A DNA stretch of 64,000 nt from an uncultured bacterium (GTDB taxonomy: Bacteria; Cyanobacteriota; Vampirovibrionia; Gastranaerophilales; Gastranaerophilaceae), in assembly GCA_902788575.1 (NCBI GenBank), contig CADAKY010000001.1:62001-126000 (forward strand). Reading direction: 5' to 3'. The translations under genes were made by a program, and so were the position numbers. Under the pieces are notes generated by a model. It saw only the letters and a list, made by a program, of their open reading frames with translations, made no database searches and had not been told where the DNA came from. Below are positions 1-64,000 of the stretch, piece by piece. The first letter of the stretch is position 1; the number at the start of each line of letters is the position of its first letter.

Positions 1-1
1 A

Positions 2-523
2 ACTAAAAAAACATTTACTGCATTGTCACTGATTCTTATACTGTGCGCTTCAAAAATGTTTTATCCGTTTAACACACTAAGCTTTAAAGACTTTTCTAAA
101 ATACTGGAAATACAAAAAATCCAAATGTTAGATAATTCTACTGTAATTTCCGGAACAATGCTTGCAAATTACATAATACCCGCACAAAACAAAAACGTTA
201 AATATATAGGATTTCCGCTTACAAATGAAGACGCTGATAAATGTTACTCAAATACAAATACAAAACCAAAAAACAGATATTTTATAGATTATACTGTCAG
301 TAAAAAAATTGCAAAAATATTAAAAGAGGAAAAAAATATATATTTTATTTACGCGCAAGACGTAATGAGCGAAAACAGCAATGTTTTCAAACTGCATGAA
401 AAAGCTCTTGAAAAATATTCCGGCGGGAAAATCAAACATATAACAAATTGTAAATCTGTTTCGTATACTATTTTGAATCAATATGAACCTTGGAAAGAAA
501 TATTCGTTTGTAAAATTAAGTAA
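2..523 (+). CDS. C-terminal part of an unrecognised exported or membrane protein (5' end outside window)
   Basis: The reading frame is open from base 2, so the true start lies upstream of the window. The visible part begins with a hydrophobic stretch (FTALSLILILCAS) that is either a signal peptide core or the last membrane helix of a longer protein. About 150 soluble residues follow with no motif I recognise. The C-terminal part (DNSTVISGTMLANYIIP..., several Tyr and Lys) loosely resembles the periplasmic tail of membrane glycosyltransferases of the ArnT/PMT type, but this is only an impression. The next gene, also exported, starts 44 bases downstream on the same strand. Confidence 0.6.
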   Translation, partial: TKKTFTALSLILILCASKMFYPFNTLSFKDFSKILEIQKIQMLDNSTVISGTMLANYIIPAQNKNVKYIGFPLTNEDADKCYSNTNTKPKNRYFIDYTVSKKIAKILKEEKNIYFIYAQDVMSENSNVFKLHEKALEKYSGGKIKHITNCKSVSYTILNQYEPWKEIFVCKIK

Positions 524-567
524 TGTGATACAATATTTATAAGAGAAGAGAAAATTAGGTGGAAACT

Positions 568-1200
568 ATGAAAAATAAAATTATATTGCTTTTATTATCA
601 ATGTTATTTATAATACCGGCTTTTGCAGATACTTTGCCATATTATACAAATAACATACCAGCCTCCTCTATCGGTATATTTCAGACAGGAGACAGTTTAA
701 CAATTTACAAAGAGCCTGATGAAAATTCACACATTGTTAAACAATTCGACTTTAATTACAAACAAGAATCCATGCCGGACGGAGTTTTTTGTGTTCTTTT
801 AAACGAAAAAAAACTCGGGCTTATGTACGTGACGGACATAGGAGATGACGGCTGGGTAGAACTTTTATATGATAAACATACAGGTGCAAAAGGCTGGGCA
901 AAAACAGAAGACAGATTTCAATTCTTGCCTTGGCTGAGTTTTTACAACATGTACGGAAGAAAATACGGTTTAAGATTGCTTAAAGATGCTCCTGACTCAA
1001 TAGATGTTTTACACGCAAAGCCGGAAGATTTGGCACAAAATGTTGCAAAAATGCGATATGTAAAACAAATCAGATTAACTGCCGTAAGGGGAAACTGGGC
1101 ACTAGTATCCGTAGTCGATATTGATAAAACCCCAAAAACCGGTTACATGAAATGGCGGGACACAGACGGAAAGATATACGCATTCCCGAATATCAAATAA
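568..1200 (+). CDS. Exported protein with bacterial SH3-like domain
   Basis: The 210-residue protein has a clear signal peptide (MKNKIILLLLSMLFIIPAFA, likely cut before DTL). It is followed by an SH3-like beta domain at about residues 30-110 (GIFQTGDSLTIYKEPDENS, WVELLYDKHTGAKGWAK) and a C-terminal extension of about 100 residues that I do not recognise. An in-frame GTG at 559 is possible. I chose ATG 568 because AGGTGG at 557-562 is well spaced for it and it directly begins the signal peptide. SH3-like domains of this kind often bind cell-wall peptides, so an envelope role is inferred. No enzyme domain is present. Confidence 0.75.
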   Translation: MKNKIILLLLSMLFIIPAFADTLPYYTNNIPASSIGIFQTGDSLTIYKEPDENSHIVKQFDFNYKQESMPDGVFCVLLNEKKLGLMYVTDIGDDGWVELLYDKHTGAKGWAKTEDRFQFLPWLSFYNMYGRKYGLRLLKDAPDSIDVLHAKPEDLAQNVAKMRYVKQIRLTAVRGNWALVSVVDIDKTPKTGYMKWRDTDGKIYAFPNIK

Positions 1201-1282
1201 ATAACTTTTCATACATTTAAACGTTGACTTTTCCGGATACAACATTAAACTAAAAGTGGAAACTAATAAGGAGACTCTGAAT

Positions 1283-1834
1283 ATGGGTAAACGCTTAGAC
1301 GGTTCATCACTTTTTACAGGTATTAACGCAGGTTTGACAAACTCATTCTCACTTTTGTCAAGCCAGTACAGTGACGGACTAACTTTAGAAAACTTGAATG
1401 CGGCATTAACAAATACTAATGTTACTAATACAGCTTATGGAGCAACTTTTGCTTCTTACCTGACATCAAACTTTAACGGTGTGGATTCAAATAAAGACGG
1501 CAAATTGACAGCTGATGAAGTACAAAAGCTTATGAATAATATTGCGACACAAGGTTTGACAAGAGAACAAATTATATCACTCGGTGCAAGCTCCGGTTTA
1601 ACAGGCTCACTGCAGGAAACTGTTTTGTCACACTTTGATGATATTGATACAAATCATGACGGAAAAGTGACAAATCAGGAAATTAGTGCTTACGGCGTGA
1701 ATTCTCAGTTTGAAAAACAAAAAATTGCTGACAAAAACCGCATAGTGAACAATATGTCTCTGTTTTACGGAAGCGATTCGGATAAGTATGAAGGAAGTTT
1801 GTTAGATTATCGTTATATGGATGATGAAAGTTAA
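1283..1834 (+). CDS. EF-hand calcium-binding protein
   Basis: This 183-residue protein has two canonical 12-residue EF-hand loops: DSNKDGKLTADE (about residues 68-79) and DTNHDGKVTNQE (about 122-133). All Ca ligand positions (1, 3, 5, 9, 12) are filled by Asp, Asn, Thr or Glu. The N-terminus is Ser/Gly/Asn-rich without a classical signal peptide. The frame is open from GTG 1256, but AAGGAG at 1268-1273 is correctly placed for ATG 1283. A strong terminator follows. The target is unknown. A second single-loop EF-hand protein lies at 44809. Confidence 0.8.
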   Translation: MGKRLDGSSLFTGINAGLTNSFSLLSSQYSDGLTLENLNAALTNTNVTNTAYGATFASYLTSNFNGVDSNKDGKLTADEVQKLMNNIATQGLTREQIISLGASSGLTGSLQETVLSHFDDIDTNHDGKVTNQEISAYGVNSQFEKQKIADKNRIVNNMSLFYGSDSDKYEGSLLDYRYMDDES

Positions 1835-1864
1835 TATTGTGTGTGTAAAATATAAAAAGGGATA

Positions 1865-1895
1865 AAAAGAGACCTCATAGGTCTCTTTTATTTTT
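1865..1895 (+). terminator. Intrinsic terminator after the EF-hand gene
   Basis: An 11-bp perfect stem (AAAAGAGACCT / AGGTCTCTTTT) with a 3-base loop is followed by ATTTTT. The A-tract on the other side also gives it a U-run in the minus direction, so it may serve both converging genes. Confidence 0.9.
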
Positions 1896-1954
1896 ACACA
1901 AACAAAAATACGTTTGACAAAACCAAACGCTATACAACATGATTTCTTTAAACC

Positions 1955-2143
1955 CTAATCAAGCAAATCGCTCAAAATTGCTGCATTTTCTTCAGCTTTT
2001 GCATTATTAGAAATTTTTGTTCTCTTTATATAAACTCTTAATGCTTCTCTAATCAATTCACTTCTGGTTCTTTGCTCAGAAGAAGCTACATTGTCTACTC
2101 TCGTCAAAAAATCATTTGACATTGAAATTAATACTCTTGCCAT
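1955..2143 (-). CDS. Ribbon-helix-helix (CopG/MetJ-type) DNA-binding protein, orphan
   Basis: The 62-residue protein starts MARVLISMSNDFLTRVD, a beta strand followed by helices (RTRSELIREALRVYIKR), which is the RHH fold used by CopG/ParD-like antitoxins and repressors. A longer frame begins at 2215. The start at 2143 is supported by GGAGGG just upstream on the minus strand and by a promoter placed only for this start. RHH antitoxins normally sit next to a toxin gene, but none is visible on either side, so this is either a stand-alone regulator or an antitoxin without a linked toxin. Confidence 0.8.
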   Translation of the reverse strand: MARVLISMSNDFLTRVDNVASSEQRTRSELIREALRVYIKRTKISNNAKAEENAAILSDLLD

Positions 2144-2164
2144 ATTCCCTCCGATACACAAAAT

Positions 2165-2192
2165 ATTATAACATATAAATTTATTATCACAA
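2165..2192 (-). promoter_or_regulatory. Sigma-70-type promoter of the RHH gene
   Basis: On the minus strand, TTGTGA (2192-2187) and TATAAT (2170-2165) are separated by 16 bases. The expected transcript start is about 15 bases before the ATG at 2143. Confidence 0.6.
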
Positions 2193-2226
2193 GTATATAC
2201 ATAATAATACTTCAATTTTGGAACAT

Positions 2227-2244
2227 AATGTTAAGTTTTGTAAC
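2227..2244 (-). promoter_or_regulatory. Near-match to HLR1 (RpaB-type) box
   Basis: The minus strand reads GTTACAAAACTTAACATT, which fits (G/T)TTACA(A/T)2 NN (G/T)TTACA(A/T)2 with one mismatch in the second repeat. It lies between the divergent RHH gene and the 719-residue protein gene. Confidence 0.35.
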
Positions 2245-2322
2245 ACTATATCTTAAAACAGGCAATTTTACATGGTTTTAGAACTTTATATATATAAGAG
2301 ATACTAAAACGAGGATAAAATC

Positions 2323-4482
2323 ATGTGCATTCCATACTGGCAAGCATTATTAAATACATCCGACTGGGGCATGGCAAATATGCAATGGAATCTCGGCTGG
2401 GAAAAAATGAATTTCTGGTCCGGTCTCAACACAGGTTTTATGAATGCAAGCGGTGCAATGGACTGGATTACAAATCCGCAAGTAGCTCTTTGGCAAGCTT
2501 CTCAAGCAAATAACGGTTGGAATTTTAATAATAGCGGAAGTATTTTCCCGTCATGGCAGAATATCGGAAACGGTTGGAACATGAGCCCGATGAACCCTTG
2601 GGGTAATATGGGCTGGACACCAAGCGGAAATGCGGACGGCGGCAACTCCGGCAAAACAGAAACAACTGCTCAAAAAGAAATAAAGAAAGTAAAATCTGTT
2701 TATGATGCAGTAAAGAAAATTGTTAAAAAGGATGAAAACTTCATAGATAATGATATTTTAGTTGCATTTGAAAAAGCATCATCTGATTATAAAGAAGAAA
2801 CTGATGAAAACGGCAAAACAAAGAAAGTTAAAAAGACAGATGAAGAAAAATTAGCTGATATGAAAGAGGCTATGAAAGCATTTGGTTCTCAAAGATTGAG
2901 AATAGCTCTTCTTGAAGAATGCGGATATCGTACCAAATTGGTTGAAGCGGGATTTGATTTTAAAGCTTCTGATAACACTTTGGGAACAGAAGACAGCAGT
3001 CTCATAAGTGAACTAGATGCTATGTATACAGATGTTAAATCCGGTAACTATGTTAAATTAAACACTGTGGTCGGTGCCATGAAGTCTGATGATGTTCTTC
3101 AATATATCAGCCAATGGAATGAAAAATATAAGACTGACAAAGACAGAAGCATTATTCGTTTGGTAGCTAATAACATGCCATCTAATCCGGGTGCTAACGG
3201 AAGAGAAGGATTTAAGGAAGCGATAAATAAGCTAACTGATAATTTATGTGCTAAGGCTTCCGATTATGAATCATACGAAGGCGTAGCAAAATTAAAGAAA
3301 GAACTTGGAGATAAACAGGCAGAATTGAATAAGGCATTTGCTGATACAAAAACAACTTCATCAACTTTGAAAGCTAAGATGAACGATGTTGCAACAGCTT
3401 TTGAAGCTCTTTATGCAAAAGTAAGAATGCAGGAAGCTGCAGCAATCAGTAAAGAAATTAAAGATAAATATGCTGAAACTATGAATAGTATTGTCGAAGG
3501 TACTATTCCTAATGATATTATAGTTGATGAAACAAAGGCAGATTTGACAAGTGAAGGTCTTAAAGCTCCTGCTGCGGATGAAATTAAAGAACCTAAATAC
3601 AAACAGAATGTTTCAGATAATAATGAAGAAGAACCAGAAGTAAAAACTTGGAATCAGGATGTCAGCAGTACAACAGAAAATAATATACAAAAACTTATAG
3701 ATAGTGGTGTTTTGGAAGAAACAGACAGCACGGATCCGAAAGTTTATTACAGCAGTGAGTACAAACGTTACTACACAATTAAAGGCGGAAAATTATACAG
3801 ATTAAACAATAACGTTAAAGAAGTCACTAAAAACGGTTTTGTGAAACTTAAAGACGGTAAAGAAGTTTCTGTAAAATCAGCAATATCGAATCAACAAGCT
3901 ATTATTGATGCAATGGTAAGAAAAGCTGACGACTCAAAAACAACAGCTTCGGCAATTGCAAACGAAGAAGACGGAGCTTATGATTTGGGATATGAGGTTG
4001 CACAGGATTTAATTGGTTACACAAATAGCGAAGAACTTACGAACGTGAAAAATTCACTTGCCGCTATAAATAAAAATAATGTTCAATCATTCTTAGATGG
4101 ATATTACGCTAATGACGGTGGTGGAAATGGATTATTTTTACAATTAGCATTAGAAACAACTAAGCTTAAAAATAGTGATGTTGTTCCTGTAATGCGTGCT
4201 ATTGTTGATGCCGTACCTGATGATTTGAGAAATACCAAACAATTCAGAACACTGCAAAGAATTTGCAGAATGTATGAGCGCAAAGATGGCAATTCCGATT
4301 TCAAAATGTCTCATGGTGATTTGGGCTGGGGCTGGAACAGAATCTGGGGTATTGATGACTTAGATCAATTTGATGACGCTGTAGAAGCTTTATTCCAATT
4401 AAAAGACAGTGCCGATGAAATTGAAGAAAAAAATAATACAAAAACTGAGGATGAAACTTCGTCAGGAGCAGAAGCATCATAA
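2323..4482 (+). CDS. Large unrecognised protein with Trp/Asn/Gly-rich N-terminus
   Basis: I do not recognise this 719-residue protein. Roughly the first 105 residues are extremely rich in Trp, Asn, Gly and Met (for example WNLGWEKMNFWSG, GNMGWTPSG). A long Lys/Glu/Asp-rich, largely helical region follows, then a short Tyr-rich patch (PKVYYSSEYKRYYTIKGGKLY, about residues 475-495) and a helical C-terminus. A second Trp cluster (GDLGWGWNRIWG) sits near the end. There is no signal peptide or membrane segment. GAGGATAA supports ATG 2323. The Trp-rich ends suggest surface association or self-assembly, but that is a guess. Confidence 0.8.
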   Translation: MCIPYWQALLNTSDWGMANMQWNLGWEKMNFWSGLNTGFMNASGAMDWITNPQVALWQASQANNGWNFNNSGSIFPSWQNIGNGWNMSPMNPWGNMGWTPSGNADGGNSGKTETTAQKEIKKVKSVYDAVKKIVKKDENFIDNDILVAFEKASSDYKEETDENGKTKKVKKTDEEKLADMKEAMKAFGSQRLRIALLEECGYRTKLVEAGFDFKASDNTLGTEDSSLISELDAMYTDVKSGNYVKLNTVVGAMKSDDVLQYISQWNEKYKTDKDRSIIRLVANNMPSNPGANGREGFKEAINKLTDNLCAKASDYESYEGVAKLKKELGDKQAELNKAFADTKTTSSTLKAKMNDVATAFEALYAKVRMQEAAAISKEIKDKYAETMNSIVEGTIPNDIIVDETKADLTSEGLKAPAADEIKEPKYKQNVSDNNEEEPEVKTWNQDVSSTTENNIQKLIDSGVLEETDSTDPKVYYSSEYKRYYTIKGGKLYRLNNNVKEVTKNGFVKLKDGKEVSVKSAISNQQAIIDAMVRKADDSKTTASAIANEEDGAYDLGYEVAQDLIGYTNSEELTNVKNSLAAINKNNVQSFLDGYYANDGGGNGLFLQLALETTKLKNSDVVPVMRAIVDAVPDDLRNTKQFRTLQRICRMYERKDGNSDFKMSHGDLGWGWNRIWGIDDLDQFDDAVEALFQLKDSADEIEEKNNTKTEDETSSGAEAS

Positions 4483-4494
4483 AACATGTTAATC

Positions 4495-4553
4495 TGTAGG
4501 TTGGGTGCAACCCAACAACCGAGTCCGTAGGTTGGGGTTTCTACCCCAACAAC
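4495..4553. repeat. Two tandem hairpins of a GTAGGTTGGG-type intergenic repeat
   Basis: The first unit is GTAGGTTGGGTGCAACCCAA, with a TTGGGT/ACCCAA stem. The second is GTAGGTTGGGG followed by TTTCTACCCCAAC, with an 8-bp stem and TTCT loop. Both begin with GTAGGTTGGG. A decayed relative (GGTAGGTTTAGTGAAACCC) occurs near 58158. This looks like a short palindromic repeat family. Confidence 0.6.
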
Positions 4554-4638
4554 TAAAAATAAACAACAAAATAAAAAAGGAGAAAAGCGAAATAACAAAG
4601 AATTGATATAGATGTAAGATTGGTATTCTCTAAATAAT

Positions 4639-4666
4639 CCGGAGGAAAAACCTCCGGTTTTATTTT
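4639..4666 (+). terminator. Intrinsic terminator
   Basis: A perfect 7-bp GC-rich stem (CCGGAGG / CCTCCGG) with an AAAAA loop is followed by TTTTATTTT. It lies about 155 bases after the 719-residue gene. Confidence 0.85.
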
Positions 4667-4679
4667 GCCGGTAATGTTT

Positions 4680-4748
4680 AACCACCCTTCTCCAAAGGGG
4701 CGAGGGTTGGGGTGAGGGGTAAATCAATTTAAATTATATTGACCCTCA
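4680..4748. repeat. CCCTCACCC-type intergenic repeat between two genes (4483-4888)
   Basis: This part of the 406-base gap holds CCCTTCTCCAAAGGGG, then GAGGGTTGGGGTGAGGGG, and ends with GACCCTCACCC. The arms GGTGAGGG and CCCTCACC form an imperfect inverted repeat around an AT-rich centre. Short elements of this sequence type recur between genes in many bacteria. The rest of the gap holds two hairpins, a terminator and the panC promoter. I see no gene in it. Confidence 0.5.
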
Positions 4749-4824
4749 CCCGCATCATCAACTCTAAAGCCCACTCATTCTTAATAAAACACTCATTCAC
4801 ATAATCACTCAATCACTTCTTTAT

Positions 4825-4854
4825 TTGTATCATTATCACTGTATGTGGTATAAT
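4825..4854 (+). promoter_or_regulatory. Promoter upstream of panC
   Basis: TTGTAT (4825-4830) and TATAAT (4849-4854) are separated by 18 bases, 35 bases before the panC start. It probably drives the run panC to dapA and perhaps further. Confidence 0.55.
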
Positions 4855-4888
4855 TAATATAAATTTATTAGCAAAAGGGGGAGGGAGT

Positions 4889-5752
4889 ATGTTATTACAT
4901 ACAATTGAAGAAGTTAGAGCCGAAGTAAAAAAATGGCGCAAAGAAGGTTTGACCGTAGGAATTGTACCTACTATGGGCGCTCTGCATGCAGGACATTTGA
5001 GTTTAATAAAAAAAGCAAAACAAACCTGTGACAAGGTTGTAGTTTCTGATTTTGTAAACCCGATTCAATTTGGACCTTCTGAAGATTTTGACAAATATCC
5101 GAGAACTCTTGACGAAGATGTTAAGTTGTGTAACTCTGAAGGCGTAGATATAGTGTTTGCACCGTCAGCAGATGAAATGTACGGGGAGGGACAAAGACTT
5201 TCTAACGACACACTCACATACGTTTGTCCTCCGTTTTTCTATGTAAACACTCTTTGCGGGAAATCCAGAACGGGGCATTTTGACGGAGTTTGTACGGTTG
5301 TTTTAAAATTGTTTAACATAGTTCAGCCGGATTACGGATTCTTCGGGCAAAAAGATGCTCAACAGGTTATAATAATCAAAAAAATGGTCAAAGATTTGAA
5401 CGTCCCGATTACGATTGTACAATGTCCGATTGTTAGAGAAGAAAGCGGGCTGGCTTTAAGTTCCAGAAACAAGTATCTTTCAGAAGAAGGCAAAAAAGAT
5501 GCTCTTGTACTGAGTAAAATTCTTAACAATTTGAAAACTTGTTATTCAAAAGGTATAAAAGATGTTAATGCCTTAAAAGAAACTGCATATAGCTTTTTAA
5601 ACGAAAAACACGATTTAGAATATTTGGAAATTGTAGACAAAGACACCCTTGAAGATAAAAAACAAGCGGATGACAACTCTATTGCACTCATTGCCTGCAG
5701 GGTTGAAGGTGTAAGACTCATTGATAATATTTATCTGAAGGAGGAAGTTTAA
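4889..5752 (+). CDS. panC: Pantothenate synthetase
   Basis: PanC condenses pantoate and beta-alanine with ATP hydrolysis to AMP, the last step of pantothenate (coenzyme A precursor) synthesis in the cytoplasm. The 287 residues are the normal family length. The nucleotidyltransferase motif PTMGALHAGH is at about residues 27-36, FGQKDAQQ at about 152-159, and the second ATP motif SSRNKYL at about 192-198. GGGAGGG precedes ATG 4889. Its TAA stop overlaps the ATG of the next gene by one base, so the two are translationally coupled. panB and panD are not in the window. Confidence 0.97.
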   Translation: MLLHTIEEVRAEVKKWRKEGLTVGIVPTMGALHAGHLSLIKKAKQTCDKVVVSDFVNPIQFGPSEDFDKYPRTLDEDVKLCNSEGVDIVFAPSADEMYGEGQRLSNDTLTYVCPPFFYVNTLCGKSRTGHFDGVCTVVLKLFNIVQPDYGFFGQKDAQQVIIIKKMVKDLNVPITIVQCPIVREESGLALSSRNKYLSEEGKKDALVLSKILNNLKTCYSKGIKDVNALKETAYSFLNEKHDLEYLEIVDKDTLEDKKQADDNSIALIACRVEGVRLIDNIYLKEEV

Positions 5753-6603
5753 TGCACGAATTCATTATAGGTATTTTTAATTTTGTAAAAAGTACATTAT
5801 ATTTTTTCAGAATAGTATGCGTTTTTTGTATACTAATGCTTCTTCTTTACTGGATACAGAACCTTACTCACGCGACATGGGCTTGGATAGGTTTTATAAA
5901 ACCTTTTTTGGACTGGCTTTTAGAAGAGGCTAACAAAATTTACTCTGTCTCATTCGATTTGTGGGGCGCAGTATTTGAATTCAAATACCTTAGTGCATTA
6001 ATTATTCTTGTTATTTCATCATATGTTCTTAAACTGGTTGAATTTTTAGTCGGAGTTGTTGAAAATATTTACCGCGGAACACGCATGCTATGTAAAAAAA
6101 CAGAACAAACGTTGATGAATAAACAACTTCACGAAGATGTAAAAAAAGAAGAACTAAAACTCACTAACTATTCTCTTCTTATAAAAACGAGAATCAAAAA
6201 GAAATTTTCGCATCAGGAAATATCTATAAATCTTGATGAACAAAACAAAATCATGACAGATTTTATTAAAGAAAAAACTTCTAAAGCGCCTATGTCCTTT
6301 GGTGGTGCTTATATGTATCAATTTAATGATTTTGAACATATTGATACAGTTTTAGATATAATGTTTAAACTTCTGAACTCTTCAGCACCGCTGGATTATG
6401 CAATAACAATTCAGGTAGGGGACAACCTGAATCAATTGGGGAAACTGCTTGAGCTGGAACATTACGGGCAAGTTACAATGGCTGCAGATACGGCATATAG
6501 ATACAAATACAACACAATCCACAGATATCAAACCGCACAGGTTGGATTGTTCCAAACAGGAGAAAAAACTCTCGAAGTACATGAATTTAAGCCGATTCTG
6601 TAG
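5752..6603 (+). CDS. Unrecognised membrane protein with C-terminal soluble domain
   Basis: The 283-residue protein has two likely membrane helices (about 17-36 and 78-102). A charged helical linker follows, then a soluble C-terminal domain of about 150 residues (from about LKLTNYSLLIKTRIK to the end) that I cannot assign. It is coupled to panC by a one-base overlap and lies 38 bases before dapA. It may be a conserved envelope protein carried in this operon. No catalytic motif is evident. Confidence 0.8.
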   Translation: MHEFIIGIFNFVKSTLYFFRIVCVFCILMLLLYWIQNLTHATWAWIGFIKPFLDWLLEEANKIYSVSFDLWGAVFEFKYLSALIILVISSYVLKLVEFLVGVVENIYRGTRMLCKKTEQTLMNKQLHEDVKKEELKLTNYSLLIKTRIKKKFSHQEISINLDEQNKIMTDFIKEKTSKAPMSFGGAYMYQFNDFEHIDTVLDIMFKLLNSSAPLDYAITIQVGDNLNQLGKLLELEHYGQVTMAADTAYRYKYNTIHRYQTAQVGLFQTGEKTLEVHEFKPIL

Positions 6604-6641
6604 TATAATAAATCAGGTCACATAAAAAAAGGAGCAGGGAT

Positions 6642-7520
6642 ATGAGATACGATGCAGGTGAAGTTATTACGGCAATGGTAACACCTTTTAATGAAAAAAG
6701 AGAAGTAGATTACGACAAGGTGGAAGCTTTGGCTGCACATCTTATTGCAACAGGCTCAGATGCTGTTCTTGTAAACGGAACAACAGGTGAAACCCCGACT
6801 CTGACGTTTGAAGAAGAATTGGAAATCTTATCAAGTGCAAAGCGCGCAACAGCAGGAAAAGCTAAAATCATTATGGGTGCAGGCTCAAACTCAACAGAAA
6901 CTGCCGTAATGATAGCAAAAAGAGCTGAGAAAGAAGGTGCAGACGCAATTCTGAGCGTTGTTCCTTATTACAACAAACCTTCACAAGCAGGTATGATAGA
7001 GCACTTTTCTGCTGTAGCTGAGGCTGTTGAACTTCCTATAATTTTGTACAATATTCCGTCAAGAACCGGCGTTAATATGTCAGTAGAAACAGTTAAAACG
7101 CTGGCAAGAAAATATCAAAATATTGTTGCTTTAAAACAAAGTTTTGGCGATATGGATACTATTACCGAACTGAGAATGTCTTGTCCTGCCGATTTTGCGA
7201 TATATTCAGGAGATGACAGTCTGACACTTCCTATGCTTTCACTGGGTGCGCACGGCGTAATCTCTGTTGCATCACATCTTTTTGGTGTTGAAATCAAATC
7301 TATGATAAGAAACTTCAAAACCGGCGATGCGGCGACCGCTAAAAACATGCACCAGAAACTTTATCCGATATTTAAAAAGTTATTTATGGCGCCAAATCCT
7401 GTTCCGGTGAAAGCTGCACTGGCATACAAGGGCATAATTGAAGATTTCGTAAGAAGACCGCTGGTAGAATTAACAAAAGCAGAAAAAGCGGAATTAATCT
7501 TTACGCTTGATTCTATATAG
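6642..7520 (+). CDS. dapA: 4-hydroxy-tetrahydrodipicolinate synthase
   Basis: DapA condenses pyruvate with aspartate semialdehyde, the first committed step to diaminopimelate and lysine. The 292-residue length is typical. The N-terminal AMVTPF, the substrate-binding GTTGETPTL (about residues 46-54), the catalytic tyrosine in PIILYNIPSRTGVNM and the Schiff-base lysine in VALKQ (about 162) are all present. AGGAG sits before ATG 6642. It works with asd and dapB (10.9-12.7 kb) and MurE (62 kb), all of the meso-DAP branch. Confidence 0.97.
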   Translation: MRYDAGEVITAMVTPFNEKREVDYDKVEALAAHLIATGSDAVLVNGTTGETPTLTFEEELEILSSAKRATAGKAKIIMGAGSNSTETAVMIAKRAEKEGADAILSVVPYYNKPSQAGMIEHFSAVAEAVELPIILYNIPSRTGVNMSVETVKTLARKYQNIVALKQSFGDMDTITELRMSCPADFAIYSGDDSLTLPMLSLGAHGVISVASHLFGVEIKSMIRNFKTGDAATAKNMHQKLYPIFKKLFMAPNPVPVKAALAYKGIIEDFVRRPLVELTKAEKAELIFTLDSI

Positions 7521-7532
7521 GGCAAGCGTTTT

Positions 7533-8465
7533 ATGGACGATTTTAAACACTATACAGTTATGTTAAATGAAGCAGTGGACGCTCTTGAATGTCAGGACGG
7601 AAAGATTTATGTTGACTGCACTCTGGGAGGAGGCGGACACAGCGAGCTTATACTTAAAAGAATTCAGCCATCCGGTAAATTGTTTTCATTCGACATTGAT
7701 GATGAAGCTATAAATCACTCAAAAGAAAGATTAAAAGATTACAAAAACTTAACAATAATAAAATCATCCTATACAAATATTAAATCAGAATTAAAAAAAC
7801 ATGGTATTGATAAGATTACAGGCGGTGTCATTCTTGATTTGGGGGCGTCTTATCATCAGCTTACAAAGGCAGAGAGAGGATTTTCTTTCTCAAAAAATGC
7901 GCCATTAGATATGCGATTTGACATGGAGTCTGATTTTTCTGCTTATGATTTAATAAATACATATAAAGAAGCAGATTTGGTGAGGATTTTCAGCGAGTAT
8001 GGAGAAGAAAGATTTTCAAAACGGATTGCAAAAAAGATTGTTGAAACTCGAGCAAAATCGCCAATTAGGACTACGCAGGAATTATCTGATTTGGTTATTG
8101 CTGCTACTCCTCACATCAAAAGTTCTATACACCCTGCTACAAGAGTGTTTCAGGCTATCAGGATAGAAGTAAACAATGAGTTAAAAAATGTAACAAAAGT
8201 TCTTAACGATATATTGGATTTATTAGAAGTCGGTGGTATAATTTCATGTATAAGTTTTCATTCTTTGGAAGATAGAATAGTTAAAAATATTTTCCGTTAT
8301 GAAAGCCAAAAGTGCAGATGCAATGATATGATTTGCAAATGCAAGCCGCCAAGAATAGAGCTTGTAAATAAAAAGCCTATTATGGCAAGTGTTGAGGAGA
8401 TAAAAGAAAATCCGCCTTCAAGAAGTGCTAAATTAAGAGTTGTCAGATGTATTAACAAATGGTAA
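7533..8465 (+). CDS. rsmH: 16S rRNA m4C1402 methyltransferase
   Basis: RsmH (MraW) N4-methylates cytidine 1402 of 16S rRNA using S-adenosylmethionine. The 310-residue protein has the SAM-binding motif VDCTLGGGGHS (about residues 28-38), the internal DLGASYHQL region and the conserved C-terminal SFHSLEDRIVK and PPSRSAKLR motifs. It starts 12 bases after dapA. rsmH normally heads the division and cell-wall cluster before ftsL, and an FtsL-like gene indeed follows here. Confidence 0.96.
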   Translation: MDDFKHYTVMLNEAVDALECQDGKIYVDCTLGGGGHSELILKRIQPSGKLFSFDIDDEAINHSKERLKDYKNLTIIKSSYTNIKSELKKHGIDKITGGVILDLGASYHQLTKAERGFSFSKNAPLDMRFDMESDFSAYDLINTYKEADLVRIFSEYGEERFSKRIAKKIVETRAKSPIRTTQELSDLVIAATPHIKSSIHPATRVFQAIRIEVNNELKNVTKVLNDILDLLEVGGIISCISFHSLEDRIVKNIFRYESQKCRCNDMICKCKPPRIELVNKKPIMASVEEIKENPPSRSAKLRVVRCINKW

Positions 8466-8523
8466 CAGGCAGGAATTGAGAGTGGTTGGGAGTTAAGGAT
8501 AGAAATATCCGCAGGGAGTAGAT

Positions 8524-9060
8524 TTGGTTACTGCTTTAAAAGTAAATAACAATTCAGAATCAAAGCTGGATAACTTCATAAAGAAAATTTCAGGTGACAC
8601 AAAACGTGAGTATGTGTATGAAGAATATACAACTCCGCGCAAGTCTTTTGTAGACAAATCTATTCAAAAACTGGCTGTTAATAGTATAATAGAAGGGTAC
8701 TTTCCAAAAGAAAATCTGGTAAAAGATATGGCAATAAAAAGAGTTAACAAATCTTTATGCATAATACTTAGTATACTTATTGTAGTTGCTGTAATAAGTT
8801 ACTATTTTGTTATATCTTGTGAAATGAAACTCAATGATTTGAGCAGACAAACTGTTATCTTAAATAACGAAAATGAAGAATTACAAAATCGTCTTGACAG
8901 TCTGAAATCATTCAACAACGTAGATAAAACATTCCAGCAAAATAACATGCTGAAACGTTCCGGACAGGTTATTGAAACAAATGAAATTCCTTCCGCAACA
9001 GAGGATTCCGTTAAAAATTCTTCCGGCAAACAAATCTTTAATTATGCAATAGGTTTTTAG
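8524..9060 (+). CDS. FtsL/DivIC-like bitopic division protein
   Basis: The 178-residue protein has a cytoplasmic N-terminal region of about 76 residues, one membrane helix (about 77-98) and a short coiled coil (LNDLSRQTVILNNENEELQNR) outside. This is the architecture of FtsL/DivIC, which bridge FtsQ and FtsW-FtsI in the divisome. The sequence is too divergent to name from similarity alone. The position right after rsmH is the classical ftsL place. The start is TTG 8524, with AGGGAG 5-7 bases upstream and no ATG or GTG near it. The N-terminal part is longer than usual. Confidence 0.7.
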   Translation: MVTALKVNNNSESKLDNFIKKISGDTKREYVYEEYTTPRKSFVDKSIQKLAVNSIIEGYFPKENLVKDMAIKRVNKSLCIILSILIVVAVISYYFVISCEMKLNDLSRQTVILNNENEELQNRLDSLKSFNNVDKTFQQNNMLKRSGQVIETNEIPSATEDSVKNSSGKQIFNYAIGF

Positions 9061-9975
9061 ATGTTCAAGCTCGTATGCGGTGCAGGAAATGAAGATGCAG
9101 AAAGCGTAAAAAGGCTTGTTTTTGTATACGCAAAAGCAGGATGTAAGTTTTTTGACATATCAGCCAGAAAAGAAATTCTGAATGCCGCAAAAGAGGGCGC
9201 AAAAAATGCAGGCGCTGCAAATGTAAGATATTGCGTAAGTGTAGGTATAAAAGGTGACCCGCATATTTCCAAGGCTTTTATTAATGAAGAAAAATGCACA
9301 AAATGCGGTAAATGTGTTGATATATGCCCGAACGATGCTGTAAAAACCCCGCCTTTCGTATATCAAGAAAAATGTATTGGGTGTTCAAAGTGTGAAAAAG
9401 TTTGTCCCGAAAATGCAGTAAAAATGAGAGATAAAGACGTAGATATTTCACAAATTTTGCCGGAAATGATTAAAGATGGTGTGAGCGTCATAGAATTGCA
9501 TATTATGGGACACGACGCAGCTGACCTTGAAAAGAAATGGAAAATTATAAACGACTGCAACCCAAAGTACGCATCCATTTGCATTGACAGAGAAAATTTC
9601 GGAAATAAAGAGTGTCTGGACAGGATAAGAAAAATGATTTCAGTAAGAGACCCTTTTACCACAATAGTTCAGGCGGACGGAATCCCGATGAGCGGAGGAG
9701 ACGACAGTTTTAAGACAACTCTGCAGGCGGTGGCAATGGCGGAAATTATTCAGAATGCGAATCTGCCTGTTCTTATCATGATATCAGGAGGGACAAACTC
9801 TAAAACTGCCGCACTTGCAAAACAATGCGGGATTAATTATTGGGGTATCGCAATCGGTTCATGGGCAAGAAAAATTGTTAAAGAATACGTAAATTCAGAT
9901 GATTTCTGGACAAATACCGAAAAACAAGATCGAGCGGTTGAAATTGCAAAAAAACTTATTACTACATCCGTGTAG
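9061..9975 (+). CDS. ldpA: LdpA-like protein with two 4Fe-4S clusters
   Basis: The 304-residue protein has an N-terminal domain (KLVCGAGNEDAESVKRLVF), two ferredoxin-type cluster motifs (C79-C82-C85-C89 and C105-C108-C111-C115) and a C-terminal barrel-like domain (IVQADGIPMSGGDD, ISGGTNSKTAALAKQ, GIAIGSWARK). This order and these motifs match LdpA, a redox-sensing protein of cyanobacteria that affects the circadian period in Synechococcus. In a genome without visible photosynthesis genes it presumably has an older redox or metabolic role. It begins directly after the stop of the FtsL-like gene. Its 3' end overlaps the converging gene by 14 bases. Confidence 0.85.
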   Translation: MFKLVCGAGNEDAESVKRLVFVYAKAGCKFFDISARKEILNAAKEGAKNAGAANVRYCVSVGIKGDPHISKAFINEEKCTKCGKCVDICPNDAVKTPPFVYQEKCIGCSKCEKVCPENAVKMRDKDVDISQILPEMIKDGVSVIELHIMGHDAADLEKKWKIINDCNPKYASICIDRENFGNKECLDRIRKMISVRDPFTTIVQADGIPMSGGDDSFKTTLQAVAMAEIIQNANLPVLIMISGGTNSKTAALAKQCGINYWGIAIGSWARKIVKEYVNSDDFWTNTEKQDRAVEIAKKLITTSV

Positions 9976-10468
9976 CTTGCAGTATTGTACTATCTTCAAC
10001 AGGCTGAATATCAATTTTTGAAAGATTTCTGGTTGCTTTTGCAAATTTGAATGCCCCCGGAGGAGTTGTTAAAGAAAGCGAAATTCCAAAACCCGTAAGC
10101 AAGCCTGCAACAATACCTGCAACTGAGGATAACACTTTCTTTGTCGTTCCGGCTTTTCGCATCATAAGAAGCGGGGCTGCTGCACCAATACAACCACACG
10201 CACCGATTGCCAGTCTGGATAAATTCTTTCTTCTCTTCAAGTCCTCAGGCTTTGAATTTTTTGCAACATAATCATGAATCTTTGGCGCTGTACTCATAAT
10301 ATCAATATATGACTTTTCAAAAGTATCGACATCTTCTTTTGCAACACTCATTTTTCCGGCTTCCTTACCTTCAGAATCTATAACTCTGTATACAACACGA
10401 CCGTCACTTCCCTGAGAAAGACGCTGAATATTTCCGTAAGGATTTGCTCCGCTTACTGCATTCACCAT
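9962..10468 (-). CDS. Unrecognised small membrane protein
   Basis: The 168-residue protein has two hydrophobic, Gly/Ala-rich segments (about 84-102 and 112-133), separated by a basic loop (RKAGTTKK). The N-terminal region of about 80 residues is soluble (NPYGNIQRLSQGSDGRVVYRV). I do not recognise the family. AAGGTGA lies before the ATG on the minus strand. The 3' end overlaps ldpA by 14 bases in convergent orientation. Confidence 0.75.
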   Translation of the reverse strand: MVNAVSGANPYGNIQRLSQGSDGRVVYRVIDSEGKEAGKMSVAKEDVDTFEKSYIDIMSTAPKIHDYVAKNSKPEDLKRRKNLSRLAIGACGCIGAAAPLLMMRKAGTTKKVLSSVAGIVAGLLTGFGISLSLTTPPGAFKFAKATRNLSKIDIQPVEDSTILQATRM

Positions 10469-10706
10469 AAAATCACCTTCACACTTTGTATTATATTTAT
10501 AAACGTTTTTTTCTGCAAAAATTTGCTATTTTGTTAAGAAAAATTTACATTAAAAATTGCCATAATTACACAACAGGGTAAATTTATATGTACTGAAATT
10601 AGCCAGCCGTCATCAGTTTTTCTAACACTCATGCCTTCGTATTAAAAAACTGTCTTCACCCTTTAATAAAGGATTTGAAATTGCTAAAATTAACAAAACC
10701 ATTTCC

Positions 10707-10794
10707 AAAACAAAAAGCCGCAAATCGTTGCGGCATTAACTCGTTAGATAAAGGAGTGGAGGAGAAAATAAAGAAAAGAGATTATATATGTATA
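10707..10794 (-). ncRNA. Candidate small RNA with anti-Shine-Dalgarno segment
   Basis: The minus strand has a promoter (next entry) with an expected start near 10794. An 88-base stretch without a convincing reading frame follows. It ends in an intrinsic terminator: GCCGCAA/TTGCGGC stem (10734-10717) followed by TTTTTGTTTT. The central part, 10782-10751, is almost pure C/U and contains TCTCCTCCACTCCTT, the complement of strong ribosome binding sites. Promoter, size, C/U-rich seed and terminator fit a trans-acting sRNA that blocks translation. No expression evidence is available. Confidence 0.5.
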
Positions 10795-10800
10795 TACCAC

Positions 10801-10828
10801 ATTATATACTTTTTATAACACATGTCAT
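10801..10828 (-). promoter_or_regulatory. Promoter of the candidate small RNA
   Basis: On the minus strand, ATGACA (10828-10823) and a perfect TATAAT (10806-10801) are separated by 16 bases. The HLR1-type box lies eight bases further upstream. Confidence 0.55.
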
Positions 10829-10836
10829 TTGATATT

Positions 10837-10854
10837 GTTACAAAAATTTACAAA
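10837..10854 (+). promoter_or_regulatory. Perfect HLR1 (RpaB-type) box between dapB and the candidate sRNA
   Basis: GTTACAAAAATTTACAAA fits every position of the cyanobacterial HLR1 consensus (G/T)TTACA(A/T)2 NN (G/T)TTACA(A/T)2. For dapB it would lie at about -68 to -51, where RpaB usually activates. It also lies upstream of the -35 box of the candidate sRNA on the other strand. The rest of this 453-base gap (10469-10921) holds promoters and the sRNA but no visible gene. Confidence 0.6.
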
Positions 10855-10868
10855 ATAGGGTAAAAATG

Positions 10869-10898
10869 TTGTTGTTGCAAGATTTTTTGATGTATAAT
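10869..10898 (+). promoter_or_regulatory. Promoter of dapB
   Basis: TTGTTG (10869-10874) and TATAAT (10893-10898) are separated by 18 bases. The predicted transcript start near 10905 leaves a short leader carrying GAGGAGG. Confidence 0.6.
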
Positions 10899-10921
10899 TT
10901 TCTAGGTTGAGGAGGATGCCG

Positions 10922-11668
10922 ATGATAAATGTGGCAGTTTGCGGTGCGAACGGAAAAATGGGGCAGCAGGTTATAAAAACGGTTAATGATGCTGAAGACA
11001 TGACTGTTGTTGCAAAAATTGATATCAATAACGGCGAATTTGCAACCATAAAGGATGCAAAAGATTCTGTTAATATTGATATTCTTGTAGATTTTACCCA
11101 GCCAAAGTCTATATATGAAAATGCTTTATATTGTTTATCAAATGGCATAAATATTGTGATTGGGACAACAGGTTTAACGGATGAACAAATTAATGAACTA
11201 AAAAAGCTGTCAGAAAGCAATAAATTGGGATGTTTAATTGCTCCAAACTTTTCTACCGGCGCGGTTTTGATGATGAAATTTGCACAAATGGCTGCAAAGT
11301 ATTTTAATAATGCTGAAATTATTGAACTTCATCATAATCAGAAGAAGGATGCGCCGTCCGGAACTGCCGTTAAAACAGCACAGATGATGGCGGAAGCAAA
11401 CAACGAGTTTACAACTGGCAATTGTGCAGAAGTCGAAACAATTCAGGGCGCAAGAGGAGCAAATTCTTATAACAATATCCACATTCATTCCGTCAGAATG
11501 CCGGGGTTTATGGCATCACAGGAAGTCATATTCGGCTCAAACGGTCAAACTTTAAAAATCAGACATGATTCCACTGACCGCGAATGTTATATGCCGGGGG
11601 TGCTTTTAGGGATAAGGCATATTGCAGAAAATAAAAAATTTATATACGGACTTGATAATATAATGTAA
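10922..11668 (+). CDS. dapB: 4-hydroxy-tetrahydrodipicolinate reductase
   Basis: DapB reduces the DapA product with NAD(P)H in the diaminopimelate/lysine pathway. The 248-residue protein opens with the nucleotide-binding VAVCGANGKMG and carries the catalytic signature ELHHNQKKDAPSGTA, where the second His and Lys act in catalysis. Frames open at TTG 10907 and ATG 10916, but GAGGAGG at 10909-10915 sits six bases before ATG 10922, which also gives the family N-terminus. asd follows 46 bases downstream, so the two are probably one operon. Confidence 0.97.
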   Translation: MINVAVCGANGKMGQQVIKTVNDAEDMTVVAKIDINNGEFATIKDAKDSVNIDILVDFTQPKSIYENALYCLSNGINIVIGTTGLTDEQINELKKLSESNKLGCLIAPNFSTGAVLMMKFAQMAAKYFNNAEIIELHHNQKKDAPSGTAVKTAQMMAEANNEFTTGNCAEVETIQGARGANSYNNIHIHSVRMPGFMASQEVIFGSNGQTLKIRHDSTDRECYMPGVLLGIRHIAENKKFIYGLDNIM

Positions 11669-11714
11669 AACGCAGGTTATGAATACCTGCAGGACAAAAA
11701 TAAAAGGAAGCAGA

Positions 11715-12734
11715 ATGAGAAAACCAAGAATAGCAATTTTGGGCGCAACGGGAGTTGTTGGAAGAGAAATTACAAAAATTACAGACGAATTGGGAGTGGA
11801 ATTTGAAAGTATTAAATTCCTTTCAAGCGCAAAGAGTGCCGGAACAAAACTTCAGTTTCAGGATAAAGAATATACTGTAGAAGAAGCAAAACCGGAAGTT
11901 TTTGACGATGTGGATATCGTTATGGCATCAGCAGGAGCTTCAACCAGCAAACTTTTTGCACCGGAGATTGTTAAGCGCGGAGGGATGATAATTGATAATT
12001 CTTCAGCTTTTCGTATGGAAAAAGATGTTCCGCTTGTTATTGCGGGGGTAAATGATGAGGATTTAAGACAGCATAAAGGTATTGTTGCAAATCCAAATTG
12101 TTCAACTTCACAATTAATGCTTGTTCTTGAACCGTTAAAACAATTTGATATAAAAAGACTTATCGTTTCAACTTATCAGGCTGTATCAGGCGCAGGACTT
12201 GCGGCTATAAATGAATTAAGAGAAGACAGCGTTGCGAGACTTGACGGTAAAACTTATGAAAATAAATGTTTCAAAAAACCGATTTCTTTTAACGTAATTC
12301 CGCAGATTGATGTATTTTGCGAAAACGGTTATACAAAGGAAGAAATGAAGGTTGTGAATGAAACCAGAAAGATTTTGCACTTTGATGAAAGCGTAAAGAT
12401 TTCCTGCACAGCAGCAAGAGTTCCGGTATTCAACTGCCACTCAGAGGCTGTTGATATTGAATTTGGCAAAGATGTTACACCGGAGGAAGTCAGAGAAATT
12501 TTAAAGAATTCATACGGTGTAGAAATTATAGATAATCCTGAGAACTATGAATATCCGACAACTAGAGATGCTGACAAGGTTAATCCTGTATTTGTCGGAA
12601 GAATCAGAAAAAATATTGCCTTCGACAGGGGGATTTCTTTATGGTGTGTAGCTGATAATTTAAGAATAGGTGCAGCATTAAACACTGTAAGAATTTGTAA
12701 AAAAGTTATAGAAATGGGTTTATACAGGGGATAG
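11715..12734 (+). CDS. asd: Aspartate-semialdehyde dehydrogenase
   Basis: Asd reduces aspartyl phosphate to aspartate semialdehyde, the branch point for diaminopimelate, lysine, threonine and methionine. The 339 residues are normal length. It shows the NADP-binding ILGATGVVGRE at the N-terminus, the catalytic cysteine in ANPNCSTSQ (about residue 135), STYQAVSGAG and RVPVFNCHSEAV with the acid-base histidine. An upstream ATG at 11679 is in frame but adds 12 unrelated residues. AAGGAAG supports 11715. Its product is the substrate of DapA. Confidence 0.97.
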   Translation: MRKPRIAILGATGVVGREITKITDELGVEFESIKFLSSAKSAGTKLQFQDKEYTVEEAKPEVFDDVDIVMASAGASTSKLFAPEIVKRGGMIIDNSSAFRMEKDVPLVIAGVNDEDLRQHKGIVANPNCSTSQLMLVLEPLKQFDIKRLIVSTYQAVSGAGLAAINELREDSVARLDGKTYENKCFKKPISFNVIPQIDVFCENGYTKEEMKVVNETRKILHFDESVKISCTAARVPVFNCHSEAVDIEFGKDVTPEEVREILKNSYGVEIIDNPENYEYPTTRDADKVNPVFVGRIRKNIAFDRGISLWCVADNLRIGAALNTVRICKKVIEMGLYRG

Positions 12735-12743
12735 GTTAAGACA

Positions 12744-12962
12744 ATGAAAATTTTAAAAATTAATCCAACAGACATACATATAACTCCGACAGATAAAAAA
12801 ATTAAAAAAATCAGAGCTTTCGTAGAAAAATTAGGGCCGAGCGGACTTCCTGTTGAAATGCCGGTTGAGCGTAATATTTATCTTGAAACTGCAGCTGACA
12901 CATTTGATAAAATCAAAAACAGAATCCAGCTTGCGGTAGAAAGAATATCCACAAACAAATAA
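12744..12962 (+). CDS. Small unrecognised protein after asd
   Basis: This is a 72-residue basic protein (MKILKINPTDIHITPTDKK...) of mixed alpha/beta character, with no signal peptide or membrane helix. It starts nine bases after the asd stop, with a weak AGG eight bases before the ATG. Position and composition suggest a real gene in the dapB-asd operon, but I cannot assign a family. Confidence 0.55.
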   Translation: MKILKINPTDIHITPTDKKIKKIRAFVEKLGPSGLPVEMPVERNIYLETAADTFDKIKNRIQLAVERISTNK

Positions 12963-12980
12963 TAATCTCAAATAGCCTTT

Positions 12981-13673
12981 CTAATAATCTTCTCTTCCTC
13001 TGGATTTGAGGTATTCACGGATTTGATTGAGGGAGAATTGGATAATTCTTGTGATTCTGGATGGAGAAAGACCTATCATGTTTGCAATATCTTTTGCCTG
13101 CATGTTTCTGTAAAAACGATACTCAACGACTGTTCTTTCTTTTTGGGGCAATTTTGCGATAGCTTGTTTGATAAGTTTTGACATTTCAATAATTTCTGCC
13201 TGTTCATCCGGCATGGCAGAAGGGTCTTTGATAAAGTCGAATGGTGACGCATTATCTGTAGCTGCAGCTGCAAGACCATCTATGGATAAAATTGTTTCAT
13301 AAACAGCTTCTCTGACTTTTGTCGGTGATATTGCAAACCCCATATCCTCGCTGTTTTCTTGTGAAGAGTCAGATGTATAGTTGTCAGTACTTCCTTCTTC
13401 TTCTCCGTCACCCTTATGTTTCAGGGTATACCATTTATAACGGTGTCTGAGTTCGTTACGGATAGCCCATTTTACGGCAGTTCCTATATAAGCATCATTA
13501 TAACGGGCAAGTTGTTCTTCTGTTTTATCTTTGATAAGTGATTGTATGGCAAGAATACCTATGCTAACCAGCTCTTCATACTCAATCATGTGGTTAGGCA
13601 TACGTCTGTGTTCTACACGTGCAATTTTTTGTACAATACCTACGTATTGGTTTAATAAAGTCTTTGTATCCAT
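12981..13673 (-). CDS. Small sigma-70 family factor (paralog of 37811-38455)
   Basis: The 230-residue protein has a sigma region 2 (YEELVSIGILAIQSLI, AVKWAIRNELRHRYKWY, about residues 31-81). A variable acidic linker follows, then a region 4 helix-turn-helix near the C-terminus (LPQKERTVVEYRFYRNMQAKDIANMIGLSPSRITRII). Regions 1 and 3 are absent or reduced, as in FliA/SigB/SigF-type alternative sigma factors. The second copy at 37811 shares the unusual KWA-RNE-R-RYKWY block. One of the pair may recognise the sigma-28-like flagellin promoter at 36163. Confidence 0.88.
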   Translation of the reverse strand: MDTKTLLNQYVGIVQKIARVEHRRMPNHMIEYEELVSIGILAIQSLIKDKTEEQLARYNDAYIGTAVKWAIRNELRHRYKWYTLKHKGDGEEEGSTDNYTSDSSQENSEDMGFAISPTKVREAVYETILSIDGLAAAATDNASPFDFIKDPSAMPDEQAEIIEMSKLIKQAIAKLPQKERTVVEYRFYRNMQAKDIANMIGLSPSRITRIIQFSLNQIREYLKSRGREDY

Positions 13674-13761
13674 CTTCTCTTATCAAACTAACCTTTCTTT
13701 ATCTTAACTTGATTTTCAATATTTTTCAAGATTTGGAAGTCATCTATATATATGAAAAATT

Positions 13762-13797
13762 TTTTATACATCAAAATATTTATTTTGGTGTATAAAA
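13762..13797. repeat. Long AT-rich hairpin upstream of the sigma gene
   Basis: Arms of 16 bases (TTTTATACATCAAAAT and ATTTTGGTGTATAAAA, one mismatch, a G-U pair in one transcript direction) enclose a 4-base loop. It sits in the gap between the LOG gene stop and the sigma gene start. On the minus strand it is followed by AATTTTT, so it may end the prepilin/LOG transcript, or it may be an operator of the sigma gene. Confidence 0.55.
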
Positions 13798-13894
13798 TGT
13801 TTCCTTTAATGAATGCTACAAAAAAATAAAAAGCAATATAAAAAAATATAGTTTAAAATTTTATTGCTAAAAATATTCATACTTTTTATAAGTT

Positions 13895-14467
13895 CTAAAA
13901 CTTACCTGCATAATTCAGATTTTCAGGAGAATACGTTTTCAAATAGTTCACTGCATCATTCGGGGTTTGTGCTATATAATAAAGAGTTCTTACATTTTCT
14001 TTTGCAAATCCCTGCTCTATAACGGAATCAAAAAACTTTGCCAGATTATCATAAAATCCTGCTGTATTCAAAAGAACAATCGGTTTTTTATTGTAGCCAA
14101 GCTGTTTCTGAACTATCATTTCCGAAAGCTCTTCCAGTGTACCGAACCCTCCCGCAAGTGCAATAATACCATCTGAGCATTCGTCCATTTTTGCTTTTCG
14201 TTCTCTCATTCCGGAAGTTAAGTAAAATTCATCACAATCATCAGGATTTCCTACACCAAAATTAACAAGCCGCTCAGGCATAACACCGATTATCTTCCCT
14301 CCGTTAGCCTTAACCTGACTTGCACAAGCGTACATCATGCCCAGACGGCTTCCGCCATAAACAATATTCATGCCGTTTTGCCCAAGAAGTTTTCCGACTT
14401 CGGAAGCATCCTGATAAAAGTCTTCCAATAAATTATTTGAAGAAGAGGCAAATACGCATATATTCAT
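13895..14467 (-). CDS. LOG-family nucleotide 5'-monophosphate phosphoribohydrolase-like protein
   Basis: This 190-residue Rossmann-fold protein belongs to the LOG (formerly lysine decarboxylase-like) family, which cleaves cytokinin-type or purine nucleoside 5'-monophosphates to the base and ribose phosphate. Seen here are ICVFASSS at the N-terminus, YGGSRLGMM, the catalytic arginine region GMRERKAKM and AGGFGTLEELSE. The family signature normally reads PGGxGTxxE; here the first Pro is Ala. The ATG overlaps the prepilin stop by four bases (ATGA). Confidence 0.88.
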   Translation of the reverse strand: MNICVFASSSNNLLEDFYQDASEVGKLLGQNGMNIVYGGSRLGMMYACASQVKANGGKIIGVMPERLVNFGVGNPDDCDEFYLTSGMRERKAKMDECSDGIIALAGGFGTLEELSEMIVQKQLGYNKKPIVLLNTAGFYDNLAKFFDSVIEQGFAKENVRTLYYIAQTPNDAVNYLKTYSPENLNYAGKF

Positions 14468-15057
14468 GAATTAAAACTGCCCCCGATTAGATAATAATTT
14501 GAACAGCATAGCCCTGTACCGCTTTTTGCACATTCTTTTTTCTGAACATCCACAGGATCGTTTTTGCAAAACGGTTCAAATCTGTCTGAATATATATTTA
14601 ATCCGAAAACATCTCTTCCCCAGACGTTTGGACCTTCAACTCCGTTTACGTCATACATTAGATATCCGTACAAATCTCCTTCCGGCTGAGAAAAAAGCTT
14701 ATATGCGACAACCTTATTTCCGATTGTCTGCTTAAAATTATTGAATCTATACGTATTACTTGGATATGTTCCGTTCATAAATGTAATCTTATACGGTTCA
14801 ACATCCGATTTTAATTCAACATCCATGACATCAGTAAATGCTGATGTAAAATCAAAATTTTCTTTTTCTTTTTGCATGTTTAATGAATAAAAAATATTTG
14901 CAAAATCCTGCTGAACATTTTTCCAAGTAGAAGCATTTTTTGCCTGCATAGTATCATCAAGCGACATCGGTGCAACCAAAAATGCAACTATCAAAAATAT
15001 TACAAAAAGTATTGAAACCTCTATTATTGTAAAGCCCTGTTTTATAAAATTTTTCAT
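14464..15057 (-). CDS. Type IV prepilin-like protein
   Basis: The N-terminus MKNFIKQGFTIIEVSILFVIF is a class III signal: a short basic leader, Gly before Phe (prepilin peptidase cleavage and N-methylation site), Glu at position +5 and a hydrophobic helix. The remaining 170 residues are the globular pseudopilin part, with a Cys-rich C-terminus (FCKNDP..., CAKSGTGLCCSNY). ATG 15057 is preferred over 15072 because AAGAGGT precedes it. It is translationally coupled to the LOG gene. No pilus assembly genes are near. Confidence 0.85.
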   Translation of the reverse strand: MKNFIKQGFTIIEVSILFVIFLIVAFLVAPMSLDDTMQAKNASTWKNVQQDFANIFYSLNMQKEKENFDFTSAFTDVMDVELKSDVEPYKITFMNGTYPSNTYRFNNFKQTIGNKVVAYKLFSQPEGDLYGYLMYDVNGVEGPNVWGRDVFGLNIYSDRFEPFCKNDPVDVQKKECAKSGTGLCCSNYYLIGGSFNS

Positions 15058-15091
15058 TAGACCTCTTCCCATTTGAATACTCGTCTATGAT

Positions 15092-15120
15092 ATTATACCA
15101 AATTTTTTATACACAAACAA
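15092..15120 (-). promoter_or_regulatory. Promoter of the prepilin gene
   Basis: On the minus strand, TTGTTT (15120-15115) and TATAAT (15097-15092) are separated by 17 bases. The HLR1-type box lies 31 bases further upstream. Confidence 0.6.
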
Positions 15121-15151
15121 CAAGAAATATTTTGATTCTTATAAATGCATT

Positions 15152-15169
15152 TATGTAAATTTTTGTAAC
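15152..15169 (-). promoter_or_regulatory. Perfect HLR1 (RpaB-type) box between prepilin and flagellin-like genes
   Basis: The minus strand reads GTTACAAAAATTTACATA, fitting all consensus positions. It lies at about -84 to -67 of the prepilin promoter and about 190 bases upstream of the divergent flagellin-like gene, so it could act on either. Confidence 0.6.
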
Positions 15170-15356
15170 AATTTTTTATTTTAGCGTTATAAAATGTTAA
15201 ACATGTGGAATATACAACATGTAAGGTAATATAGTAGTAATGGATTGCTATACCTTAAAAGAAATTTAGAATAACACATGAGAGTTTTTGATTAAGAATA
15301 AAACTTCGGCCCAATCTTAACTTGAACAATTTACAAACCTTAGAAAGGAATCAAAT

Positions 15357-16286
15357 ATGGAAGCTATTAACACAAGTCACGCATCTGCAATGCTGCAAAA
15401 AACTTTAACAGATGCTCTTGACAAAATTTGTTCCCAATCTTCAAAGCAGGTAAAACCTAACGGGTTTAATGTTGCTGATGATATGGGTGCTTGTTCAATG
15501 GCAGATGGTATGATGATGGGTGGAATCAATCTTGATTCTATAATGGGAAAAGTGGTTAATTTTAATGATATGCTGGGAACTGCGCAGGATACATTATCAC
15601 TGATGCGCGCTCAGGGACAGGCTTTATTGGATTTGATTAACAGAGGGCACGAAGAAGGGCACAGTCAGGAAGAAATTGATGCAATGAATGCGGAAGCTGC
15701 ATCAAGAGTTTCTGAAATTAACAAATTGTTTGAGGGATGCAATTTTGACGGAATAAATCCGTTAAAACAAGTTTTCGGAGTAGAAGTTCCGGAATGGCAA
15801 AGTGTTGTAGAACAGGTTTCCGGAGGGGAAGTAAGCCCGAAAGAAGCTGCAACAAATGCTATTACAAATGTTCTTGCGGATATTGATTTTAATTTTGATA
15901 TGTCTGCAGATTTTGGCGGAAGTTCTCTGAACATGATAGCTTCTGCAAATATTAAAATCGGTTTTACAGATGACGGAGCTTTGCAAATCGCGGTTGATGC
16001 AAGTATGGATTTTGATTTATCAGGTGTTGTTGAAAAAGGTGTTCAATCTGATGATTCTTATGACTTGGTAAATAACTTCCTGAACTTGCTTGACGGAAAA
16101 CAGAATGATGCTTCAGCGGCATCCAAGTTCCTGAACACGATTTTGGGATTTATAGGAATGTCTACAGATGACTTTGTTACGGAAGACGGTTCTTCTTCCG
16201 TGTTAAAGGGAAAAATACTTCAACAGGCAACCATAACTCTGGATAATCCCGGACAAATGCCCAATATAGCAATTAATATGTTGTAA
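15357..16286 (+). CDS. Degenerate flagellin-like protein
   Basis: The 309-residue protein keeps flagellin-style ends: N-terminal AINTSHASAMLQKTL, a helix ending FNDMLGTAQDTLSLMRAQG and SRVSEINKLFEGCNFDGINPL, and a C-terminal GKILQQATITLDNPGQMPN. Compare ILQQSTATLLSTANQMPS in the true flagellin at 34974. The usual GLRINSAKDDAAG block is lost and replaced by a Met-rich DMGACSMADGMMMGG stretch. The middle is acidic and unrelated. AAAGGAA supports ATG 15357. It may be a minor filament component, cap or junction protein, or an exported protein using the flagellar route; the role is inferred. Confidence 0.7.
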   Translation: MEAINTSHASAMLQKTLTDALDKICSQSSKQVKPNGFNVADDMGACSMADGMMMGGINLDSIMGKVVNFNDMLGTAQDTLSLMRAQGQALLDLINRGHEEGHSQEEIDAMNAEAASRVSEINKLFEGCNFDGINPLKQVFGVEVPEWQSVVEQVSGGEVSPKEAATNAITNVLADIDFNFDMSADFGGSSLNMIASANIKIGFTDDGALQIAVDASMDFDLSGVVEKGVQSDDSYDLVNNFLNLLDGKQNDASAASKFLNTILGFIGMSTDDFVTEDGSSSVLKGKILQQATITLDNPGQMPNIAINML

Positions 16287-16311
16287 AAACATGCGAGTGG
16301 AATATATTGTC

Positions 16312-16350
16312 TGTACCGCTTTTCGATTTAGATTAGCGGTACATTTGTGT
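16312..16350 (+). terminator. Probable terminator after the flagellin-like gene
   Basis: A 9-bp perfect stem (TGTACCGCT / AGCGGTACA) with a 13-base loop is followed by TTTGTGTT. The tail is imperfect. Confidence 0.6.
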
Positions 16351-16362
16351 TAAAATGCATTT

Positions 16363-17628
16363 ATGGCAAATGTTTTTAAACAGGAACATCCAAAAGGTTT
16401 ATATTTATTGTTTTTCGTAGAAATGTGGGAACGTTTTTCTTATTATGGAATGCGGGCTTTGATTGTACTTTATATGGTGCAAAGCCTTATGTTTTCGACA
16501 CAAAAGGCAGGAACTATATATGGTCTGTATACCGGATTTGTTTATCTTACACCGTTAATTGGAGGTTTTCTGGCTGACCGGTACTTTGGTCAGAGAAAGT
16601 GTATAACTGCCGGTGCTGTTTTAATGAGTGCAGGATTGTTTACACTTGCGTTTGCCCCTAAAACTTTATTTTTATTTGCCCTGTTTCTTATGGTTCTTGC
16701 AAACGGCTGTTTTAAATCAAATATAAGCTCTGTGTTGGGATTATTGTACGGGAATGACAATAATCGCAAAGATTCTGCGTTTACTGTTTTTTATATGGGT
16801 ATAAATCTGGGTGCATTTTTATCACCTTTGATTTGCGTAAGTATAGCTGTCAAATTCGGATTTGAATACGGATTTGCGGCGGCTGGATGCGGCATGTTGA
16901 TTGGGCTGATTGTTTATAAATTATACGAAAATAAATTGCTCGGGGATAAAGGATTAAAACCATTAAAAGTTAAACAAGAGGACACAGTGAAAGACGGTTC
17001 CGTGCAAAATCTCTTTGCACTTGTAATACTAATGTTGTTTACGATTCCGTTCTGGATATGTTTTGAACAGGCAGGAAGTTCATTAACGCTTTTTGCCGAA
17101 TATCAAACAGACAGAAGCTTTTTAGGACACGAAATACCGGCAGGATATTTTCAGTCTTTAAATCCTTTATTTATAATAACTCTTGCTCCTTTGATGTCTT
17201 TACTTTGGGAATTTTTAAGAGAAAAATCATGTGAGCCTAGTTCTGTTACGAAGTTTGCAATCGCTTTATTTCTTATGTCATTAGCTTATTTGGTAATGAC
17301 AATTGCAGGAAGTCAGGCGGGAGAAGTTTCCGCACTATGGCTTGCAGGAGTTTATTTTATAATGACAATTTCAGAACTTTGTCTTTCTCCTATCGGGCTT
17401 TCACTTGTATCAAAGCTTGCACCTAAAAAGTATCTTTCTTTAACAATGGGTTGTTGGTTTTTAACAAGCTTTTTCGGTAACGGGTTAGCAGGATTTTTGG
17501 GCGGCAAATATGAAGAGGTTTCACACGGTAAATTGTTTGCCGCATTCGGTATACTTTCTTTTAGTGCTTTTATACTTTTGCTCTTTTGTATACCGTATGT
17601 TAATAAAATAATGAAAAATCAAAAATAA
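16363..17628 (+). CDS. POT/PTR-family proton-dependent oligopeptide transporter
   Basis: This 421-residue inner-membrane protein of the major facilitator superfamily takes up di- and tripeptides with protons. The POT signature EMWERFSYYGMRALIVLYM (the ExxERFxYY motif) is at about residues 21-39. GGFLADRYFGQRKCI and FYMGINLGAFLSPL (PTR2 signature) follow, then about 12-14 membrane helices. Family members are usually 450-500 residues, so this is slightly short. There is no clear Shine-Dalgarno before ATG 16363. It stands alone, closed by a strong bidirectional terminator. It fits a peptide-fermenting gut lifestyle. Confidence 0.93.
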   Translation: MANVFKQEHPKGLYLLFFVEMWERFSYYGMRALIVLYMVQSLMFSTQKAGTIYGLYTGFVYLTPLIGGFLADRYFGQRKCITAGAVLMSAGLFTLAFAPKTLFLFALFLMVLANGCFKSNISSVLGLLYGNDNNRKDSAFTVFYMGINLGAFLSPLICVSIAVKFGFEYGFAAAGCGMLIGLIVYKLYENKLLGDKGLKPLKVKQEDTVKDGSVQNLFALVILMLFTIPFWICFEQAGSSLTLFAEYQTDRSFLGHEIPAGYFQSLNPLFIITLAPLMSLLWEFLREKSCEPSSVTKFAIALFLMSLAYLVMTIAGSQAGEVSALWLAGVYFIMTISELCLSPIGLSLVSKLAPKKYLSLTMGCWFLTSFFGNGLAGFLGGKYEEVSHGKLFAAFGILSFSAFILLLFCIPYVNKIMKNQK

Positions 17629-17667
17629 AAAAAGTGACTAAAAGCCGAAGTTTTAGTCACTTTTTTA
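17627..17667. terminator. Bidirectional terminator between converging genes
   Basis: AAAAAGTGACTAAAA pairs with TTTTAGTCACTTTTTT around GCCGAAG, giving a long stem with A- and T-tracts on both sides. It serves both the transporter (+) and the alcohol dehydrogenase (-). Confidence 0.92.
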
Positions 17668-17677
17668 TTATTTGTTA

Positions 17678-18877
17678 TTATAATGATTCTCTGTATATAG
17701 CTTCTACAGCTTCTCTTGTGGCTTTTGTCGGTGCAATCCCCAAAAGTCCGTCAAGAGACGGTGTGGTAAATGCAAGTTCCGTAAGCTTTTTAACGTCGTC
17801 TTCCGTAAAACCTTCATCTTTGAGTTTGTTTGGAACATCAACAGATTTTAGCCATTCATAAACTCCATTTGAAGCTTTTTCTGTATCTGAAGGGGTTAGA
17901 CCTTTTACTATCGGCTCAAGAATATATGCTAAAGTTTCTGCTTTTGCAGGATAAATATTTCTGATTACTGCCGGTAAAAGAATTGCCAATCCCAATCCGT
18001 GTGAGAAATCCGGTTTCATTGCGCTCAACGGATGTTCTAATGCGTGAGTATAGTGCAAAAGTCCGTTATCAAAGCATACACCGCCTATCATTGCTGCATA
18101 ACACAAGAAATAACGAGCGGTTTTATCCTGAGGATTTTCAATAGCTTTAGGTAAATATTTTGCAACCAGACTTATTACTTCTCTTGCAAGTGTAACAGTA
18201 TACGGAGAGGCAACAACAGATGTTGCCGCTTCAACTACGTGGTTTATGGCATCAATTGATACGTATCTTGTTTGTTTAGGAGACAACCCCAGCATCAAAT
18301 CAGGATCATCAATTGCAAATTCAGGATAAATACAATCATAAGCGATTGCAGGTTTATAATTCTTTTCCAAAATTGTTGCAACAGCAAATCTGTTTGTTTC
18401 GCTGCCGGTACCGTGAGTTAAATTTATTGCAACAATAGGAACTGCTGTTGCCGGTGTAAATCTGAATTCATACAAACTGCTTCCGGTTTCATTTGGATAC
18501 TTCAAAAGTATAGCAACTGATTTCCCTGCATCCGTTGGAGAGCCTCCGCCAATTGTTATAACTGCTTTTGCGCCAAATTCTCTTGCAATCTTTGCAGCTT
18601 CATCAATGGCATCAGTTGTCGGGTTTGGAGTTACTTTATCATAATTTATGTATCCGATATTATTATTTTTAAGTGCTTTTTCAACTACATCCCAAGCTCC
18701 TGTAGCTTTGTATGCATTTCTCCCTGACATAACAATAACTTTATCAATCCCTCTTGAAGAATAACTTTTTGCAATCTCCTCAATTTTATTGATTGCACCG
18801 CATCCGAAATAAACAGTTGTACGTGTACGAATTTCTTTTACTTCATTGATATCAATGTCTTTTTCCCAATTAAACAT
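17678..18877 (-). CDS. Iron-containing alcohol dehydrogenase
   Basis: This 399-residue cytoplasmic NAD(P)-dependent dehydrogenase is of the group III (iron-activated) family. Seen are the nucleotide-binding GGGSPTDAGK (about residues 96-105), the THGTGSE loop and the metal-ligand histidines in DAINHVVEA, LHYTHALEHPLSA and FSHGLGLA. It probably interconverts an aldehyde and an alcohol during fermentation; the exact substrate (ethanol, butanol or diol type) cannot be read. GGAG precedes ATG 18877. Its neighbour is a GH57 carbohydrate enzyme. Confidence 0.92.
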   Translation of the reverse strand: MFNWEKDIDINEVKEIRTRTTVYFGCGAINKIEEIAKSYSSRGIDKVIVMSGRNAYKATGAWDVVEKALKNNNIGYINYDKVTPNPTTDAIDEAAKIAREFGAKAVITIGGGSPTDAGKSVAILLKYPNETGSSLYEFRFTPATAVPIVAINLTHGTGSETNRFAVATILEKNYKPAIAYDCIYPEFAIDDPDLMLGLSPKQTRYVSIDAINHVVEAATSVVASPYTVTLAREVISLVAKYLPKAIENPQDKTARYFLCYAAMIGGVCFDNGLLHYTHALEHPLSAMKPDFSHGLGLAILLPAVIRNIYPAKAETLAYILEPIVKGLTPSDTEKASNGVYEWLKSVDVPNKLKDEGFTEDDVKKLTELAFTTPSLDGLLGIAPTKATREAVEAIYRESL

Positions 18878-18940
18878 ATAAAAACTCCTTTCTCCTGTAA
18901 TTATATTCTATAACAAAGAAAGTAAGTTTAATGCAGTTTG

Positions 18941-21178
18941 TTATTCATCACGAGTCATAGAAAGCATAATTTCCTGCGGAATATATGTATTTTTGATTCC
19001 GGAATCAGTATTTGCAATAAAAAATTCTATTGTTTCACCTTTTTTAATATCTAATTTATCAAAAGGTATGCTTATATCTATAACTTCATCGCTTACAACT
19101 CTTATTCCTTCGGGATTATCAAGAGTCCACATGTTAGGATGCAGTACTGTCGCAAGTCTTGGCGGATACAAGGTGTCTTTAATAAGCGTGAGTGTGAGTT
19201 CATGTTCAAATTTTTCCGTTAAAATAGGGTAAGGATTATCTGTTTTGCTTATTAATCTGATATGCGCTCTGTCCAATAGTTTTGATGCATTTCTTAAATA
19301 AATGTAAAACTGGTTAATTCTTTCAACAAAGCTTTTATCTTCCGTATTTTTATTAACGTGAAGTCTGAAATACATATTAGATTGGTCGCATCCAAAATCG
19401 ATCTTATCAACTTTTTTATTTTCTCTATACACAGGCCCGTCAAGTAAACTCATAGAACCTGCATTACTCCAGTCATCAGAGCTGGAATTGAGTCCGTCCA
19501 TTTTAGGAGATATTTGACGCTTAGGAAGTTTAAACGGAACTTCTATTGTGTTAATTATTGTTTTGTCCAAATACTCCGGTACAGGTATATCAAGCAATTG
19601 ATAGACGTGTTTCAGACGTTCTCTGAACATATAGTCAAATAGAAAATCCTGACCTGAATTGTTTGGTTCACCGTACCACCAGAACCAGTCACTGCCCTGC
19701 GCAATTAAAAATTCGCGTTTTGCAATCGGTATATTGGGATTTTTTCTGTTTGCACTGATATAAGCTTCCAGATCATCTTTTGCTTTTTTTAAATATGCCC
19801 ACGCTTTATTTTTTTCCGGATCTCCAATCCAAAATCTAAATGTTTTATCAATACAAGAACCTGAATAAATCTTTTTCAGTGACTTTTTGTGTTTATCTGT
19901 TTCAATATAGTCACTGATTAGAACTGTTTCCAGCGTGTTATCATTTTCTATAAGATTATAAATATTTTCAAGAAATTCAATTCCGTCATTTTCATAATTT
20001 TCCCAGCAATTTTCACAATCAGAAGCAATCGTGAGCAAATGACTGTCATCCGGAGAAACCAGCAGTTTATTCTGGATTGTTTTAATTTTTTCATACAAAT
20101 CGCCTGCTGCCATTTTTGCATTTATGCCGGCATATTCAAAGTTAATTAAATTAGGTATTGAACGGTCACGGAAAATTATATCTATTTCTGATTTTTTTGT
20201 TTGATAATTATAAACCTTTAACAAATGATACGGGTCATTAAGATTTCCTTTGAAATCTCTTACAAAATTGAAGTTTATTGAGTTTGACAGAATTCCTTCG
20301 TCTGAAATTGTCCATTTGATACCTTCTCTTGCAAACATACCCAGTGTTTTGGGGCCGATACATAATTCAGGAGGCCACATTCCTTTTGGACGCACTCCAA
20401 AAACTTCTTCTATTCTATCCAGTCCGCTTCTTATTTGAACTCTTGCATCATCGAGCATTCCCAGTGATGACGGTAATCCTTCGGATGTCAAACCTGTTTT
20501 TGCTGAAGATTTTATATCAACCAAAATAGGAATAATTGTATGATAGTAAGGGCTTGTCGTAATTTCGATTCTGCCTGTTTGAATGTATTTTTTATAAGTA
20601 GGAACAATCTCTCGGATTATTTTTCTCTGTATATCAAGAATTTCTATTCTGTCTTCTCTTGTGTATCCGTTTTTCTTGTCCCACAAATCTTTAAGGCGAG
20701 GATATCTGTCGTAATGTACAGGATCAATCCATACAAGATTAAAAACTGCCATTAAATCCGAATATTCCTGGAGTGTAAACATATTTATATCTGCAACATC
20801 AGTTGAGAAACGTTTTTGATACAAATCTCTGTATGTAGGATTTTTGTATACCATAGTTTCAAACTTTGTCATAAAAAAGTTGTTTATGATAAATGATTTT
20901 TCTTCATCCGTAAGGTTATAAACGTCCGCAACGCTTAGTTCAGAATGAATATCATGGCAGTCATTGTTCTGATAATCTATTATGGAATCCAAAAGTGCCG
21001 GTACTATATCAAAATTTAATTTCAGAGACGGAAATTTTTCCAAAAAAAGTACCATATCCAGATAATCCTTAACTGCGTGAAGTCTAACCCACGGCATAAG
21101 ATAAGTACCATCCAACTCATAAACCGGCTGATGCATGTGCCAGTAAATAGCAAGTGAGAGTTTTTTCTGATTTTCCAT
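18941..21178 (-). CDS. Glycoside hydrolase family 57 alpha-glucan enzyme
   Basis: The 745-residue enzyme is of the GH57 amylase/4-alpha-glucanotransferase/amylopullulanase type. Seen are the N-terminal HMHQPVY, the catalytic nucleophile Glu271 in MWPPELCIG and the acid-base Asp387 in ASDCENCWENY (the usual motif begins with Asp-Gly). After the barrel, a C-terminal beta domain (about 560-745, DFGCDQSNMYFRLHV-like) resembles the glucodextranase-type accessory domain. There is no signal peptide, so it likely works on cytoplasmic glycogen or maltodextrin. The frame is open to TTG 21208; I chose ATG 21178 because it starts at the family N-terminus. Neither has a clear ribosome binding site. Confidence 0.88.
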   Translation of the reverse strand: MENQKKLSLAIYWHMHQPVYELDGTYLMPWVRLHAVKDYLDMVLFLEKFPSLKLNFDIVPALLDSIIDYQNNDCHDIHSELSVADVYNLTDEEKSFIINNFFMTKFETMVYKNPTYRDLYQKRFSTDVADINMFTLQEYSDLMAVFNLVWIDPVHYDRYPRLKDLWDKKNGYTREDRIEILDIQRKIIREIVPTYKKYIQTGRIEITTSPYYHTIIPILVDIKSSAKTGLTSEGLPSSLGMLDDARVQIRSGLDRIEEVFGVRPKGMWPPELCIGPKTLGMFAREGIKWTISDEGILSNSINFNFVRDFKGNLNDPYHLLKVYNYQTKKSEIDIIFRDRSIPNLINFEYAGINAKMAAGDLYEKIKTIQNKLLVSPDDSHLLTIASDCENCWENYENDGIEFLENIYNLIENDNTLETVLISDYIETDKHKKSLKKIYSGSCIDKTFRFWIGDPEKNKAWAYLKKAKDDLEAYISANRKNPNIPIAKREFLIAQGSDWFWWYGEPNNSGQDFLFDYMFRERLKHVYQLLDIPVPEYLDKTIINTIEVPFKLPKRQISPKMDGLNSSSDDWSNAGSMSLLDGPVYRENKKVDKIDFGCDQSNMYFRLHVNKNTEDKSFVERINQFYIYLRNASKLLDRAHIRLISKTDNPYPILTEKFEHELTLTLIKDTLYPPRLATVLHPNMWTLDNPEGIRVVSDEVIDISIPFDKLDIKKGETIEFFIANTDSGIKNTYIPQEIMLSMTRDE

Positions 21179-21277
21179 TACATAGGAGTATACATAAAAT
21201 TCAGGCAATATGCAAGTGATAAAACATCTTGCAAATGTTAGAATCTTTAAAGAGTGTTATGCTTATTAAGGTTTAAA

Positions 21278-21295
21278 AACGTAAATTTTTGTAAC
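21278..21295 (-). promoter_or_regulatory. Near-match to HLR1 (RpaB-type) box upstream of the GH57 gene
   Basis: The minus strand reads GTTACAAAAATTTACGTT. The first repeat is perfect; the second is TTTACG instead of TTTACA, with a non-consensus end. The 16-base core GTAAATTTTTGTAACA is identical to the three perfect sites. It lies 100-117 bases before the GH57 start. Confidence 0.45.
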
Positions 21296-21297
21296 AT

Positions 21298-21882
21298 TTA
21301 AGGGTTTTTGTATCTTATATAAACATAAGCGTTAAAATCCAAAGATCCGTAGCCAACCATTACATAGTCTTCGTTATAAGGAATGAGTTTTACAAAGTCG
21401 ATGCTGTCGGATTTGAAATCATCTTTTGTTTCGTTTGCTTTAACCTTACCTTTAAAATAGTGCGCCTGATAAAAAGAAAGATATATTTCGCCGTTTTTAT
21501 CTTTTTCGCCAAAGACATTATAATATCCTGTATCAAGAAGTTCATCGCCAATATAAAGCTGAACCGGTATGTTTAACAATCGTCCTTCGTCTTTATCGGT
21601 TTTTTTTAGCGGGTCTTGCGCCTGAATTTCACTTAATGGGTCAAGCGTATTATGGAGACTTGTACCTCCGCCCGAAAATTTTTTGATTTTCTTTTTTCTT
21701 TGTTTTGCTTCTTTTTTCTTTTGTTTGCTTTGCAGAGTATCTATTGCTTTTTCAAATTCGTCATTGGTTATAGCCTTCTGTTCACCCCACAGATTCCCGG
21801 AAAAGTCTGACCAGTCTTCTGCGAAAGAAGGTATTTGAGCCATACAATATGCTATTAAAACAAAAATAAAAACTCGTCTCAT
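21298..21882 (-). CDS. Exported protein of unknown function
   Basis: The 194-residue protein has a signal peptide (RRVFIFVLIAYCMAQIPSFA, cut before EDW). A Lys-rich charged region follows (about 53-68, KQKKKEAKQRKKKIKK), then a C-terminal beta-rich domain (about 100-194; VQLYIGDELLDTGYYNVFG, VMVGYGSLDFNAYVYIRY). The family is not recognised. No ribosome binding site is visible before ATG 21882. It may be a periplasmic envelope protein. Confidence 0.72.
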   Translation of the reverse strand: MRRVFIFVLIAYCMAQIPSFAEDWSDFSGNLWGEQKAITNDEFEKAIDTLQSKQKKKEAKQRKKKIKKFSGGGTSLHNTLDPLSEIQAQDPLKKTDKDEGRLLNIPVQLYIGDELLDTGYYNVFGEKDKNGEIYLSFYQAHYFKGKVKANETKDDFKSDSIDFVKLIPYNEDYVMVGYGSLDFNAYVYIRYKNP

Positions 21883-21931
21883 AATACTAATAATATAACT
21901 ATTTTATAAAAAAAGTAAAGATTATTGTTTA

Positions 21932-21980
21932 TAAAAAAGACGGGTTTCTTACAGACTAACCTCCTTCTGAAACCCGCCTT
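21932..21980 (-). terminator. Terminator of the gpsA-ricT-SIMPL operon
   Basis: On the minus strand, GGCGGGTTTC pairs with GAAACCCGTC and is followed by TTTTTT. The loop is long (about 20 bases). Confidence 0.8.
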
Positions 21981-21996
21981 ATGTTTTTAACATTAT

Positions 21997-22716
21997 TTAT
22001 TTAATTCTAAAAGTCACATTAGCAACGGCTGTAACTTTTTTATCAATTGTTGATGTGTCATTAATTCCCATGTCGGAAACATTTGTTGAATCAACAGGAG
22101 TAATCTGATATACGCCCATTCTTACCGCAGAAATTTTACCTACACCGTTATGCGAAGGTTTTAACATTGATACTGCTCTTTTTCTTGCATCTTCGGAAGC
22201 TTTTTCAAGCAAGCTTACCTTCAATTCCGGAAGTTTTGAATAGTCGTAAGACGGAGTACTTACATTAATAACAATACCTTTGTTAATCAAGCTTGCTATA
22301 TCTGTTGAAATTTCCTTTATCAATTGCGCATCATCAGCAGCTATTGATACTGTTTGAAGATAGTTATAGTGGTCTATTTCATTTGTTGAATATCCTCTGA
22401 CATCATTTTTGTAAGTAGGATAAATGTTTGGTGTTTTAATATCAATTTTTTCTATCTTCTTGTCCTTTAAATACTGCTGAACTGTCTTTAGCTGTTCTTG
22501 AGAAATTTTATACGCATCTTGTCTGGTAGGTCTTTTAACCTCTATTTCAAAATCCAAAGTTCCTTTATCCGATTTTACAATTTCATAAGCTGAACCTGTA
22601 ACAGAAATTTCATTCTTGGAAATTGATGAGGACACCATCTTTGTTGAAACAACAAGCCCTAAAGCTATCAAAATGCCTAATGAAACTATTTGTAATTTTT
22701 CAATTCGTTCTAACAT
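21997..22716 (-). CDS. SIMPL (DUF541) domain protein
   Basis: The 239-residue protein has an N-terminal membrane anchor (about residues 8-30, IVSLGILIALGLVVSTKMV) and then the SIMPL/DUF541 fold (ISVTGSAYEIVKSDKGTLDFEIEV ... VTAVANVTFRIK). Such proteins are periplasmic, oligomerise, and are linked to stress protection or outer-membrane integrity; the molecular role is not settled. AGGAGGT precedes the ATG. The gene starts ten bases after ricT and is the last gene of the operon. Confidence 0.88.
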   Translation of the reverse strand: MLERIEKLQIVSLGILIALGLVVSTKMVSSSISKNEISVTGSAYEIVKSDKGTLDFEIEVKRPTRQDAYKISQEQLKTVQQYLKDKKIEKIDIKTPNIYPTYKNDVRGYSTNEIDHYNYLQTVSIAADDAQLIKEISTDIASLINKGIVINVSTPSYDYSKLPELKVSLLEKASEDARKRAVSMLKPSHNGVGKISAVRMGVYQITPVDSTNVSDMGINDTSTIDKKVTAVANVTFRIK

Positions 22717-22725
22717 TTTTACCTC

Positions 22726-23664
22726 CTATACATTACCTGTAGAACTGTTTCTATCATCTTCTAATTGTTTAAGCTGTTTTGCATCGACTTTTTCGTCAGA
22801 ATCTGCATAATTGTTAATTCTGTTATCTTCAATATCGACATTAACATCAGCATCAACCATTTCGATTTCTTCTTTTGTAAATTCTTTAATCTTGCCGTCT
22901 TCAAATTTAACTGCAACAGTATTATTCAAAAACTGTATAAAGCATATTTTTCCGAGTCCTGCAGGTGTCATAACGGAAGACCCGACAGGAGGCATGTCTT
23001 TTGCAGCTTCAAGATAATTTGAATATTCATACGTAAGACAGCATAATAACCTTCCGCATGTACCGGAAATTTTAGAAGGTGTAATCGGCATTCCCTGATC
23101 TTTTGCAAGTTTTACGTTAATGGATTCAAATTTTCTCAAATAAGTTGAGCAGCAGAAAGGTTTTCCGCAAATTCCGGTTCCGTCCATCAGCGAAGATTCA
23201 TCTCTTACGCCAATGTGCCTTAAATCTATTCTCATGCGTTTAAATACTTGTGTTAAATCTTTAAGAAGCTCTCTGAAATCAACTCTTTCCGGCGCCGTAT
23301 AATAAAATGAAATTTTCCTTCTGTCAAAAGTTATTCTGCATTGAACCAAATTCATATTAAGCTTATGTTTTTGTACAAGTTCTTTGCATTTGAAGAAAGA
23401 TGTAACTTCTTCCCGCTTTAAATCATCAAGAATCATCATATCTTCCTGTGTCATAACTCTGATGAATTCAAACGGCTCAGGAGTTTTATCGGATTTTTCA
23501 AAGAGTTTGGCAATCTCGCTATTGACAAGAAATGCTTTTAAAACTTCTTCTCCCTTTTCTGTACGTACAAGCACCAAGGCTCCGTTTTCTATTTCTGTTC
23601 CTTCAGTTATGCCCTTTAAAGGATAGAACACATTTTTCATATATTTAACGGCATACTTTATCAT
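22726..23664 (-). CDS. ricT: PSP1/RicT-like iron-sulfur protein
   Basis: RicT (YaaT) forms an Fe-S-containing complex with RicA and RicF that in Bacillus promotes Rny-dependent mRNA processing and affects phosphorelay signalling. The 312-residue protein carries the conserved cysteines GICGKPFCCSTYL and GTCGRLLCCLTYE (about residues 162-220) of the PSP1 C-terminal domain. The C-terminus is acidic. RicA and RicF are not in the window. ATG 23664 is inside the 3' end of gpsA (20-base overlap) and is supported by AGAAGGAAG. Confidence 0.88.
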   Translation of the reverse strand: MIKYAVKYMKNVFYPLKGITEGTEIENGALVLVRTEKGEEVLKAFLVNSEIAKLFEKSDKTPEPFEFIRVMTQEDMMILDDLKREEVTSFFKCKELVQKHKLNMNLVQCRITFDRRKISFYYTAPERVDFRELLKDLTQVFKRMRIDLRHIGVRDESSLMDGTGICGKPFCCSTYLRKFESINVKLAKDQGMPITPSKISGTCGRLLCCLTYEYSNYLEAAKDMPPVGSSVMTPAGLGKICFIQFLNNTVAVKFEDGKIKEFTKEEIEMVDADVNVDIEDNRINNYADSDEKVDAKQLKQLEDDRNSSTGNV

Positions 23665-24658
23665 AGCATTCTTCCTTCTTAAGTTTTCTGTTCATAAGTT
23701 TTGACAACACCTCCTGTGGTGTAATATCCGTATATACAGCTTCATAGATTGCACTTGATACGGGAACTTCTATTTCAAGTTTTTTAGCCAAATCGCAGAC
23801 CGCTTTTGAAGTCTTTACGCCTTCTGCAACAGAGCCCAGTTCTGCAAGTATGTCATCAATTTTTTTGCCTTTGCCAAGCATAGATCCTACCGTATAGTTT
23901 CTTGACATAGGGCTTGAGCAGGTTGCAATCAAATCCCCCATGCCGGAAAGTCCGTACAGCGTAGATGGATTTGCCCCTAATCTTACAGAAAGTCTTACAA
24001 TTTCTGCCATCCCCCTTGTAAGAAGAGTCCCCATACAGTTATCACCCAAATCCATAGAGTGTGCAAAACCGGACGCAATTGCAATTACGTTTTTTAGACT
24101 TCCGCCCAATTCAACACCTATTACATCAGTGTTTGTATAGAGTCTGAATCTGTTTGGTACATTCAAAGCTTTTTGTACAAATTCAGCCGCCGCTAAATCT
24201 TCACATGCAACAGATGCTGCAGTAGGTTTGCCCATTAATACTTCTTTTGCAAGTGTCGGTCCCGAAAGAATAACAACTTTTTGATTCGGAAGTACGTCTT
24301 TTATAACCTCGCTCATTCTCATAAGAGAGTTGAGTTCTAACCCTTTTGACGCATTAACAAGCGGAACATTCGGGTTAATTCCGGCTTCTTTTAATTGTTC
24401 GCAAACCGGTCTTACACCACCCGTTGCTACAACGGAAAGAATTATGTCGGCATTTTTTATTGCACTTTTTAGGTCAGAAGTTATTTCTACTTTTTTATCA
24501 AGCTGAACTTCCAAAGGTTTTGAACAGTGTTTGTTTACAACCAAATCTTCATTAAGGTCACTTTCGCGCCCCCAAACGGTTATTTCGTCAAAATTATCAT
24601 TCATTAACCATGCAAGCGTAAGTCCCCAACACCCCGGTCCAAGTACTGTTAATTTCAT
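23645..24658 (-). CDS. gpsA: Glycerol-3-phosphate dehydrogenase (NAD(P)+)
   Basis: GpsA reduces dihydroxyacetone phosphate to sn-glycerol 3-phosphate, the backbone of membrane phospholipids. The 337-residue length is normal. It has the Rossmann motif VLGPGCWGLTLA, NASKGLE, LSGPTLAKE, the catalytic lysine in GGSLKNVIAIASG and GLSGMGDLIATC. GGGGGTG precedes the ATG. It is the first gene of a three-gene minus-strand operon with ricT and the SIMPL protein. Confidence 0.95.
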   Translation of the reverse strand: MKLTVLGPGCWGLTLAWLMNDNFDEITVWGRESDLNEDLVVNKHCSKPLEVQLDKKVEITSDLKSAIKNADIILSVVATGGVRPVCEQLKEAGINPNVPLVNASKGLELNSLMRMSEVIKDVLPNQKVVILSGPTLAKEVLMGKPTAASVACEDLAAAEFVQKALNVPNRFRLYTNTDVIGVELGGSLKNVIAIASGFAHSMDLGDNCMGTLLTRGMAEIVRLSVRLGANPSTLYGLSGMGDLIATCSSPMSRNYTVGSMLGKGKKIDDILAELGSVAEGVKTSKAVCDLAKKLEIEVPVSSAIYEAVYTDITPQEVLSKLMNRKLKKEECYDKVCR

Positions 24659-24807
24659 TTTGCACCCCCAATATCTTATTTTTATGAATATTATACTATA
24701 AAATAGTTGAACACTCTAACTTCTGAGTATTTATTAATTTTTGTAAAAATTTTTTTAAAATTGAAATTTGAGCACTGAAAAAAGACTTTATATAGATGAG
24801 GTGTAAT

Positions 24808-25893
24808 ATGAGCGAGCCCACATTTTTTCAAAAATTATTTTTAGAAAACATCAAAGTCGACGGCAATTGTAAAATAACATATAAAAGAGCCGGAAAAGAT
24901 TCTAAACCGTCAAAACTATTGTTTAATAACGGCAAACTTACTAATTTTGAAAATATTGACTTGATAACATTGACAGATAAGAATATTTCTATTTTTAAAA
25001 ACATTGGTATACTGGACGGAGATTCTGAAAGTGTTTCTTTAAAAGATTTATCTTTGCTAAGAAAATATTTCGGAAATGAAAAATACAAATTTATTTTTGA
25101 AAAACTGGGCATTACAAGTGTTCGTTTTGATGCTAACGCAGGAATAGAGAATATTGAAATTAACGGAGCAAAACTCAGTATTGATTTTGAAACGGAAGTT
25201 GAACAAATACAAAAAAATTATCCCGATATAAAAGCAGACTGGATTCCCTACATTGTAGATATTTCGGAGCGAACAAATTATTCTGCAGACCTTATCGCTA
25301 TGATTCTTTCTTCTGAATCCTTTACACCGACTGCCGTACATAAAGACGAAAACGGAGGTCTTTGTGAAGTCGGTTTTGGTCACACTACACAAGCAAACCA
25401 TAATAACAACTTCAAAAAAGGCTTTAAAATTGATTTGAAAACTGCTTTTGAATGGTTTGAACAGGATTTGAAAGACAAAGAAGAAAAAATAAAAGGGTTT
25501 GGTGATGCTTACAACTATGACAAATTACCCCGTTCTATTCAGGAAGCAATGTTGGACGTAGCATTCAATAGAGGAGAAGGGAAACTGAATCCGAAATCAA
25601 AATGTTTTGATACAAAATACATAGATTTACAAAACTCCATAAAAAAGAAAAACTATGCCGAAGCGGCCGTCTTAATCAGACAAGCAGAAGAAAAAATGGC
25701 AAAGAATTACAGAAATGGACTCAGAAAAAGAAACGTAAACAGATTTTTCTTAGCAATAAGAGATTTGACAAAAAACGAACAAATTAAAGCTAAGAAACTA
25801 TTCAATAAAAACGGATACTATGACAGGACAATCGAGGGTCTTAATCCTAAAAACCAAAAAATTATCAAATCAAAATGGAAATCAATTATATAA
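24808..25893 (+). CDS. GH24-type muramidase with unknown N-terminal domain
   Basis: Residues about 150-340 of this 361-residue protein resemble T4-type lysozyme (GH24). Seen are a Glu in SSESFTPTAVHKDENGG, the VGFGHTTQ motif and AMLDVAFNRGEG. The enzyme would cleave the MurNAc-GlcNAc backbone of peptidoglycan. The first 150 residues (NISIFKNIGILDGDSESVSLKDLSLL) are unrecognised. There is no signal peptide or holin neighbour, so it does not look like an active prophage endolysin. GAGGTG supports ATG 24808 rather than 24796. MurQ, which acts on MurNAc 6-phosphate, is the converging neighbour. Confidence 0.75.
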   Translation: MSEPTFFQKLFLENIKVDGNCKITYKRAGKDSKPSKLLFNNGKLTNFENIDLITLTDKNISIFKNIGILDGDSESVSLKDLSLLRKYFGNEKYKFIFEKLGITSVRFDANAGIENIEINGAKLSIDFETEVEQIQKNYPDIKADWIPYIVDISERTNYSADLIAMILSSESFTPTAVHKDENGGLCEVGFGHTTQANHNNNFKKGFKIDLKTAFEWFEQDLKDKEEKIKGFGDAYNYDKLPRSIQEAMLDVAFNRGEGKLNPKSKCFDTKYIDLQNSIKKKNYAEAAVLIRQAEEKMAKNYRNGLRKRNVNRFFLAIRDLTKNEQIKAKKLFNKNGYYDRTIEGLNPKNQKIIKSKWKSII

Positions 25894-25905
25894 AATATAT
25901 GAATT

Positions 25906-26799
25906 TTAAGCCTCTATAAGACTTTTTAGTGTCCTTCTCAGCACTCCGCAGTTTTTGCGTAAAGCATCATTTGCTTTATCTTTCGTCAGGTCGCATTTTA
26001 GCATAACAATCGCTGTTTTCACCTTCCAATCGGACTTCATTAATGTCTGAAAAGCCGTTGATGCGTTCACTCCCGCAATCTCTGCAACAATTCGTATTGC
26101 TCTGTCTTTGAGTTTCTCGTTTGTCGGCATTAAATCTATCATAAAATTTTCATAGGTTTTACCTATTTTAATCATTGCACCGGTTGAAAGCATATTAAGT
26201 ACCATTTTTTGAACAGTTCCTGCTTTCATTCTGCTTGAACCGGCAATAACTTCGGGCCCTACTTCAACACAAATTCCAAGCCTTGCTTCTTCCAAAATTG
26301 CAGCTTCATGGTTACAAGTAAGCGCAATCGTCTTACATCCTTTTTCTTCGGCTTTTCTCAGAACTCCCAGAAGGTATTTAGGATTACCGCTTGCGGAAAT
26401 TGCGACGCAAACATCTTGATTTGTGAGGATTTCCGCATCTTTCACGCCGTTTTCAATATTATCCTCAGCGCCTTCCACCGCAAGTCTGATTGCTTTATCG
26501 CCGCCGGCAATAAATCCTTGTACCATATCCGGAGCAACACCAAATGTCGGAGGGCATTCGGATGCATCAAGAATCCCGATTCTGCCGGATGTTCCTGCGC
26601 CAAAATAATATAATTTCCCGCCTACAAGAAACTGCTTTGCAATCATATCAACAGCTTTTGAGATGTTCGGAAGCTCATCTTCTATTGCAAGCGCAACTAA
26701 TTTATCTTCTTCATTAATTTTTCTCACTATATCTATTGTGGATAATAAATCAATGTTCTTTGTATTTTCATTTCTGTATTCGGTAATAATTTCAGACAT
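25906..26799 (-). CDS. murQ: N-acetylmuramic acid 6-phosphate etherase
   Basis: MurQ cleaves the lactyl ether of MurNAc 6-phosphate to GlcNAc 6-phosphate and D-lactate in cell-wall recycling. The 297-residue protein shows the SIS-domain sugar-phosphate site FGAGTSGRIGILDASECPPTFG (split here: FGAGTSGRIG then DASECPPTFG). The catalytic Glu is in AVEGAEDN, and GSSRMKAGTVQK is also present. The frame extends to GTG 26808, but AAGGAG is eight bases before ATG 26799. The product could be used by NagA (61210). No MurNAc PTS transporter or kinase is nearby. Confidence 0.95.
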   Translation of the reverse strand: MSEIITEYRNENTKNIDLLSTIDIVRKINEEDKLVALAIEDELPNISKAVDMIAKQFLVGGKLYYFGAGTSGRIGILDASECPPTFGVAPDMVQGFIAGGDKAIRLAVEGAEDNIENGVKDAEILTNQDVCVAISASGNPKYLLGVLRKAEEKGCKTIALTCNHEAAILEEARLGICVEVGPEVIAGSSRMKAGTVQKMVLNMLSTGAMIKIGKTYENFMIDLMPTNEKLKDRAIRIVAEIAGVNASTAFQTLMKSDWKVKTAIVMLKCDLTKDKANDALRKNCGVLRRTLKSLIEA

Positions 26800-26880
26800 C
26801 ACACACACTCCTTTTTTCAGTGGAAAGTTGAAAATGGAAAATGGAAAGTAGAAAACTCACCACAACATTCTTAACTGTAA

Positions 26881-27342
26881 CTACACTTGTTTAACCAAAC
26901 TAACCATTTCTATTGCAGATTTTGCGGCATCAGAACCTTTGTTTCCGGCTTTTGTTCCTGCTCTTTCTATTGCTTGTTCGATATTATCAGTTGTAAGAAC
27001 ACCAAATATTACAGGGACTCCGGTTTCAAGACCTACAGAAGCCACACCTTTGGATACTTCTGCGCAAACATAATCATAATGAGAAGTTGAACCTTTAATT
27101 ACTGCTCCAAGGGCAATAATTGCATCATATTTTCCCGATAACGCGCATTTTTTTGACACAAACGGAATCTCAAATGCTCCGGGACACCACACTATATCAA
27201 CATTTTCATCATTTGCACCATGACGTTTCAATTCATCAAGCGCGCCGGACAAAAGTTTTGATGTTATAAACTCATTAAAACGTGAAACAACAATACAGAA
27301 TTTTTCATTTGTGACAGTTAATAAACCTTCAATAATACTCAA
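26881..27342 (-). CDS. ribH: 6,7-dimethyl-8-ribityllumazine synthase
   Basis: RibH condenses 5-amino-6-ribitylamino-uracil with dihydroxybutanone phosphate, the penultimate riboflavin step, as an icosahedral or pentameric assembly. The 153-residue protein has [32 protein letters not shown] with the catalytic His, FGVLTTDN and AGNKGSDAA. The start is TTG 27342, preceded by AGAAGGAAAA. It stands alone without other rib genes or an FMN riboswitch visible. Confidence 0.96.
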
Positions 27343-27482
27343 TTTTCCTTCTCCTTAAAATGTCCAAATACATTATACAACATAAATACCGAAAAATCAT
27401 GAATATTTTACGACATTGTTACAAATAAAATATCTTTGTATTATAATAAATTTAAGGTTCTCTATATAAGAAGGAAAAGATT

Positions 27483-28802
27483 TTGAAGCAATCGAGATTA
27501 ACAATAGCGATATTCTCAGCACTCATACTGGGTGTGGTCGCAGGCTGGGCATTTCCGGACGTAGCAGTAAAGATGCATGTCTTAGCGGAAATTTTCCTCA
27601 GAATGGTTAAAATGATTATTGCGCCATTATTGTTCGCAACTCTTGTTGTGGGAATTGCAGGACATGGAGATGTAAAAAGTCTTGGCAGGCTTGGTATTAA
27701 AACAATTGCTTATTTTGAAATTGTCACAACTATCGCTTTATTTATAGGTCTTGGTTTTGCTAACCTGTTCAAACCCGGAGAAGGCATGGCAAATATCGGG
27801 ATGGCGCATACAGGACTTACAAAAATTGTTGAAATGGCATCAACAACACATAATAATTCTTTTGGTGAACTTGTATTGGGGCTTTTCCCGACAAGTATTT
27901 TTCAGTCAATGGCAGACGGAAACCTTCTGCAAATAGTTGTATTTTGTATATTCTTTGCCCTTGCAATTTGTGCTGTCGGAGAGAAGGCAAAACCTGTTGT
28001 GGATATATTAAACTCTGTTGCTACAATAATGTTCAAGTTTACTGAGTACGTAATGTACTTTGCACCCATTGGTATTTTTGGCGCAATCGCATATACAGTC
28101 GGCTCAAACGGAATCCGAATACTTCTCAATTACGGGAAAATAATAATGTCGCTGTATACAGCCCTTGCCGTATTTGTTTTATTTGTACTTTTTGCGGCAT
28201 GCAAAATTGTGGGGATTTCTGTCAGGGCATTATTTAAGGCAATCAGAGAACCAGCGTTTCTTGCCTTCACGACAGCCAGTTCAGAGGCAGCTCTTCCAAA
28301 AGCAATGCAGATTATGGAAAATTTTGGTGTTCCAAAATCAATTGTAGGTTTTGTAATGCCTACGGGATATACATTCAATCTTGACGGTTCAACACTCTAT
28401 CTTGCAATGGCAGTAATATTTTCTACCCAGCTTGTAGGGCACCCGCTTACTATAGAGCAGCAGCTTGTTATAATGTTTGCTCTTATGCTTACAAGCAAAG
28501 GTATTGCAGGTGTTCCAAGAGTCGCATTGATTGTTCTTGCGGGAACTCTTACAAGTTTTAATATTCCGATACTCGGAGTTGCAATACTTTTAGGTATTGA
28601 CCAGATTTTAGATATGGGAAGAACAACCGTAAACCTTATCGGAAATTGCGTTGCGACAGTTGTTATTGCAAGATGGGAAAATAAATTTGACTATAATAAA
28701 ATGAGAGAATTTACAGATACAGGAAGCCTTAAATTGGTTCCGGTAACAAACATAGAGGATTATAAAAATGACAGTAACGGAGAAGGACAAAATGGAATAT
28801 AA
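27483..28802 (+). CDS. Dicarboxylate/amino acid:cation symporter
   Basis: The 439-residue inner-membrane transporter is of the DctA/GltP (DAACS) family, taking up C4-dicarboxylates or glutamate/aspartate with Na+ or H+. Typical motifs are MIIAPLLFATLVVGIAGHG, the serine-rich hairpin FTTASSEAALPKAM, MPTGYTFNLDGSTLYLAMA and DMGRTTVNLIGNCVA, which bind substrate and cation. Substrate choice between dicarboxylates and amino acids cannot be read with certainty. The start is TTG 27483 with AAGGAAAAG upstream. Its 3' end overlaps ileS by 11 bases. Confidence 0.93.
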   Translation: MKQSRLTIAIFSALILGVVAGWAFPDVAVKMHVLAEIFLRMVKMIIAPLLFATLVVGIAGHGDVKSLGRLGIKTIAYFEIVTTIALFIGLGFANLFKPGEGMANIGMAHTGLTKIVEMASTTHNNSFGELVLGLFPTSIFQSMADGNLLQIVVFCIFFALAICAVGEKAKPVVDILNSVATIMFKFTEYVMYFAPIGIFGAIAYTVGSNGIRILLNYGKIIMSLYTALAVFVLFVLFAACKIVGISVRALFKAIREPAFLAFTTASSEAALPKAMQIMENFGVPKSIVGFVMPTGYTFNLDGSTLYLAMAVIFSTQLVGHPLTIEQQLVIMFALMLTSKGIAGVPRVALIVLAGTLTSFNIPILGVAILLGIDQILDMGRTTVNLIGNCVATVVIARWENKFDYNKMREFTDTGSLKLVPVTNIEDYKNDSNGEGQNGI

Positions 28803-31596
28803 AGAGACTTTAAACCTACCGCAAACAACTCTTGAAATGAGAGCAAACGCTATTAAAAAAGAGCCTGAAACCCAAAAGTTTTGGGAAGAAAATCATATTT
28901 ATGAAAAGATAAATTCAAATAAAGATAAGACAAATTCATTTGTGCTTCATGACGGACCTCCGTATTTAAGTTCAGATAAGATTCACGTCGGAACTGCTTT
29001 GAATAAGATTTTGAAAGATATTCTTATCAAATATAAATCAATGAACGGATTTTATGCGCCGTATGTTCCGGGGTATGATGCACACGGACTTCCGATTGAA
29101 AATGCCGTTGTAAAAAATATTAAAGGCGGACGCCACGCTATTACTGAAGGAGAACTTAGAAGCAAGTGTCGTGAATATGCTATGAACAGCTTAAAAGGTC
29201 AAGAAGCGGCCTTTAGAAGACTTGGTGTTCTGGGTAATTGGGAAAATCCGTATTTAACGATTGCGCCGGAGTATGAAGCAGAACAGGTCAGAGTATTCGG
29301 CGAAATGTACAAAAAAGGATATATTGAAAAAGGTCTTAAGCCTGTTTATTGGTGTGCCTCTTGTGAAACAGCACTGGCAGAAGCCGAAGTTGAATACGCC
29401 GATGTTTCCTCAAAATCTATTTATGTAAGATTCCGATTTGATGAAGATTCAACAGAAAGAATTAATATAAATATAATTCCGAATAATACAAAACCGGTTT
29501 ATGCAATAATTTGGACAACAACTCCTTGGACAATTCCTTCTAACGTTGCAATTTCTATGAACCCTAGGTATGAATATCAGTTGTTTGAATACAAAAATGA
29601 TGTTTATGTTGTTGCAAAAGACCTTTTGGGAAGATTTATTGAAGACGCCGGCTGGGATGAAAACGAAATCAAACTGATTGAAACCGCTTATGGTGAAGAC
29701 TTTGAGCTTATGGAAGTTAATCATCCGCTTGTAGACAGAAAATCAAAAATAATTTTAGGTGAACACGTTACATTAGATGCCGGTACAGGTCTTGTACACA
29801 CAGCCCCCGGACACGGTCTTGAGGACTATGAAGTCGGATGCAAATACGGTATTGAAGTCTTCTCACCTCTTGATGCTTCAGGATGCTGGAAAGAAGAAGT
29901 TATGATACCGGAACTTGTCGGAGTACCTTATTATAAAGGTAATGACATGGTTATAGATATGCTGATTTCCTGCGGAGCGCTTGTTTATCAAAATGAAATC
30001 AACCACAGCTACCCGCATTGCTGGAGATGCAAACACCCTGTTATATACAGAGCAACACCTCAATGGTTTGTTAAGGTTGATAAATTCCGCGATAAGGCTA
30101 TGGAAGAGATTCATAAAGTAAAATGGATTCCCGCAAGCGGTGAAAGCAGAATCGGAAACATGGTCGCAAGCCGTACCGACTGGTGTATTTCCCGTCAGAG
30201 AGCCTGGGGCGTTCCTATTCCGATATTCTATTGTGAAGATTGCGGAGAAGTAATCTGCACGGATGAAACAATTGAAAATGTTGCAAAAATATTTGAAAAA
30301 GAAAGTTCTGATGCGTGGGTAAATCATACAACAGAAGAACTTCTGCCGGAAGGTTTTGTCTGCCCTAAATGCGGTAAAAAACATTTCCGTAAGGAAAAAG
30401 ATATTATGGATGTTTGGTTTGATTCAGGAATCTCTTGGAGAGCGGTTGTTGAAAAAAGGGCGGAAGAATTAGGGCACACACCTGTTGATATGTATCTTGA
30501 AGGTTCTGACCAGCATAGAGGATGGTTCCAGTCTTCACTTCTTACATCAATCGCAACTCAGGGCAAGGCTCCTTATAAACAGGTTCTCACTCACGGGTTT
30601 GTATTCGGCGAAGACGGAAGAAAGATGTCCAAGTCTCTTGGCAACTACATTAGACCGGACGATATTATCAAAAACTATGGTGCTGATATTTTAAGACTTT
30701 GGGCGGCATCAGTCGATTACAAAAACGATACAAAAATCGGCGATAACATAGTTAAACAGCTTGCTGAAATCTTTAAGAAAACAAGAAACACGGCAAGATT
30801 CCTGCTCGGCAACATTTTTGACTTTGATCCTAAGGCGGATTATGTAAAATATGATGAACTTAAAGCTATTGATAAATTTGCATTGCATAAATTGAATAAG
30901 GTTGTTGCCGAAGTAACCGAAGCGTTTGAAAATTATGAATTTTATAAATATTTCCAAGTTCTTCAAAACTTTGCGGCTGTGGATTTGAGTGCATTTTATC
31001 TTGATATTGTAAAGGATAGACTTTATACGGCAGGCAAAAAATCGCTTTCAAGACGTGCATGTCAAACGGTTCTTTATGAAACATTCCAAACTCTTGTAAG
31101 AATTGTTGCACCGGTAATGCCGTTCCAAGCGGAAGATATGTGGCAGAACACTCCTGAAAACCAGAGAAACGGTATTGAAAGCGCACTTCTTCTGGATTGG
31201 GTGAGTGTAAAACCTGAGTGGAACAATGAAAAACTTGAAGAAGAATTTACAAAAATCCTAAAAACAAGAGAAGTTGTTACTCGTGCGATTGAACCGCTCA
31301 GAGCAGCTAAAACCATCGGAAGTTCACTTGAAGTCGGTGTATATGTAAAATCTGATGATATGGAAATATTAAAAGAAAATTCCGGTGATCTTGCTGATAT
31401 CTTTATCGTATCGCAGGCTTATGTATCAGAAACTGCACCAAGTGATGTTCTCAACGAATACACAGAAAACGGCATTACTGTTTGGGTAGTGAAGGCAGAA
31501 GGTGAAAAATGTGAACGCTGCTGGAAGTATCGCCACTTGGGTGAACACTCAGGGCACGAAACAATCTGCTCGGATTGTTATGAAGCAATACAATAG
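28792..31596 (+). CDS. ileS: Isoleucyl-tRNA synthetase
   Basis: The class Ia synthetase of 934 residues charges tRNA-Ile, with an editing domain for valine. Seen are the first ATP motif in SSDKIHVGTALNK (HVGT in place of HIGH), GYDAHGLPIE, the editing domain with TTPWTIPSNVAI, the tRNA-binding WCISRQRAWGVPIP and the second ATP motif RKMSKSLGN. A C-terminal zinc site (CERCWKYRHLG ... CSDCY) is also present. Upstream ATG 28768 is in frame; ATG 28792 has GGAGAAGGA in front. It overlaps the symporter gene by 11 bases, implying coupling. Confidence 0.97.
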   Translation: MEYKETLNLPQTTLEMRANAIKKEPETQKFWEENHIYEKINSNKDKTNSFVLHDGPPYLSSDKIHVGTALNKILKDILIKYKSMNGFYAPYVPGYDAHGLPIENAVVKNIKGGRHAITEGELRSKCREYAMNSLKGQEAAFRRLGVLGNWENPYLTIAPEYEAEQVRVFGEMYKKGYIEKGLKPVYWCASCETALAEAEVEYADVSSKSIYVRFRFDEDSTERININIIPNNTKPVYAIIWTTTPWTIPSNVAISMNPRYEYQLFEYKNDVYVVAKDLLGRFIEDAGWDENEIKLIETAYGEDFELMEVNHPLVDRKSKIILGEHVTLDAGTGLVHTAPGHGLEDYEVGCKYGIEVFSPLDASGCWKEEVMIPELVGVPYYKGNDMVIDMLISCGALVYQNEINHSYPHCWRCKHPVIYRATPQWFVKVDKFRDKAMEEIHKVKWIPASGESRIGNMVASRTDWCISRQRAWGVPIPIFYCEDCGEVICTDETIENVAKIFEKESSDAWVNHTTEELLPEGFVCPKCGKKHFRKEKDIMDVWFDSGISWRAVVEKRAEELGHTPVDMYLEGSDQHRGWFQSSLLTSIATQGKAPYKQVLTHGFVFGEDGRKMSKSLGNYIRPDDIIKNYGADILRLWAASVDYKNDTKIGDNIVKQLAEIFKKTRNTARFLLGNIFDFDPKADYVKYDELKAIDKFALHKLNKVVAEVTEAFENYEFYKYFQVLQNFAAVDLSAFYLDIVKDRLYTAGKKSLSRRACQTVLYETFQTLVRIVAPVMPFQAEDMWQNTPENQRNGIESALLLDWVSVKPEWNNEKLEEEFTKILKTREVVTRAIEPLRAAKTIGSSLEVGVYVKSDDMEILKENSGDLADIFIVSQAYVSETAPSDVLNEYTENGITVWVVKAEGEKCERCWKYRHLGEHSGHETICSDCYEAIQ

Positions 31597-31631
31597 ATTA
31601 AATAAACATATTGGATAATAGAGAGCTTAAC

Positions 31632-31660
31632 AGCCGGAATTTTATTCCGGCTTTTTCTTT
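31632..31660 (+). terminator. Terminator of the symporter-ileS operon
   Basis: A 9-bp perfect stem (AGCCGGAAT / ATTCCGGCT) with a TTT loop is followed by TTTTCTTT. Confidence 0.92.
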
Positions 31661-31668
31661 AGCTATCT

Positions 31669-31778
31669 GTACTACTAAAATTCATTACCCTAAATATTTT
31701 TTATCTTTTATTTCGTCAGGCATGAATTGTTGTTTGATATCAGGTGCATCATGGGTATAAATATAGACTTTACCAAAG
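31669..31778 (-). pseudogene. Duplicated 3' end of rarA
   Basis: This 110-base stretch is about 93% identical to 33604-33714, the true 3' end of rarA, in the same orientation. It still encodes the RarA tail (KVYIYTHDAPDIKQQFMPDE... to the stop at 31685-31687) and keeps about 15 bases after the stop. Upstream of YFGK the similarity ends abruptly. It has no start and is not a gene. It marks the left border of a 1.8-kb island. Confidence 0.85.
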
Positions 31779-31795
31779 TAAGTAGATTCGTGGTA

Positions 31796-31940
31796 AATCG
31801 TGAGATTTACCGCGACAACACGATTTAATGCATTGTTGATGTTGCGATAAATTAAAATGTATTTTTTTGAGTAGATTGATTATTTCGGTAAAGTCACTTT
31901 TGAAAAATTTCAAGTTATTGACGGGTTAAAACCCGTCCTA
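31796..31940. repeat. Palindromes in the gap before the metallopeptidase gene (31597-31949)
   Basis: The gap holds the ileS terminator, the rarA fragment and two hairpins. GGTAAATC-GTGA-GATTTACC is an 8-bp perfect stem near 31793-31812. GACGGGTT-AA-AACCCGTC is an 8-bp perfect stem near 31920-31937. The second may end the minus-strand metallopeptidase transcript but has no T-run. No gene is visible here. Confidence 0.5.
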
Positions 31941-31949
31941 TTTACTAAA

Positions 31950-32954
31950 TTAGGTATTTTCTTTATGTGCAAAAAATGTTCTTATTTTCATATATATATC
32001 TGAAGCCCAATCGCTTGGAGTAAATGCTTTAGATTTAATATATTTGCTCATTTTTCTTCCTGCAAATCTTGCATCAACTTCTGTAAAATTGTTCCAACAA
32101 TCAACAAAATTTTTGTCTTGACTAACATAATTTCGTGCCCCATCTTTACATTTTTCTGCCCATTCTTTATATTTATCAGGTACAGTTTCTTTTACAAATG
32201 ATTTCTCAAGCGGTTCTTTATAAAACTCCATTCTGGCTTTGTTTTTTTTATTCGTTAAATCAATACCTTTTTCTTTAAATTCTTTGAGTGCTTTAGCCCA
32301 TAATTCTTCTATATTTATATCTTCAAGTTTTATGTTTTTATCCATCATTTTTTCAGCATAAGAATCAACTATAGCACGAACTCCTAAATATTCTTCGGGA
32401 TACAAGTTATAAATAGCATTATGTTGTTTTGCGTGTCTAAATTCATGATGAATTGTATCTAGCATGTGTGAACGTGAGCAATTAGGTGTTATTTTTATTT
32501 CTCTGTTTGTTCTACTACAAGAACCATTCGCATTTTTAACATCTTTAAAAACTAATTCAATATTACTTTGTTCAAGTCCAAAATTTTTCTTGGCTTCTTT
32601 AAAAAGAGCTTTTGCATATTCTTTATCATCTTTAATTTTTTCTATTTCTTTATAGCGTTTTAGTATTTTGCGTGTCTCTTCTACTGTTATATCATCACGC
32701 ATAAAACTTTCTTGAAATGCTCTTTGGATATTTTTTATATTCTTAACTTGAAACTTTTTGACTCCATATATAGCCACAGTTACTGCTGTTATAATCCCAC
32801 CGATTGTTAATAATGTTTTTTTCTTCTTTGTTGAAATTTCAACTGTATCATTAGGTAAGGTATGGGTAGAAGATGCCCGAAAATCCACTTTACTGCTTTG
32901 TGGAAGTTGAGTATTTAGATTTACATTTTGAGTATTATTTACACTTATAGACAT
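31950..32954 (-). CDS. Zincin-like metallopeptidase with N-terminal VDFRA motif
   Basis: The 334-residue protein has a low-complexity N-terminus with the motif VDFRA (residues 23-27), one membrane helix (about 47-65), a helical region and a zincin core. The core is HEFRH (170-174), a classical HExxH zinc site preceded by His169, with a probable third ligand in TEVDARFAGRK (Glu292). It would be a membrane-anchored protease. The family is not recognised; the arrangement next to an XRE regulator recalls ImmA-type pairs, but the protein is larger. It sits inside the island bounded by rarA 3' ends. Confidence 0.75.
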   Translation of the reverse strand: MSISVNNTQNVNLNTQLPQSSKVDFRASSTHTLPNDTVEISTKKKKTLLTIGGIITAVTVAIYGVKKFQVKNIKNIQRAFQESFMRDDITVEETRKILKRYKEIEKIKDDKEYAKALFKEAKKNFGLEQSNIELVFKDVKNANGSCSRTNREIKITPNCSRSHMLDTIHHEFRHAKQHNAIYNLYPEEYLGVRAIVDSYAEKMMDKNIKLEDINIEELWAKALKEFKEKGIDLTNKKNKARMEFYKEPLEKSFVKETVPDKYKEWAEKCKDGARNYVSQDKNFVDCWNNFTEVDARFAGRKMSKYIKSKAFTPSDWASDIYMKIRTFFAHKENT

Positions 32955-33061
32955 AGCAATCCTACAATATTCTACTATTTATATAAAGTATTCTAAAGCA
33001 AAAAAATTGCTTAATTTTTAGTAATTATGAAAAATTTGTTACAAGAAACATTTACCTCCTC

Positions 33062-33090
33062 TTGAAAAATTGCACCTTTTTTGGTACAAT
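33062..33090 (+). promoter_or_regulatory. Promoter and likely autoregulatory operator of the XRE gene
   Basis: TTGAAA (33062-33067) and TACAAT (33085-33090) are separated by 17 bases. Between and over them lies the near-perfect inverted repeat TTGCACC-TTTTTT-GGTACAA (33070-33089, one mismatch). A repressor bound there would block RNA polymerase, the usual design for XRE-type autoregulation. Confidence 0.65.
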
Positions 33091-33122
33091 ATAAATATAA
33101 AATGAAACGAAGGCGGTTTATT

Positions 33123-33407
33123 ATGGCTAACAAAAAATGTATCGGTTCTAAATTTGACGATTTTCTTGAAGAAGAAGGCTTGCTTCAAGAATCTGAATCA
33201 GTTGCAATAAAAAGGGTTATCGCTTATGCTCTTGAGCAAAAAATGCTTGCGGATAATATGTCTGTTAACCGTCTTGCAAAAGAATTAGACACATCAAGAA
33301 CTGCAATATCCCGAATCCTTGACCCTGAAAACACATCAATTACGCTTAATACAATAGAAAAAGTTGCAAAATATTTGGGTAAAAGAGTTACAATATCATT
33401 TGCCTAG
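33123..33407 (+). CDS. XRE/HigA-like helix-turn-helix regulator
   Basis: The 94-residue protein has a C-terminal Cro/XRE-type helix-turn-helix (MSVNRLAKELDTSRTAISRILDPE, TLNTIEKVAKYLGKRV) and an N-terminal helical arm, as in HigA-like antitoxins and phage-type repressors. The frame is open from 33081, but GAAGGCGG precedes ATG 33123. It is divergently transcribed from the metallopeptidase gene. No HigB-like RNase gene adjoins, so it may be a regulator of the metallopeptidase or an orphan antitoxin. Confidence 0.85.
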   Translation: MANKKCIGSKFDDFLEEEGLLQESESVAIKRVIAYALEQKMLADNMSVNRLAKELDTSRTAISRILDPENTSITLNTIEKVAKYLGKRVTISFA

Positions 33408-33620
33408 TGGCAAGCCGTAGCAGGTAGGATGGGAAATACTATAAATATTGGGTTTTAAGATGATTTAATATTCATTCCCACCAAAAATTTAATGGTGGAA
33501 ATGTGCGAACAATGATTTTAAAACTACCAACTTAAAACATTTTTCACCCTACATAATTCTCAATATCTCTGTTCTTTCTTCTCAAACCGACTGTTCAATT
33601 ACAGTACTACCAAAAATTCA

Positions 33621-34850
33621 TTACCCTAAATATTTTTTATCTTTTATTTCGTCAGGCATAAATTGCTGTTTAACATCAGGTGCATCATGGGTATAAATAT
33701 AGCTTTTACCAAAGCCGTACTTTGCAGCATCCTTGTAGTGAGCGTCGCGAAGGTGCATAGGAGGCGGATAGTCCAAACCGCTTTCAATATCAGCAAGAGC
33801 AGAATCAATAGCCAGACAGGCTTTGTTTGATTTTGGTGCTTTTGCCACATAAACAACGGCATTGGCTAAAGGAATTCTCCCTTCGGGTAATCCGATTATT
33901 TCAACTGCACGATAAGCAGAAACCGCAATATTCATAGCGTTTGGGTCAGCAATTCCTACATCTTCCGCGGCACAAACGATTAGGCGGCGCGCAATAAATC
34001 TCGGGTCTTCTCCTGCTTCAATCATTTTCGCTAAATAGTAAATTGCAGCATCCGCGTCTGAACCTCTAAGGCTTTTCTGAAAAGCCGAAGCACAGTCATA
34101 ATGTTCTTGCTGAGAGTATCTTGTGTTTCTTTTTTGCGTAATATTTTCAAGAATATCAACAGTCAAAAGTCTTGTTTCTCCTGAAAAATTACTTGCAAAG
34201 TATGCATTTTCGACAAGATTCAAAGCACATCTTGCATCCCCTCGTGCATTATTAACAATAAATTTTATGACATCATCTTCATACTGTATAGGTTGATATG
34301 TTTTTTCTAAATATTCAAACCCTCTATTTATAATTTTTGTCATGCTTATATCATTAATCGGATTCAACCTGATTACCTGCACTCTCGAAAGTAAAGCCGG
34401 TACAACCTGAAACGAAGGGTTTTCGGTAGTTGAACCAATCAGAAAAATTGTTCCGTTTTCAACGTGCGGTAATAATGCATCCTGCTGAGTTTTTGAATAA
34501 CGATGAATTTCATCTATAAAAAGAATTGTTTTTTGTCCGGCTCTTAAAGCTTCGCGTGCCTGCTCTACAGTTTCTTTAATCTCTTTTATGCCGGAAGTAA
34601 CAGCAGAAAGTTCAATAAACTGTGCGTTTACTTTTGTTGCAATGAGTCTTGCGAGCGTAGTTTTTCCGCAGCCCGGAGTTCCCCATAATATCAAAGAAAA
34701 CAGTCTTTGTGTTTTAAGTAAATTTAAAAGCGGGGAATTTGGTGCAACAACGTTTGATTGTCCCAAAAAATCATCTAACGTTTTTGGTCTCAATATTTCC
34801 GCCAAAGGTGTTTGTTTATTGATTTCTTCAAGTTGTGTAAATAAATTCAT
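33621..34850 (-). CDS. rarA: Replication-associated recombination AAA+ ATPase
   Basis: RarA (MgsA) is a clamp-loader-like ATPase acting at stalled replication forks. The 409-residue protein has RPKTLDDFLGQ, Walker A WGTPGCGKTTLARLIA (about residues 57-72), Walker B ILFIDEIHRYSKTQQDALLP, the sensor GSTTENPSF and the RarA-specific tetramerisation domain ending in YGFGKSYIYTHDAPD. No ribosome binding site is visible before ATG 34850. Its 3' 110 bases are duplicated at 31669, flanking an island downstream. Confidence 0.95.
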   Translation of the reverse strand: MNLFTQLEEINKQTPLAEILRPKTLDDFLGQSNVVAPNSPLLNLLKTQRLFSLILWGTPGCGKTTLARLIATKVNAQFIELSAVTSGIKEIKETVEQAREALRAGQKTILFIDEIHRYSKTQQDALLPHVENGTIFLIGSTTENPSFQVVPALLSRVQVIRLNPINDISMTKIINRGFEYLEKTYQPIQYEDDVIKFIVNNARGDARCALNLVENAYFASNFSGETRLLTVDILENITQKRNTRYSQQEHYDCASAFQKSLRGSDADAAIYYLAKMIEAGEDPRFIARRLIVCAAEDVGIADPNAMNIAVSAYRAVEIIGLPEGRIPLANAVVYVAKAPKSNKACLAIDSALADIESGLDYPPPMHLRDAHYKDAAKYGFGKSYIYTHDAPDVKQQFMPDEIKDKKYLG

Positions 34851-34911
34851 ACATAAATATTAGCATAAATTTATTTGTCATAAAAATTTAAATTTTTTGT
34901 GCCAAAAGGCA

Positions 34912-34936
34912 AACTCCCGATAGACCTATCGGGAGT
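34912..34936 (-). terminator. Hairpin terminator after flagellin
   Basis: A perfect 11-bp stem (ACTCCCGATAG / CTATCGGGAGT) has a minimal loop and, on the minus strand, is followed by TTGCCTTTTGG. The tail is modest, but the position fits the flagellin transcript. Confidence 0.7.
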
Positions 34937-34973
34937 ATTGAAAGGACCTTTTATTATGTTTTAATAAATTGCT

Positions 34974-36116
34974 CTATATCAGGTTCAAAGCAATAGAAGG
35001 CATTTGGTTAGCCGTTGATAACAGAGTTGCTGTAGACTGTTGTAATATCTGATACTTGATGTAATCAGAAGAAACTTGTGCTACATCAGCGTCTTTAATA
35101 GTAGAGTTAGCCTCTGTTAAGTTTGCTCTTTGAACATCTGTTGAATCAATAGCGGATTCAAGTCTGTTCATGTATGCACCGATTTTTGTACATCTTAGTG
35201 ATATATTATCAATAGCATGATCAATGAATGTGATAAATTCACGTGCAGAGGAGTCGTTTCTGTAGATTGCAATACACATATTTGTAATCGAAACAGTCTT
35301 TCCGTCATCAGAGTCGTTTAATGTAGCATCTCCATCTGCAACCGCTGTTATTGTGCCGTTTTCTGCCATTGCAGCCGCAAGTGCCGAATTAAACCATTGA
35401 TCAAGATATTTTATACCGTCCGGCTGGTTTGGGTCCGGTTTAGGACTGCCATCCGGATTCAGGTCTCTTGCTCTGTATTTATAACCTCTTGCTTGCGCTA
35501 CTGCTTCTGTTGTTGCAGATTTGAAATCCAAATAACCCGGTCTGTTTGTTGTTGCATTAGCTTCTGTTCTGAAACCAAAGATAACAGTTGATTTTGCACT
35601 GTCAAATAAGAATGCATCCATTTTGATGACACATCTTTGATCTGAATATAATCCGACTTGCAGATTTATATCAGTTTGTCTTGAACCATCAAGCAAGTGA
35701 GTATCATTAAAGTCTGTAATGTCACATAAACGGTTAATTTCATCCATTCTTTGAACAACTTCCAAACCAAGAGCATTCAAAGAAGCTGAACCGTAAGTTC
35801 CGTTTGCTGCCTGCATGGTCAAGTCACGAATTCTTTGTAAGTAATCATTGATAATATCAAGAACACCTTCCTGAGTTGTAAGCATGTCTAAACCCATTTG
35901 AGAGTTCTGTTCAATGATGTTGTAGCCGTTAATTTTTGCTTCCATACCGGCTGAAACGGCGTATCCTGCTGCATCATCTTTTGCAGAATTAATTCTGAAG
36001 CCGGTAGACAACCTTTCCATCATCGTGTTCATACCTTTAGTTGCTGTTTTAAGGTACTTTTGGCACGTCAACGATGCTAGATTGGTGTTGATTGTTAGTG
36101 CTGCTGTTGCTGCCAT
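34974..36116 (-). CDS. fliC: Flagellin
   Basis: The 380-residue filament protein has fully conserved ends: TINTNLASLTCQKYL, MERLSTGFRINSAKDDAAGYAVS, LTMQAANGTYG and MDEINRLCDITDFNDTHLLDG. The C-terminal helix is DADVAQVSSDYIKYQILQQS followed by QMPSIALNLI. The central D2/D3-like region (about 170-290) is short and variable. A sigma-28-type promoter lies upstream and a hairpin terminator downstream, so it is a single-gene transcript. No other flagellar structural genes are in the window except a degenerate paralog at 15357. Confidence 0.95.
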   Translation of the reverse strand: MAATAALTINTNLASLTCQKYLKTATKGMNTMMERLSTGFRINSAKDDAAGYAVSAGMEAKINGYNIIEQNSQMGLDMLTTQEGVLDIINDYLQRIRDLTMQAANGTYGSASLNALGLEVVQRMDEINRLCDITDFNDTHLLDGSRQTDINLQVGLYSDQRCVIKMDAFLFDSAKSTVIFGFRTEANATTNRPGYLDFKSATTEAVAQARGYKYRARDLNPDGSPKPDPNQPDGIKYLDQWFNSALAAAMAENGTITAVADGDATLNDSDDGKTVSITNMCIAIYRNDSSAREFITFIDHAIDNISLRCTKIGAYMNRLESAIDSTDVQRANLTEANSTIKDADVAQVSSDYIKYQILQQSTATLLSTANQMPSIALNLI

Positions 36117-36162
36117 AATAAATTTCCTTTCAATAAATTTATAATTTGCCTTTCATCAACAT

Positions 36163-36189
36163 TAACGGCACAAATTTTTAAAACTTTAC
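36163..36189 (-). promoter_or_regulatory. Sigma-28 (FliA)-type promoter of flagellin
   Basis: On the minus strand, TAAA (36189-36186), exactly 15 bases, then GCCGTTAA (36170-36163) matches the FliA consensus TAAA-N15-GCCGATAA except for one base. It lies 47 bases before the flagellin ATG. The rest of the 286-base gap upstream of it is AT-rich and shows no gene. Confidence 0.8.
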
Positions 36190-36402
36190 AACTTTAGTTA
36201 TAGAATCCTCCATTTGTATGAGAGAATAGATATAATAATACTTTCAGGGGTAAATTTTGTATGTGGAAAAGTTTTTTCTATAACTTTAGTATGAGAAAAA
36301 CATGATAATAAAATTTTTATTCTGTTAATTATACATAAGCACAAAAGCTATCGACATTATAAATGACGAGCTAAAACAAAATATAAAAAATAATTGCAAA
36401 TA

Positions 36403-37827
36403 CTAATTGCCCTTATAAGTTAAATTGGGCTGTCTTGCAGCAAGGGTTTCATCTACGCGTTTAATTGGAGTTGTTTGTGGAGATTTTAACACCTCTTCCG
36501 GATTTTCTTCGATTTCATGCGCTATTTTAAGCATTGTATCAATAAATCCGTCCAGAACTTCTTTTGATTCTGATTCTGTCGGTTCAATCATAATTGCTTC
36601 ATGCACAATAAGCGGAAAATAGACTGTCGGAGGATGGCAATTAGAATCCATAAGTCTTTTTGCAATGCCTAAAGTCGAAACTCCCTGATGATGCTGTTTT
36701 TCTCCGGATAAGACAAATTCATGCATACAAGGCTCATCATACGGCAAGTCGTATGTTCCTTTTAGTTTTTCTTTTATATAATTGGCGTTTAAGACGGCAT
36801 CTGCGCTGGCAAGTTTTAAATTTTTTCCCATCATTAATATATATGCATACGCTCTTACCAAAACTCCGAAATTTCCGTAAAAACCGCGAACTTTACCGAT
36901 AGACTGAGGTATATTATATTGTCTGATATATTTATTCCCATCAAATTCAACTATTGGTGACGGCAATAAATCCTTTAATTTTTCTGTTACACAAACAGGG
37001 CCTGCTCCGGGACCGCCTCCGCCATGAGGAGTTGAGAAAGTTTTGTGCAAATTAAGGTGAACAACATCAAATCCCATTAATTTTGGATTTGTCCAGCCCA
37101 TAATCGCATTAAAGTTTGCACCGTCATAATACAGAAGTGAGCCGTTGTCGTGCATAAGTTTTGAAATTTCCAAAACTTTTTCTTCAAAAATACCTAATGT
37201 ATTAGGATTCGTCATCATAATAGCAGCAACATCTTTATCTAAAAGTGATTTTAATGCTTCTGTATCAACTTGCCCTTTTTCATTTGATTTAACTTCAATA
37301 ATTTCAAATCCGCACATTTTTGCACTCGCAGGGTTTGTACCATGCGCTGAATCAGGAACGATAACTTTTTTTCTGTTAGTTTCACCTTTTGTTTCAAAAT
37401 ATTTTTTGACAATCATCATGCCTGTTAATTCACCGTGCGCACCTGCTGCAGGCTGAAGTGTAACGGCATCCATGCCGGTTAGTTGTTTAAGCGTTTCCTG
37501 TAATTTGTACATCAATTCCAGCGCACCTTGTGAATCTTCATCTGACTGCAGTGGATGCAAGTTGCAGAATCCTTCTAAAGATGCTAAAAATTCATTGACC
37601 TTAGGATTATATTTCATTGTGCAAGAACCCAAAGGATAAAACCCTTTTTCAATACAGAAATTTCTGTCTGAGAGTTCTTTATAGTGTCTCATAACTTCCA
37701 GTTCGCTTAATTGAGGAAGTCCGATTGAATCTTTCCTTAATAATTCTCTCGGAAAAAACTGACCTAATTCACACTCCCCAATACTAACACCATCTACACC
37801 ATTACTTTTTTCAAATATTGTCTTCAT
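36403..37827 (-). CDS. gcvPB: Glycine dehydrogenase (decarboxylating) subunit 2
   Basis: This is the PLP-binding subunit of the two-subunit P-protein of the glycine cleavage system, which decarboxylates glycine and loads the aminomethyl group on GcvH. The 474-residue protein has FYPLGSCTMKYNP, LQPAAGAHGE, SAHGTNPAS and the PLP lysine in LNLHKTFSTPHGGGGPG. AGGAAGAAG precedes ATG 37827. The start overlaps the 3' end of the upstream sigma factor by 17 bases, an unusual pairing. gcvPA, gcvT and gcvH are not in the window. Confidence 0.95.
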   Translation of the reverse strand: MKTIFEKSNGVDGVSIGECELGQFFPRELLRKDSIGLPQLSELEVMRHYKELSDRNFCIEKGFYPLGSCTMKYNPKVNEFLASLEGFCNLHPLQSDEDSQGALELMYKLQETLKQLTGMDAVTLQPAAGAHGELTGMMIVKKYFETKGETNRKKVIVPDSAHGTNPASAKMCGFEIIEVKSNEKGQVDTEALKSLLDKDVAAIMMTNPNTLGIFEEKVLEISKLMHDNGSLLYYDGANFNAIMGWTNPKLMGFDVVHLNLHKTFSTPHGGGGPGAGPVCVTEKLKDLLPSPIVEFDGNKYIRQYNIPQSIGKVRGFYGNFGVLVRAYAYILMMGKNLKLASADAVLNANYIKEKLKGTYDLPYDEPCMHEFVLSGEKQHHQGVSTLGIAKRLMDSNCHPPTVYFPLIVHEAIMIEPTESESKEVLDGFIDTMLKIAHEIEENPEEVLKSPQTTPIKRVDETLAARQPNLTYKGN

Positions 37828-38455
37828 TTACTTCTTCCTGCTTTAAAAGCTCTTTTTTAACTTTATCTAATGCGTTTTGAATAATTCTTGAAATCCTTGA
37901 TTGTGATATGTTGAATTCTACGGCAATGTCTTTTAGCTTTTTATCATAAAAATACTTTGCTTCTATTAATTCCTGTTCCCTCTGAGAAAGTTTTTTCATA
38001 ACTTCTTTTATTCTGTTTTTAAGTTCTACTATTTCGGCTTTTTCTTCCGGATTTCTTCTTAAATCTTTAATTTGTGTTGGATTTTCAGCTTCCGCAAGTT
38101 CATCTATTGAGAGAATTGTTTTGTAAACGGCATCTTTTATCTGTTCTTTTTCATCAACAGAATCGTTTTTCATAACATACCATTTGTATCTTCTGCGCAT
38201 TTCATTTCTTAATGCCCATTTTATAGCTTTTGTCAGGTATGCAGTATTAAAAATTTCTGCAGATTTTGAATTTTGAATAAGATAATAAACCGTGTAATTT
38301 GCAAGAGCAATAACTTCCGATAATTCAATAAGCCCAAGTGTCGAAAACTTTTTGTATTCTACCTTGGAAACTGTTTCAATAATTTCTTTGTATTGCGCAA
38401 GCTTAGCTCTGTCAGCCCTCTCCTTGCTAATTGTATTTATGTCCTTCATACTCAT
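37811..38455 (-). CDS. Small sigma-70 family factor (paralog of 12981-13673)
   Basis: The 214-residue protein has region 2 (LIELSEVIALANYTVYYLI, AIKWALRNEMRRRYKWY), a short linker and region 4 (LSQREQELIEAKYFYDKKLKDIAVEFNISQSRISRIIQ). The frame opens at 38506, but AGGTAAAATC before ATG 38455 supports the shorter start. The shared KWA-RNE-R-RYKWY block and a common DAVYKTILSIDEL/EAVYETILSIDGL segment identify it as a paralog of the 13-kb factor. gcvPB overlaps its end. The target genes are unknown. Confidence 0.86.
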   Translation of the reverse strand: MSMKDINTISKERADRAKLAQYKEIIETVSKVEYKKFSTLGLIELSEVIALANYTVYYLIQNSKSAEIFNTAYLTKAIKWALRNEMRRRYKWYVMKNDSVDEKEQIKDAVYKTILSIDELAEAENPTQIKDLRRNPEEKAEIVELKNRIKEVMKKLSQREQELIEAKYFYDKKLKDIAVEFNISQSRISRIIQNALDKVKKELLKQEEVNEDNI

Positions 38456-38500
38456 GATTTTACCTAAAATACTGCTGAAATGCAAGATTAAGTGAAAATT

Positions 38501-38529
38501 TTGCACGTAATAGTTATTTATGATATAAT
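38501..38529 (+). promoter_or_regulatory. Promoter of the transketolase-ftsEX operon
   Basis: TTGCAC (38501-38506) and TATAAT (38524-38529) have an ideal 17-base spacer, 20 bases before the ATG at 38549. It lies in the divergent gap with the sigma gene. Confidence 0.75.
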
Positions 38530-38548
38530 TTCAAGAAGAAGGGGAATT

Positions 38549-39493
38549 ATGCAAATAGATTATGATGTCAAAAAATCAATAAGAGGGGCATTTGGTGATG
38601 AATTAAAGGCGCTTGGAGAAAAGAATCCAAACATAGTTGCTTTGGACGCAGATTTATCAGGCTCAACTAAAACCTCTACTTTTGCAAAAGCTTTTCCGGA
38701 AAGATTTTTTAATCTGGGTATTGCAGAGCAGGATATGATTACAACAGCTCTCGGCTTATCTTTGACGGGTAAAATTCCTTTTGCGGCAACATTTGCTGTC
38801 TTTGCAACCGGCAGAACGTATGATCAGATAAGAAATTCTGTGTGTTATCAAAAAGGAAACGTAAAAATTGTCGGCGCACATGGCGGAATTACAGTTGGGG
38901 AAGACGGCGCAAGCCATCAGGCGTTAGAAGACATCTCACTTATGCGCGGGTTACCGAATATGATTGTTATAGCACCTTCGGATTATGAACAAATGCGTCA
39001 GGTTGTTAGATTTGCCGCAGCGCATGTCGGACCTGTTTATATAAGAATGTCTCGAGTTGATGTTCCCTGTATTTATGATGAAAATTATAAGTTTGATGTT
39101 AATAAAGCGGTGGTTTTAAAAGAAGGTAAAGATGTGACAATAATTGCAACCGGCGATATTTTATCAGAAGTCATAAGAGCGGGTGAAATATTATTGGAAC
39201 AAGGTATTGATGCGGAAATTATTAATACACCGGTTATAAAACCTCTTGACGCATCAACTATAATAAACAGTGTTACAAAAACCGGTTTGGCTGTAACAGT
39301 GGAAGATCACTCGGTTATTGGCGGACTTGGCTCTGCTGTTTGTGAGTGTCTGAGCGAAAGTTCTCCGCACAGAGTTATAAGAATAGGCGTTAATGACAAG
39401 TTTGGTCAAAGCGGAAAACCCAAGGAACTTTTAAAATATTATGGGTTAGATGCGAAAAGTATAGCTGATAGGATAATTGAGATAAAACAATGA
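38549..39493 (+). CDS. Transketolase, C-terminal subunit
   Basis: The 314-residue protein covers the pyrimidine-binding and C-terminal domains of transketolase (split type). Seen are GDELKALGEKNPNIVALDADLSGS (as GDELKALGEKN then VALDADLSGS), FNLGIAEQDM with the thiamine-activating Glu, HGGITVGEDGASHQA and VEDHSVIGGLG. It would transfer two-carbon units in the non-oxidative pentose phosphate pathway, but only with an N-terminal TPP-binding subunit, which is not next to it or elsewhere in the window. AAGGGGAA supports ATG 38549 rather than the frame start at 38492. The ATGA overlap couples it to ftsE. Confidence 0.9.
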   Translation: MQIDYDVKKSIRGAFGDELKALGEKNPNIVALDADLSGSTKTSTFAKAFPERFFNLGIAEQDMITTALGLSLTGKIPFAATFAVFATGRTYDQIRNSVCYQKGNVKIVGAHGGITVGEDGASHQALEDISLMRGLPNMIVIAPSDYEQMRQVVRFAAAHVGPVYIRMSRVDVPCIYDENYKFDVNKAVVLKEGKDVTIIATGDILSEVIRAGEILLEQGIDAEIINTPVIKPLDASTIINSVTKTGLAVTVEDHSVIGGLGSAVCECLSESSPHRVIRIGVNDKFGQSGKPKELLKYYGLDAKSIADRIIEIKQ

Positions 39494-40167
39494 TACAATT
39501 AAGAGCAGTTACAAAAAAATATAAAAATAATTATGCATTAAAAAATATAAATCTTGATATTTTGTCCGGAGAATTCGTGTTCATAACGGGAGCATCCGGT
39601 GCAGGGAAATCTACCTTGATGAAAATGCTCTACAAGGAAGAAACTCCGACTACGGGAACTGTTTTAATCGGCGGAATAAACATTGCGAATCTGCCTCCGG
39701 AAAAAGTTCCTAATCTGAGAAGATGTATGGGAATTGTTTTTCAGGATTATAAACTTCTGCAAAACCAATCTGTATATGATAATATTGCTTATGTAATCAG
39801 AACTCTCGGTATAAGCTCTTCTGATATAAGAACCCGTGTTAATGGCGCACTCAAGGTTGTAGGATTATTAGACAAAGCAAAAGCTAAACCAAGCGAGCTT
39901 TCAGGGGGTGAACAGCAGAGGGTCAGTATTGCAAGAGCGCTGGTAAACGGACCTCCGCTTTTAATTGCAGACGAACCTACGGGTAATTTAGATCCCAAAA
40001 ACTCATTAGAAGTTATGCAGATTCTTGAACAAATAAATCAAAGAGGAATTACTGTAATTGTTTCTACTCACGATTTCACACTTGTTGATAGATTCAGAAA
40101 GCGTGTATTGACTCTTGAAAACGGCGAAATAATCAGAGACATTCAGGCAGGTACTTATGGACAATAG
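39490..40167 (+). CDS. ftsE: Cell division ATP-binding protein
   Basis: FtsE is the ATPase of the FtsEX complex, which activates peptidoglycan hydrolases at the septum. The 225-residue protein has Walker A GASGAGKSTLMK (about residues 35-46), the Q-loop VFQDYKLL typical of FtsE, the signature SGGEQQRVSIARAL, Walker B LLIADEPTGNLDP and the H-loop STHD. The start overlaps the preceding transketolase gene by four bases and the end overlaps ftsX by 11. Confidence 0.95.
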   Translation: MIQLRAVTKKYKNNYALKNINLDILSGEFVFITGASGAGKSTLMKMLYKEETPTTGTVLIGGINIANLPPEKVPNLRRCMGIVFQDYKLLQNQSVYDNIAYVIRTLGISSSDIRTRVNGALKVVGLLDKAKAKPSELSGGEQQRVSIARALVNGPPLLIADEPTGNLDPKNSLEVMQILEQINQRGITVIVSTHDFTLVDRFRKRVLTLENGEIIRDIQAGTYGQ

Positions 40168-41065
40168 CAGACAACAATTAAAACGAACGGTAAAAAAACA
40201 TATACCTAAAGACTGGCTCTGCGAGCTTCGTATAGCATACAGAATTGTTATGGAGGCTGTTAATGATATTAAAAGAACCGGTATTATAAATCTTGTAATT
40301 ATAACAACAATGACTGCAATTTTGACGCTTTTTGGCGTTTTGTTCCGCGGAACACTTTCGTTGTCTACATTTGCCAATGAACTTGGTAATGTGCTGGAGA
40401 TTTCAGTTTATTTAAAATCCGGAACGTCTCCATCAATAGTTAAAGACAGAATAAGAGAAATTGAGCATGTTCAGAAAGTAACAATTAAGACAAAGGAAGA
40501 GTCATGGGGCAGCTTAAAACAGGAGCTGGGACTGCATGATGTAACAAACCCTCTTCCGGATACATTACGAGTTAAGGTTGATAAGCCGGAAAATATTAAT
40601 GAGGTTTTCGGTAAGATAAAACCGATATCAGGCGTGGAAGATTTGGGATACGCAAAAGAACTGGCTAAAAAAATGCAGGTGTTTATGCATGTTGCCAATA
40701 CCACAATGATACTTGTAATAATCATATCTGCAGCTTTAACAATAACTATTATAAACAATACAATACAATTGGTTATACAATCGAGGAAAGAAGAAATAGA
40801 AATAATGCGTCTTATGGGTGTCAGCAATTGGTATATTAAGACCCCGTTGGTATTGCAGGGTGCTTTTTATGGTTTTGCGTCCTCCGTGCTTGCAGTTTTC
40901 CCTGTAAGCTGGGTGCAGGTGCCTTTGCAAAATATGCATAAATTTTTCTTGATTCCTTCTCCGATTTATGCTCAAAATATAGTCATTATAACATTATTAA
41001 TTATTGGAACAGCTTTCGGTGCGGGCGGCAGCCTATTATCTATAAAAAAACACCTACAAGTATAG
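40157..41065 (+). CDS. ftsX: Cell division permease-like protein
   Basis: FtsX is the membrane partner of FtsE and passes the ATPase signal to periplasmic amidases or hydrolases. The 302-residue protein has a cytoplasmic N-terminus, a first helix (about 45-65), an extracytoplasmic domain (about 70-170) and three C-terminal helices. The hallmark cytoplasmic loop RKEEIEIMRLMGVSNWYIK lies between the C-terminal helices. It overlaps ftsE by 11 bases. The hydrolase it controls is not evident. Confidence 0.94.
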   Translation: MDNSRQQLKRTVKKHIPKDWLCELRIAYRIVMEAVNDIKRTGIINLVIITTMTAILTLFGVLFRGTLSLSTFANELGNVLEISVYLKSGTSPSIVKDRIREIEHVQKVTIKTKEESWGSLKQELGLHDVTNPLPDTLRVKVDKPENINEVFGKIKPISGVEDLGYAKELAKKMQVFMHVANTTMILVIIISAALTITIINNTIQLVIQSRKEEIEIMRLMGVSNWYIKTPLVLQGAFYGFASSVLAVFPVSWVQVPLQNMHKFFLIPSPIYAQNIVIITLLIIGTAFGAGGSLLSIKKHLQV

Positions 41066-41080
41066 CAGGAAGGTAAAAAG

Positions 41081-41881
41081 ATGGACAAAACAATTGAATT
41101 GGTAAACGGCGTAAAAGATATTCATGCAATGCCGAGTGTAATTGTAAAAGCTTTGAATATTATGAAGAAGCCTACTGCAAGTATGAAGGAGCTTGGTGAT
41201 ATCGTTATGTTTGACCAATCTTTGACGATAAAATTTCTTGCGTTGGTAAATTCTGCATATTACGGATTTTCTCAGCAAATAAGCTCTATTAATATTGCTT
41301 TATCTCTGCTTGGAATGGTAAAGGTAAAGAACATTATTGTTGCGGTTGCAATGAAACCGATGATGTCAAATGCAGGTGATAAAGAGCTTTGGAAACATTC
41401 AATGAGGGTTGCGTGCGGTTGTGAATATCTTGCAAACCTTACAAAAATCATGGACTCTGATGAAGCCTTTATTTCAGGTTTTATTCATGATGTAGGCAAA
41501 ATTGTTTTGCACATGTCTAACGATAAATTATATGCAAAAGTTCTTAATGCGGTAGAAAATGGTTTGGCGGATGTTTTAACTGCCGAAAGAAAATATTTTG
41601 ATTCAGACCACGTAAAAACCGGTTCATTATTGGCAAAAAGATGGCAGTTACCTATATTGCTGGCTAATATAATATCATACCACCACGCACCGTCACTTTC
41701 ATCTATTCCGGTTCCGTGTAATTTGGTTTGTTTTGTAGATAAACTTGTTCAGCCGGTATTCGTTCCAAGTTCAATAGATAAAGACTTTGTAAAAACACTG
41801 GGCATTGATTTTGAAGACTTGGAAGAATTAAGAAATGTCATAATGCAAAAATCGGAAGTATTGATTGCAGAATTGTCATAG
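41081..41881 (+). CDS. HDOD domain signalling protein
   Basis: The 266-residue cytoplasmic protein is almost entirely one HDOD domain (MPSVIVKALNIMKKPTASMKELGDIV ..., divided here for length). It includes FLALVNSAYYGF, SLLGMVKVKNIIV and an HD pair in FISGFIHDVGKIVL. HDOD proteins regulate signalling, motility or stress, often with response regulators; an enzymatic activity is generally not shown. AGGAAGGT precedes the ATG. It is followed after nine bases by a response-regulator-like gene, a likely partner. Confidence 0.9.
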   Translation: MDKTIELVNGVKDIHAMPSVIVKALNIMKKPTASMKELGDIVMFDQSLTIKFLALVNSAYYGFSQQISSINIALSLLGMVKVKNIIVAVAMKPMMSNAGDKELWKHSMRVACGCEYLANLTKIMDSDEAFISGFIHDVGKIVLHMSNDKLYAKVLNAVENGLADVLTAERKYFDSDHVKTGSLLAKRWQLPILLANIISYHHAPSLSSIPVPCNLVCFVDKLVQPVFVPSSIDKDFVKTLGIDFEDLEELRNVIMQKSEVLIAELS

Positions 41882-41890
41882 GGTGTTCGT

Positions 41891-43060
41891 ATGATAGGTC
41901 GGGTAGTTCTTGTTTCTGATGATTCAGACTTTTTCGAGTATATTTTGCCGAAAATAAACTTGAGAAAAGAAGATGAATTATACAGATTCTGTTTTGATGA
42001 ACTGCCTGAAAAGCTGGATACGCTGTATAATTCACTGTGGATTATTAACAGTGAAAAGTCACAGGATAAATGTCTTGAGTTGTTGGAATTGTTGAAAGGT
42101 CCTCCGACTTTAGTTTTTGGATATAATGAAGACGAACAATACAAAGTAGAATGTTTAAAATCCGGCGGATTTTCTTATTTGTCATATTTTACTTCTCCTG
42201 AGGAGTTCGATGCAATTGTTACATCTGCTTTTAATCAACTTTCGGTGATGAATAAGCAGGAACAGTATCGAAAAATATTGGTTGAGCATAATCTTATTAC
42301 GCAAAATAATGAAGTATTTCTTGATTACAACAAAATATTGGATAATGAATTGGGGAATTCTTCTATCCTTCTTGCAATATCTCCTAATGATAAAACAAAA
42401 TTTTTATTAAAAGCAAACCAGATTGAAACTTTTATATTAAGCTGCGTAAGAAAAAGCGATATTTTAATGAATTTTGCTCCAAATAAATATTTTTTGCTTT
42501 TAAAAAATATAACTTTTAATGATGCCCAAAAAATTTGGGAAAAAATTCAGTCTTTAATACCCGAAAAAATATATGCCGGTTTTGCAACGGTAGGAAATAA
42601 ACGAAGAGAACAGCTTGTGAATGAAGTTCTGAACAAATTACATGAAGCTATCAACAGGGACTATATGCAGAATAAATCGGAGTCTTCCGATATAAGCAAG
42701 AATTATAAAATTTTCAGAAAAGAATTTAATGCAAAGATGGAAAAAATTATTACACCTGTTTTTTATCATGCTGTTCAAAAATACGGAAATAAGTTTTTCG
42801 GAATGAATGTAAGCCACAAAATAACCGACGGATGCGGAGAGATGTATATTAAAGGCAGATATATGTCAGGTGTTTTAAGAATTACCGCACCGGGCGGCTC
42901 TAAGATAAATATAGATGTTACGTTACTGAAAGATAAAAAATCTCCGGAAACAAAAAGGATAACATTTGAGCCGGAAGAGCTTGATGCAGGTGTATTAGAA
43001 GATTTGCTGGAACAGTTTATTGTAGAATTCAAGGAAGAGGTTGATAATGAGTATACTTAA
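41891..43060 (+). CDS. Degenerate response regulator / GGDEF-like protein
   Basis: The 389-residue protein has three parts. Residues about 1-120 resemble a receiver domain (RVVLVSDDSDFFEYILPKI), with acidic residues after strand 1. Residues about 140-265 have the shape of a GGDEF domain (RKSDILMNFAPNKYFLLL, IYAGFATVGNKRREQLVNEVLNKLHEAINRDY), but APNKY replaces GGDEF, so no cyclase activity is expected. Residues about 275-389 form a conserved-looking C-terminal domain that I do not recognise. It follows the HDOD gene by nine bases and overlaps the next gene by 14. A signalling scaffold is inferred. Confidence 0.7.
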   Translation: MIGRVVLVSDDSDFFEYILPKINLRKEDELYRFCFDELPEKLDTLYNSLWIINSEKSQDKCLELLELLKGPPTLVFGYNEDEQYKVECLKSGGFSYLSYFTSPEEFDAIVTSAFNQLSVMNKQEQYRKILVEHNLITQNNEVFLDYNKILDNELGNSSILLAISPNDKTKFLLKANQIETFILSCVRKSDILMNFAPNKYFLLLKNITFNDAQKIWEKIQSLIPEKIYAGFATVGNKRREQLVNEVLNKLHEAINRDYMQNKSESSDISKNYKIFRKEFNAKMEKIITPVFYHAVQKYGNKFFGMNVSHKITDGCGEMYIKGRYMSGVLRITAPGGSKINIDVTLLKDKKSPETKRITFEPEELDAGVLEDLLEQFIVEFKEEVDNEYT

Positions 43061-43595
43061 TGAAAATGACAGTTTAATAATAATTATTGATATGCAGGAA
43101 AAGCTTTTAGGTGCATCTTATACCAGAGAAATTGCAGAAAAAAAAGCAGGTATTGTGGCAAAGGCTTCTAATATTCTGAGTATCCCGGTTCTTGTTACAG
43201 AACAATACCCGAAAGGATTGGGGAACACTGTTGATTCTGTTAAAGAATCACTGGGGCAAAATGCTCGTTTTTTTGAAAAAGCAAGTTTTTCTGCTTTGGA
43301 TGAAGAGGATATTTTTGATGCCGTAAAAACATCTAATAAGCATCAGATTGTTGTTTTTGGAATAGAAACTCATATTTGTGTAAGTCAGACTGTCAATAGT
43401 CTTATAGAGCTGGGATATGATGTCAGTGTAATATCGGATGCGTGTTCCGCAAGAGATGTTAATGAGCATAAGGCAGGTATAGATAGAATGCGAGAGGACG
43501 GTGCACATATTTTAACTGCAGAAATCGCACTTTTTGAATGGCTAAAAACATCTAAACATCCGAATTTTAAAGAAGTACAAAATTTAATTAAATAA
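43047..43595 (+). CDS. Isochorismatase-family cysteine hydrolase
   Basis: The 182-residue cytoplasmic hydrolase is of the isochorismatase/nicotinamidase superfamily. Seen are the Asp of the triad in LIIIIDMQEKL, Lys in FFEKASFSAL and the Cys in GIETHICVSQT. Family members hydrolyse amides such as nicotinamide or small ureido compounds; the substrate is not readable. The frame begins with TTG 43041, but AAGGAAGAGG is placed for ATG 43047. It overlaps the previous gene by 14 bases and ends immediately at the converging PLP gene. Confidence 0.88.
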   Translation: MSILNENDSLIIIIDMQEKLLGASYTREIAEKKAGIVAKASNILSIPVLVTEQYPKGLGNTVDSVKESLGQNARFFEKASFSALDEEDIFDAVKTSNKHQIVVFGIETHICVSQTVNSLIELGYDVSVISDACSARDVNEHKAGIDRMREDGAHILTAEIALFEWLKTSKHPNFKEVQNLIK

Positions 43596-44630
43596 TTATA
43601 TTTTGGTTAATTTTTTTAGTTTTTCAAGTTTTTCTTTTGTAGTACCAATGCCGGTTAAAAGCATTGTAGATTTCTCATTGGTTTTTTCATCTTCAATTCC
43701 GAATTTTTCGTACAAAATCTCTGATAATTCGTAACCGGTTAGTCCTTCTTTTTTTATTAAAATTTTTGTAATATCGTCACCATAAAACTCTAAATTTGCA
43801 AGTTTTGTTTTTAAATTTTGTATATTTTTAATAAGTTCTTCAATTTTTTTCTTTCCTCGTTTTGAGTTCAAGAAATTTATATTTGCCTCTATTGTTGCAA
43901 GCATCGGATATGATGGCGATGTGGTTGATATTAAATCCAGTGCTGATTTAATATCAAGGTCTGAATTTGAATGCAAAAGTGCTGTCGGATTAATTCCGCC
44001 CGCTGTTTTATGCAGAGATTGAACCGTAAAATCCGCATATTTTACGGCACTTTGGGGTAAATTTTCTGAAAACGGATACAAAGCTCCGTGTGCTTCGTCT
44101 GCAATAAAAATTACATTGCATTTTTTACATATATTGCTGAATTTTTTAACATCAGAAACGATTCCTTCATAGCTGGGAGTAGTCACAATTATGGCTTTAG
44201 GTTTTTCTGTGTTTAAAAGCGTTTCTAATTTTTCACCGGAAAGTGGCTCATAAATTCCCCATTCTTCATTAAAAGGAAGTTCATATTCAACGATATTTGC
44301 ACCGGCTAAAATTCCGGCATGTTTGTGACACTTGTGTGATTTTTCCCAGATGAGAAGCTTGTCGCCTTTTTTGCAAGACGCCAAAACTGCAGCTAATATT
44401 CCGCTTGTGGAACCGTTTGTCAAAAAATGAGTTGATTTTGTTTTGTATATTTCTGAAGCACGTTTTTCTGCCTTTTGTAAGGCTTCTTGCGGATTATAGG
44501 CATCAACTTCCGAAATATCATTTTTGTACCATTGGTAAAATTTATGAAAAATACAAATTTTGCCATTATGGCTTGGAGTTGTAAAAAGTGTTTTTTTAGT
44601 TTTTTTCTTAAAAACAGATATTATGCTCAT
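43596..44630 (-). CDS. PLP-dependent Orn/Lys/Arg decarboxylase-like protein (short form)
   Basis: The 344-residue protein matches the major domain of the fold-type I Orn/Lys/Arg decarboxylase family. Seen are FTTPSHNGK at the N-terminus, TNGSTSGI, ADEAHGALYPF with the PLP-binding Asp and the PLP lysine in VQSLHKTAGGINPTALLH. Full-length enzymes of about 480 residues have a C-terminal domain largely missing here. Short homologs occur next to DNA-metabolism genes in Firmicutes, so an amino-acid decarboxylase role is possible but unproven. A promoter (TTGATG-16-TACAAT) is visible at 44678-44651. Confidence 0.83.
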   Translation of the reverse strand: MSIISVFKKKTKKTLFTTPSHNGKICIFHKFYQWYKNDISEVDAYNPQEALQKAEKRASEIYKTKSTHFLTNGSTSGILAAVLASCKKGDKLLIWEKSHKCHKHAGILAGANIVEYELPFNEEWGIYEPLSGEKLETLLNTEKPKAIIVTTPSYEGIVSDVKKFSNICKKCNVIFIADEAHGALYPFSENLPQSAVKYADFTVQSLHKTAGGINPTALLHSNSDLDIKSALDLISTTSPSYPMLATIEANINFLNSKRGKKKIEELIKNIQNLKTKLANLEFYGDDITKILIKKEGLTGYELSEILYEKFGIEDEKTNEKSTMLLTGIGTTKEKLEKLKKLTKI

Positions 44631-44731
44631 AATTATATTTTATCAAAAATATTGTATCCGGTCAGCAGAATGCATCAAAATATCTGCGTTCAAAAAGTAA
44701 GTGCAATTTAGGTTGAAATTTAGATTGAAAT

Positions 44732-44749
44732 TTTGTAAATTTTTGTAAC
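44732..44749 (-). promoter_or_regulatory. Perfect HLR1 (RpaB-type) box between the PLP and EF-hand genes
   Basis: The minus strand reads GTTACAAAAATTTACAAA, identical over all 18 bases to the site at 10837. It lies at about -65 to -48 of the EF-hand gene promoter and about -105 to -88 of the PLP gene promoter. Confidence 0.6.
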
Positions 44750-44761
44750 AAAATAAGCAAT

Positions 44762-44789
44762 TTGTAATTCTTTGAAGTTTTTATATAAT
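44762..44789 (+). promoter_or_regulatory. Promoter of the EF-hand protein gene
   Basis: TTGTAA (44762-44767) and TATAAT (44784-44789) are separated by 16 bases, 19 bases before the ATG. Confidence 0.6.
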
Positions 44790-44808
44790 TGTGAAGTGTG
44801 GAGGTTCC

Positions 44809-45456
44809 ATGTTTGAAGTAAGTCAAAATATTGCAAAAATTGATGGTAAATTTGAAACAAAAAATGTAACAAACCCTTCTGAACAGTACGGAAGGAATGC
44901 TGTTGATAATTTTTATTCTTATGCAGAAAAGCCTATTACCGAAGATAACTTTAATACTGCGCCAATTCTTGATTTTGGCATAAGTCCGCAGGCTTCGGAT
45001 AATAATATAAAAAAGCTGGATAAATTCTTAAAAGAGAACGATGATTATTTAAACGCTCTTCCGCCTCTGGAATTTGAATATCGTTATATGCCAAATGTTC
45101 AAAACGGCAAAATTGATAAGGCGGCATTAATGGGAGCTGCAAATGAAGAAATGATGAGGCGTCCTGAAATGAGTGTTGAAGAAATGGATGCTCATTTTGC
45201 ACCAAACAGTAATTATACTTCCAAGGCTCTTGATATAAACGGTGACGGAAAAATTACGAATGCGGAATACAGTACAAGTATTCTTGCTGCTGATATGTTG
45301 AGTAAATCCGATAACCCGAATCCTGAAAATGTAGACGGAACAATAAATTCTAAAGGTATGAATGCAGTGCTTGCTTATGCTAAGAAAAGTAATGCAGCCG
45401 CAGCTGCTCAAATGTATTCAAAAATTTATAACAGTTATAATCTCTCAGACAAGTAG
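44809..45456 (+). CDS. Single EF-hand protein
   Basis: The 215-residue protein has one canonical calcium-binding loop, DINGDGKITNAE (residues 142-153). The rest is a mixed Asn/Lys/Glu-rich sequence with no signal peptide or membrane helix. The frame opens at GTG 44791, but GGAGGT supports ATG 44809. It resembles the 1283 gene only in the EF-hand. Its promoter carries an HLR1-type box. The function is unknown. Confidence 0.78.
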   Translation: MFEVSQNIAKIDGKFETKNVTNPSEQYGRNAVDNFYSYAEKPITEDNFNTAPILDFGISPQASDNNIKKLDKFLKENDDYLNALPPLEFEYRYMPNVQNGKIDKAALMGAANEEMMRRPEMSVEEMDAHFAPNSNYTSKALDINGDGKITNAEYSTSILAADMLSKSDNPNPENVDGTINSKGMNAVLAYAKKSNAAAAAQMYSKIYNSYNLSDK

Positions 45457-45497
45457 TTGTAAAATTACCGAAAGCGGTATAGATTTCAGTCTGCCGG

Positions 45498-45656
45498 TTA
45501 TTGTTTTTTATTAATTTTTCTAATCCGAATTTCATTGTTGTCGAGATAAATTTCAACTTCATCAAGTATCGGACTGATTCCAAGCCCCTCAAGAATTGCT
45601 TTTGGAATTATGACTCCCCAGCTTGTACCAATTTGTATTATTTTCTTTTTAATCAC
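45498..45656 (-). CDS. AbrB/MazE-like swapped-hairpin DNA-binding protein, orphan
   Basis: The 52-residue protein reads KIIQIGTSWGVIIPKAILE then DEVEIYLDNNEIRIRK, the SpoVT/AbrB (MazE) fold: a QIG-SWGV-IPK strand-loop and a hydrophobic EVEI strand. The start is GTG 45656 with AGAGG six bases upstream. Such proteins are MazE-type antitoxins or transition regulators. No MazF-like gene adjoins; the downstream neighbour is on the opposite strand, so it appears to be an orphan. A palindrome upstream may be its operator. Confidence 0.8.
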   Translation of the reverse strand: MIKKKIIQIGTSWGVIIPKAILEGLGISPILDEVEIYLDNNEIRIRKINKKQ

Positions 45657-45691
45657 TATAACCTCTGTTACTTTATTATTATATAAATTAT

Positions 45692-45708
45692 AATAACATT
45701 TTGTTATT
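45692..45708. promoter_or_regulatory. Palindromic operator candidate upstream of the AbrB-like gene
   Basis: AATAACA-TTT-TGTTATT is a perfect inverted repeat with 7-base arms, 36-52 bases upstream of the GTG start. It sits in a very AT-rich promoter region with TATAAT-like boxes. Confidence 0.5.
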
Positions 45709-45826
45709 GATTATAATATATATTATAATATTTAGCAAATGAATATGCTTACAATATAAAAGTTGAGGTTGAAAATATAACCATGTATGATTTGCATCAG
45801 GGTTTTGTCAGTTTTTGTAAAAAAAA

Positions 45827-45899
45827 AGCCGATAGTGGGACTTGAACCCGCGACCTACTCATTACGAATGAGTTGCTCTACCAACTGAGCTATATCGGC
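45827..45899 (-). tRNA. tRNA-Thr (anticodon CGT)
   Basis: A full cloverleaf folds on the minus strand: acceptor GCCGATA/TATCGGC, D-arm GCTC-AGTTGGTA-GAGC, anticodon stem ACTCA/TGAGT with loop TTCGTAA (anticodon CGT, reading ACG) and T-arm GCGGG-TTCAAGT-CCCAC. The T-stem has one C-A mismatch (50-64). A T-run follows the 3' end; CCA is not encoded. Confidence 0.93.
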
Positions 45900-46017
45900 A
45901 CAAATTATATTCAAATTTCAAAGGTTGGTAGAGCAAGCTCTACGTTTTCTTTATCCGTTCCGACGTTCGTCTCCACTGTGGGAGCTATATCGGCATAAAT
46001 CATATTCAAATTTCAAA
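45887..46017 (-). repeat. Partial duplication of the tRNA-Thr 5' end and leader
   Basis: Two 36-base direct copies, 45887-45922 and 45982-46017 (two mismatches), contain the first tRNA bases GCCGATATAGCTC plus the leader. Between them are 59 bases with a palindrome (GTAGAGC-AA-GCTCTAC, near 45928-45943) and unrelated sequence. The upstream copy is a truncated tRNA remnant. Confidence 0.8.
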
Positions 46018-46042
46018 TACTTATTTATTTTACCACAAATTT

Positions 46043-47839
46043 TTATTTTGTTCTTTGGAAAAATTTTGCCAAATCCTTATGCTCAATTATATGAGAAATC
46101 GGGCGTCCGTGCGGGCAGGTGTATGGCTTTTCACAAGTTCTCCAGTTTCTTATGATTTCTTGCATTTGAAAAAGGTTCAAATATGTATTTGCCTTGACTG
46201 CAGCCTTGCAGGATGTTGTAATCAGAATTTGTTCTTCGATGTTATCTATATCGCCTGAAATGTGTTCCAAAATATCTGCAAGAATTTCTTTGGGCGGGAT
46301 TTTTGATATCAATTGCGGAACTTTTCTGAAAATAGCTTCTTTTTCGGATACAAAATCAATTTCATATCCGAATTTTTCAAGTTTTTCTTTATTTGCTTCC
46401 AAAATTTCTTTATCACTTGGTGAGATTTCGATTATATCAGATATAAACAACAATTGGCAGTCAATATTTTTTGATTTTTTAAGCTGTTCATATATGTATC
46501 TTTCTTCCGCGATATGCTGGTCTACAATTTCCAGTCCTTCTTCTTTTTCAATCAGAATGTAAGTTTTTTTATATTGACCGATTATTACATCTTCTTCTGC
46601 TTTGACAGGTTCGGTAATAAAACTTTTTTGTTCATTATTTATTAGTGTTAATTTTGGTTTTGATGGTGCATAAAAATCGTCGGGAATTTGTTCTTCTGAT
46701 TGAATATATATATTATCAGATTCTTGTTTTATAAAAGATTCTCGTCTTGGGAATGATGCCTGTATAATTTCGGGCTTTTCGTGTTTTTCCGGTGTTTTGT
46801 TAATTTCCTGCGGAATTTCTTTTGTTTCAAAAAATTCTTGCGGTTTTTCTGTAATTCCGGATAGAGCTCCATTTACGGCAGAATATATAAAGTTGAATAT
46901 TTGATTTGGATTTTTGTAACGGACTTCTTTTTTCGTAGGGTGAACGTTTACATCAACATCTTCCGGAGGAATTTCTAAATTAAGTATAAAAAACGGATAT
47001 CTGAAATTTCCTACAAGGTTTTTGTATACGGTATCAATAGCTTTTTGGAAGACCGGACATTTTACAATACGTGAATTTACAAACATATAGTAATCTTTTT
47101 TACTTGCTCTTGTGTAATCGGGGGTGCTTACGTATCCGGAAATTTTGAGATTAGAAATTTTATCTGTTTTCAGAACTTCTTTTAGAGTTTTTGAAATATC
47201 GCTTGTAAAAATTTCTCCTGCTGTGACAAGAAGATTCCCTTCTCCTGTTGTTTTTATTGTGGTTTTACCGTTGTTTTTAAGTTCAAATGATACGTCAGGG
47301 TGTGCCAGCGACATGGATTGAATGAGTTCTGAAATGTATGCAAATTCTGTTTTTGACGATTTGAGGAATTTTAATCTTGCCGGAAGATTATAGAATAAAT
47401 CTCTTATTTCCATAATTGTGCCTTGCGCACAGCCTGTTTTTGAGGATTTGACTTCTGAGTTTTCACATTCAACTTTTTGCCCGAAATCGAAATCTTTTGT
47501 GCGGGTTATACAGGTGAGTTTTGAAATGGAAATAATGCTGGCAAGAGCTTCCCCTCTGAATCCCATGGTTTTAACATTGTATAAATCTTCTCCTGATGCT
47601 ATTTTGCTTGTTGCATGTTTTGAAAATGCAAGTATTATGTCATCGGGGTGAATTCCAGAGCCGTTATCCGCAACCCTAATATTTCTGCATTCATTGGAAA
47701 TTTCAATGCTGATTTTTGTTGCTCCGGCATCAACAGAATTTTCCACAAGTTCTTTTACGACAGAATACGGCCGTTCAATAACTTCACCTGCTGCAATCTG
47801 GTTAATTACATTTTTTGATAGCTGAATAATTCTTCCCAT
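46043..47839 (-). CDS. mutL: DNA mismatch repair protein
   Basis: MutL couples mismatch recognition by MutS to strand incision. The 598-residue protein has the GHKL ATPase motifs AAGEVIERPYSVVKELVENS, DNGSGI and FRGEALASI at the N-terminus. A proline-poor linker follows, then a C-terminal endonuclease-type motif DQHIAEERYIYE (usual form DQHAxxERxxxE, with Ala to Ile) and CPHGRP. It therefore is the nicking type, as in bacteria without MutH. GGGG and TATAAT lie upstream. mutS is not in the window. Confidence 0.96.
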   Translation of the reverse strand: MGRIIQLSKNVINQIAAGEVIERPYSVVKELVENSVDAGATKISIEISNECRNIRVADNGSGIHPDDIILAFSKHATSKIASGEDLYNVKTMGFRGEALASIISISKLTCITRTKDFDFGQKVECENSEVKSSKTGCAQGTIMEIRDLFYNLPARLKFLKSSKTEFAYISELIQSMSLAHPDVSFELKNNGKTTIKTTGEGNLLVTAGEIFTSDISKTLKEVLKTDKISNLKISGYVSTPDYTRASKKDYYMFVNSRIVKCPVFQKAIDTVYKNLVGNFRYPFFILNLEIPPEDVDVNVHPTKKEVRYKNPNQIFNFIYSAVNGALSGITEKPQEFFETKEIPQEINKTPEKHEKPEIIQASFPRRESFIKQESDNIYIQSEEQIPDDFYAPSKPKLTLINNEQKSFITEPVKAEEDVIIGQYKKTYILIEKEEGLEIVDQHIAEERYIYEQLKKSKNIDCQLLFISDIIEISPSDKEILEANKEKLEKFGYEIDFVSEKEAIFRKVPQLISKIPPKEILADILEHISGDIDNIEEQILITTSCKAAVKANTYLNLFQMQEIIRNWRTCEKPYTCPHGRPISHIIEHKDLAKFFQRTK

Positions 47840-47991
47840 TAAAAAACCCCGATGAAATAATTATACTCCAATAAGAATTTTTATAAAAGATTTTTACTGC
47901 TTAATATTTATTAACAAATCTTTCAAAAAAAGCAATTTATTTTGTTTTAGGTACTTTAAATATATAAGTAAGATTAAAGAAAGGGAAAATT

Positions 47992-50667
47992 ATGCCGATT
48001 ATTTCACAAAATTTGGGTTCTTCGGTACAGTTTAGGGGTGATAAACAAACAAATGCAGTCCAAAAACCACAATCTAAGACTGTTCAAAAGGCAGCACCGG
48101 AAGAATATTGGAGAGCACAAAAACGTAAAAACAGCGGTTTAATTGAACGTTTATATAATGCTATAAAAAATTTGACCGGACTTGGTACCGGTTCAAAGCG
48201 TGTTGAAAAAGAGTTAGCACAGGTGAAAGCCGGAAAACTTTCTGAAGATGAATTTACAAAAACTGTTGATAAATATTCATCTTCACAGGAAATGTCCGCA
48301 CAGCTTCTTGGCGACGGTGCTTCTATTGCTGCCGCAGGCGGTACTTTCTTTGGGTTGAATAAAATTTTTAAATATTCAGGCGCCGGCATGCAAATAAATC
48401 AGACAATTGTTGATAAGGCATTTAATGAAATTAAGAATTTAATCAAGGAAGGCACTAAGGATGGTGTAAAAGATTCAACAGCAAAGAATAATGAAATTTT
48501 ATTAAAAATACTTGAGAAAACACGTAGCTTTCTATTGTCAAATAAAAAACAAATGGCAGCTCTTGCAGGCGCAGCAGCTGTTGCTGGCGGTACTGCAAAA
48601 TTATTGGTATCTTTGGTGAACAGAATTGGTTCAAAAGAGTATAGTTTGGATGAATCAGTTTATGGTGACAGTAAAACAAGAACACCTCTTCAAAGAACAA
48701 AAGCAAAGGCAGATAAAAAGAAAATGACTAAAGCTTGGTTCGACAGAGACTTTAGAGATTTTGCTTCCGGTGCAATTAATGGTTTAATGATGCCGGTGAT
48801 GGCTTTGGGAGGATGGATAGGTGCACCTGTTTATTTGTTAGGCAACAGCATTAATAGATATTTGGTAGCAAACAGAACCGATAAGCATAAATCGGTAAAA
48901 GGCTATGTTGATAATATGGCAAATGACGGTGTCACAGTAGGATTAGCTGCAGCAGCGGCAGCAGTTCCGCTTGTAATAAAGGGTAATCATACAAAGGCAT
49001 TTAATGAAAATATGAAAAAAGTAATTGATAGTTTAAAAAATGCAAACTTAAAGGAGCCTGAATACAAAGGTCTTTCTGCATATAAAGAACTTGAAACTGA
49101 ATTATTGGGAAACAGTGAAATAAAAGCTATTATTGACGGTAGTGAAGGACAGTCTTTAGAAATTGTTCAGGAACAAGCACAGAAACTTATAGATAAAAAC
49201 TTATTTGCTGCAAAAATGAAGCAAATTTCAAATGACGGAACAGAGCTGTTTCGTGTATTAAAAGAAGATTGCCCGCCGACAAGAACACTTGAAGAAGTGC
49301 AAGCATATGTAAACAAGAATCTCGGAGACGGATATAAGCTTAAAAATCTTCTTGGTGTAGGTACTGTTGCAGAAACTTATTTTGCACAAGATCCACAAGG
49401 TAAAGAAGTTTGTATAAAAGTTCTTAAAAACGGTATTTCTAAAGAAAAGATTCTTGCTGATAAAGAAAAATTTATTGAAATTGTTAAAAATATGAAAGGT
49501 AAATCACAAGAAGAAATTGACTATCTTGTAAGAAACGTAGAAGATTTAGCCCAAGGAATTTTGAAAGAAGTTGATTTGAAAAACGAAATGGAAGCTGCTC
49601 AAAAGCTTGAACCCGTTACAAAATTGGCAAATATGGTAAAACCTATAAAAGTTCAAAATAATGTATACGTGATGGAAAGAGCTAAAGGTGTAAGCTTGGA
49701 ATCATTTATGAAATTAAATGATTTGTACTTGAGCAAAGATGCAGTTGAAAAACTCGGCAGAGATTCTGCAAAAGACCGAATAGCTTATATTGAAAAAGAA
49801 ATTGCCAAAGTAAAAAGCAGAATGCCAGGATTTGAAGATGTCAAATTTGATAAAAAGGATACAAATTATATTCTTGAACAATACCAAAAAGTATTTGTAG
49901 AACAGTTCCATAAAATCAATAAAGACGGTAAAATTATTCATGGTGACTTGCACCCCGGAAACATCTTCATTGATCCGGAAGTTTTAAAATCCAGAAAAGG
50001 CAACTTGTTCACGCTTATTGATACAGGTAACACAATTGAGATGACAGCAGAACAGTCACTCAGAGCATTAAACTTTACTAAATATATAAAACAAGGAAAC
50101 GTAAAAGATATTGCAGCATTCGTTCTCGATGGTGCAAAGTTGCCAAAGGGTATGACACAGGAACAAGCTATGGAAAAAATGACTGCAGAACTCAAAAAAT
50201 GTTTCTTTGATAAAGAAACAAAAATAGGAACGCTTAATGATGAAGAAGTCTTAACTTTGACTGATAATATAATGCAAAAACTAAACATTATACCAAACTC
50301 AACTCAATTAAATCTTAATAAATCAAGAACTTCCGCAAGAAATTCGTATGCAGCATTGCAAGAGGCACTCTTAGCTCTGGATATTAATGAAATAGCGGCA
50401 AGCTTTACTAATGGCGGAAAGGTTAAAGGCAGTGTAAAAGCGGGTCAAAAAGGTCTTGAAGCATTGTATAGAAACAAAAAATATGATGCTATGATAAAAG
50501 CACAAGAAAATAAAAACTTGAGACAATTGCCATTTATTGAACAATGGAGACAAATGTTTAACCCTAATGCACCAAAAACAAGCAGTGAAGATTATATTAC
50601 ATATAAACTCAAACAATATAAACTTGAACTAAAAGACGATGCACTGGATTCTTTGGGCAATTTTTAA
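47992..50667 (+). CDS. ABC1/UbiB-like atypical kinase with long N-terminal region and VQFRG motif
   Basis: The 891-residue protein starts with a short VQFRG motif (about residues 12-16). Several Gly/Ala-rich helical segments follow (about 100-125, 185-205, 260-290, 310-330), which may be membrane-associated. A C-terminal ABC1/AarF-type kinase domain (about 440-780) carries the ATP lysine in EVCIKVLKNG and the catalytic HGDLHPGN (650-657). LIDTG stands in place of DFG. Classic UbiB proteins are about 550 residues and act in ubiquinone synthesis; no quinone genes are near. AAAGGGAAAA precedes the ATG. The function is inferred only to the family level. Confidence 0.85.
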   Translation: MPIISQNLGSSVQFRGDKQTNAVQKPQSKTVQKAAPEEYWRAQKRKNSGLIERLYNAIKNLTGLGTGSKRVEKELAQVKAGKLSEDEFTKTVDKYSSSQEMSAQLLGDGASIAAAGGTFFGLNKIFKYSGAGMQINQTIVDKAFNEIKNLIKEGTKDGVKDSTAKNNEILLKILEKTRSFLLSNKKQMAALAGAAAVAGGTAKLLVSLVNRIGSKEYSLDESVYGDSKTRTPLQRTKAKADKKKMTKAWFDRDFRDFASGAINGLMMPVMALGGWIGAPVYLLGNSINRYLVANRTDKHKSVKGYVDNMANDGVTVGLAAAAAAVPLVIKGNHTKAFNENMKKVIDSLKNANLKEPEYKGLSAYKELETELLGNSEIKAIIDGSEGQSLEIVQEQAQKLIDKNLFAAKMKQISNDGTELFRVLKEDCPPTRTLEEVQAYVNKNLGDGYKLKNLLGVGTVAETYFAQDPQGKEVCIKVLKNGISKEKILADKEKFIEIVKNMKGKSQEEIDYLVRNVEDLAQGILKEVDLKNEMEAAQKLEPVTKLANMVKPIKVQNNVYVMERAKGVSLESFMKLNDLYLSKDAVEKLGRDSAKDRIAYIEKEIAKVKSRMPGFEDVKFDKKDTNYILEQYQKVFVEQFHKINKDGKIIHGDLHPGNIFIDPEVLKSRKGNLFTLIDTGNTIEMTAEQSLRALNFTKYIKQGNVKDIAAFVLDGAKLPKGMTQEQAMEKMTAELKKCFFDKETKIGTLNDEEVLTLTDNIMQKLNIIPNSTQLNLNKSRTSARNSYAALQEALLALDINEIAASFTNGGKVKGSVKAGQKGLEALYRNKKYDAMIKAQENKNLRQLPFIEQWRQMFNPNAPKTSSEDYITYKLKQYKLELKDDALDSLGNF

Positions 50668-51710
50668 GGTTTAATCAAAAACTTAATAGCTCTGCCTTCG
50701 ATATGCTCCTGCATTGCGTATTCAACTTTATCCAGAGGTAATGTTGCGGTTATGAGTTTTTCAACTTCAACCTTGCCGGATGCAATCAAATCAAGCGCCT
50801 GACGGAAGTATTTCGGTGTGTGGTGAAAAACGCTCATAAGTCTAATATCACCATAATGCATTTTTGTTGTATCAAAAGTCACTGTTGAACCGGATTTGCA
50901 CCCTCCGAAAAAGTGAACCGTTCCGCCGGGGCGAACACAGGAAAATACCCTTTCCCACATTTCAGGAAGTCCTACGCATTCCACTGCTACATCCAAGCCT
51001 TTTTGTTCTTCCGTAAAATCTCTGAATATTTTTTCAGGGTTCGGATATTTCTTTAAATCAACGACTTCATCTGCATGAGCGAATTCTTCCGCAAGTTTAA
51101 GTTTTACCGGATTTCTGCCTGCCGCAATTACCCGCGCACCTTTGAGCTTTGCAAGCCTTGCAAACATAAGTCCGATAGGCCCGATTCCGATTACACCTAC
51201 AGTATCGTTCGGTTTAATATCTGTCCTTTCGACACCGTGCACTACATTTGCTAGCGGTTCACAAAAAGCCGCTTTCTCAAACGGTAAATCGTTTGGAAGA
51301 ATCAGCGTGTTCTTTTTTACGATTCTTTCGGGAACAACAATATATTCTGCATACGCTCCGTTCAATAAATCCAGATTCTCGCAGAGGTTGTATTCTTCTC
51401 TTTTGCAGTAAAAACATTCTCCGCAGGGTGCAGAGTTTGCGCAGACTACTCTATTGCCGACTTTTACGGTTGTTACATCATCTGCAATTTTGGCAACTGT
51501 TCCGGCAAATTCGTGTCCGAATCCTGATGGAATTTTTTTTATTAAAACAGGATGACCGCGTCTGAAGGTTTTTACATCCGTTCCGCAAGTCAGTGCAGAA
51601 TCAATTTTTACAAGAATTTCCCCTTTTTCCAAAGGTTTAATCATTGTTTCTTCGTATTTTATATTTCCCGGTCCGTAAAAAAGTACGGCTTTCATTCTAT
51701 TTGGTGTCAT
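50664..51710 (-). CDS. Zinc-dependent medium-chain alcohol/polyol dehydrogenase
   Basis: The 348-residue NAD(P)-dependent enzyme is of the MDR family. The catalytic zinc Cys is in ALTCGTDVKTF, the His-Glu pair in GFGHEFAGTV, the structural zinc cysteines in CGECFYCKREEYNLC, and the nucleotide site is VGVIGIGPIGLMFARLAK. It resembles sorbitol/threonine dehydrogenase-type enzymes; the substrate is not readable. AGAGGAC supports ATG 51710, which overlaps lgt by 14 bases. Its stop overlaps the converging kinase gene by four bases. Confidence 0.9.
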   Translation of the reverse strand: MTPNRMKAVLFYGPGNIKYEETMIKPLEKGEILVKIDSALTCGTDVKTFRRGHPVLIKKIPSGFGHEFAGTVAKIADDVTTVKVGNRVVCANSAPCGECFYCKREEYNLCENLDLLNGAYAEYIVVPERIVKKNTLILPNDLPFEKAAFCEPLANVVHGVERTDIKPNDTVGVIGIGPIGLMFARLAKLKGARVIAAGRNPVKLKLAEEFAHADEVVDLKKYPNPEKIFRDFTEEQKGLDVAVECVGLPEMWERVFSCVRPGGTVHFFGGCKSGSTVTFDTTKMHYGDIRLMSVFHHTPKYFRQALDLIASGKVEVEKLITATLPLDKVEYAMQEHIEGRAIKFLIKP

Positions 51711-52479
51711 GTGTCCTCTTTATTAATAAAAATGCTGACACAATAATTATACCAACAGACATTATTATTGCAACAGGAATTCCGTAAATATATCTGATGC
51801 TATCCAGTCTGCACATTTCAACAAGTATTCTTGCAGCAGAATACAAAATTAAATATATAAGTGCTAAATTACCATCAATATTAATTTTTTTGTTTTTGAT
51901 AAGGAATAACAATATGCAAAAAATTGCCAAATCCAGTAAACTTTCATATAAAAAAGCAGGATGATAAAATTCTGTATCTAAATAGGGTATTTTTCTGTAT
52001 TGCGGCGCAATAAAAAGTTTCCAAGGTAAGTTTGTGGGGCTTCCGTATGCTTCCGAATTGAAGAAATTTCCCCATCTTCCGATTGCTTGCCCGAGAGCAA
52101 GACCGACAGAGCAAACATCACAGAGTTTAAATGCAGAAATTTTGTGTCTTACAGAAAATATCCATAACCCGAAAATTCCTCCAAAAATGGCACCATGGAT
52201 AGAAATTCCGCCATGTCTTATTGCAAGGATTTCTGTCGGAAACCTCAAATAAAAATTAAAATCCATTAAGCAATAATATAATCTTGCACCGATGATTCCA
52301 AAAATAATCAGATACGGTGTTAAATCAATAATAAGCTCTTTTTTTAAATCAAAATACTTTGTTCCTAAATAATCTGAAACAAGAGTTCCGCAAGCAATTG
52401 CAAGAGCTAAAATAACCCCGTAATAGTATATATTCAGACCGAAAATCGTGCATAAAATCTGTGAAGGCGAAGTAAACAT
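51697..52479 (-). CDS. lgt: Prolipoprotein diacylglyceryl transferase
   Basis: Lgt transfers diacylglycerol from phosphatidylglycerol to the lipobox cysteine of prolipoproteins. The 260-residue inner-membrane protein has about seven helices, the HGGISIHGAIFGG motif and the signature GQAIGRWGNFFNSEAYG. It overlaps the upstream TPR lipoprotein gene by one base (TAATG), so an enzyme and a probable substrate are co-transcribed. Confidence 0.95.
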   Translation of the reverse strand: MFTSPSQILCTIFGLNIYYYGVILALAIACGTLVSDYLGTKYFDLKKELIIDLTPYLIIFGIIGARLYYCLMDFNFYLRFPTEILAIRHGGISIHGAIFGGIFGLWIFSVRHKISAFKLCDVCSVGLALGQAIGRWGNFFNSEAYGSPTNLPWKLFIAPQYRKIPYLDTEFYHPAFLYESLLDLAIFCILLFLIKNKKINIDGNLALIYLILYSAARILVEMCRLDSIRYIYGIPVAIIMSVGIIIVSAFLLIKRTHDTK

Positions 52480-53063
52480 TATTCTTTAACTTCTTCCTTG
52501 GTGTCACCTGCAATAAATTCTTCAGATTGTTTAATCATTTCTTCAATGGATTCTTTATCATCTGAATTAGGGTTTGATTCAATATATTTTTGCAAGTTTT
52601 CAATAGCTGCTGTCTTTAATTCTATTGCTTTTGCTTTATCTTCGGCAGAAATTTCTTTTTCTTCCGATTCTTTTTTATTATCTTCTTTTATTTCTTCATT
52701 GTCATCACTGTCATCATCTTTATCTTCCATTATTTCATCAGCAAGGCTGATTTGAGCGACACCCAATGAATAATAAAAATCCATATAATCAGGTTTAATT
52801 TTTATACCGTCTTCAAGAGCTTTAACGGCAATGTCATATTTTTTTGCATTAATTGCCGCAACACCTAAATTGTAGTGTGTTTGGTACATAGTTGAATCCA
52901 AATCCAGACTAGCCTGAAGTCTGTTCATTGCGGATTCATAATCACCTTTTTGCATAAATTCGTTTGCTTTATTATTCAATTCCTGCACGGCTATATTGTT
53001 TATGCAGGCTGTGGAAACTACTGCAATAAGAAGAACGGATGCGATCATTAAAGCTTTTTTCAT
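52479..53063 (-). CDS. TPR lipoprotein
   Basis: The 194-residue protein has a lipoprotein-like signal (KKALMIASVLLIAVVSTAC, lipobox-like STAC). Two to three tetratricopeptide repeats follow (NEFMQKGDYESAMNRLQAS, YNLGVAAINAKKYDIAVKALEDG), then a highly acidic stretch (EDKDDDSDDNEEIKEDNKK, about 127-145) and a C-terminal helix. The frame opens at 53105; ATG 53063 begins the signal peptide and has AGAGG 12 bases before it. It is expected at the cell envelope as an assembly scaffold; the partner is unknown. Confidence 0.85.
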   Translation of the reverse strand: MKKALMIASVLLIAVVSTACINNIAVQELNNKANEFMQKGDYESAMNRLQASLDLDSTMYQTHYNLGVAAINAKKYDIAVKALEDGIKIKPDYMDFYYSLGVAQISLADEIMEDKDDDSDDNEEIKEDNKKESEEKEISAEDKAKAIELKTAAIENLQKYIESNPNSDDKESIEEMIKQSEEFIAGDTKEEVKE

Positions 53064-53153
53064 ATCAACAAAATCCTCTCTCAATTCAATCATTTTAGTA
53101 TACAAATATCAAAGAATCAAGAATGTAACAAAAATTCACCTAAACGGATTAAT

Positions 53154-54233
53154 TCATTCAAACATTTTTTCTGTTTCTTCCGGAGTGAGTTTAATTTCTT
53201 TTACTTTTTTCTTTTCGCAGGGAATTATGAATGTAATTTTATCTGCGGTTGCTTTCTTGTCTTTTTTCATAATTTCAATAATTTTATCTGCGGAATAGTT
53301 TCCTTTCAAAGGTTTGAAACCGTATTTTCCCAGTAAATCAAGTGAAAGCCTGTAATAAGAATAAGTTATATAGTTTTGTTTGTACGCCCAATCTAAGATG
53401 AAGAACATTCCATATACAACGGCTTCTCCGTGGGTATATTTTCTGTATTTTGTAATTGTTTCCAGCGCGTGGGCAAGAGTATGTCCAAAGTTCAAAATTT
53501 TTCTCAGACCGCCTTCTTTTTCATCCTGTGAAACAACTGCAATTTTCAGATTAAGGCAGTATTCTATCATTCTTATTATAGTAAGCGGTTCTTTTTGGAT
53601 TATTTTTTCGCATCCCAGCGTCAAAAATTCAAATAAAAACATCGGAGTTTGGTAGTTGCAGCTATCTTCTATAAATGCGTATTTTAAAACTTCTCCCAGC
53701 CCTGACATAAATTGTCTTTTATCCAGTGTTTTAAAAAAGTTTATATTAATAAAAACTTTTTTTGGCTGATAAAAAGTTCCTATGATGTTTTTAGCTTCAT
53801 CTAAATCAATTGCTGTTTTTCCGCCGACGGAAGAATCCACTGCAGCAAGAAGTGTTGTCGGAATCTGGATAAAATCAATACCTCTCATGTATGTAGATGC
53901 TGCAAATCCTGCAATATCACCGACTACACCCCCGCCAACGGCAATAATAACGTCACCTCTGGTTAAATTTCTTTTTGAGGCAAATTTCATTATTTTTATA
54001 TAATTTTCATAATTTTTTTCTTTTTCGCCGTCCGGCATAATAAAAATTTCGTCTTTGTTGAAGCACAGTTCTTCAAAATAGAGCTTAAAAACTTTTTTAG
54101 ACATTACGACAACGCGTTTTTGCCCTTTTGTATATTCATAAATTTCCTGATTCAATTTTGCAAATGTTGAATCCGAAATATCGATATAATATTCTTTTTT
54201 GTCGTCTATATTAACCTTAAGAGTTTGTTTCAT
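53154..54233 (-). CDS. aroB: 3-dehydroquinate synthase
   Basis: AroB converts DAHP to 3-dehydroquinate, the second shikimate step, using NAD and a divalent metal. The 359-residue protein has MPDGEKEKNYENY, GGGVVGDIAGFAASTYMRGI, the QIPTTLLAAVDSSVGGKTAI signature with the metal-binding LGEVLKYAFI, and HGEAVVYGM. The start lies inside aroK (17-base overlap), so translation is coupled. Confidence 0.96.
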   Translation of the reverse strand: MKQTLKVNIDDKKEYYIDISDSTFAKLNQEIYEYTKGQKRVVVMSKKVFKLYFEELCFNKDEIFIMPDGEKEKNYENYIKIMKFASKRNLTRGDVIIAVGGGVVGDIAGFAASTYMRGIDFIQIPTTLLAAVDSSVGGKTAIDLDEAKNIIGTFYQPKKVFININFFKTLDKRQFMSGLGEVLKYAFIEDSCNYQTPMFLFEFLTLGCEKIIQKEPLTIIRMIEYCLNLKIAVVSQDEKEGGLRKILNFGHTLAHALETITKYRKYTHGEAVVYGMFFILDWAYKQNYITYSYYRLSLDLLGKYGFKPLKGNYSADKIIEIMKKDKKATADKITFIIPCEKKKVKEIKLTPEETEKMFE

Positions 54234-54732
54234 TTATTATAAGCCTTATGATTTCATTTTCGTTTATCTCGCTCGTATCAATGATATAATGAGCTTTTTT
54301 ATAATTTTCTTCTCTTCTTTCAAGGAGTTTTTTTAAAATTTCTTTTGGATTTTCTTTTTGCAGAAGCGGTCTTGTTTTGTCTTCCGAAATTCTTAAATAC
54401 AGTATATCAAGGTCTGATTTTAAATAAAATACTTTACCAAAATTCAGAAGTGTTGCTCTGTTTGAAGGATTTTCAAAAGCGCCTCCGCCGATAGATATAA
54501 TTTTTTTGTTTCCGCAGCAAACCATTTTTATAGTTTCGTATTCAAGATTCCGAAAATAATCTTCAGAATACTTTTCAAAAATTTCAGTTATTTTAAGCCC
54601 CTGAGTTTTTTCTATGATACTGTCCGTATCTACAAAAGTGTAGTCCGTAAGATTTTGTGCCAAAAGGTTTCCGATAGTTGTTTTTCCGCTTGCCGGCATA
54701 CCGACAAGGATAATGTTTTTCTTTTCACTCAT
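54217..54732 (-). CDS. aroK: Shikimate kinase
   Basis: AroK phosphorylates shikimate at the 3-hydroxyl, the fifth shikimate step. The 171-residue P-loop kinase has Walker A GMPASGKTTIG, the Asp-binding VDTDSIIE, YFRNLEYETIK, GGGAFENP and the lid arginines in EDKTRPLLQ. It is the first gene of a two-gene operon with aroB. Confidence 0.95.
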   Translation of the reverse strand: MSEKKNIILVGMPASGKTTIGNLLAQNLTDYTFVDTDSIIEKTQGLKITEIFEKYSEDYFRNLEYETIKMVCCGNKKIISIGGGAFENPSNRATLLNFGKVFYLKSDLDILYLRISEDKTRPLLQKENPKEILKKLLERREENYKKAHYIIDTSEINENEIIRLIINETNS

Positions 54733-54827
54733 AGATAAATTTTAACATAAAGAATTTTTCATATACTCCGATTTGGGAATTTATATATGTATATGTAAAA
54801 AATAAAATTATTTGGTGAGGAAAATTT

Positions 54828-56930
54828 ATGTTTAATAAAAATAAAATTATTGCTTTATTTCTGGCATTATTACTTGTTTTTAATACTAACTTTGGTTTTT
54901 CGGAAACAGTATACAATGAAAATTCTATAGACATTCAGGCTGTAGAAACTTCTAAAGGAAGCCGTTATCCGGATTACGCAAAAATGTATCTCGGAGAGGA
55001 TAAACACGAGAATTTTAACAGAAAAATGTTTAATTTGAATTCCCGTCTTAATAAATATGTTGCACGTCCGATACATATTATATGGTCTTCTGTAATGCCA
55101 AAGTTCGGTATGGACAGAATTCGTGATGCATATAATAATATAGAATACCCCAAAAGACTTGTAAGCAGTATTATACAAAGAGATGGTAAAGCTGTAAAAC
55201 AAGAAACTGTGAGATTCTTAACAAATACGACACTCGGTCTCGGCGGACTTTTTGATCCTGCCGATAAAATTTTTAAAGTTAAACCTACAAATGAAAATAT
55301 GGAACAGGCATTATGCAAATGTAAAGTTCCGCAGGGTTCTTATTTTGTTGTTCCCGGGGTAAATTCCTGCACCCCTCGTTCTTTGTGCGGAAAAACTCTT
55401 GAAGCCGCACTTGATCCTGTAGTATATTTAGGGTCTCCTGTCGTTTCTATCGTAAAAGCAGCTCTTATGTTAAACAGAACTTCTTATATGCAGCCTTTGG
55501 CAAAAATGATTGAATCGGATTATGCAGACCCGTATGATATCCATAAAAAATTATTTGGGATGGAAAATTATATACGAAATGCAAATCTTGACCGTGATGA
55601 AACTCTGCTTACAGAAAAACAGCTCGTTGAAGAAGGTGATTTTAAAGATGCAGAGAAAATGGTGGCAGAGCTTGGTGATACTCCGGCTCCGGTTGAAGGT
55701 TTGACAACCGGCGGAGCATCAAACATTTTAGGAGATATTTTGCCATTGGGTTCTTCTGTTTTAAAGCCGGATATTATACTTAAAGACTATAAACCGCAAA
55801 CTCCTGTAGTCGATTCTATGCGGACGGCATTGTTTGAGAATCCGAATGTAAATAAATCAATGTGGAATGAACTTTCAATCTGGAACAGAAGTTTTGCAAA
55901 ACGTATAAAGACAGGGAGTGTTTTTGTAAGTGAGGGAAAGCCGGAGTACAAATATAAATATATTCTGCAAAAAGATAAAACTGCGCCCCTTGCAATAATT
56001 TATCCGTCAATAGGAGAAAGCGCAGGAGCGCATCATTCGGTCATTTTTGCAAAATTATTTTATGATGAGGGTTATTCTGTTGTTATGCAGGGTAATCATT
56101 TTCAGTGGGAATTTGTAAAAAGTATGCCTGACGGATTTTGTCCGGGGCTTCCTCTTAAGGATTCTGAACAAATTAGACTTGTTACTTATAAAATACTTGA
56201 AGACCTTAATAAAAAATATGAAATAGCACCGCGGGAAAAAGTTGCACTCGGTACATCTTTTGGTGCGATGGGAGTTCTTTTTGTTGCTCAAAAAGAGAGC
56301 GGTGAAAATCTTCTCGGAATATCAAAATATATTGCAATAAGTCCGCCGATAGAATTAGGATATGCTTTAAATAAGGCAGACAAAAATGCGGAAGAGTTTG
56401 ACAAAAGTTCTGATGAAGTTAAGCAAAAAACAGCCGTAACAGCAGCAAAGGTTTTGCAGCTTTTGGAATTAAAAAAAGACGGTGATACAAATATAGAAAC
56501 ACTTCCTTTTTCGGATGAAGAAGGAAAACTTATTACGACATTTATCTTGAGACAAAAGCTTTCTGATTTAATATTCACAATAGAAAATGTTCCAAAAAAC
56601 AAAAAAACCGATGTATATGAAATGATTAACAATATGAGTTATAAAGATTATGTGGAAAAATATTTGGGGCTCAATTCTGAAAAGGATTCTGACGTTTTAA
56701 AAAAGACTGCTTCGTTGTATGCATTATCAAATTATCTTTTGGCAAATGATAATTATAAAATTTATCATTCTTTTGATGATTATTTTGTAACAAAAGATCA
56801 GATTGCAAAACTTAAAACGATAGCCGGAAAAAATCTTGTCTGTTTAGATTGCGGGTCGCATTTGGGATTTTTATACAGAGAAGAATTTAAAGAGGCTCTT
56901 AAAAATGATATAAGAGCCTCCGAGAATTAA
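54828..56930 (+). CDS. MlaA/VacJ-like domain fused to an alpha/beta-hydrolase
   Basis: The 700-residue protein has a signal peptide ([21 protein letters not shown]). An MlaA-like domain follows (about 60-215: [53 protein letters not shown]), the outer-membrane lipid-transport component that removes surface phospholipids. After a linker comes an alpha/beta-hydrolase (about 360-700) with the nucleophile elbow GTSFGA (Ser477) and a probable His678 in CGSHLGF. MlaA is normally about 250 residues and stands alone. The fusion suggests coupled extraction and cleavage of a lipid. TATATAT and GGTGAGG lie upstream of ATG 54828. Confidence 0.85.
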
Positions 56931-57826
56931 TCCTCAATATATGTATGGTAATCTTCTATCCCGTCGCATTTTCTGAGTTTTTGTATTGCAATGGTTTCAA
57001 GTTGTCGTATTCTTTCTTTTGAAAATCCCATGCGGGTTCCTATTTGTTCAAGAGTTTTGGGACAGTCGTCTTCAAGTCCGAAACGGTGTTTGATAATATC
57101 TTGTTCTCTTTTATCCAGTTTGTTAAGAAGACATACAACATCTTTTTCTTCAAGTTTCTTTTGAACCGTGTTTTCCGGAAGGCAGTATGTCGTATCTTCA
57201 ATATAGTCTTGTATGCACAAATCATCAGTTACATAAGTTTCCAGACTCACCGGTTCTGTTTTAATAGCACATCTTATTTCTTCCAGTTTTTTTTCGTCTA
57301 ATCCTGAAATCTTTGCAATTGTTTCATCATCCGTATCAATTGTTTCATCACATTCGGCAATCGCACAGGCTTTTTTGTATTTGCGAATTTTTTCAAGCAT
57401 ATGTACAGGAATCCTTATCGTTCTTGAATGATTTGAAATTGCTCTTATTATCGTTTGCTTAATCCACCATGTTGCATAAGTTGAAAATTTGAAATTTCTT
57501 GTGTAGTCAAATTTTTCTGCGGCTTTTATTAATCCTAATGAACCCTCCTGAACTAAATCCATAAATAAAACACCTTGTCCGATGTATTTTTTTGCAATGC
57601 TTACGACAAGACGTAAATTTGCCTGAACAAGTTCTTTTTTTGCCTCTTCATCCCCTTCTTGAATTCTGCGTCCCAAATCTGCTTCTTGACTTTTAGTAAG
57701 CATTTTTTTTCGTCCGATTTGTTTTAAGTACATTTGCAGAATGTCATCATTATTGACAACAGTGCTGAAAGTTTTGGGATTTTCTTCCATATCAATATAT
57801 TCAATATTATTCATCGCTCTCGACAT
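56927..57826 (-). CDS. RpoD-family (group 2-like) sigma factor
   Basis: The 299-residue protein has region 1.2 ([24 protein letters not shown]), the region 2 block [23 protein letters not shown] and [18 protein letters not shown], region 3 and region 4 ([30 protein letters not shown]). There is no long acidic region 1.1, so it is a housekeeping-related group 2 factor rather than the full primary sigma. GGAGGAGA precedes ATG 57826. Its stop overlaps the converging hydrolase fusion by four bases. Confidence 0.93.
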
Positions 57827-58029
57827 TAAATCTCCTCCGTTTTTCTTCCATATATAAAGACGAAAAATCTAAGAAAAAGTTCCGTTAAAAAATGAGGCAT
57901 GAAAAATGTTGATAAAACCTTCACTTTTCATTAGTCCAGCTCCCATCATCTAATTTTCGCCTTACATCTCAAATTGATTTTCTGTCTTCCCCTTCGGAAA
58001 AGGAGTCTTAATATTTCTTAATATTGTTA

Positions 58030-58078
58030 AGCAAAATAAAAAATCTGGTCGGATTTGAAGAATTCAAATCCGACCAAC
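58030..58078 (-). terminator. Strong hairpin terminator for the EmrA/MarR operon
   Basis: TGGTCGGATTTGAA (58046-58059) pairs perfectly with TTCAAATCCGACCA (58063-58076). On the minus strand it is followed by GATTTTTTATTTTG. It lies about 125 bases after the emrA-like stop. The rest of the 57827-58201 gap holds a decayed GTAGGTT-type hairpin near 58158 and AT-rich sequence, and no gene. Confidence 0.8.
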
Positions 58079-58201
58079 TTTAATATAATTGTTCTATATT
58101 CACTTTGAGAGGGCTGATGTATTTTTAATCAATATTTTATTTTACGGATGATAGCTGGTAGGTTTAGTGAAACCCAACAATAACAATACAATTAAGTTTT
58201 A

Positions 58202-59215
58202 TTATTTATTATCTTTTTTATTTTCATCCGATGTTCCTCTGATTCTAACCTTTGGAACAACTGACATCCCCGGAATAATTGCGTATTCATTAGGGTCAAT
58301 ATCCTCAGTGAATACAATCTTTACAGGAATTCTTTGAACAATTTTTACAAACGAACCTACTGCATTTTCCGGCGGAAACAGACTGGATTTTGCGCCGGAA
58401 GCTCTTTGTATGCTTTCAATTTTTCCTCTAAAAACTTTGTGCGGATAAGTATCAATTTTTATATCGACAGGCTGGTCTTTTTTCATTTTTTCAAGTTGAG
58501 TTTCTTTGAAATTTGCGACAACCCAAACTTTATGCGGAACGATTACAAACAAAGGACTTCCGGGCTGAACCATCATTCCGACTTCTACTTTCTTGTTAGA
58601 AACTGTTCCGTCAATCGGAGCTTTTATTTCTGTATATTCATAAGCTAATTCTGCTGCCTGTTTTTGAGCTTTTAATACATTTAATTCCGCATCTGCTACT
58701 TTGGAATTGTTAGTTGAAAAGATTGCCTGTTCTGCGGTTGTTTGTCTTGCCTGAACAGATTCCAGATTCGTTTTTGCTCTGTCCAGTGTTTGTTTTGAAA
58801 CAGCACCTGCTTTATAAAGGTTTTCATATCTTTCTACATCTTTTTGTGCAAGTTCGATTTCAGAATTTGCAGCATTTAAGTTTGCATGGGCATTTTGTTG
58901 ATTCAAAACAGCTTTTTCATAAGCGGCATTTGCCTGATCCAGCTTTACCTGATAATCAATTCTGTCAATTACGGCAACAATGTCACCTGCTTTAACCGGC
59001 TGGTTATCTTCCACCAGCACTTTTACGATTTGTCCCGCAACTTTTGGTGAAACGGAAACGGTTGTTGTTTCAACGTAAGCGTCATCAGTGGATTCATAGC
59101 CAAGCATATCATAAATCCAATAACCGCCGACTATTACAGCTATGATTGTTAAAAATATAAAAAAATATCTTTTCTTTACCGGTAGTTTATTTGTTTCTTT
59201 TTGTTCATCACTCAT
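58202..59215 (-). CDS. EmrA/HlyD-type membrane fusion protein
   Basis: The 337-residue periplasmic adaptor has an N-terminal membrane anchor (about 16-36) and a lipoyl-like motif (ESTDDAYVETTTVSVSPKVAGQI). A long coiled-coil hairpin follows (about 85-185, LDQANAAYEKAVLNQQNAH), then a beta-barrel (IKAPIDGTVSNKKVEVG, VWVVANFKETQLEKMKKDQPV). These adaptors link an MFS (EmrB) or similar pump to TolC. The TolC-like gene is divergent at 59789, but no inner-membrane pump is present. It lies 11 bases after marR. Confidence 0.92.
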   Translation of the reverse strand: MSDEQKETNKLPVKKRYFFIFLTIIAVIVGGYWIYDMLGYESTDDAYVETTTVSVSPKVAGQIVKVLVEDNQPVKAGDIVAVIDRIDYQVKLDQANAAYEKAVLNQQNAHANLNAANSEIELAQKDVERYENLYKAGAVSKQTLDRAKTNLESVQARQTTAEQAIFSTNNSKVADAELNVLKAQKQAAELAYEYTEIKAPIDGTVSNKKVEVGMMVQPGSPLFVIVPHKVWVVANFKETQLEKMKKDQPVDIKIDTYPHKVFRGKIESIQRASGAKSSLFPPENAVGSFVKIVQRIPVKIVFTEDIDPNEYAIIPGMSVVPKVRIRGTSDENKKDNK

Positions 59216-59226
59216 TTTATTTTTCC

Positions 59227-59682
59227 TTATATATGTAATTTCAAAGTGTTATTTAAAATTCCTCTTAATTCCTTCAACAAGTCTCCTACTTTTGCTATAT
59301 CGGAATTATCAATCATTTCTTTGACTCTTTTATAATGTGGTCTTATTCTGTTAGCGGCTTCTTCAACTTTTTGTTTTCCGGATTCCGTAATTTCAATAAG
59401 CTTTACGGGACGATTGTTCTTTATGGAGAGCTTCCTTGTAACAAATCCTTTTTTTTCGAGGTTATCCAGTAATTTTCCGGTATTAGCTCTGTCTTTCAGA
59501 ATCAATTTTGCCAAATCCCTCTGGCAAAGTTCTTGTGCTGCCGCCAGAGTATCCAAAACGGAATATTCCTCTATACTTATACCGGTTTTGTATTCTTCAA
59601 AAACTTGCGCACCAAGCATTTTACAGTATTTCGCTGTTAATTCTATCTGATAAAAGATGGTATCGGTATAGTGTTCTTTCAA
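59227..59682 (-). CDS. MarR-family transcriptional regulator
   Basis: The 151-residue winged-helix repressor has LCQRDLAKLILKDRANTGKLLDNLEKKGFVTRK (helix-turn-helix, about residues 52-84) and the wing NNRPVKLIEITESGKQ. It likely senses an aromatic or antibiotic ligand. The start is TTG 59682 with GGGGAA upstream. It sits next to its likely operator (59720-59737) and is transcribed with emrA, divergent from the TolC-like gene. Confidence 0.92.
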   Translation of the reverse strand: MKEHYTDTIFYQIELTAKYCKMLGAQVFEEYKTGISIEEYSVLDTLAAAQELCQRDLAKLILKDRANTGKLLDNLEKKGFVTRKLSIKNNRPVKLIEITESGKQKVEEAANRIRPHYKRVKEMIDNSDIAKVGDLLKELRGILNNTLKLHI

Positions 59683-59719
59683 TTTTATTCCCCGTATACG
59701 GATTTGTTATTTTTACCAC

Positions 59720-59737
59720 ATGTTGCAAATGCAACAT
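59720..59737. promoter_or_regulatory. MarR operator candidate
   Basis: ATGTTGCA-AA-TGCAACAT is a perfect 18-base palindrome. It overlaps the -35 box of the tolC-like promoter (TTGCAA 59723-59728, then 17 bases, TATCAT 59746-59751) and lies in the marR promoter region, so one bound dimer could repress both directions. Confidence 0.75.
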
Positions 59738-59788
59738 ATTTATGGTATCATTCATATTGTAAAAAATCAAGTACTTGAAGAGGATTTT

Positions 59789-61213
59789 ATGAAGAAATTA
59801 TTGACACTGGCTATATTAGTATCTTTTGCGGGAGTGAATAGTGTTTATGCGGCAAAATCAGTTAAAACAAATGAAGCACTTTTGAATGCCGGAACAGAAC
59901 AGAATGTAAAAAAATATAAAAAATATTATTTAAAAACAGAAAAAGTGAAACCTGTTAAGAATAAATATGAATATGTTAATCTCGCATGGTGGGCAGGTTT
60001 TAATGATGAATACTTAAATGATTATATAGTTCGTGCAATTGAGAATAATAAAGATTTAAAAATGGCAACACTTGCTATAGAAGAATATTACCAGAATGTC
60101 ATAATGCAAAGAGCATCCGAGTATCCGGCTGTATATGCGGGACTTTTGCCGGCTTTTGGGAAACTGAATACAATGAGTACAAAATCTTCAACGTTATTCG
60201 GGCTTCCGATAATCGCAAATTATGAATTGGATATCTTCGGTAAAAATCATAACAAAACCACTGCAGTAAGAAAATTGTATGAAGCTTCCATTCTTGATGA
60301 ACAGGCGGCATATATTTCAATCGCATCGGCGGTAGGAAATGTTTATGTAAACATTGTCAGAATGGACGCGATGATTGATTTGCAGGAGGACATTGTAAAA
60401 CTGAGAAAAGAAATTGATGAAATTATGTCAATTTCAAATGCGGAAGGGATTGTGTCCACCTCCGATTTAGTTAAGGCAAACAAGGCTTATATAGCAGGCG
60501 TTGCGGATTTGACAGATTTGAAGAAAGAACGAACAAAACTTCTTCATCAGCTTGCAGTTTTAATTGGTGACAGCCCAAACAATATAGAAGAATATAAACG
60601 TATTGATTATAAAACACTTGCTTTTTCCGGAAATATACCGGAAAGCATTGATTCTGATATCATAATGAAACGTCCTGATTACTTAAAAGCGGAAAAAATG
60701 CTTGAAAAGGCAGGTATAGATGTTCGTATTGCAAGAAAAGAAATGCTCCCGAGCTTAAGTCTCGGCGGTGGAATGTTTTTTAATAACAGACACTTGGAAA
60801 GCTTGTTTACAACAAAAGGAATGTTGTGGGGTTTGGGCGGACAAATTGTACAGCCTTTGTTTCTTGGCGGAGTCTTGAAAGCTCAGTTGAAAGCTAAAAA
60901 GATCGCGTATGAAAGAAGTTTAAAAAATTATGAAAAGGTTAATCTAACTTCTATGCAAGAGGTTAATGATTCGTTAGTATCCGTTAATATGGACAGGGAA
61001 AAACTTGCTAAACAGCGTTCTATACAAGAACTTGAAGAAAAAGATTTTACGCTTACAAAGGCGAAATATAATGAAGGAGTTATTTCAAAGCTTGATTTGG
61101 ACCAGCAGGAAGAAAATTTGCTGACGGTCAATAAGATGGTATATTCAACCAATTTTGACTGTATGGTTGATTATATCAATTTCTATAAAGCTGTTGCCGC
61201 TCAAAAAGTTTAG
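59789..61213 (+). CDS. TolC-like outer-membrane efflux protein
   Basis: The 474-residue protein has a signal peptide (KKLLTLAILVSFAGVNSVYA) and the OEP/NodT-type architecture: two long helical repeats and beta segments. Typical motifs are LAWWAGFNDEYLNDYI, LPIIANYELDIFGKNHN, the repeat start MKRPDYLKAEKMLEKAGIDV and LDLDQQEENLLTVNKMVY. It forms the outer-membrane duct for the adaptor at 58202. The frame opens at 59720, inside the operator; AGAGG before ATG 59789 decides the start. The stop overlaps nagA by four bases in convergent orientation. Confidence 0.92.
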   Translation: MKKLLTLAILVSFAGVNSVYAAKSVKTNEALLNAGTEQNVKKYKKYYLKTEKVKPVKNKYEYVNLAWWAGFNDEYLNDYIVRAIENNKDLKMATLAIEEYYQNVIMQRASEYPAVYAGLLPAFGKLNTMSTKSSTLFGLPIIANYELDIFGKNHNKTTAVRKLYEASILDEQAAYISIASAVGNVYVNIVRMDAMIDLQEDIVKLRKEIDEIMSISNAEGIVSTSDLVKANKAYIAGVADLTDLKKERTKLLHQLAVLIGDSPNNIEEYKRIDYKTLAFSGNIPESIDSDIIMKRPDYLKAEKMLEKAGIDVRIARKEMLPSLSLGGGMFFNNRHLESLFTTKGMLWGLGGQIVQPLFLGGVLKAQLKAKKIAYERSLKNYEKVNLTSMQEVNDSLVSVNMDREKLAKQRSIQELEEKDFTLTKAKYNEGVISKLDLDQQEENLLTVNKMVYSTNFDCMVDYINFYKAVAAQKV

Positions 61214-62094
61214 AAAGAAACGTTTACTATATTGTAATCATCATCCCATTCGATAAAACCTTTTGGTTCAATTGAATGGTATGTGTAGGTGTTTTCAATG
61301 AATTTCGGATTAAATAGGTTTTTCTTACCTAATATTTTTACAATTTCAGGTAAAAGCTTTGTACTTCCGGCAATTGTTCCGTCTTTTGAGGTTGCTTTCT
61401 CTCCGTCATAAAAAATCTTTGAATCTGCGAAAACAGTTTCTTTTAGATGGCTGTATGTAATTGGCAGAGCGTCGCTTATTAAAATAATTTTATTTTGAGG
61501 TTTTGATTTTAAGAAAAGCTTTAGCGCATCATCTGATACGTGAATTCCGTCTGCAATAATTTCTGTGTAGACAGAATCGTTTATCAGGGCAGAAAGGGCG
61601 GTTGAGGCTCCTCTGTGAGAAATCGGAGACATAGCGTTAAAGGTATGTGTAACACCGTCTACATTACCAAAACCGGTACAGTGACCGGCTTGAACTTTTA
61701 TTTTCTTTTCGTGCAGGTAATCAATTAGCCCGTTGTCAAGTTCAGGCGCTAATGTCACAATTTTGATAAAATCGTCTTCTATTTTTCTGTAATTATCTAC
61801 AGTTAAATCCAAAAAGTGTTCAGGGTTATGTATTCCTTTTTTTTCAGGGTTAAGGAATATTCCTTCCAGATGAATACCAAGAATTAACGGGCATTCTTCT
61901 GAAGCTTTTTTTATAACAGAAATTTGATTTTTTGTGTTTTCAACCGAATCTGTTACAAGAGTCGGGAAAAATCCGCAGATACCTAATTGACGAAGTTTTT
62001 CTCCCAACAGAACAATGTCATCTGCATCGGCTTTGTTAAAATCAACTCCGTACCCTCCGTGAAAATGTTGTTCAATAATAGGTAATGTTTTCAT
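61210..62094 (-). CDS. nagA: N-acetylglucosamine-6-phosphate deacetylase (short form)
   Basis: NagA deacetylates GlcNAc 6-phosphate to glucosamine 6-phosphate and acetate. At 294 residues it is shorter than the usual 380, lacking much of the small beta domain. The barrel motifs are present: IIEQHFHGGYGVDF, the metal Glu in LGIHLEGIFL, AGHC, THTFNAMSP, IIADGIHV and the catalytic Asp in ILISDALP. It starts directly after murE (TAA-ATG). Together with MurQ it would return cell-wall sugars to the amino-sugar pool. AGGTGCATAA precedes the ATG. Confidence 0.85.
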   Translation of the reverse strand: MKTLPIIEQHFHGGYGVDFNKADADDIVLLGEKLRQLGICGFFPTLVTDSVENTKNQISVIKKASEECPLILGIHLEGIFLNPEKKGIHNPEHFLDLTVDNYRKIEDDFIKIVTLAPELDNGLIDYLHEKKIKVQAGHCTGFGNVDGVTHTFNAMSPISHRGASTALSALINDSVYTEIIADGIHVSDDALKLFLKSKPQNKIILISDALPITYSHLKETVFADSKIFYDGEKATSKDGTIAGSTKLLPEIVKILGKKNLFNPKFIENTYTYHSIEPKGFIEWDDDYNIVNVSF

Positions 62095-63558
62095 TTATGC
62101 ACCTATAAAAATTTCTCTGACTTTTTCTCTGTCGTCAAAATGGATTGTTTCGTTTGCAAGAATTTGATAGTCTTCGTGTCCTTTTCCTGCAACCAATACA
62201 ACATCATTTGCATTTGCGATTTTATACGCTTCTTTTATGGCAAGTTCTCTATCAGGTTCTACAATAACATTTGATGTGCTTTTAAACCCTGCCAAAATAT
62301 CTGTAATAATTTGCTGCGGGTCTTCAGAACGCGGATTATCACTTGTTACAATAACTCTGTCTGCAAGATTTTCCGCAATAGCGCCCATTTTAGGACGTTT
62401 TGTTGCATCTCTGTCACCTCCGCATCCGAATAAACAGATAAGATTTGCACCTTCAGGTGTAATTTCTTTTGCAGCTTTTAAAACATTTTCCAGACCGTCC
62501 GGAGTGTGTGCGTAATCCACGATTACTGTAGGTTTTTTTACAATAACTTCAAATCTTCCTGCAACACCTCTTATTGTTTCCAAAACAGAAATACATTTTT
62601 CAATATTCATTCCTGTAGCAACAGCAACTGACAGAGCCGCCAAAACGTTATATACAGAGAACATTCCGTTCATCATAAGATTAACCGGATATTTTGTTCC
62701 CATTATGTCACAAATGAATGATGCGCCTTCGTTATCAAATTTGATGTTTTCGGCTCTAATATTTGCCGGCATGTTTATGCCGTATGTATAAAGATTTACT
62801 GTTGGTGAAACAACCTCCATAAAGCGTGCTGCATATTCATCATCTGCGTTAATTACGGCGAAATCACCAGCAACAAGTTCATCAAATAATTTGGCTTTGG
62901 CGAGAAAATAATTATTCATTGTGATATGAAAATCCAAATGATCTTGAGTTAAGTTTGTAAGTACAGCACCGTTAAAGTCGCAATAATCAACTCTGTGCTG
63001 AGCAAGAGCATGCGAGCTTACTTCCATAACAATATTTGGTATGCATTTTTCATTCATGTCATAAAGAATTTTCTGTAATTCAGGTGCTTGGGGTGTTGTG
63101 TGTTTAGCATCGTGATATGAGTCTTCCGAAAAGAATTTGTGCCCCAAAGTTCCTATAAGTCCGCATTGTTCATTATTTGCTTCATATAATTTTTGTATCA
63201 AATGTGTTACGGTTGTCTTGCCGTTTGTACCGGTAACACCGATTAAATTAACCTTTTGAGACGGAGAAGAATAAAACAAATCAGATATTTGTGCAATAGC
63301 TTCCGTTGTGTCAGATACTACAATCTGAGGTATATCAAGATTTAATCTTCTTTCTACTACACACAGACAAGCACCGTTTGTAACGGCTTCTTCTGCATAT
63401 TCGTGTCCGTCTACGTGTTCACCTGTCAGACAAATAAATAAATCTTCCGGCTGTGTTTTTTTAGAATTGTAAGAAATTCCTGAAATTTCGCTGTCAAAAT
63501 CTTCAGTATTTACAAGTTCTATATAATTAAGATTGTCTGTCAGTGTACTTAGTCTCAT
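62095..63558 (-). CDS. murE: UDP-N-acetylmuramoyl-L-alanyl-D-glutamate--2,6-diaminopimelate ligase
   Basis: MurE adds meso-diaminopimelate to the peptidoglycan precursor, using ATP. The 487-residue protein has the Mur ligase P-loop GVTGTNGKTTVTH (about residues 107-119), the MEVSSHAL motif and the substrate loop DNPRSEDP. The Arg in DNPR marks meso-DAP rather than lysine specificity, consistent with dapA and dapB in this window. AAAGGAAAA precedes the ATG. It follows the PBP gene by 14 bases, the usual ftsI-murE order of the dcw cluster. Confidence 0.96.
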   Translation of the reverse strand: MRLSTLTDNLNYIELVNTEDFDSEISGISYNSKKTQPEDLFICLTGEHVDGHEYAEEAVTNGACLCVVERRLNLDIPQIVVSDTTEAIAQISDLFYSSPSQKVNLIGVTGTNGKTTVTHLIQKLYEANNEQCGLIGTLGHKFFSEDSYHDAKHTTPQAPELQKILYDMNEKCIPNIVMEVSSHALAQHRVDYCDFNGAVLTNLTQDHLDFHITMNNYFLAKAKLFDELVAGDFAVINADDEYAARFMEVVSPTVNLYTYGINMPANIRAENIKFDNEGASFICDIMGTKYPVNLMMNGMFSVYNVLAALSVAVATGMNIEKCISVLETIRGVAGRFEVIVKKPTVIVDYAHTPDGLENVLKAAKEITPEGANLICLFGCGGDRDATKRPKMGAIAENLADRVIVTSDNPRSEDPQQIITDILAGFKSTSNVIVEPDRELAIKEAYKIANANDVVLVAGKGHEDYQILANETIHFDDREKVREIFIGA

Positions 63559-63572
63559 ATGTTTTCCTTTCG

Positions 63573-64000
63573 CTATATCTTATAATGTTCATCTTTATCA
63601 GGCTGCAAGTTTAAAATTCTTGCTATTTGTGTTGAAATTTCTTTGAAAATAGGTGCAGCAACTGTGTTACCCCAAATTTCTCCGCCTTGAGCAGAGTCTA
63701 CAATTACATAAATTAAAACTTGCGGGTCGTTAGAAGGCATATAACCTACTATTGATGTATAAAGTTTGTTTGTGTAACCGCTTCCGTTTTCTTTCGGTTT
63801 AATAGAAGTTCCGGTTTTTGCAGCTATATTATAACTCGGATTTTTGATTGGAGATTTTCCTCTGTTTATACTTTCTGTTAATAAATCCGTTACAATTCTT
63901 GCGTGTTCCGGAGTCATAACTTGAATTCTTTTTATTTTTTGTTCTTCTTCTTCAGGGGTATATTTTATAACGTGAGGAGTTACTCTGACACCGTTATTTG
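63573..64000 (-). CDS. Penicillin-binding protein, FtsI-like transpeptidase (3' part)
   Basis: The C-terminal part of a class B PBP continues beyond the right edge, since the frame stays open to base 64000. Seen are NNGVRVTPHVIKY, MTPEHARIVTDLL, the active-site KTGTS and IVGYMPSNDPQVLIYVIVD. The location directly upstream of murE and the sequence style suit FtsI, the septal transpeptidase. The Ser-x-x-Lys and SxN motifs lie outside the window. Confidence 0.88.
   Translation of the reverse strand, partial: NNGVRVTPHVIKYTPEEEEQKIKRIQVMTPEHARIVTDLLTESINRGKSPIKNPSYNIAAKTGTSIKPKENGSGYTNKLYTSIVGYMPSNDPQVLIYVIVDSAQGGEIWGNTVAAPIFKEISTQIARILNLQPDKDEHYKI

Follow-up and report, generated by a model that had tools for sequence, protein, structure and literature searches.

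An HLR1-type box facing the promoter of a putative small RNA gene in an uncultured gut bacterium of the Gastranaerophilaceae

HLR1-type boxes and the closest described systems

As far as is known, all photosynthetic cyanobacteria have the OmpR-family regulator RpaB, which holds a central place in them. Its operator, HLR1, has the consensus KTTACAWW-N2-KTTACAWW and activates transcription when placed between -66 and -45 (PMC13421787). Homologs of RpaA, RpaB and NblS have been reported in the lineage studied here (PMC3787301, PMC4040986), and the RpaB orthologs of this non-photosynthetic sister lineage, noted since 2013, were suggested to possibly serve another function (PMC3787301), so the presence of these orthologs in the group is already known. 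Three other systems invite comparison: the WalR/YycF box of Firmicutes, TGTWAH-N5-TGTWAH (PMC9210968); the small RNA Yfr1, in which a short, conserved, single-stranded motif around UCCU can pair with mRNAs and is flanked by two stem-loops (PMC6778093); and the flagellar-sigma-dependent small RNAs of E. coli, which are derived from UTRs and read by sigma-28 (PMC10578931).

The window, a 64,000-nucleotide stretch of contig CADAKY010000001.1 (assembly GCA_902788575.1), was searched by pattern for HLR1. The sequence at 10837-10854, GTTACAAAAATTTACAAA, fits the consensus at each position, as had been claimed in an earlier note on this DNA. That note also counted three perfect and two near-perfect copies, and these were recovered, the exact ones at 10837, 15152 and 44732 and the one-mismatch ones at 2227 and 21278 (Table 1). 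All five are intergenic, as stated there, but a third one-mismatch copy, at 59903, lies inside a long ORF. Four of the copies share the 16-mer GTAAATTTTTGTAACA, again as described. The further claim that the copy number is far above chance is borne out by 300 dinucleotide-preserving shuffles of the window, which held a mean of 0.017 exact sites and never three, and in which the 16-mer did not occur at all. No gene lies in the usual orientation relative to the 21278 copy.

Table 1. Positions of the HLR1-type boxes and associated features in the window
Feature	Positions	Strand	Remarks
One-mismatch box	2227..2244	+	reads AATGTTAAGTTTTGTAAC on +; upstream of 719-aa ORF 2323-4482
Putative small RNA gene, ~75-80 nt	10708..10790	-	predicted 5' end; invariant core 10780-10747
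Predicted intrinsic terminator stem of the small RNA	10734-10717	-
Class B promoter, GTTATAAAA-N8-ATGTGG	10797..10819	-	17 nt downstream of box; one of 7 genome-wide matches
HLR1-type box facing the small RNA promoter	10837..10854	-	reads TTTGTAAATTTTTGTAAC on minus strand; exact consensus
TATAAT, -10 of divergent dapB promoter	10893..10898	+	from sequence
dapB, divergent neighbour	10922..11668	+	TIGR00036, 255.6 bits (cut-off 122)
HLR1-type box facing a class B promoter	15152..15169	+	reads TATGTAAATTTTTGTAAC on +; exact match
Class B promoter faced by the 15152 box	15186-15210	+	promoter pattern match
309-aa gene 3' of the 15152 box	15357..16286	+	no Pfam or NCBIfam family
One-mismatch box	21278..21295	-	between 21298-21882 (-) and GH57 gene 18941-21208 (-)
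HLR1-type box	44732..44749	+	reads TTTGTAAATTTTTGTAAC on +; exact match
TATAAT 34 nt past the 44732 box	44784-44789	+	from sequence context
Gene 3' of the 44732 box, no assigned function	44791..45456	+	likely ATG at 44809

The sequences, counts, spacings, conservation and presence of RpaB reported here were established computationally; genome-wide statements come from pattern searches with reversed controls, and from the stretches around the sites, in an assembly of 1.73 Mb in 36 contigs that is 88% complete. The genome-wide search proposed in the earlier note found the motif strongly enriched and intergenic: the exact pattern occurs 62 times and its reverse not once, the counts with up to one mismatch are 126 and 44, and only three of the 62 exact sites fall inside ORFs of at least 150 aa.

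Placement of the boxes relative to promoters

When written WWTGTAAM-NN-WWTGTAAM, the boxes are oriented towards promoters. A sigma-28 promoter (TAAAGTTT-N11/12-GCCG) follows 18 of the 62, at a distance of exactly 17 nt (16 sites) or 27 nt (two sites). Counted from the sigma-28 promoters with an 11-nt spacer, a box with up to two mismatches stands at offset 17 in 19 of 26, at 27 in five and at 28 in one (some promoters being counted twice), and at no other offset between 0 and 69. A second promoter pattern, class B (GTTAYNAAA-N8-ATGTGG), matches at seven places in the genome and, reversed, at none, and all seven are preceded by a box at 16-17 nt; two of them stand before flagellins, as identified by Pfam, and a third flagellin-like gene (L081) follows a weaker variant. 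A third group of TTTATA type, recognised after the fact, comprises 11 sites with ACTTTATA at 37-39 nt from the box. The promoter enrichment for which the earlier note had proposed a check is found as a fixed distance before sigma-28 and class B promoters.

Relative to the inferred start, the box of all three groups occupies about -68 to -51, near the activating range of -66 to -45 described for HLR1 (PMC13421787), and this placement, as read from the predicted promoters, is the geometry of a class-I activator. The activating position upstream of the promoter core, the 18-bp consensus and the orthologous regulator are what these boxes share with the RpaB-HLR1 system of Synechocystis 6803 and S. 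elongatus 7942 (PMC13421787). They differ from it in being locked at one distance to alternative-sigma promoters, and in that no repressing class, with boxes overlapping the promoter, was identified here. Since the repeat is always found upstream of the promoter -35 region, it might be thought a structural part of the promoter, UP-like or an extended alternative-sigma element, that works without a separate regulator. This is highly improbable, because a strict 18-bp direct repeat is common to several promoter types and shifts in 10-bp steps (6, 16-17 and 27 nt). Steps of 10 bp are needed where an activator contacts RNA polymerase from one face of the DNA. An activator-bound operator is the reading that we follow here, and it would serve promoters of several sigma classes: sigma-28, class B (flagellins and the small RNA) and TTTATA-type.

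Two diverged FliA/WhiG-like sigma factors are encoded in the window, at 12981-13673 (-) and 37811-38506 (-), both below the curated family cut-off, and are candidate sigma factors for the class B promoters; sigma-like region-4 matches number about ten in the 1.7 Mb of the genome. Not all flagellins belong to the box regulon, as the flagellin gene at 34974-36116 (-), with Flagellin_N at 35682-36092, has a sigma-28 promoter at 36166-36188 without an HLR1 box.

Targets that could be annotated are flagellins, a lytic transglycosylase further downstream of one site, and other enzymes, while most are lineage-specific proteins with no Pfam matches and no assigned function. The suggestion that the boxes control cell-wall and surface genes is accordingly upheld for the flagellins and the single transglycosylase, but most targets are unknowns. 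Compared with the cyanobacterial regulon, the targets here are flagellins, sigma-28 genes, a small RNA and lineage-specific proteins instead of photosynthesis genes, none of which appeared among the annotated genes downstream of the boxes. This lowers the case for the same regulon, not that for the same operator system.

Several recurrent features were seen around the sites. Several proteins downstream of a sigma-28 promoter and a box (L014, L017, L074 and L162) have a common N-terminus resembling MGMxASQARLLxLTxR and belong to no Pfam family; they may represent a lineage-specific, possibly exported family. Downstream of two class B sites (L005 and L008) are almost identical sequences of about 110 nt with no clear ORF, which could be either a second non-coding RNA or a repeated leader. 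At two other loci (L022 and L076) an exact HLR1 lies 160-220 nt upstream of frames that by eye resemble ribosomal protein S10 and RpoB.

The minus-strand small RNA gene and its divergent neighbour dapB

The box at 10837 faces, on the minus strand, a promoter of class B, not of the sigma-28 pattern TAAAGTTT-N11-GCCGATAA, and behind this promoter lies a short conserved block that ends in a predicted terminator. Its locus was compared across 21 DapB loci of the genus, in which DapB is 73-100% identical. Eighteen of these loci have the RNA block, and the 34-base core CTCTTTTCTTTATTTTCTCCTCCACTCCTTTATC is identical in all 18. Within the family, 19 of 191 genomes, from five genera, have the 27-nt 3' part of the core with at most one mismatch. 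Most RNA loci of the other four genera keep the promoter together with a box or box-like repeat at 6, 16-18 or 27 nt (some of these spacings by eye), and dapB was not found in their fetched flanks (about 1.5 kb per side, less near contig ends). The terminator stem carries changes on both sides that preserve pairing at two positions, and this terminal hairpin is the only conserved structure in the consensus fold. At least five species have a box whose distal half is degenerate; there, one half-site or weaker binding may suffice, or loss of control may be under way.

The gene at 9962-10468 (-) is on the same strand, some 250 nt past the terminator, and the conserved block could in principle be its 5' leader or an attenuator. 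That is improbable in view of the strong terminator that follows the block, the separate sigma-70-like promoter at 10519-10490, and the fact that the genes flanking the RNA differ in other genera. The block is better read as a putative small RNA, previously undescribed, with an almost unchanging core. At the gathering score Rfam gave no match for it (and only a tRNA for the window), the best match below threshold being MicC with 24.9 bits against 90.

Two stretches of the pyrimidine-rich core, CUCCUCC and another CUCC, are complementary to Shine-Dalgarno sequences, and the RNA likely acts by base pairing with ribosome-binding sites, through which it would probably repress translation of its target mRNAs. 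A target prediction over 523 start regions, with uncalibrated energies, gave as tentative candidates, on which nothing here is built, a response-regulator-like gene at L062 and a LuxR-type gene at L019, the promoter of the latter also having a box. There is some likeness to Yfr1 in the UCCU-containing motif and its capacity for pairing, but the RNA described here has a longer invariant core, a single conserved hairpin (the terminator) where Yfr1 has two stem-loops, and no Rfam match at the gathering score. The core itself presumably differs from the Yfr1 motif. With the sigma-28-dependent small RNAs of E. coli it has in common a tie to a flagellar transcription programme, whereas it is free-standing and has a class B promoter with an HLR1 box. 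It may form part of a motility and surface programme.

The earlier note had assigned the box to dapB, at -68 to -51 of a good promoter. The arithmetic is correct in this genome, where the box does stand at that distance from the TATAAT upstream of dapB, but the -35 element is poor (TTGTTG at best) and the spacing is not kept in relatives, where the box and the dapB -10 are 38, 30 or 35, 112, 21, 21, 20, 42 and 21 nt apart. The distance to the RNA promoter is 16-17, or one helical turn off. Three species of the genus have dapB loci that lack both box and RNA, and in one species box and RNA are together inverted relative to dapB. The variable dapB spacing, the boxless dapB loci, the inversion and the dapB-free RNA loci show that the box goes with the RNA and not with dapB: in presence, orientation and spacing it co-varies with the minus-strand gene, and the claim that it controls dapB is not supported. 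What stands is the activating position, but as one belonging to the minus-strand class B promoter.

On the grounds of orientation, spacing and synteny dapB was rejected as the target. Activation of dapB, alone or jointly with the RNA, has in its favour the matching distance in this genome and the usual neighbourhood of box, RNA and dapB in the genus (g1). We regard it as quite unlikely, given that the box is oriented relative to dapB opposite to the usual, that its distance from the dapB -10 ranges from 20 to 112, that there are dapB loci without it and one with box and RNA inverted, and that in other genera the RNA is located elsewhere.

The box is probably an HLR1-type operator, a class-I site bound by RpaB that activates the promoter of the minus-strand small RNA, with dapB in this genus being only a divergent neighbour. 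The RpaB ortholog would most likely bind it head-to-tail and, from about -68 to -51, at a fixed distance and helical phase from the promoter, would activate class B transcription of a small RNA ending at an intrinsic terminator. That RpaB binds and activates, that the RNA is transcribed and what it targets are inferred from the arrangement of the sequence. Points against this reading are the degenerate distal half-boxes of some species and the lack of an NblS match among the kinases scanned.

The candidate regulator and the distribution of boxes across the phylum

There are three OmpR-family regulators in the genome (L049, L050 and L051). One of them, L049 (G000:C13), is RpaB by the curated model NF045944 (355.8 bits, cut-off 330), so the RpaB ortholog that the earlier note had called for is present. 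But for one S/A change, its recognition helix, DTRVVDVHISRLRxKLE, matches those of 12 RpaB proteins from other parts of the phylum, and the helix of the other two regulators differs. Of 244 genomes of the phylum, 232 have an RpaB above the cut-off; so does one of 14 control genomes, presumably the single cyanobacterium of that set, Synechococcus elongatus. The protein most likely to bind the box is RpaB. OmpR-family regulators bind similar direct repeats, and with three in this genome the box might instead be bound by L050 or L051. This is unlikely, as only L049 is RpaB by the curated model and has the RpaB recognition helix, and the exact motif is enriched elsewhere too in a phylum where RpaB is near-universal.

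Separately, on G000:C4 (L050 and L238) an OmpR-family regulator gene is closely followed by one for a membrane histidine kinase, both proteins being below the curated cut-offs of the models listed. Of the ten HisKA matches in this genome, which is 88% complete, six were scanned, and none reached the 1000-bit cut-off of the NblS (Hik33) model; a lack of this kinase would set the genome apart from the cyanobacterial system.

The WalR/YycF system (PMC9210968) is alike in having an OmpR-family regulator and a TGTAA direct repeat, and the YycF model gives 218.8 bits on the RpaB of this genome, which is however below the YycF cut-off of 340. The motif has the 4-base gap of HLR1, and hence a 10-bp period, against 5 bases in the WalR box. 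A WalR identity was rejected on the gap: 25 sigma-28 promoters have 17 TGTAAM pairs between them, each with a gap of 4 and none with 5.

Exact sites averaged 51.7 per genome in the source genus (reversed control, 2.1) and 60 in a second genus, g15 (control, 7). The remaining 98 genomes of the family averaged 18.5 (control, 2.6), and 42 genomes picked by hand from other parts of the phylum averaged 9.1 (control, 1.0). HLR1 is therefore enriched on both sides of the phylum, and the large regulon seen here is a lineage-specific expansion of boxes. It was considered whether a high box number simply follows from having flagella, and this was not supported: outside g1 and g15, genera with flagellins average 13.5 boxes and those without average 19.6.

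The earlier note had proposed that the RpaB regulon predates photosynthesis. Enrichment of the motif on both sides of the phylum, together with the orthology of RpaB, supports an old RpaB-HLR1 pairing, and to that extent the proposal is plausible, while the expansion is specific to this lineage and the proposal remains indirect. A more elaborate and distinctly tentative scenario is that in the common ancestor of Melainabacteria and Cyanobacteria RpaB-HLR1 was already a class-I co-activator, independent of promoter class, of motility and surface genes and small RNAs, that it was later recruited to photosynthesis, and that two genera of the family expanded it to 40-70 sites coupled to alternative-sigma promoters. 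In cyanobacteria the switch controls photosynthesis; with dozens of copies in an apparently non-photosynthetic gut bacterium, it may show what its role was before photosynthesis.

No earlier report of an HLR1 regulon in this group, or of the small RNA, was found in the open-access literature, which is weak evidence of novelty. The RpaB orthologs of the non-photosynthetic sister lineage thereby gain a concrete, testable regulon, with a fixed operator geometry, targets and a candidate ancestral role, and to this is added a putative small RNA family, its anti-Shine-Dalgarno core unusually invariant, in bacteria of the gut that are mostly uncultured. The combination of box and sigma-28 promoter pattern occurs, among the GTDB matches listed, on contigs assigned to Gastranaerophilales, to Melainabacteria and to unspecific gut bacteria, and on two with Clostridia labels.
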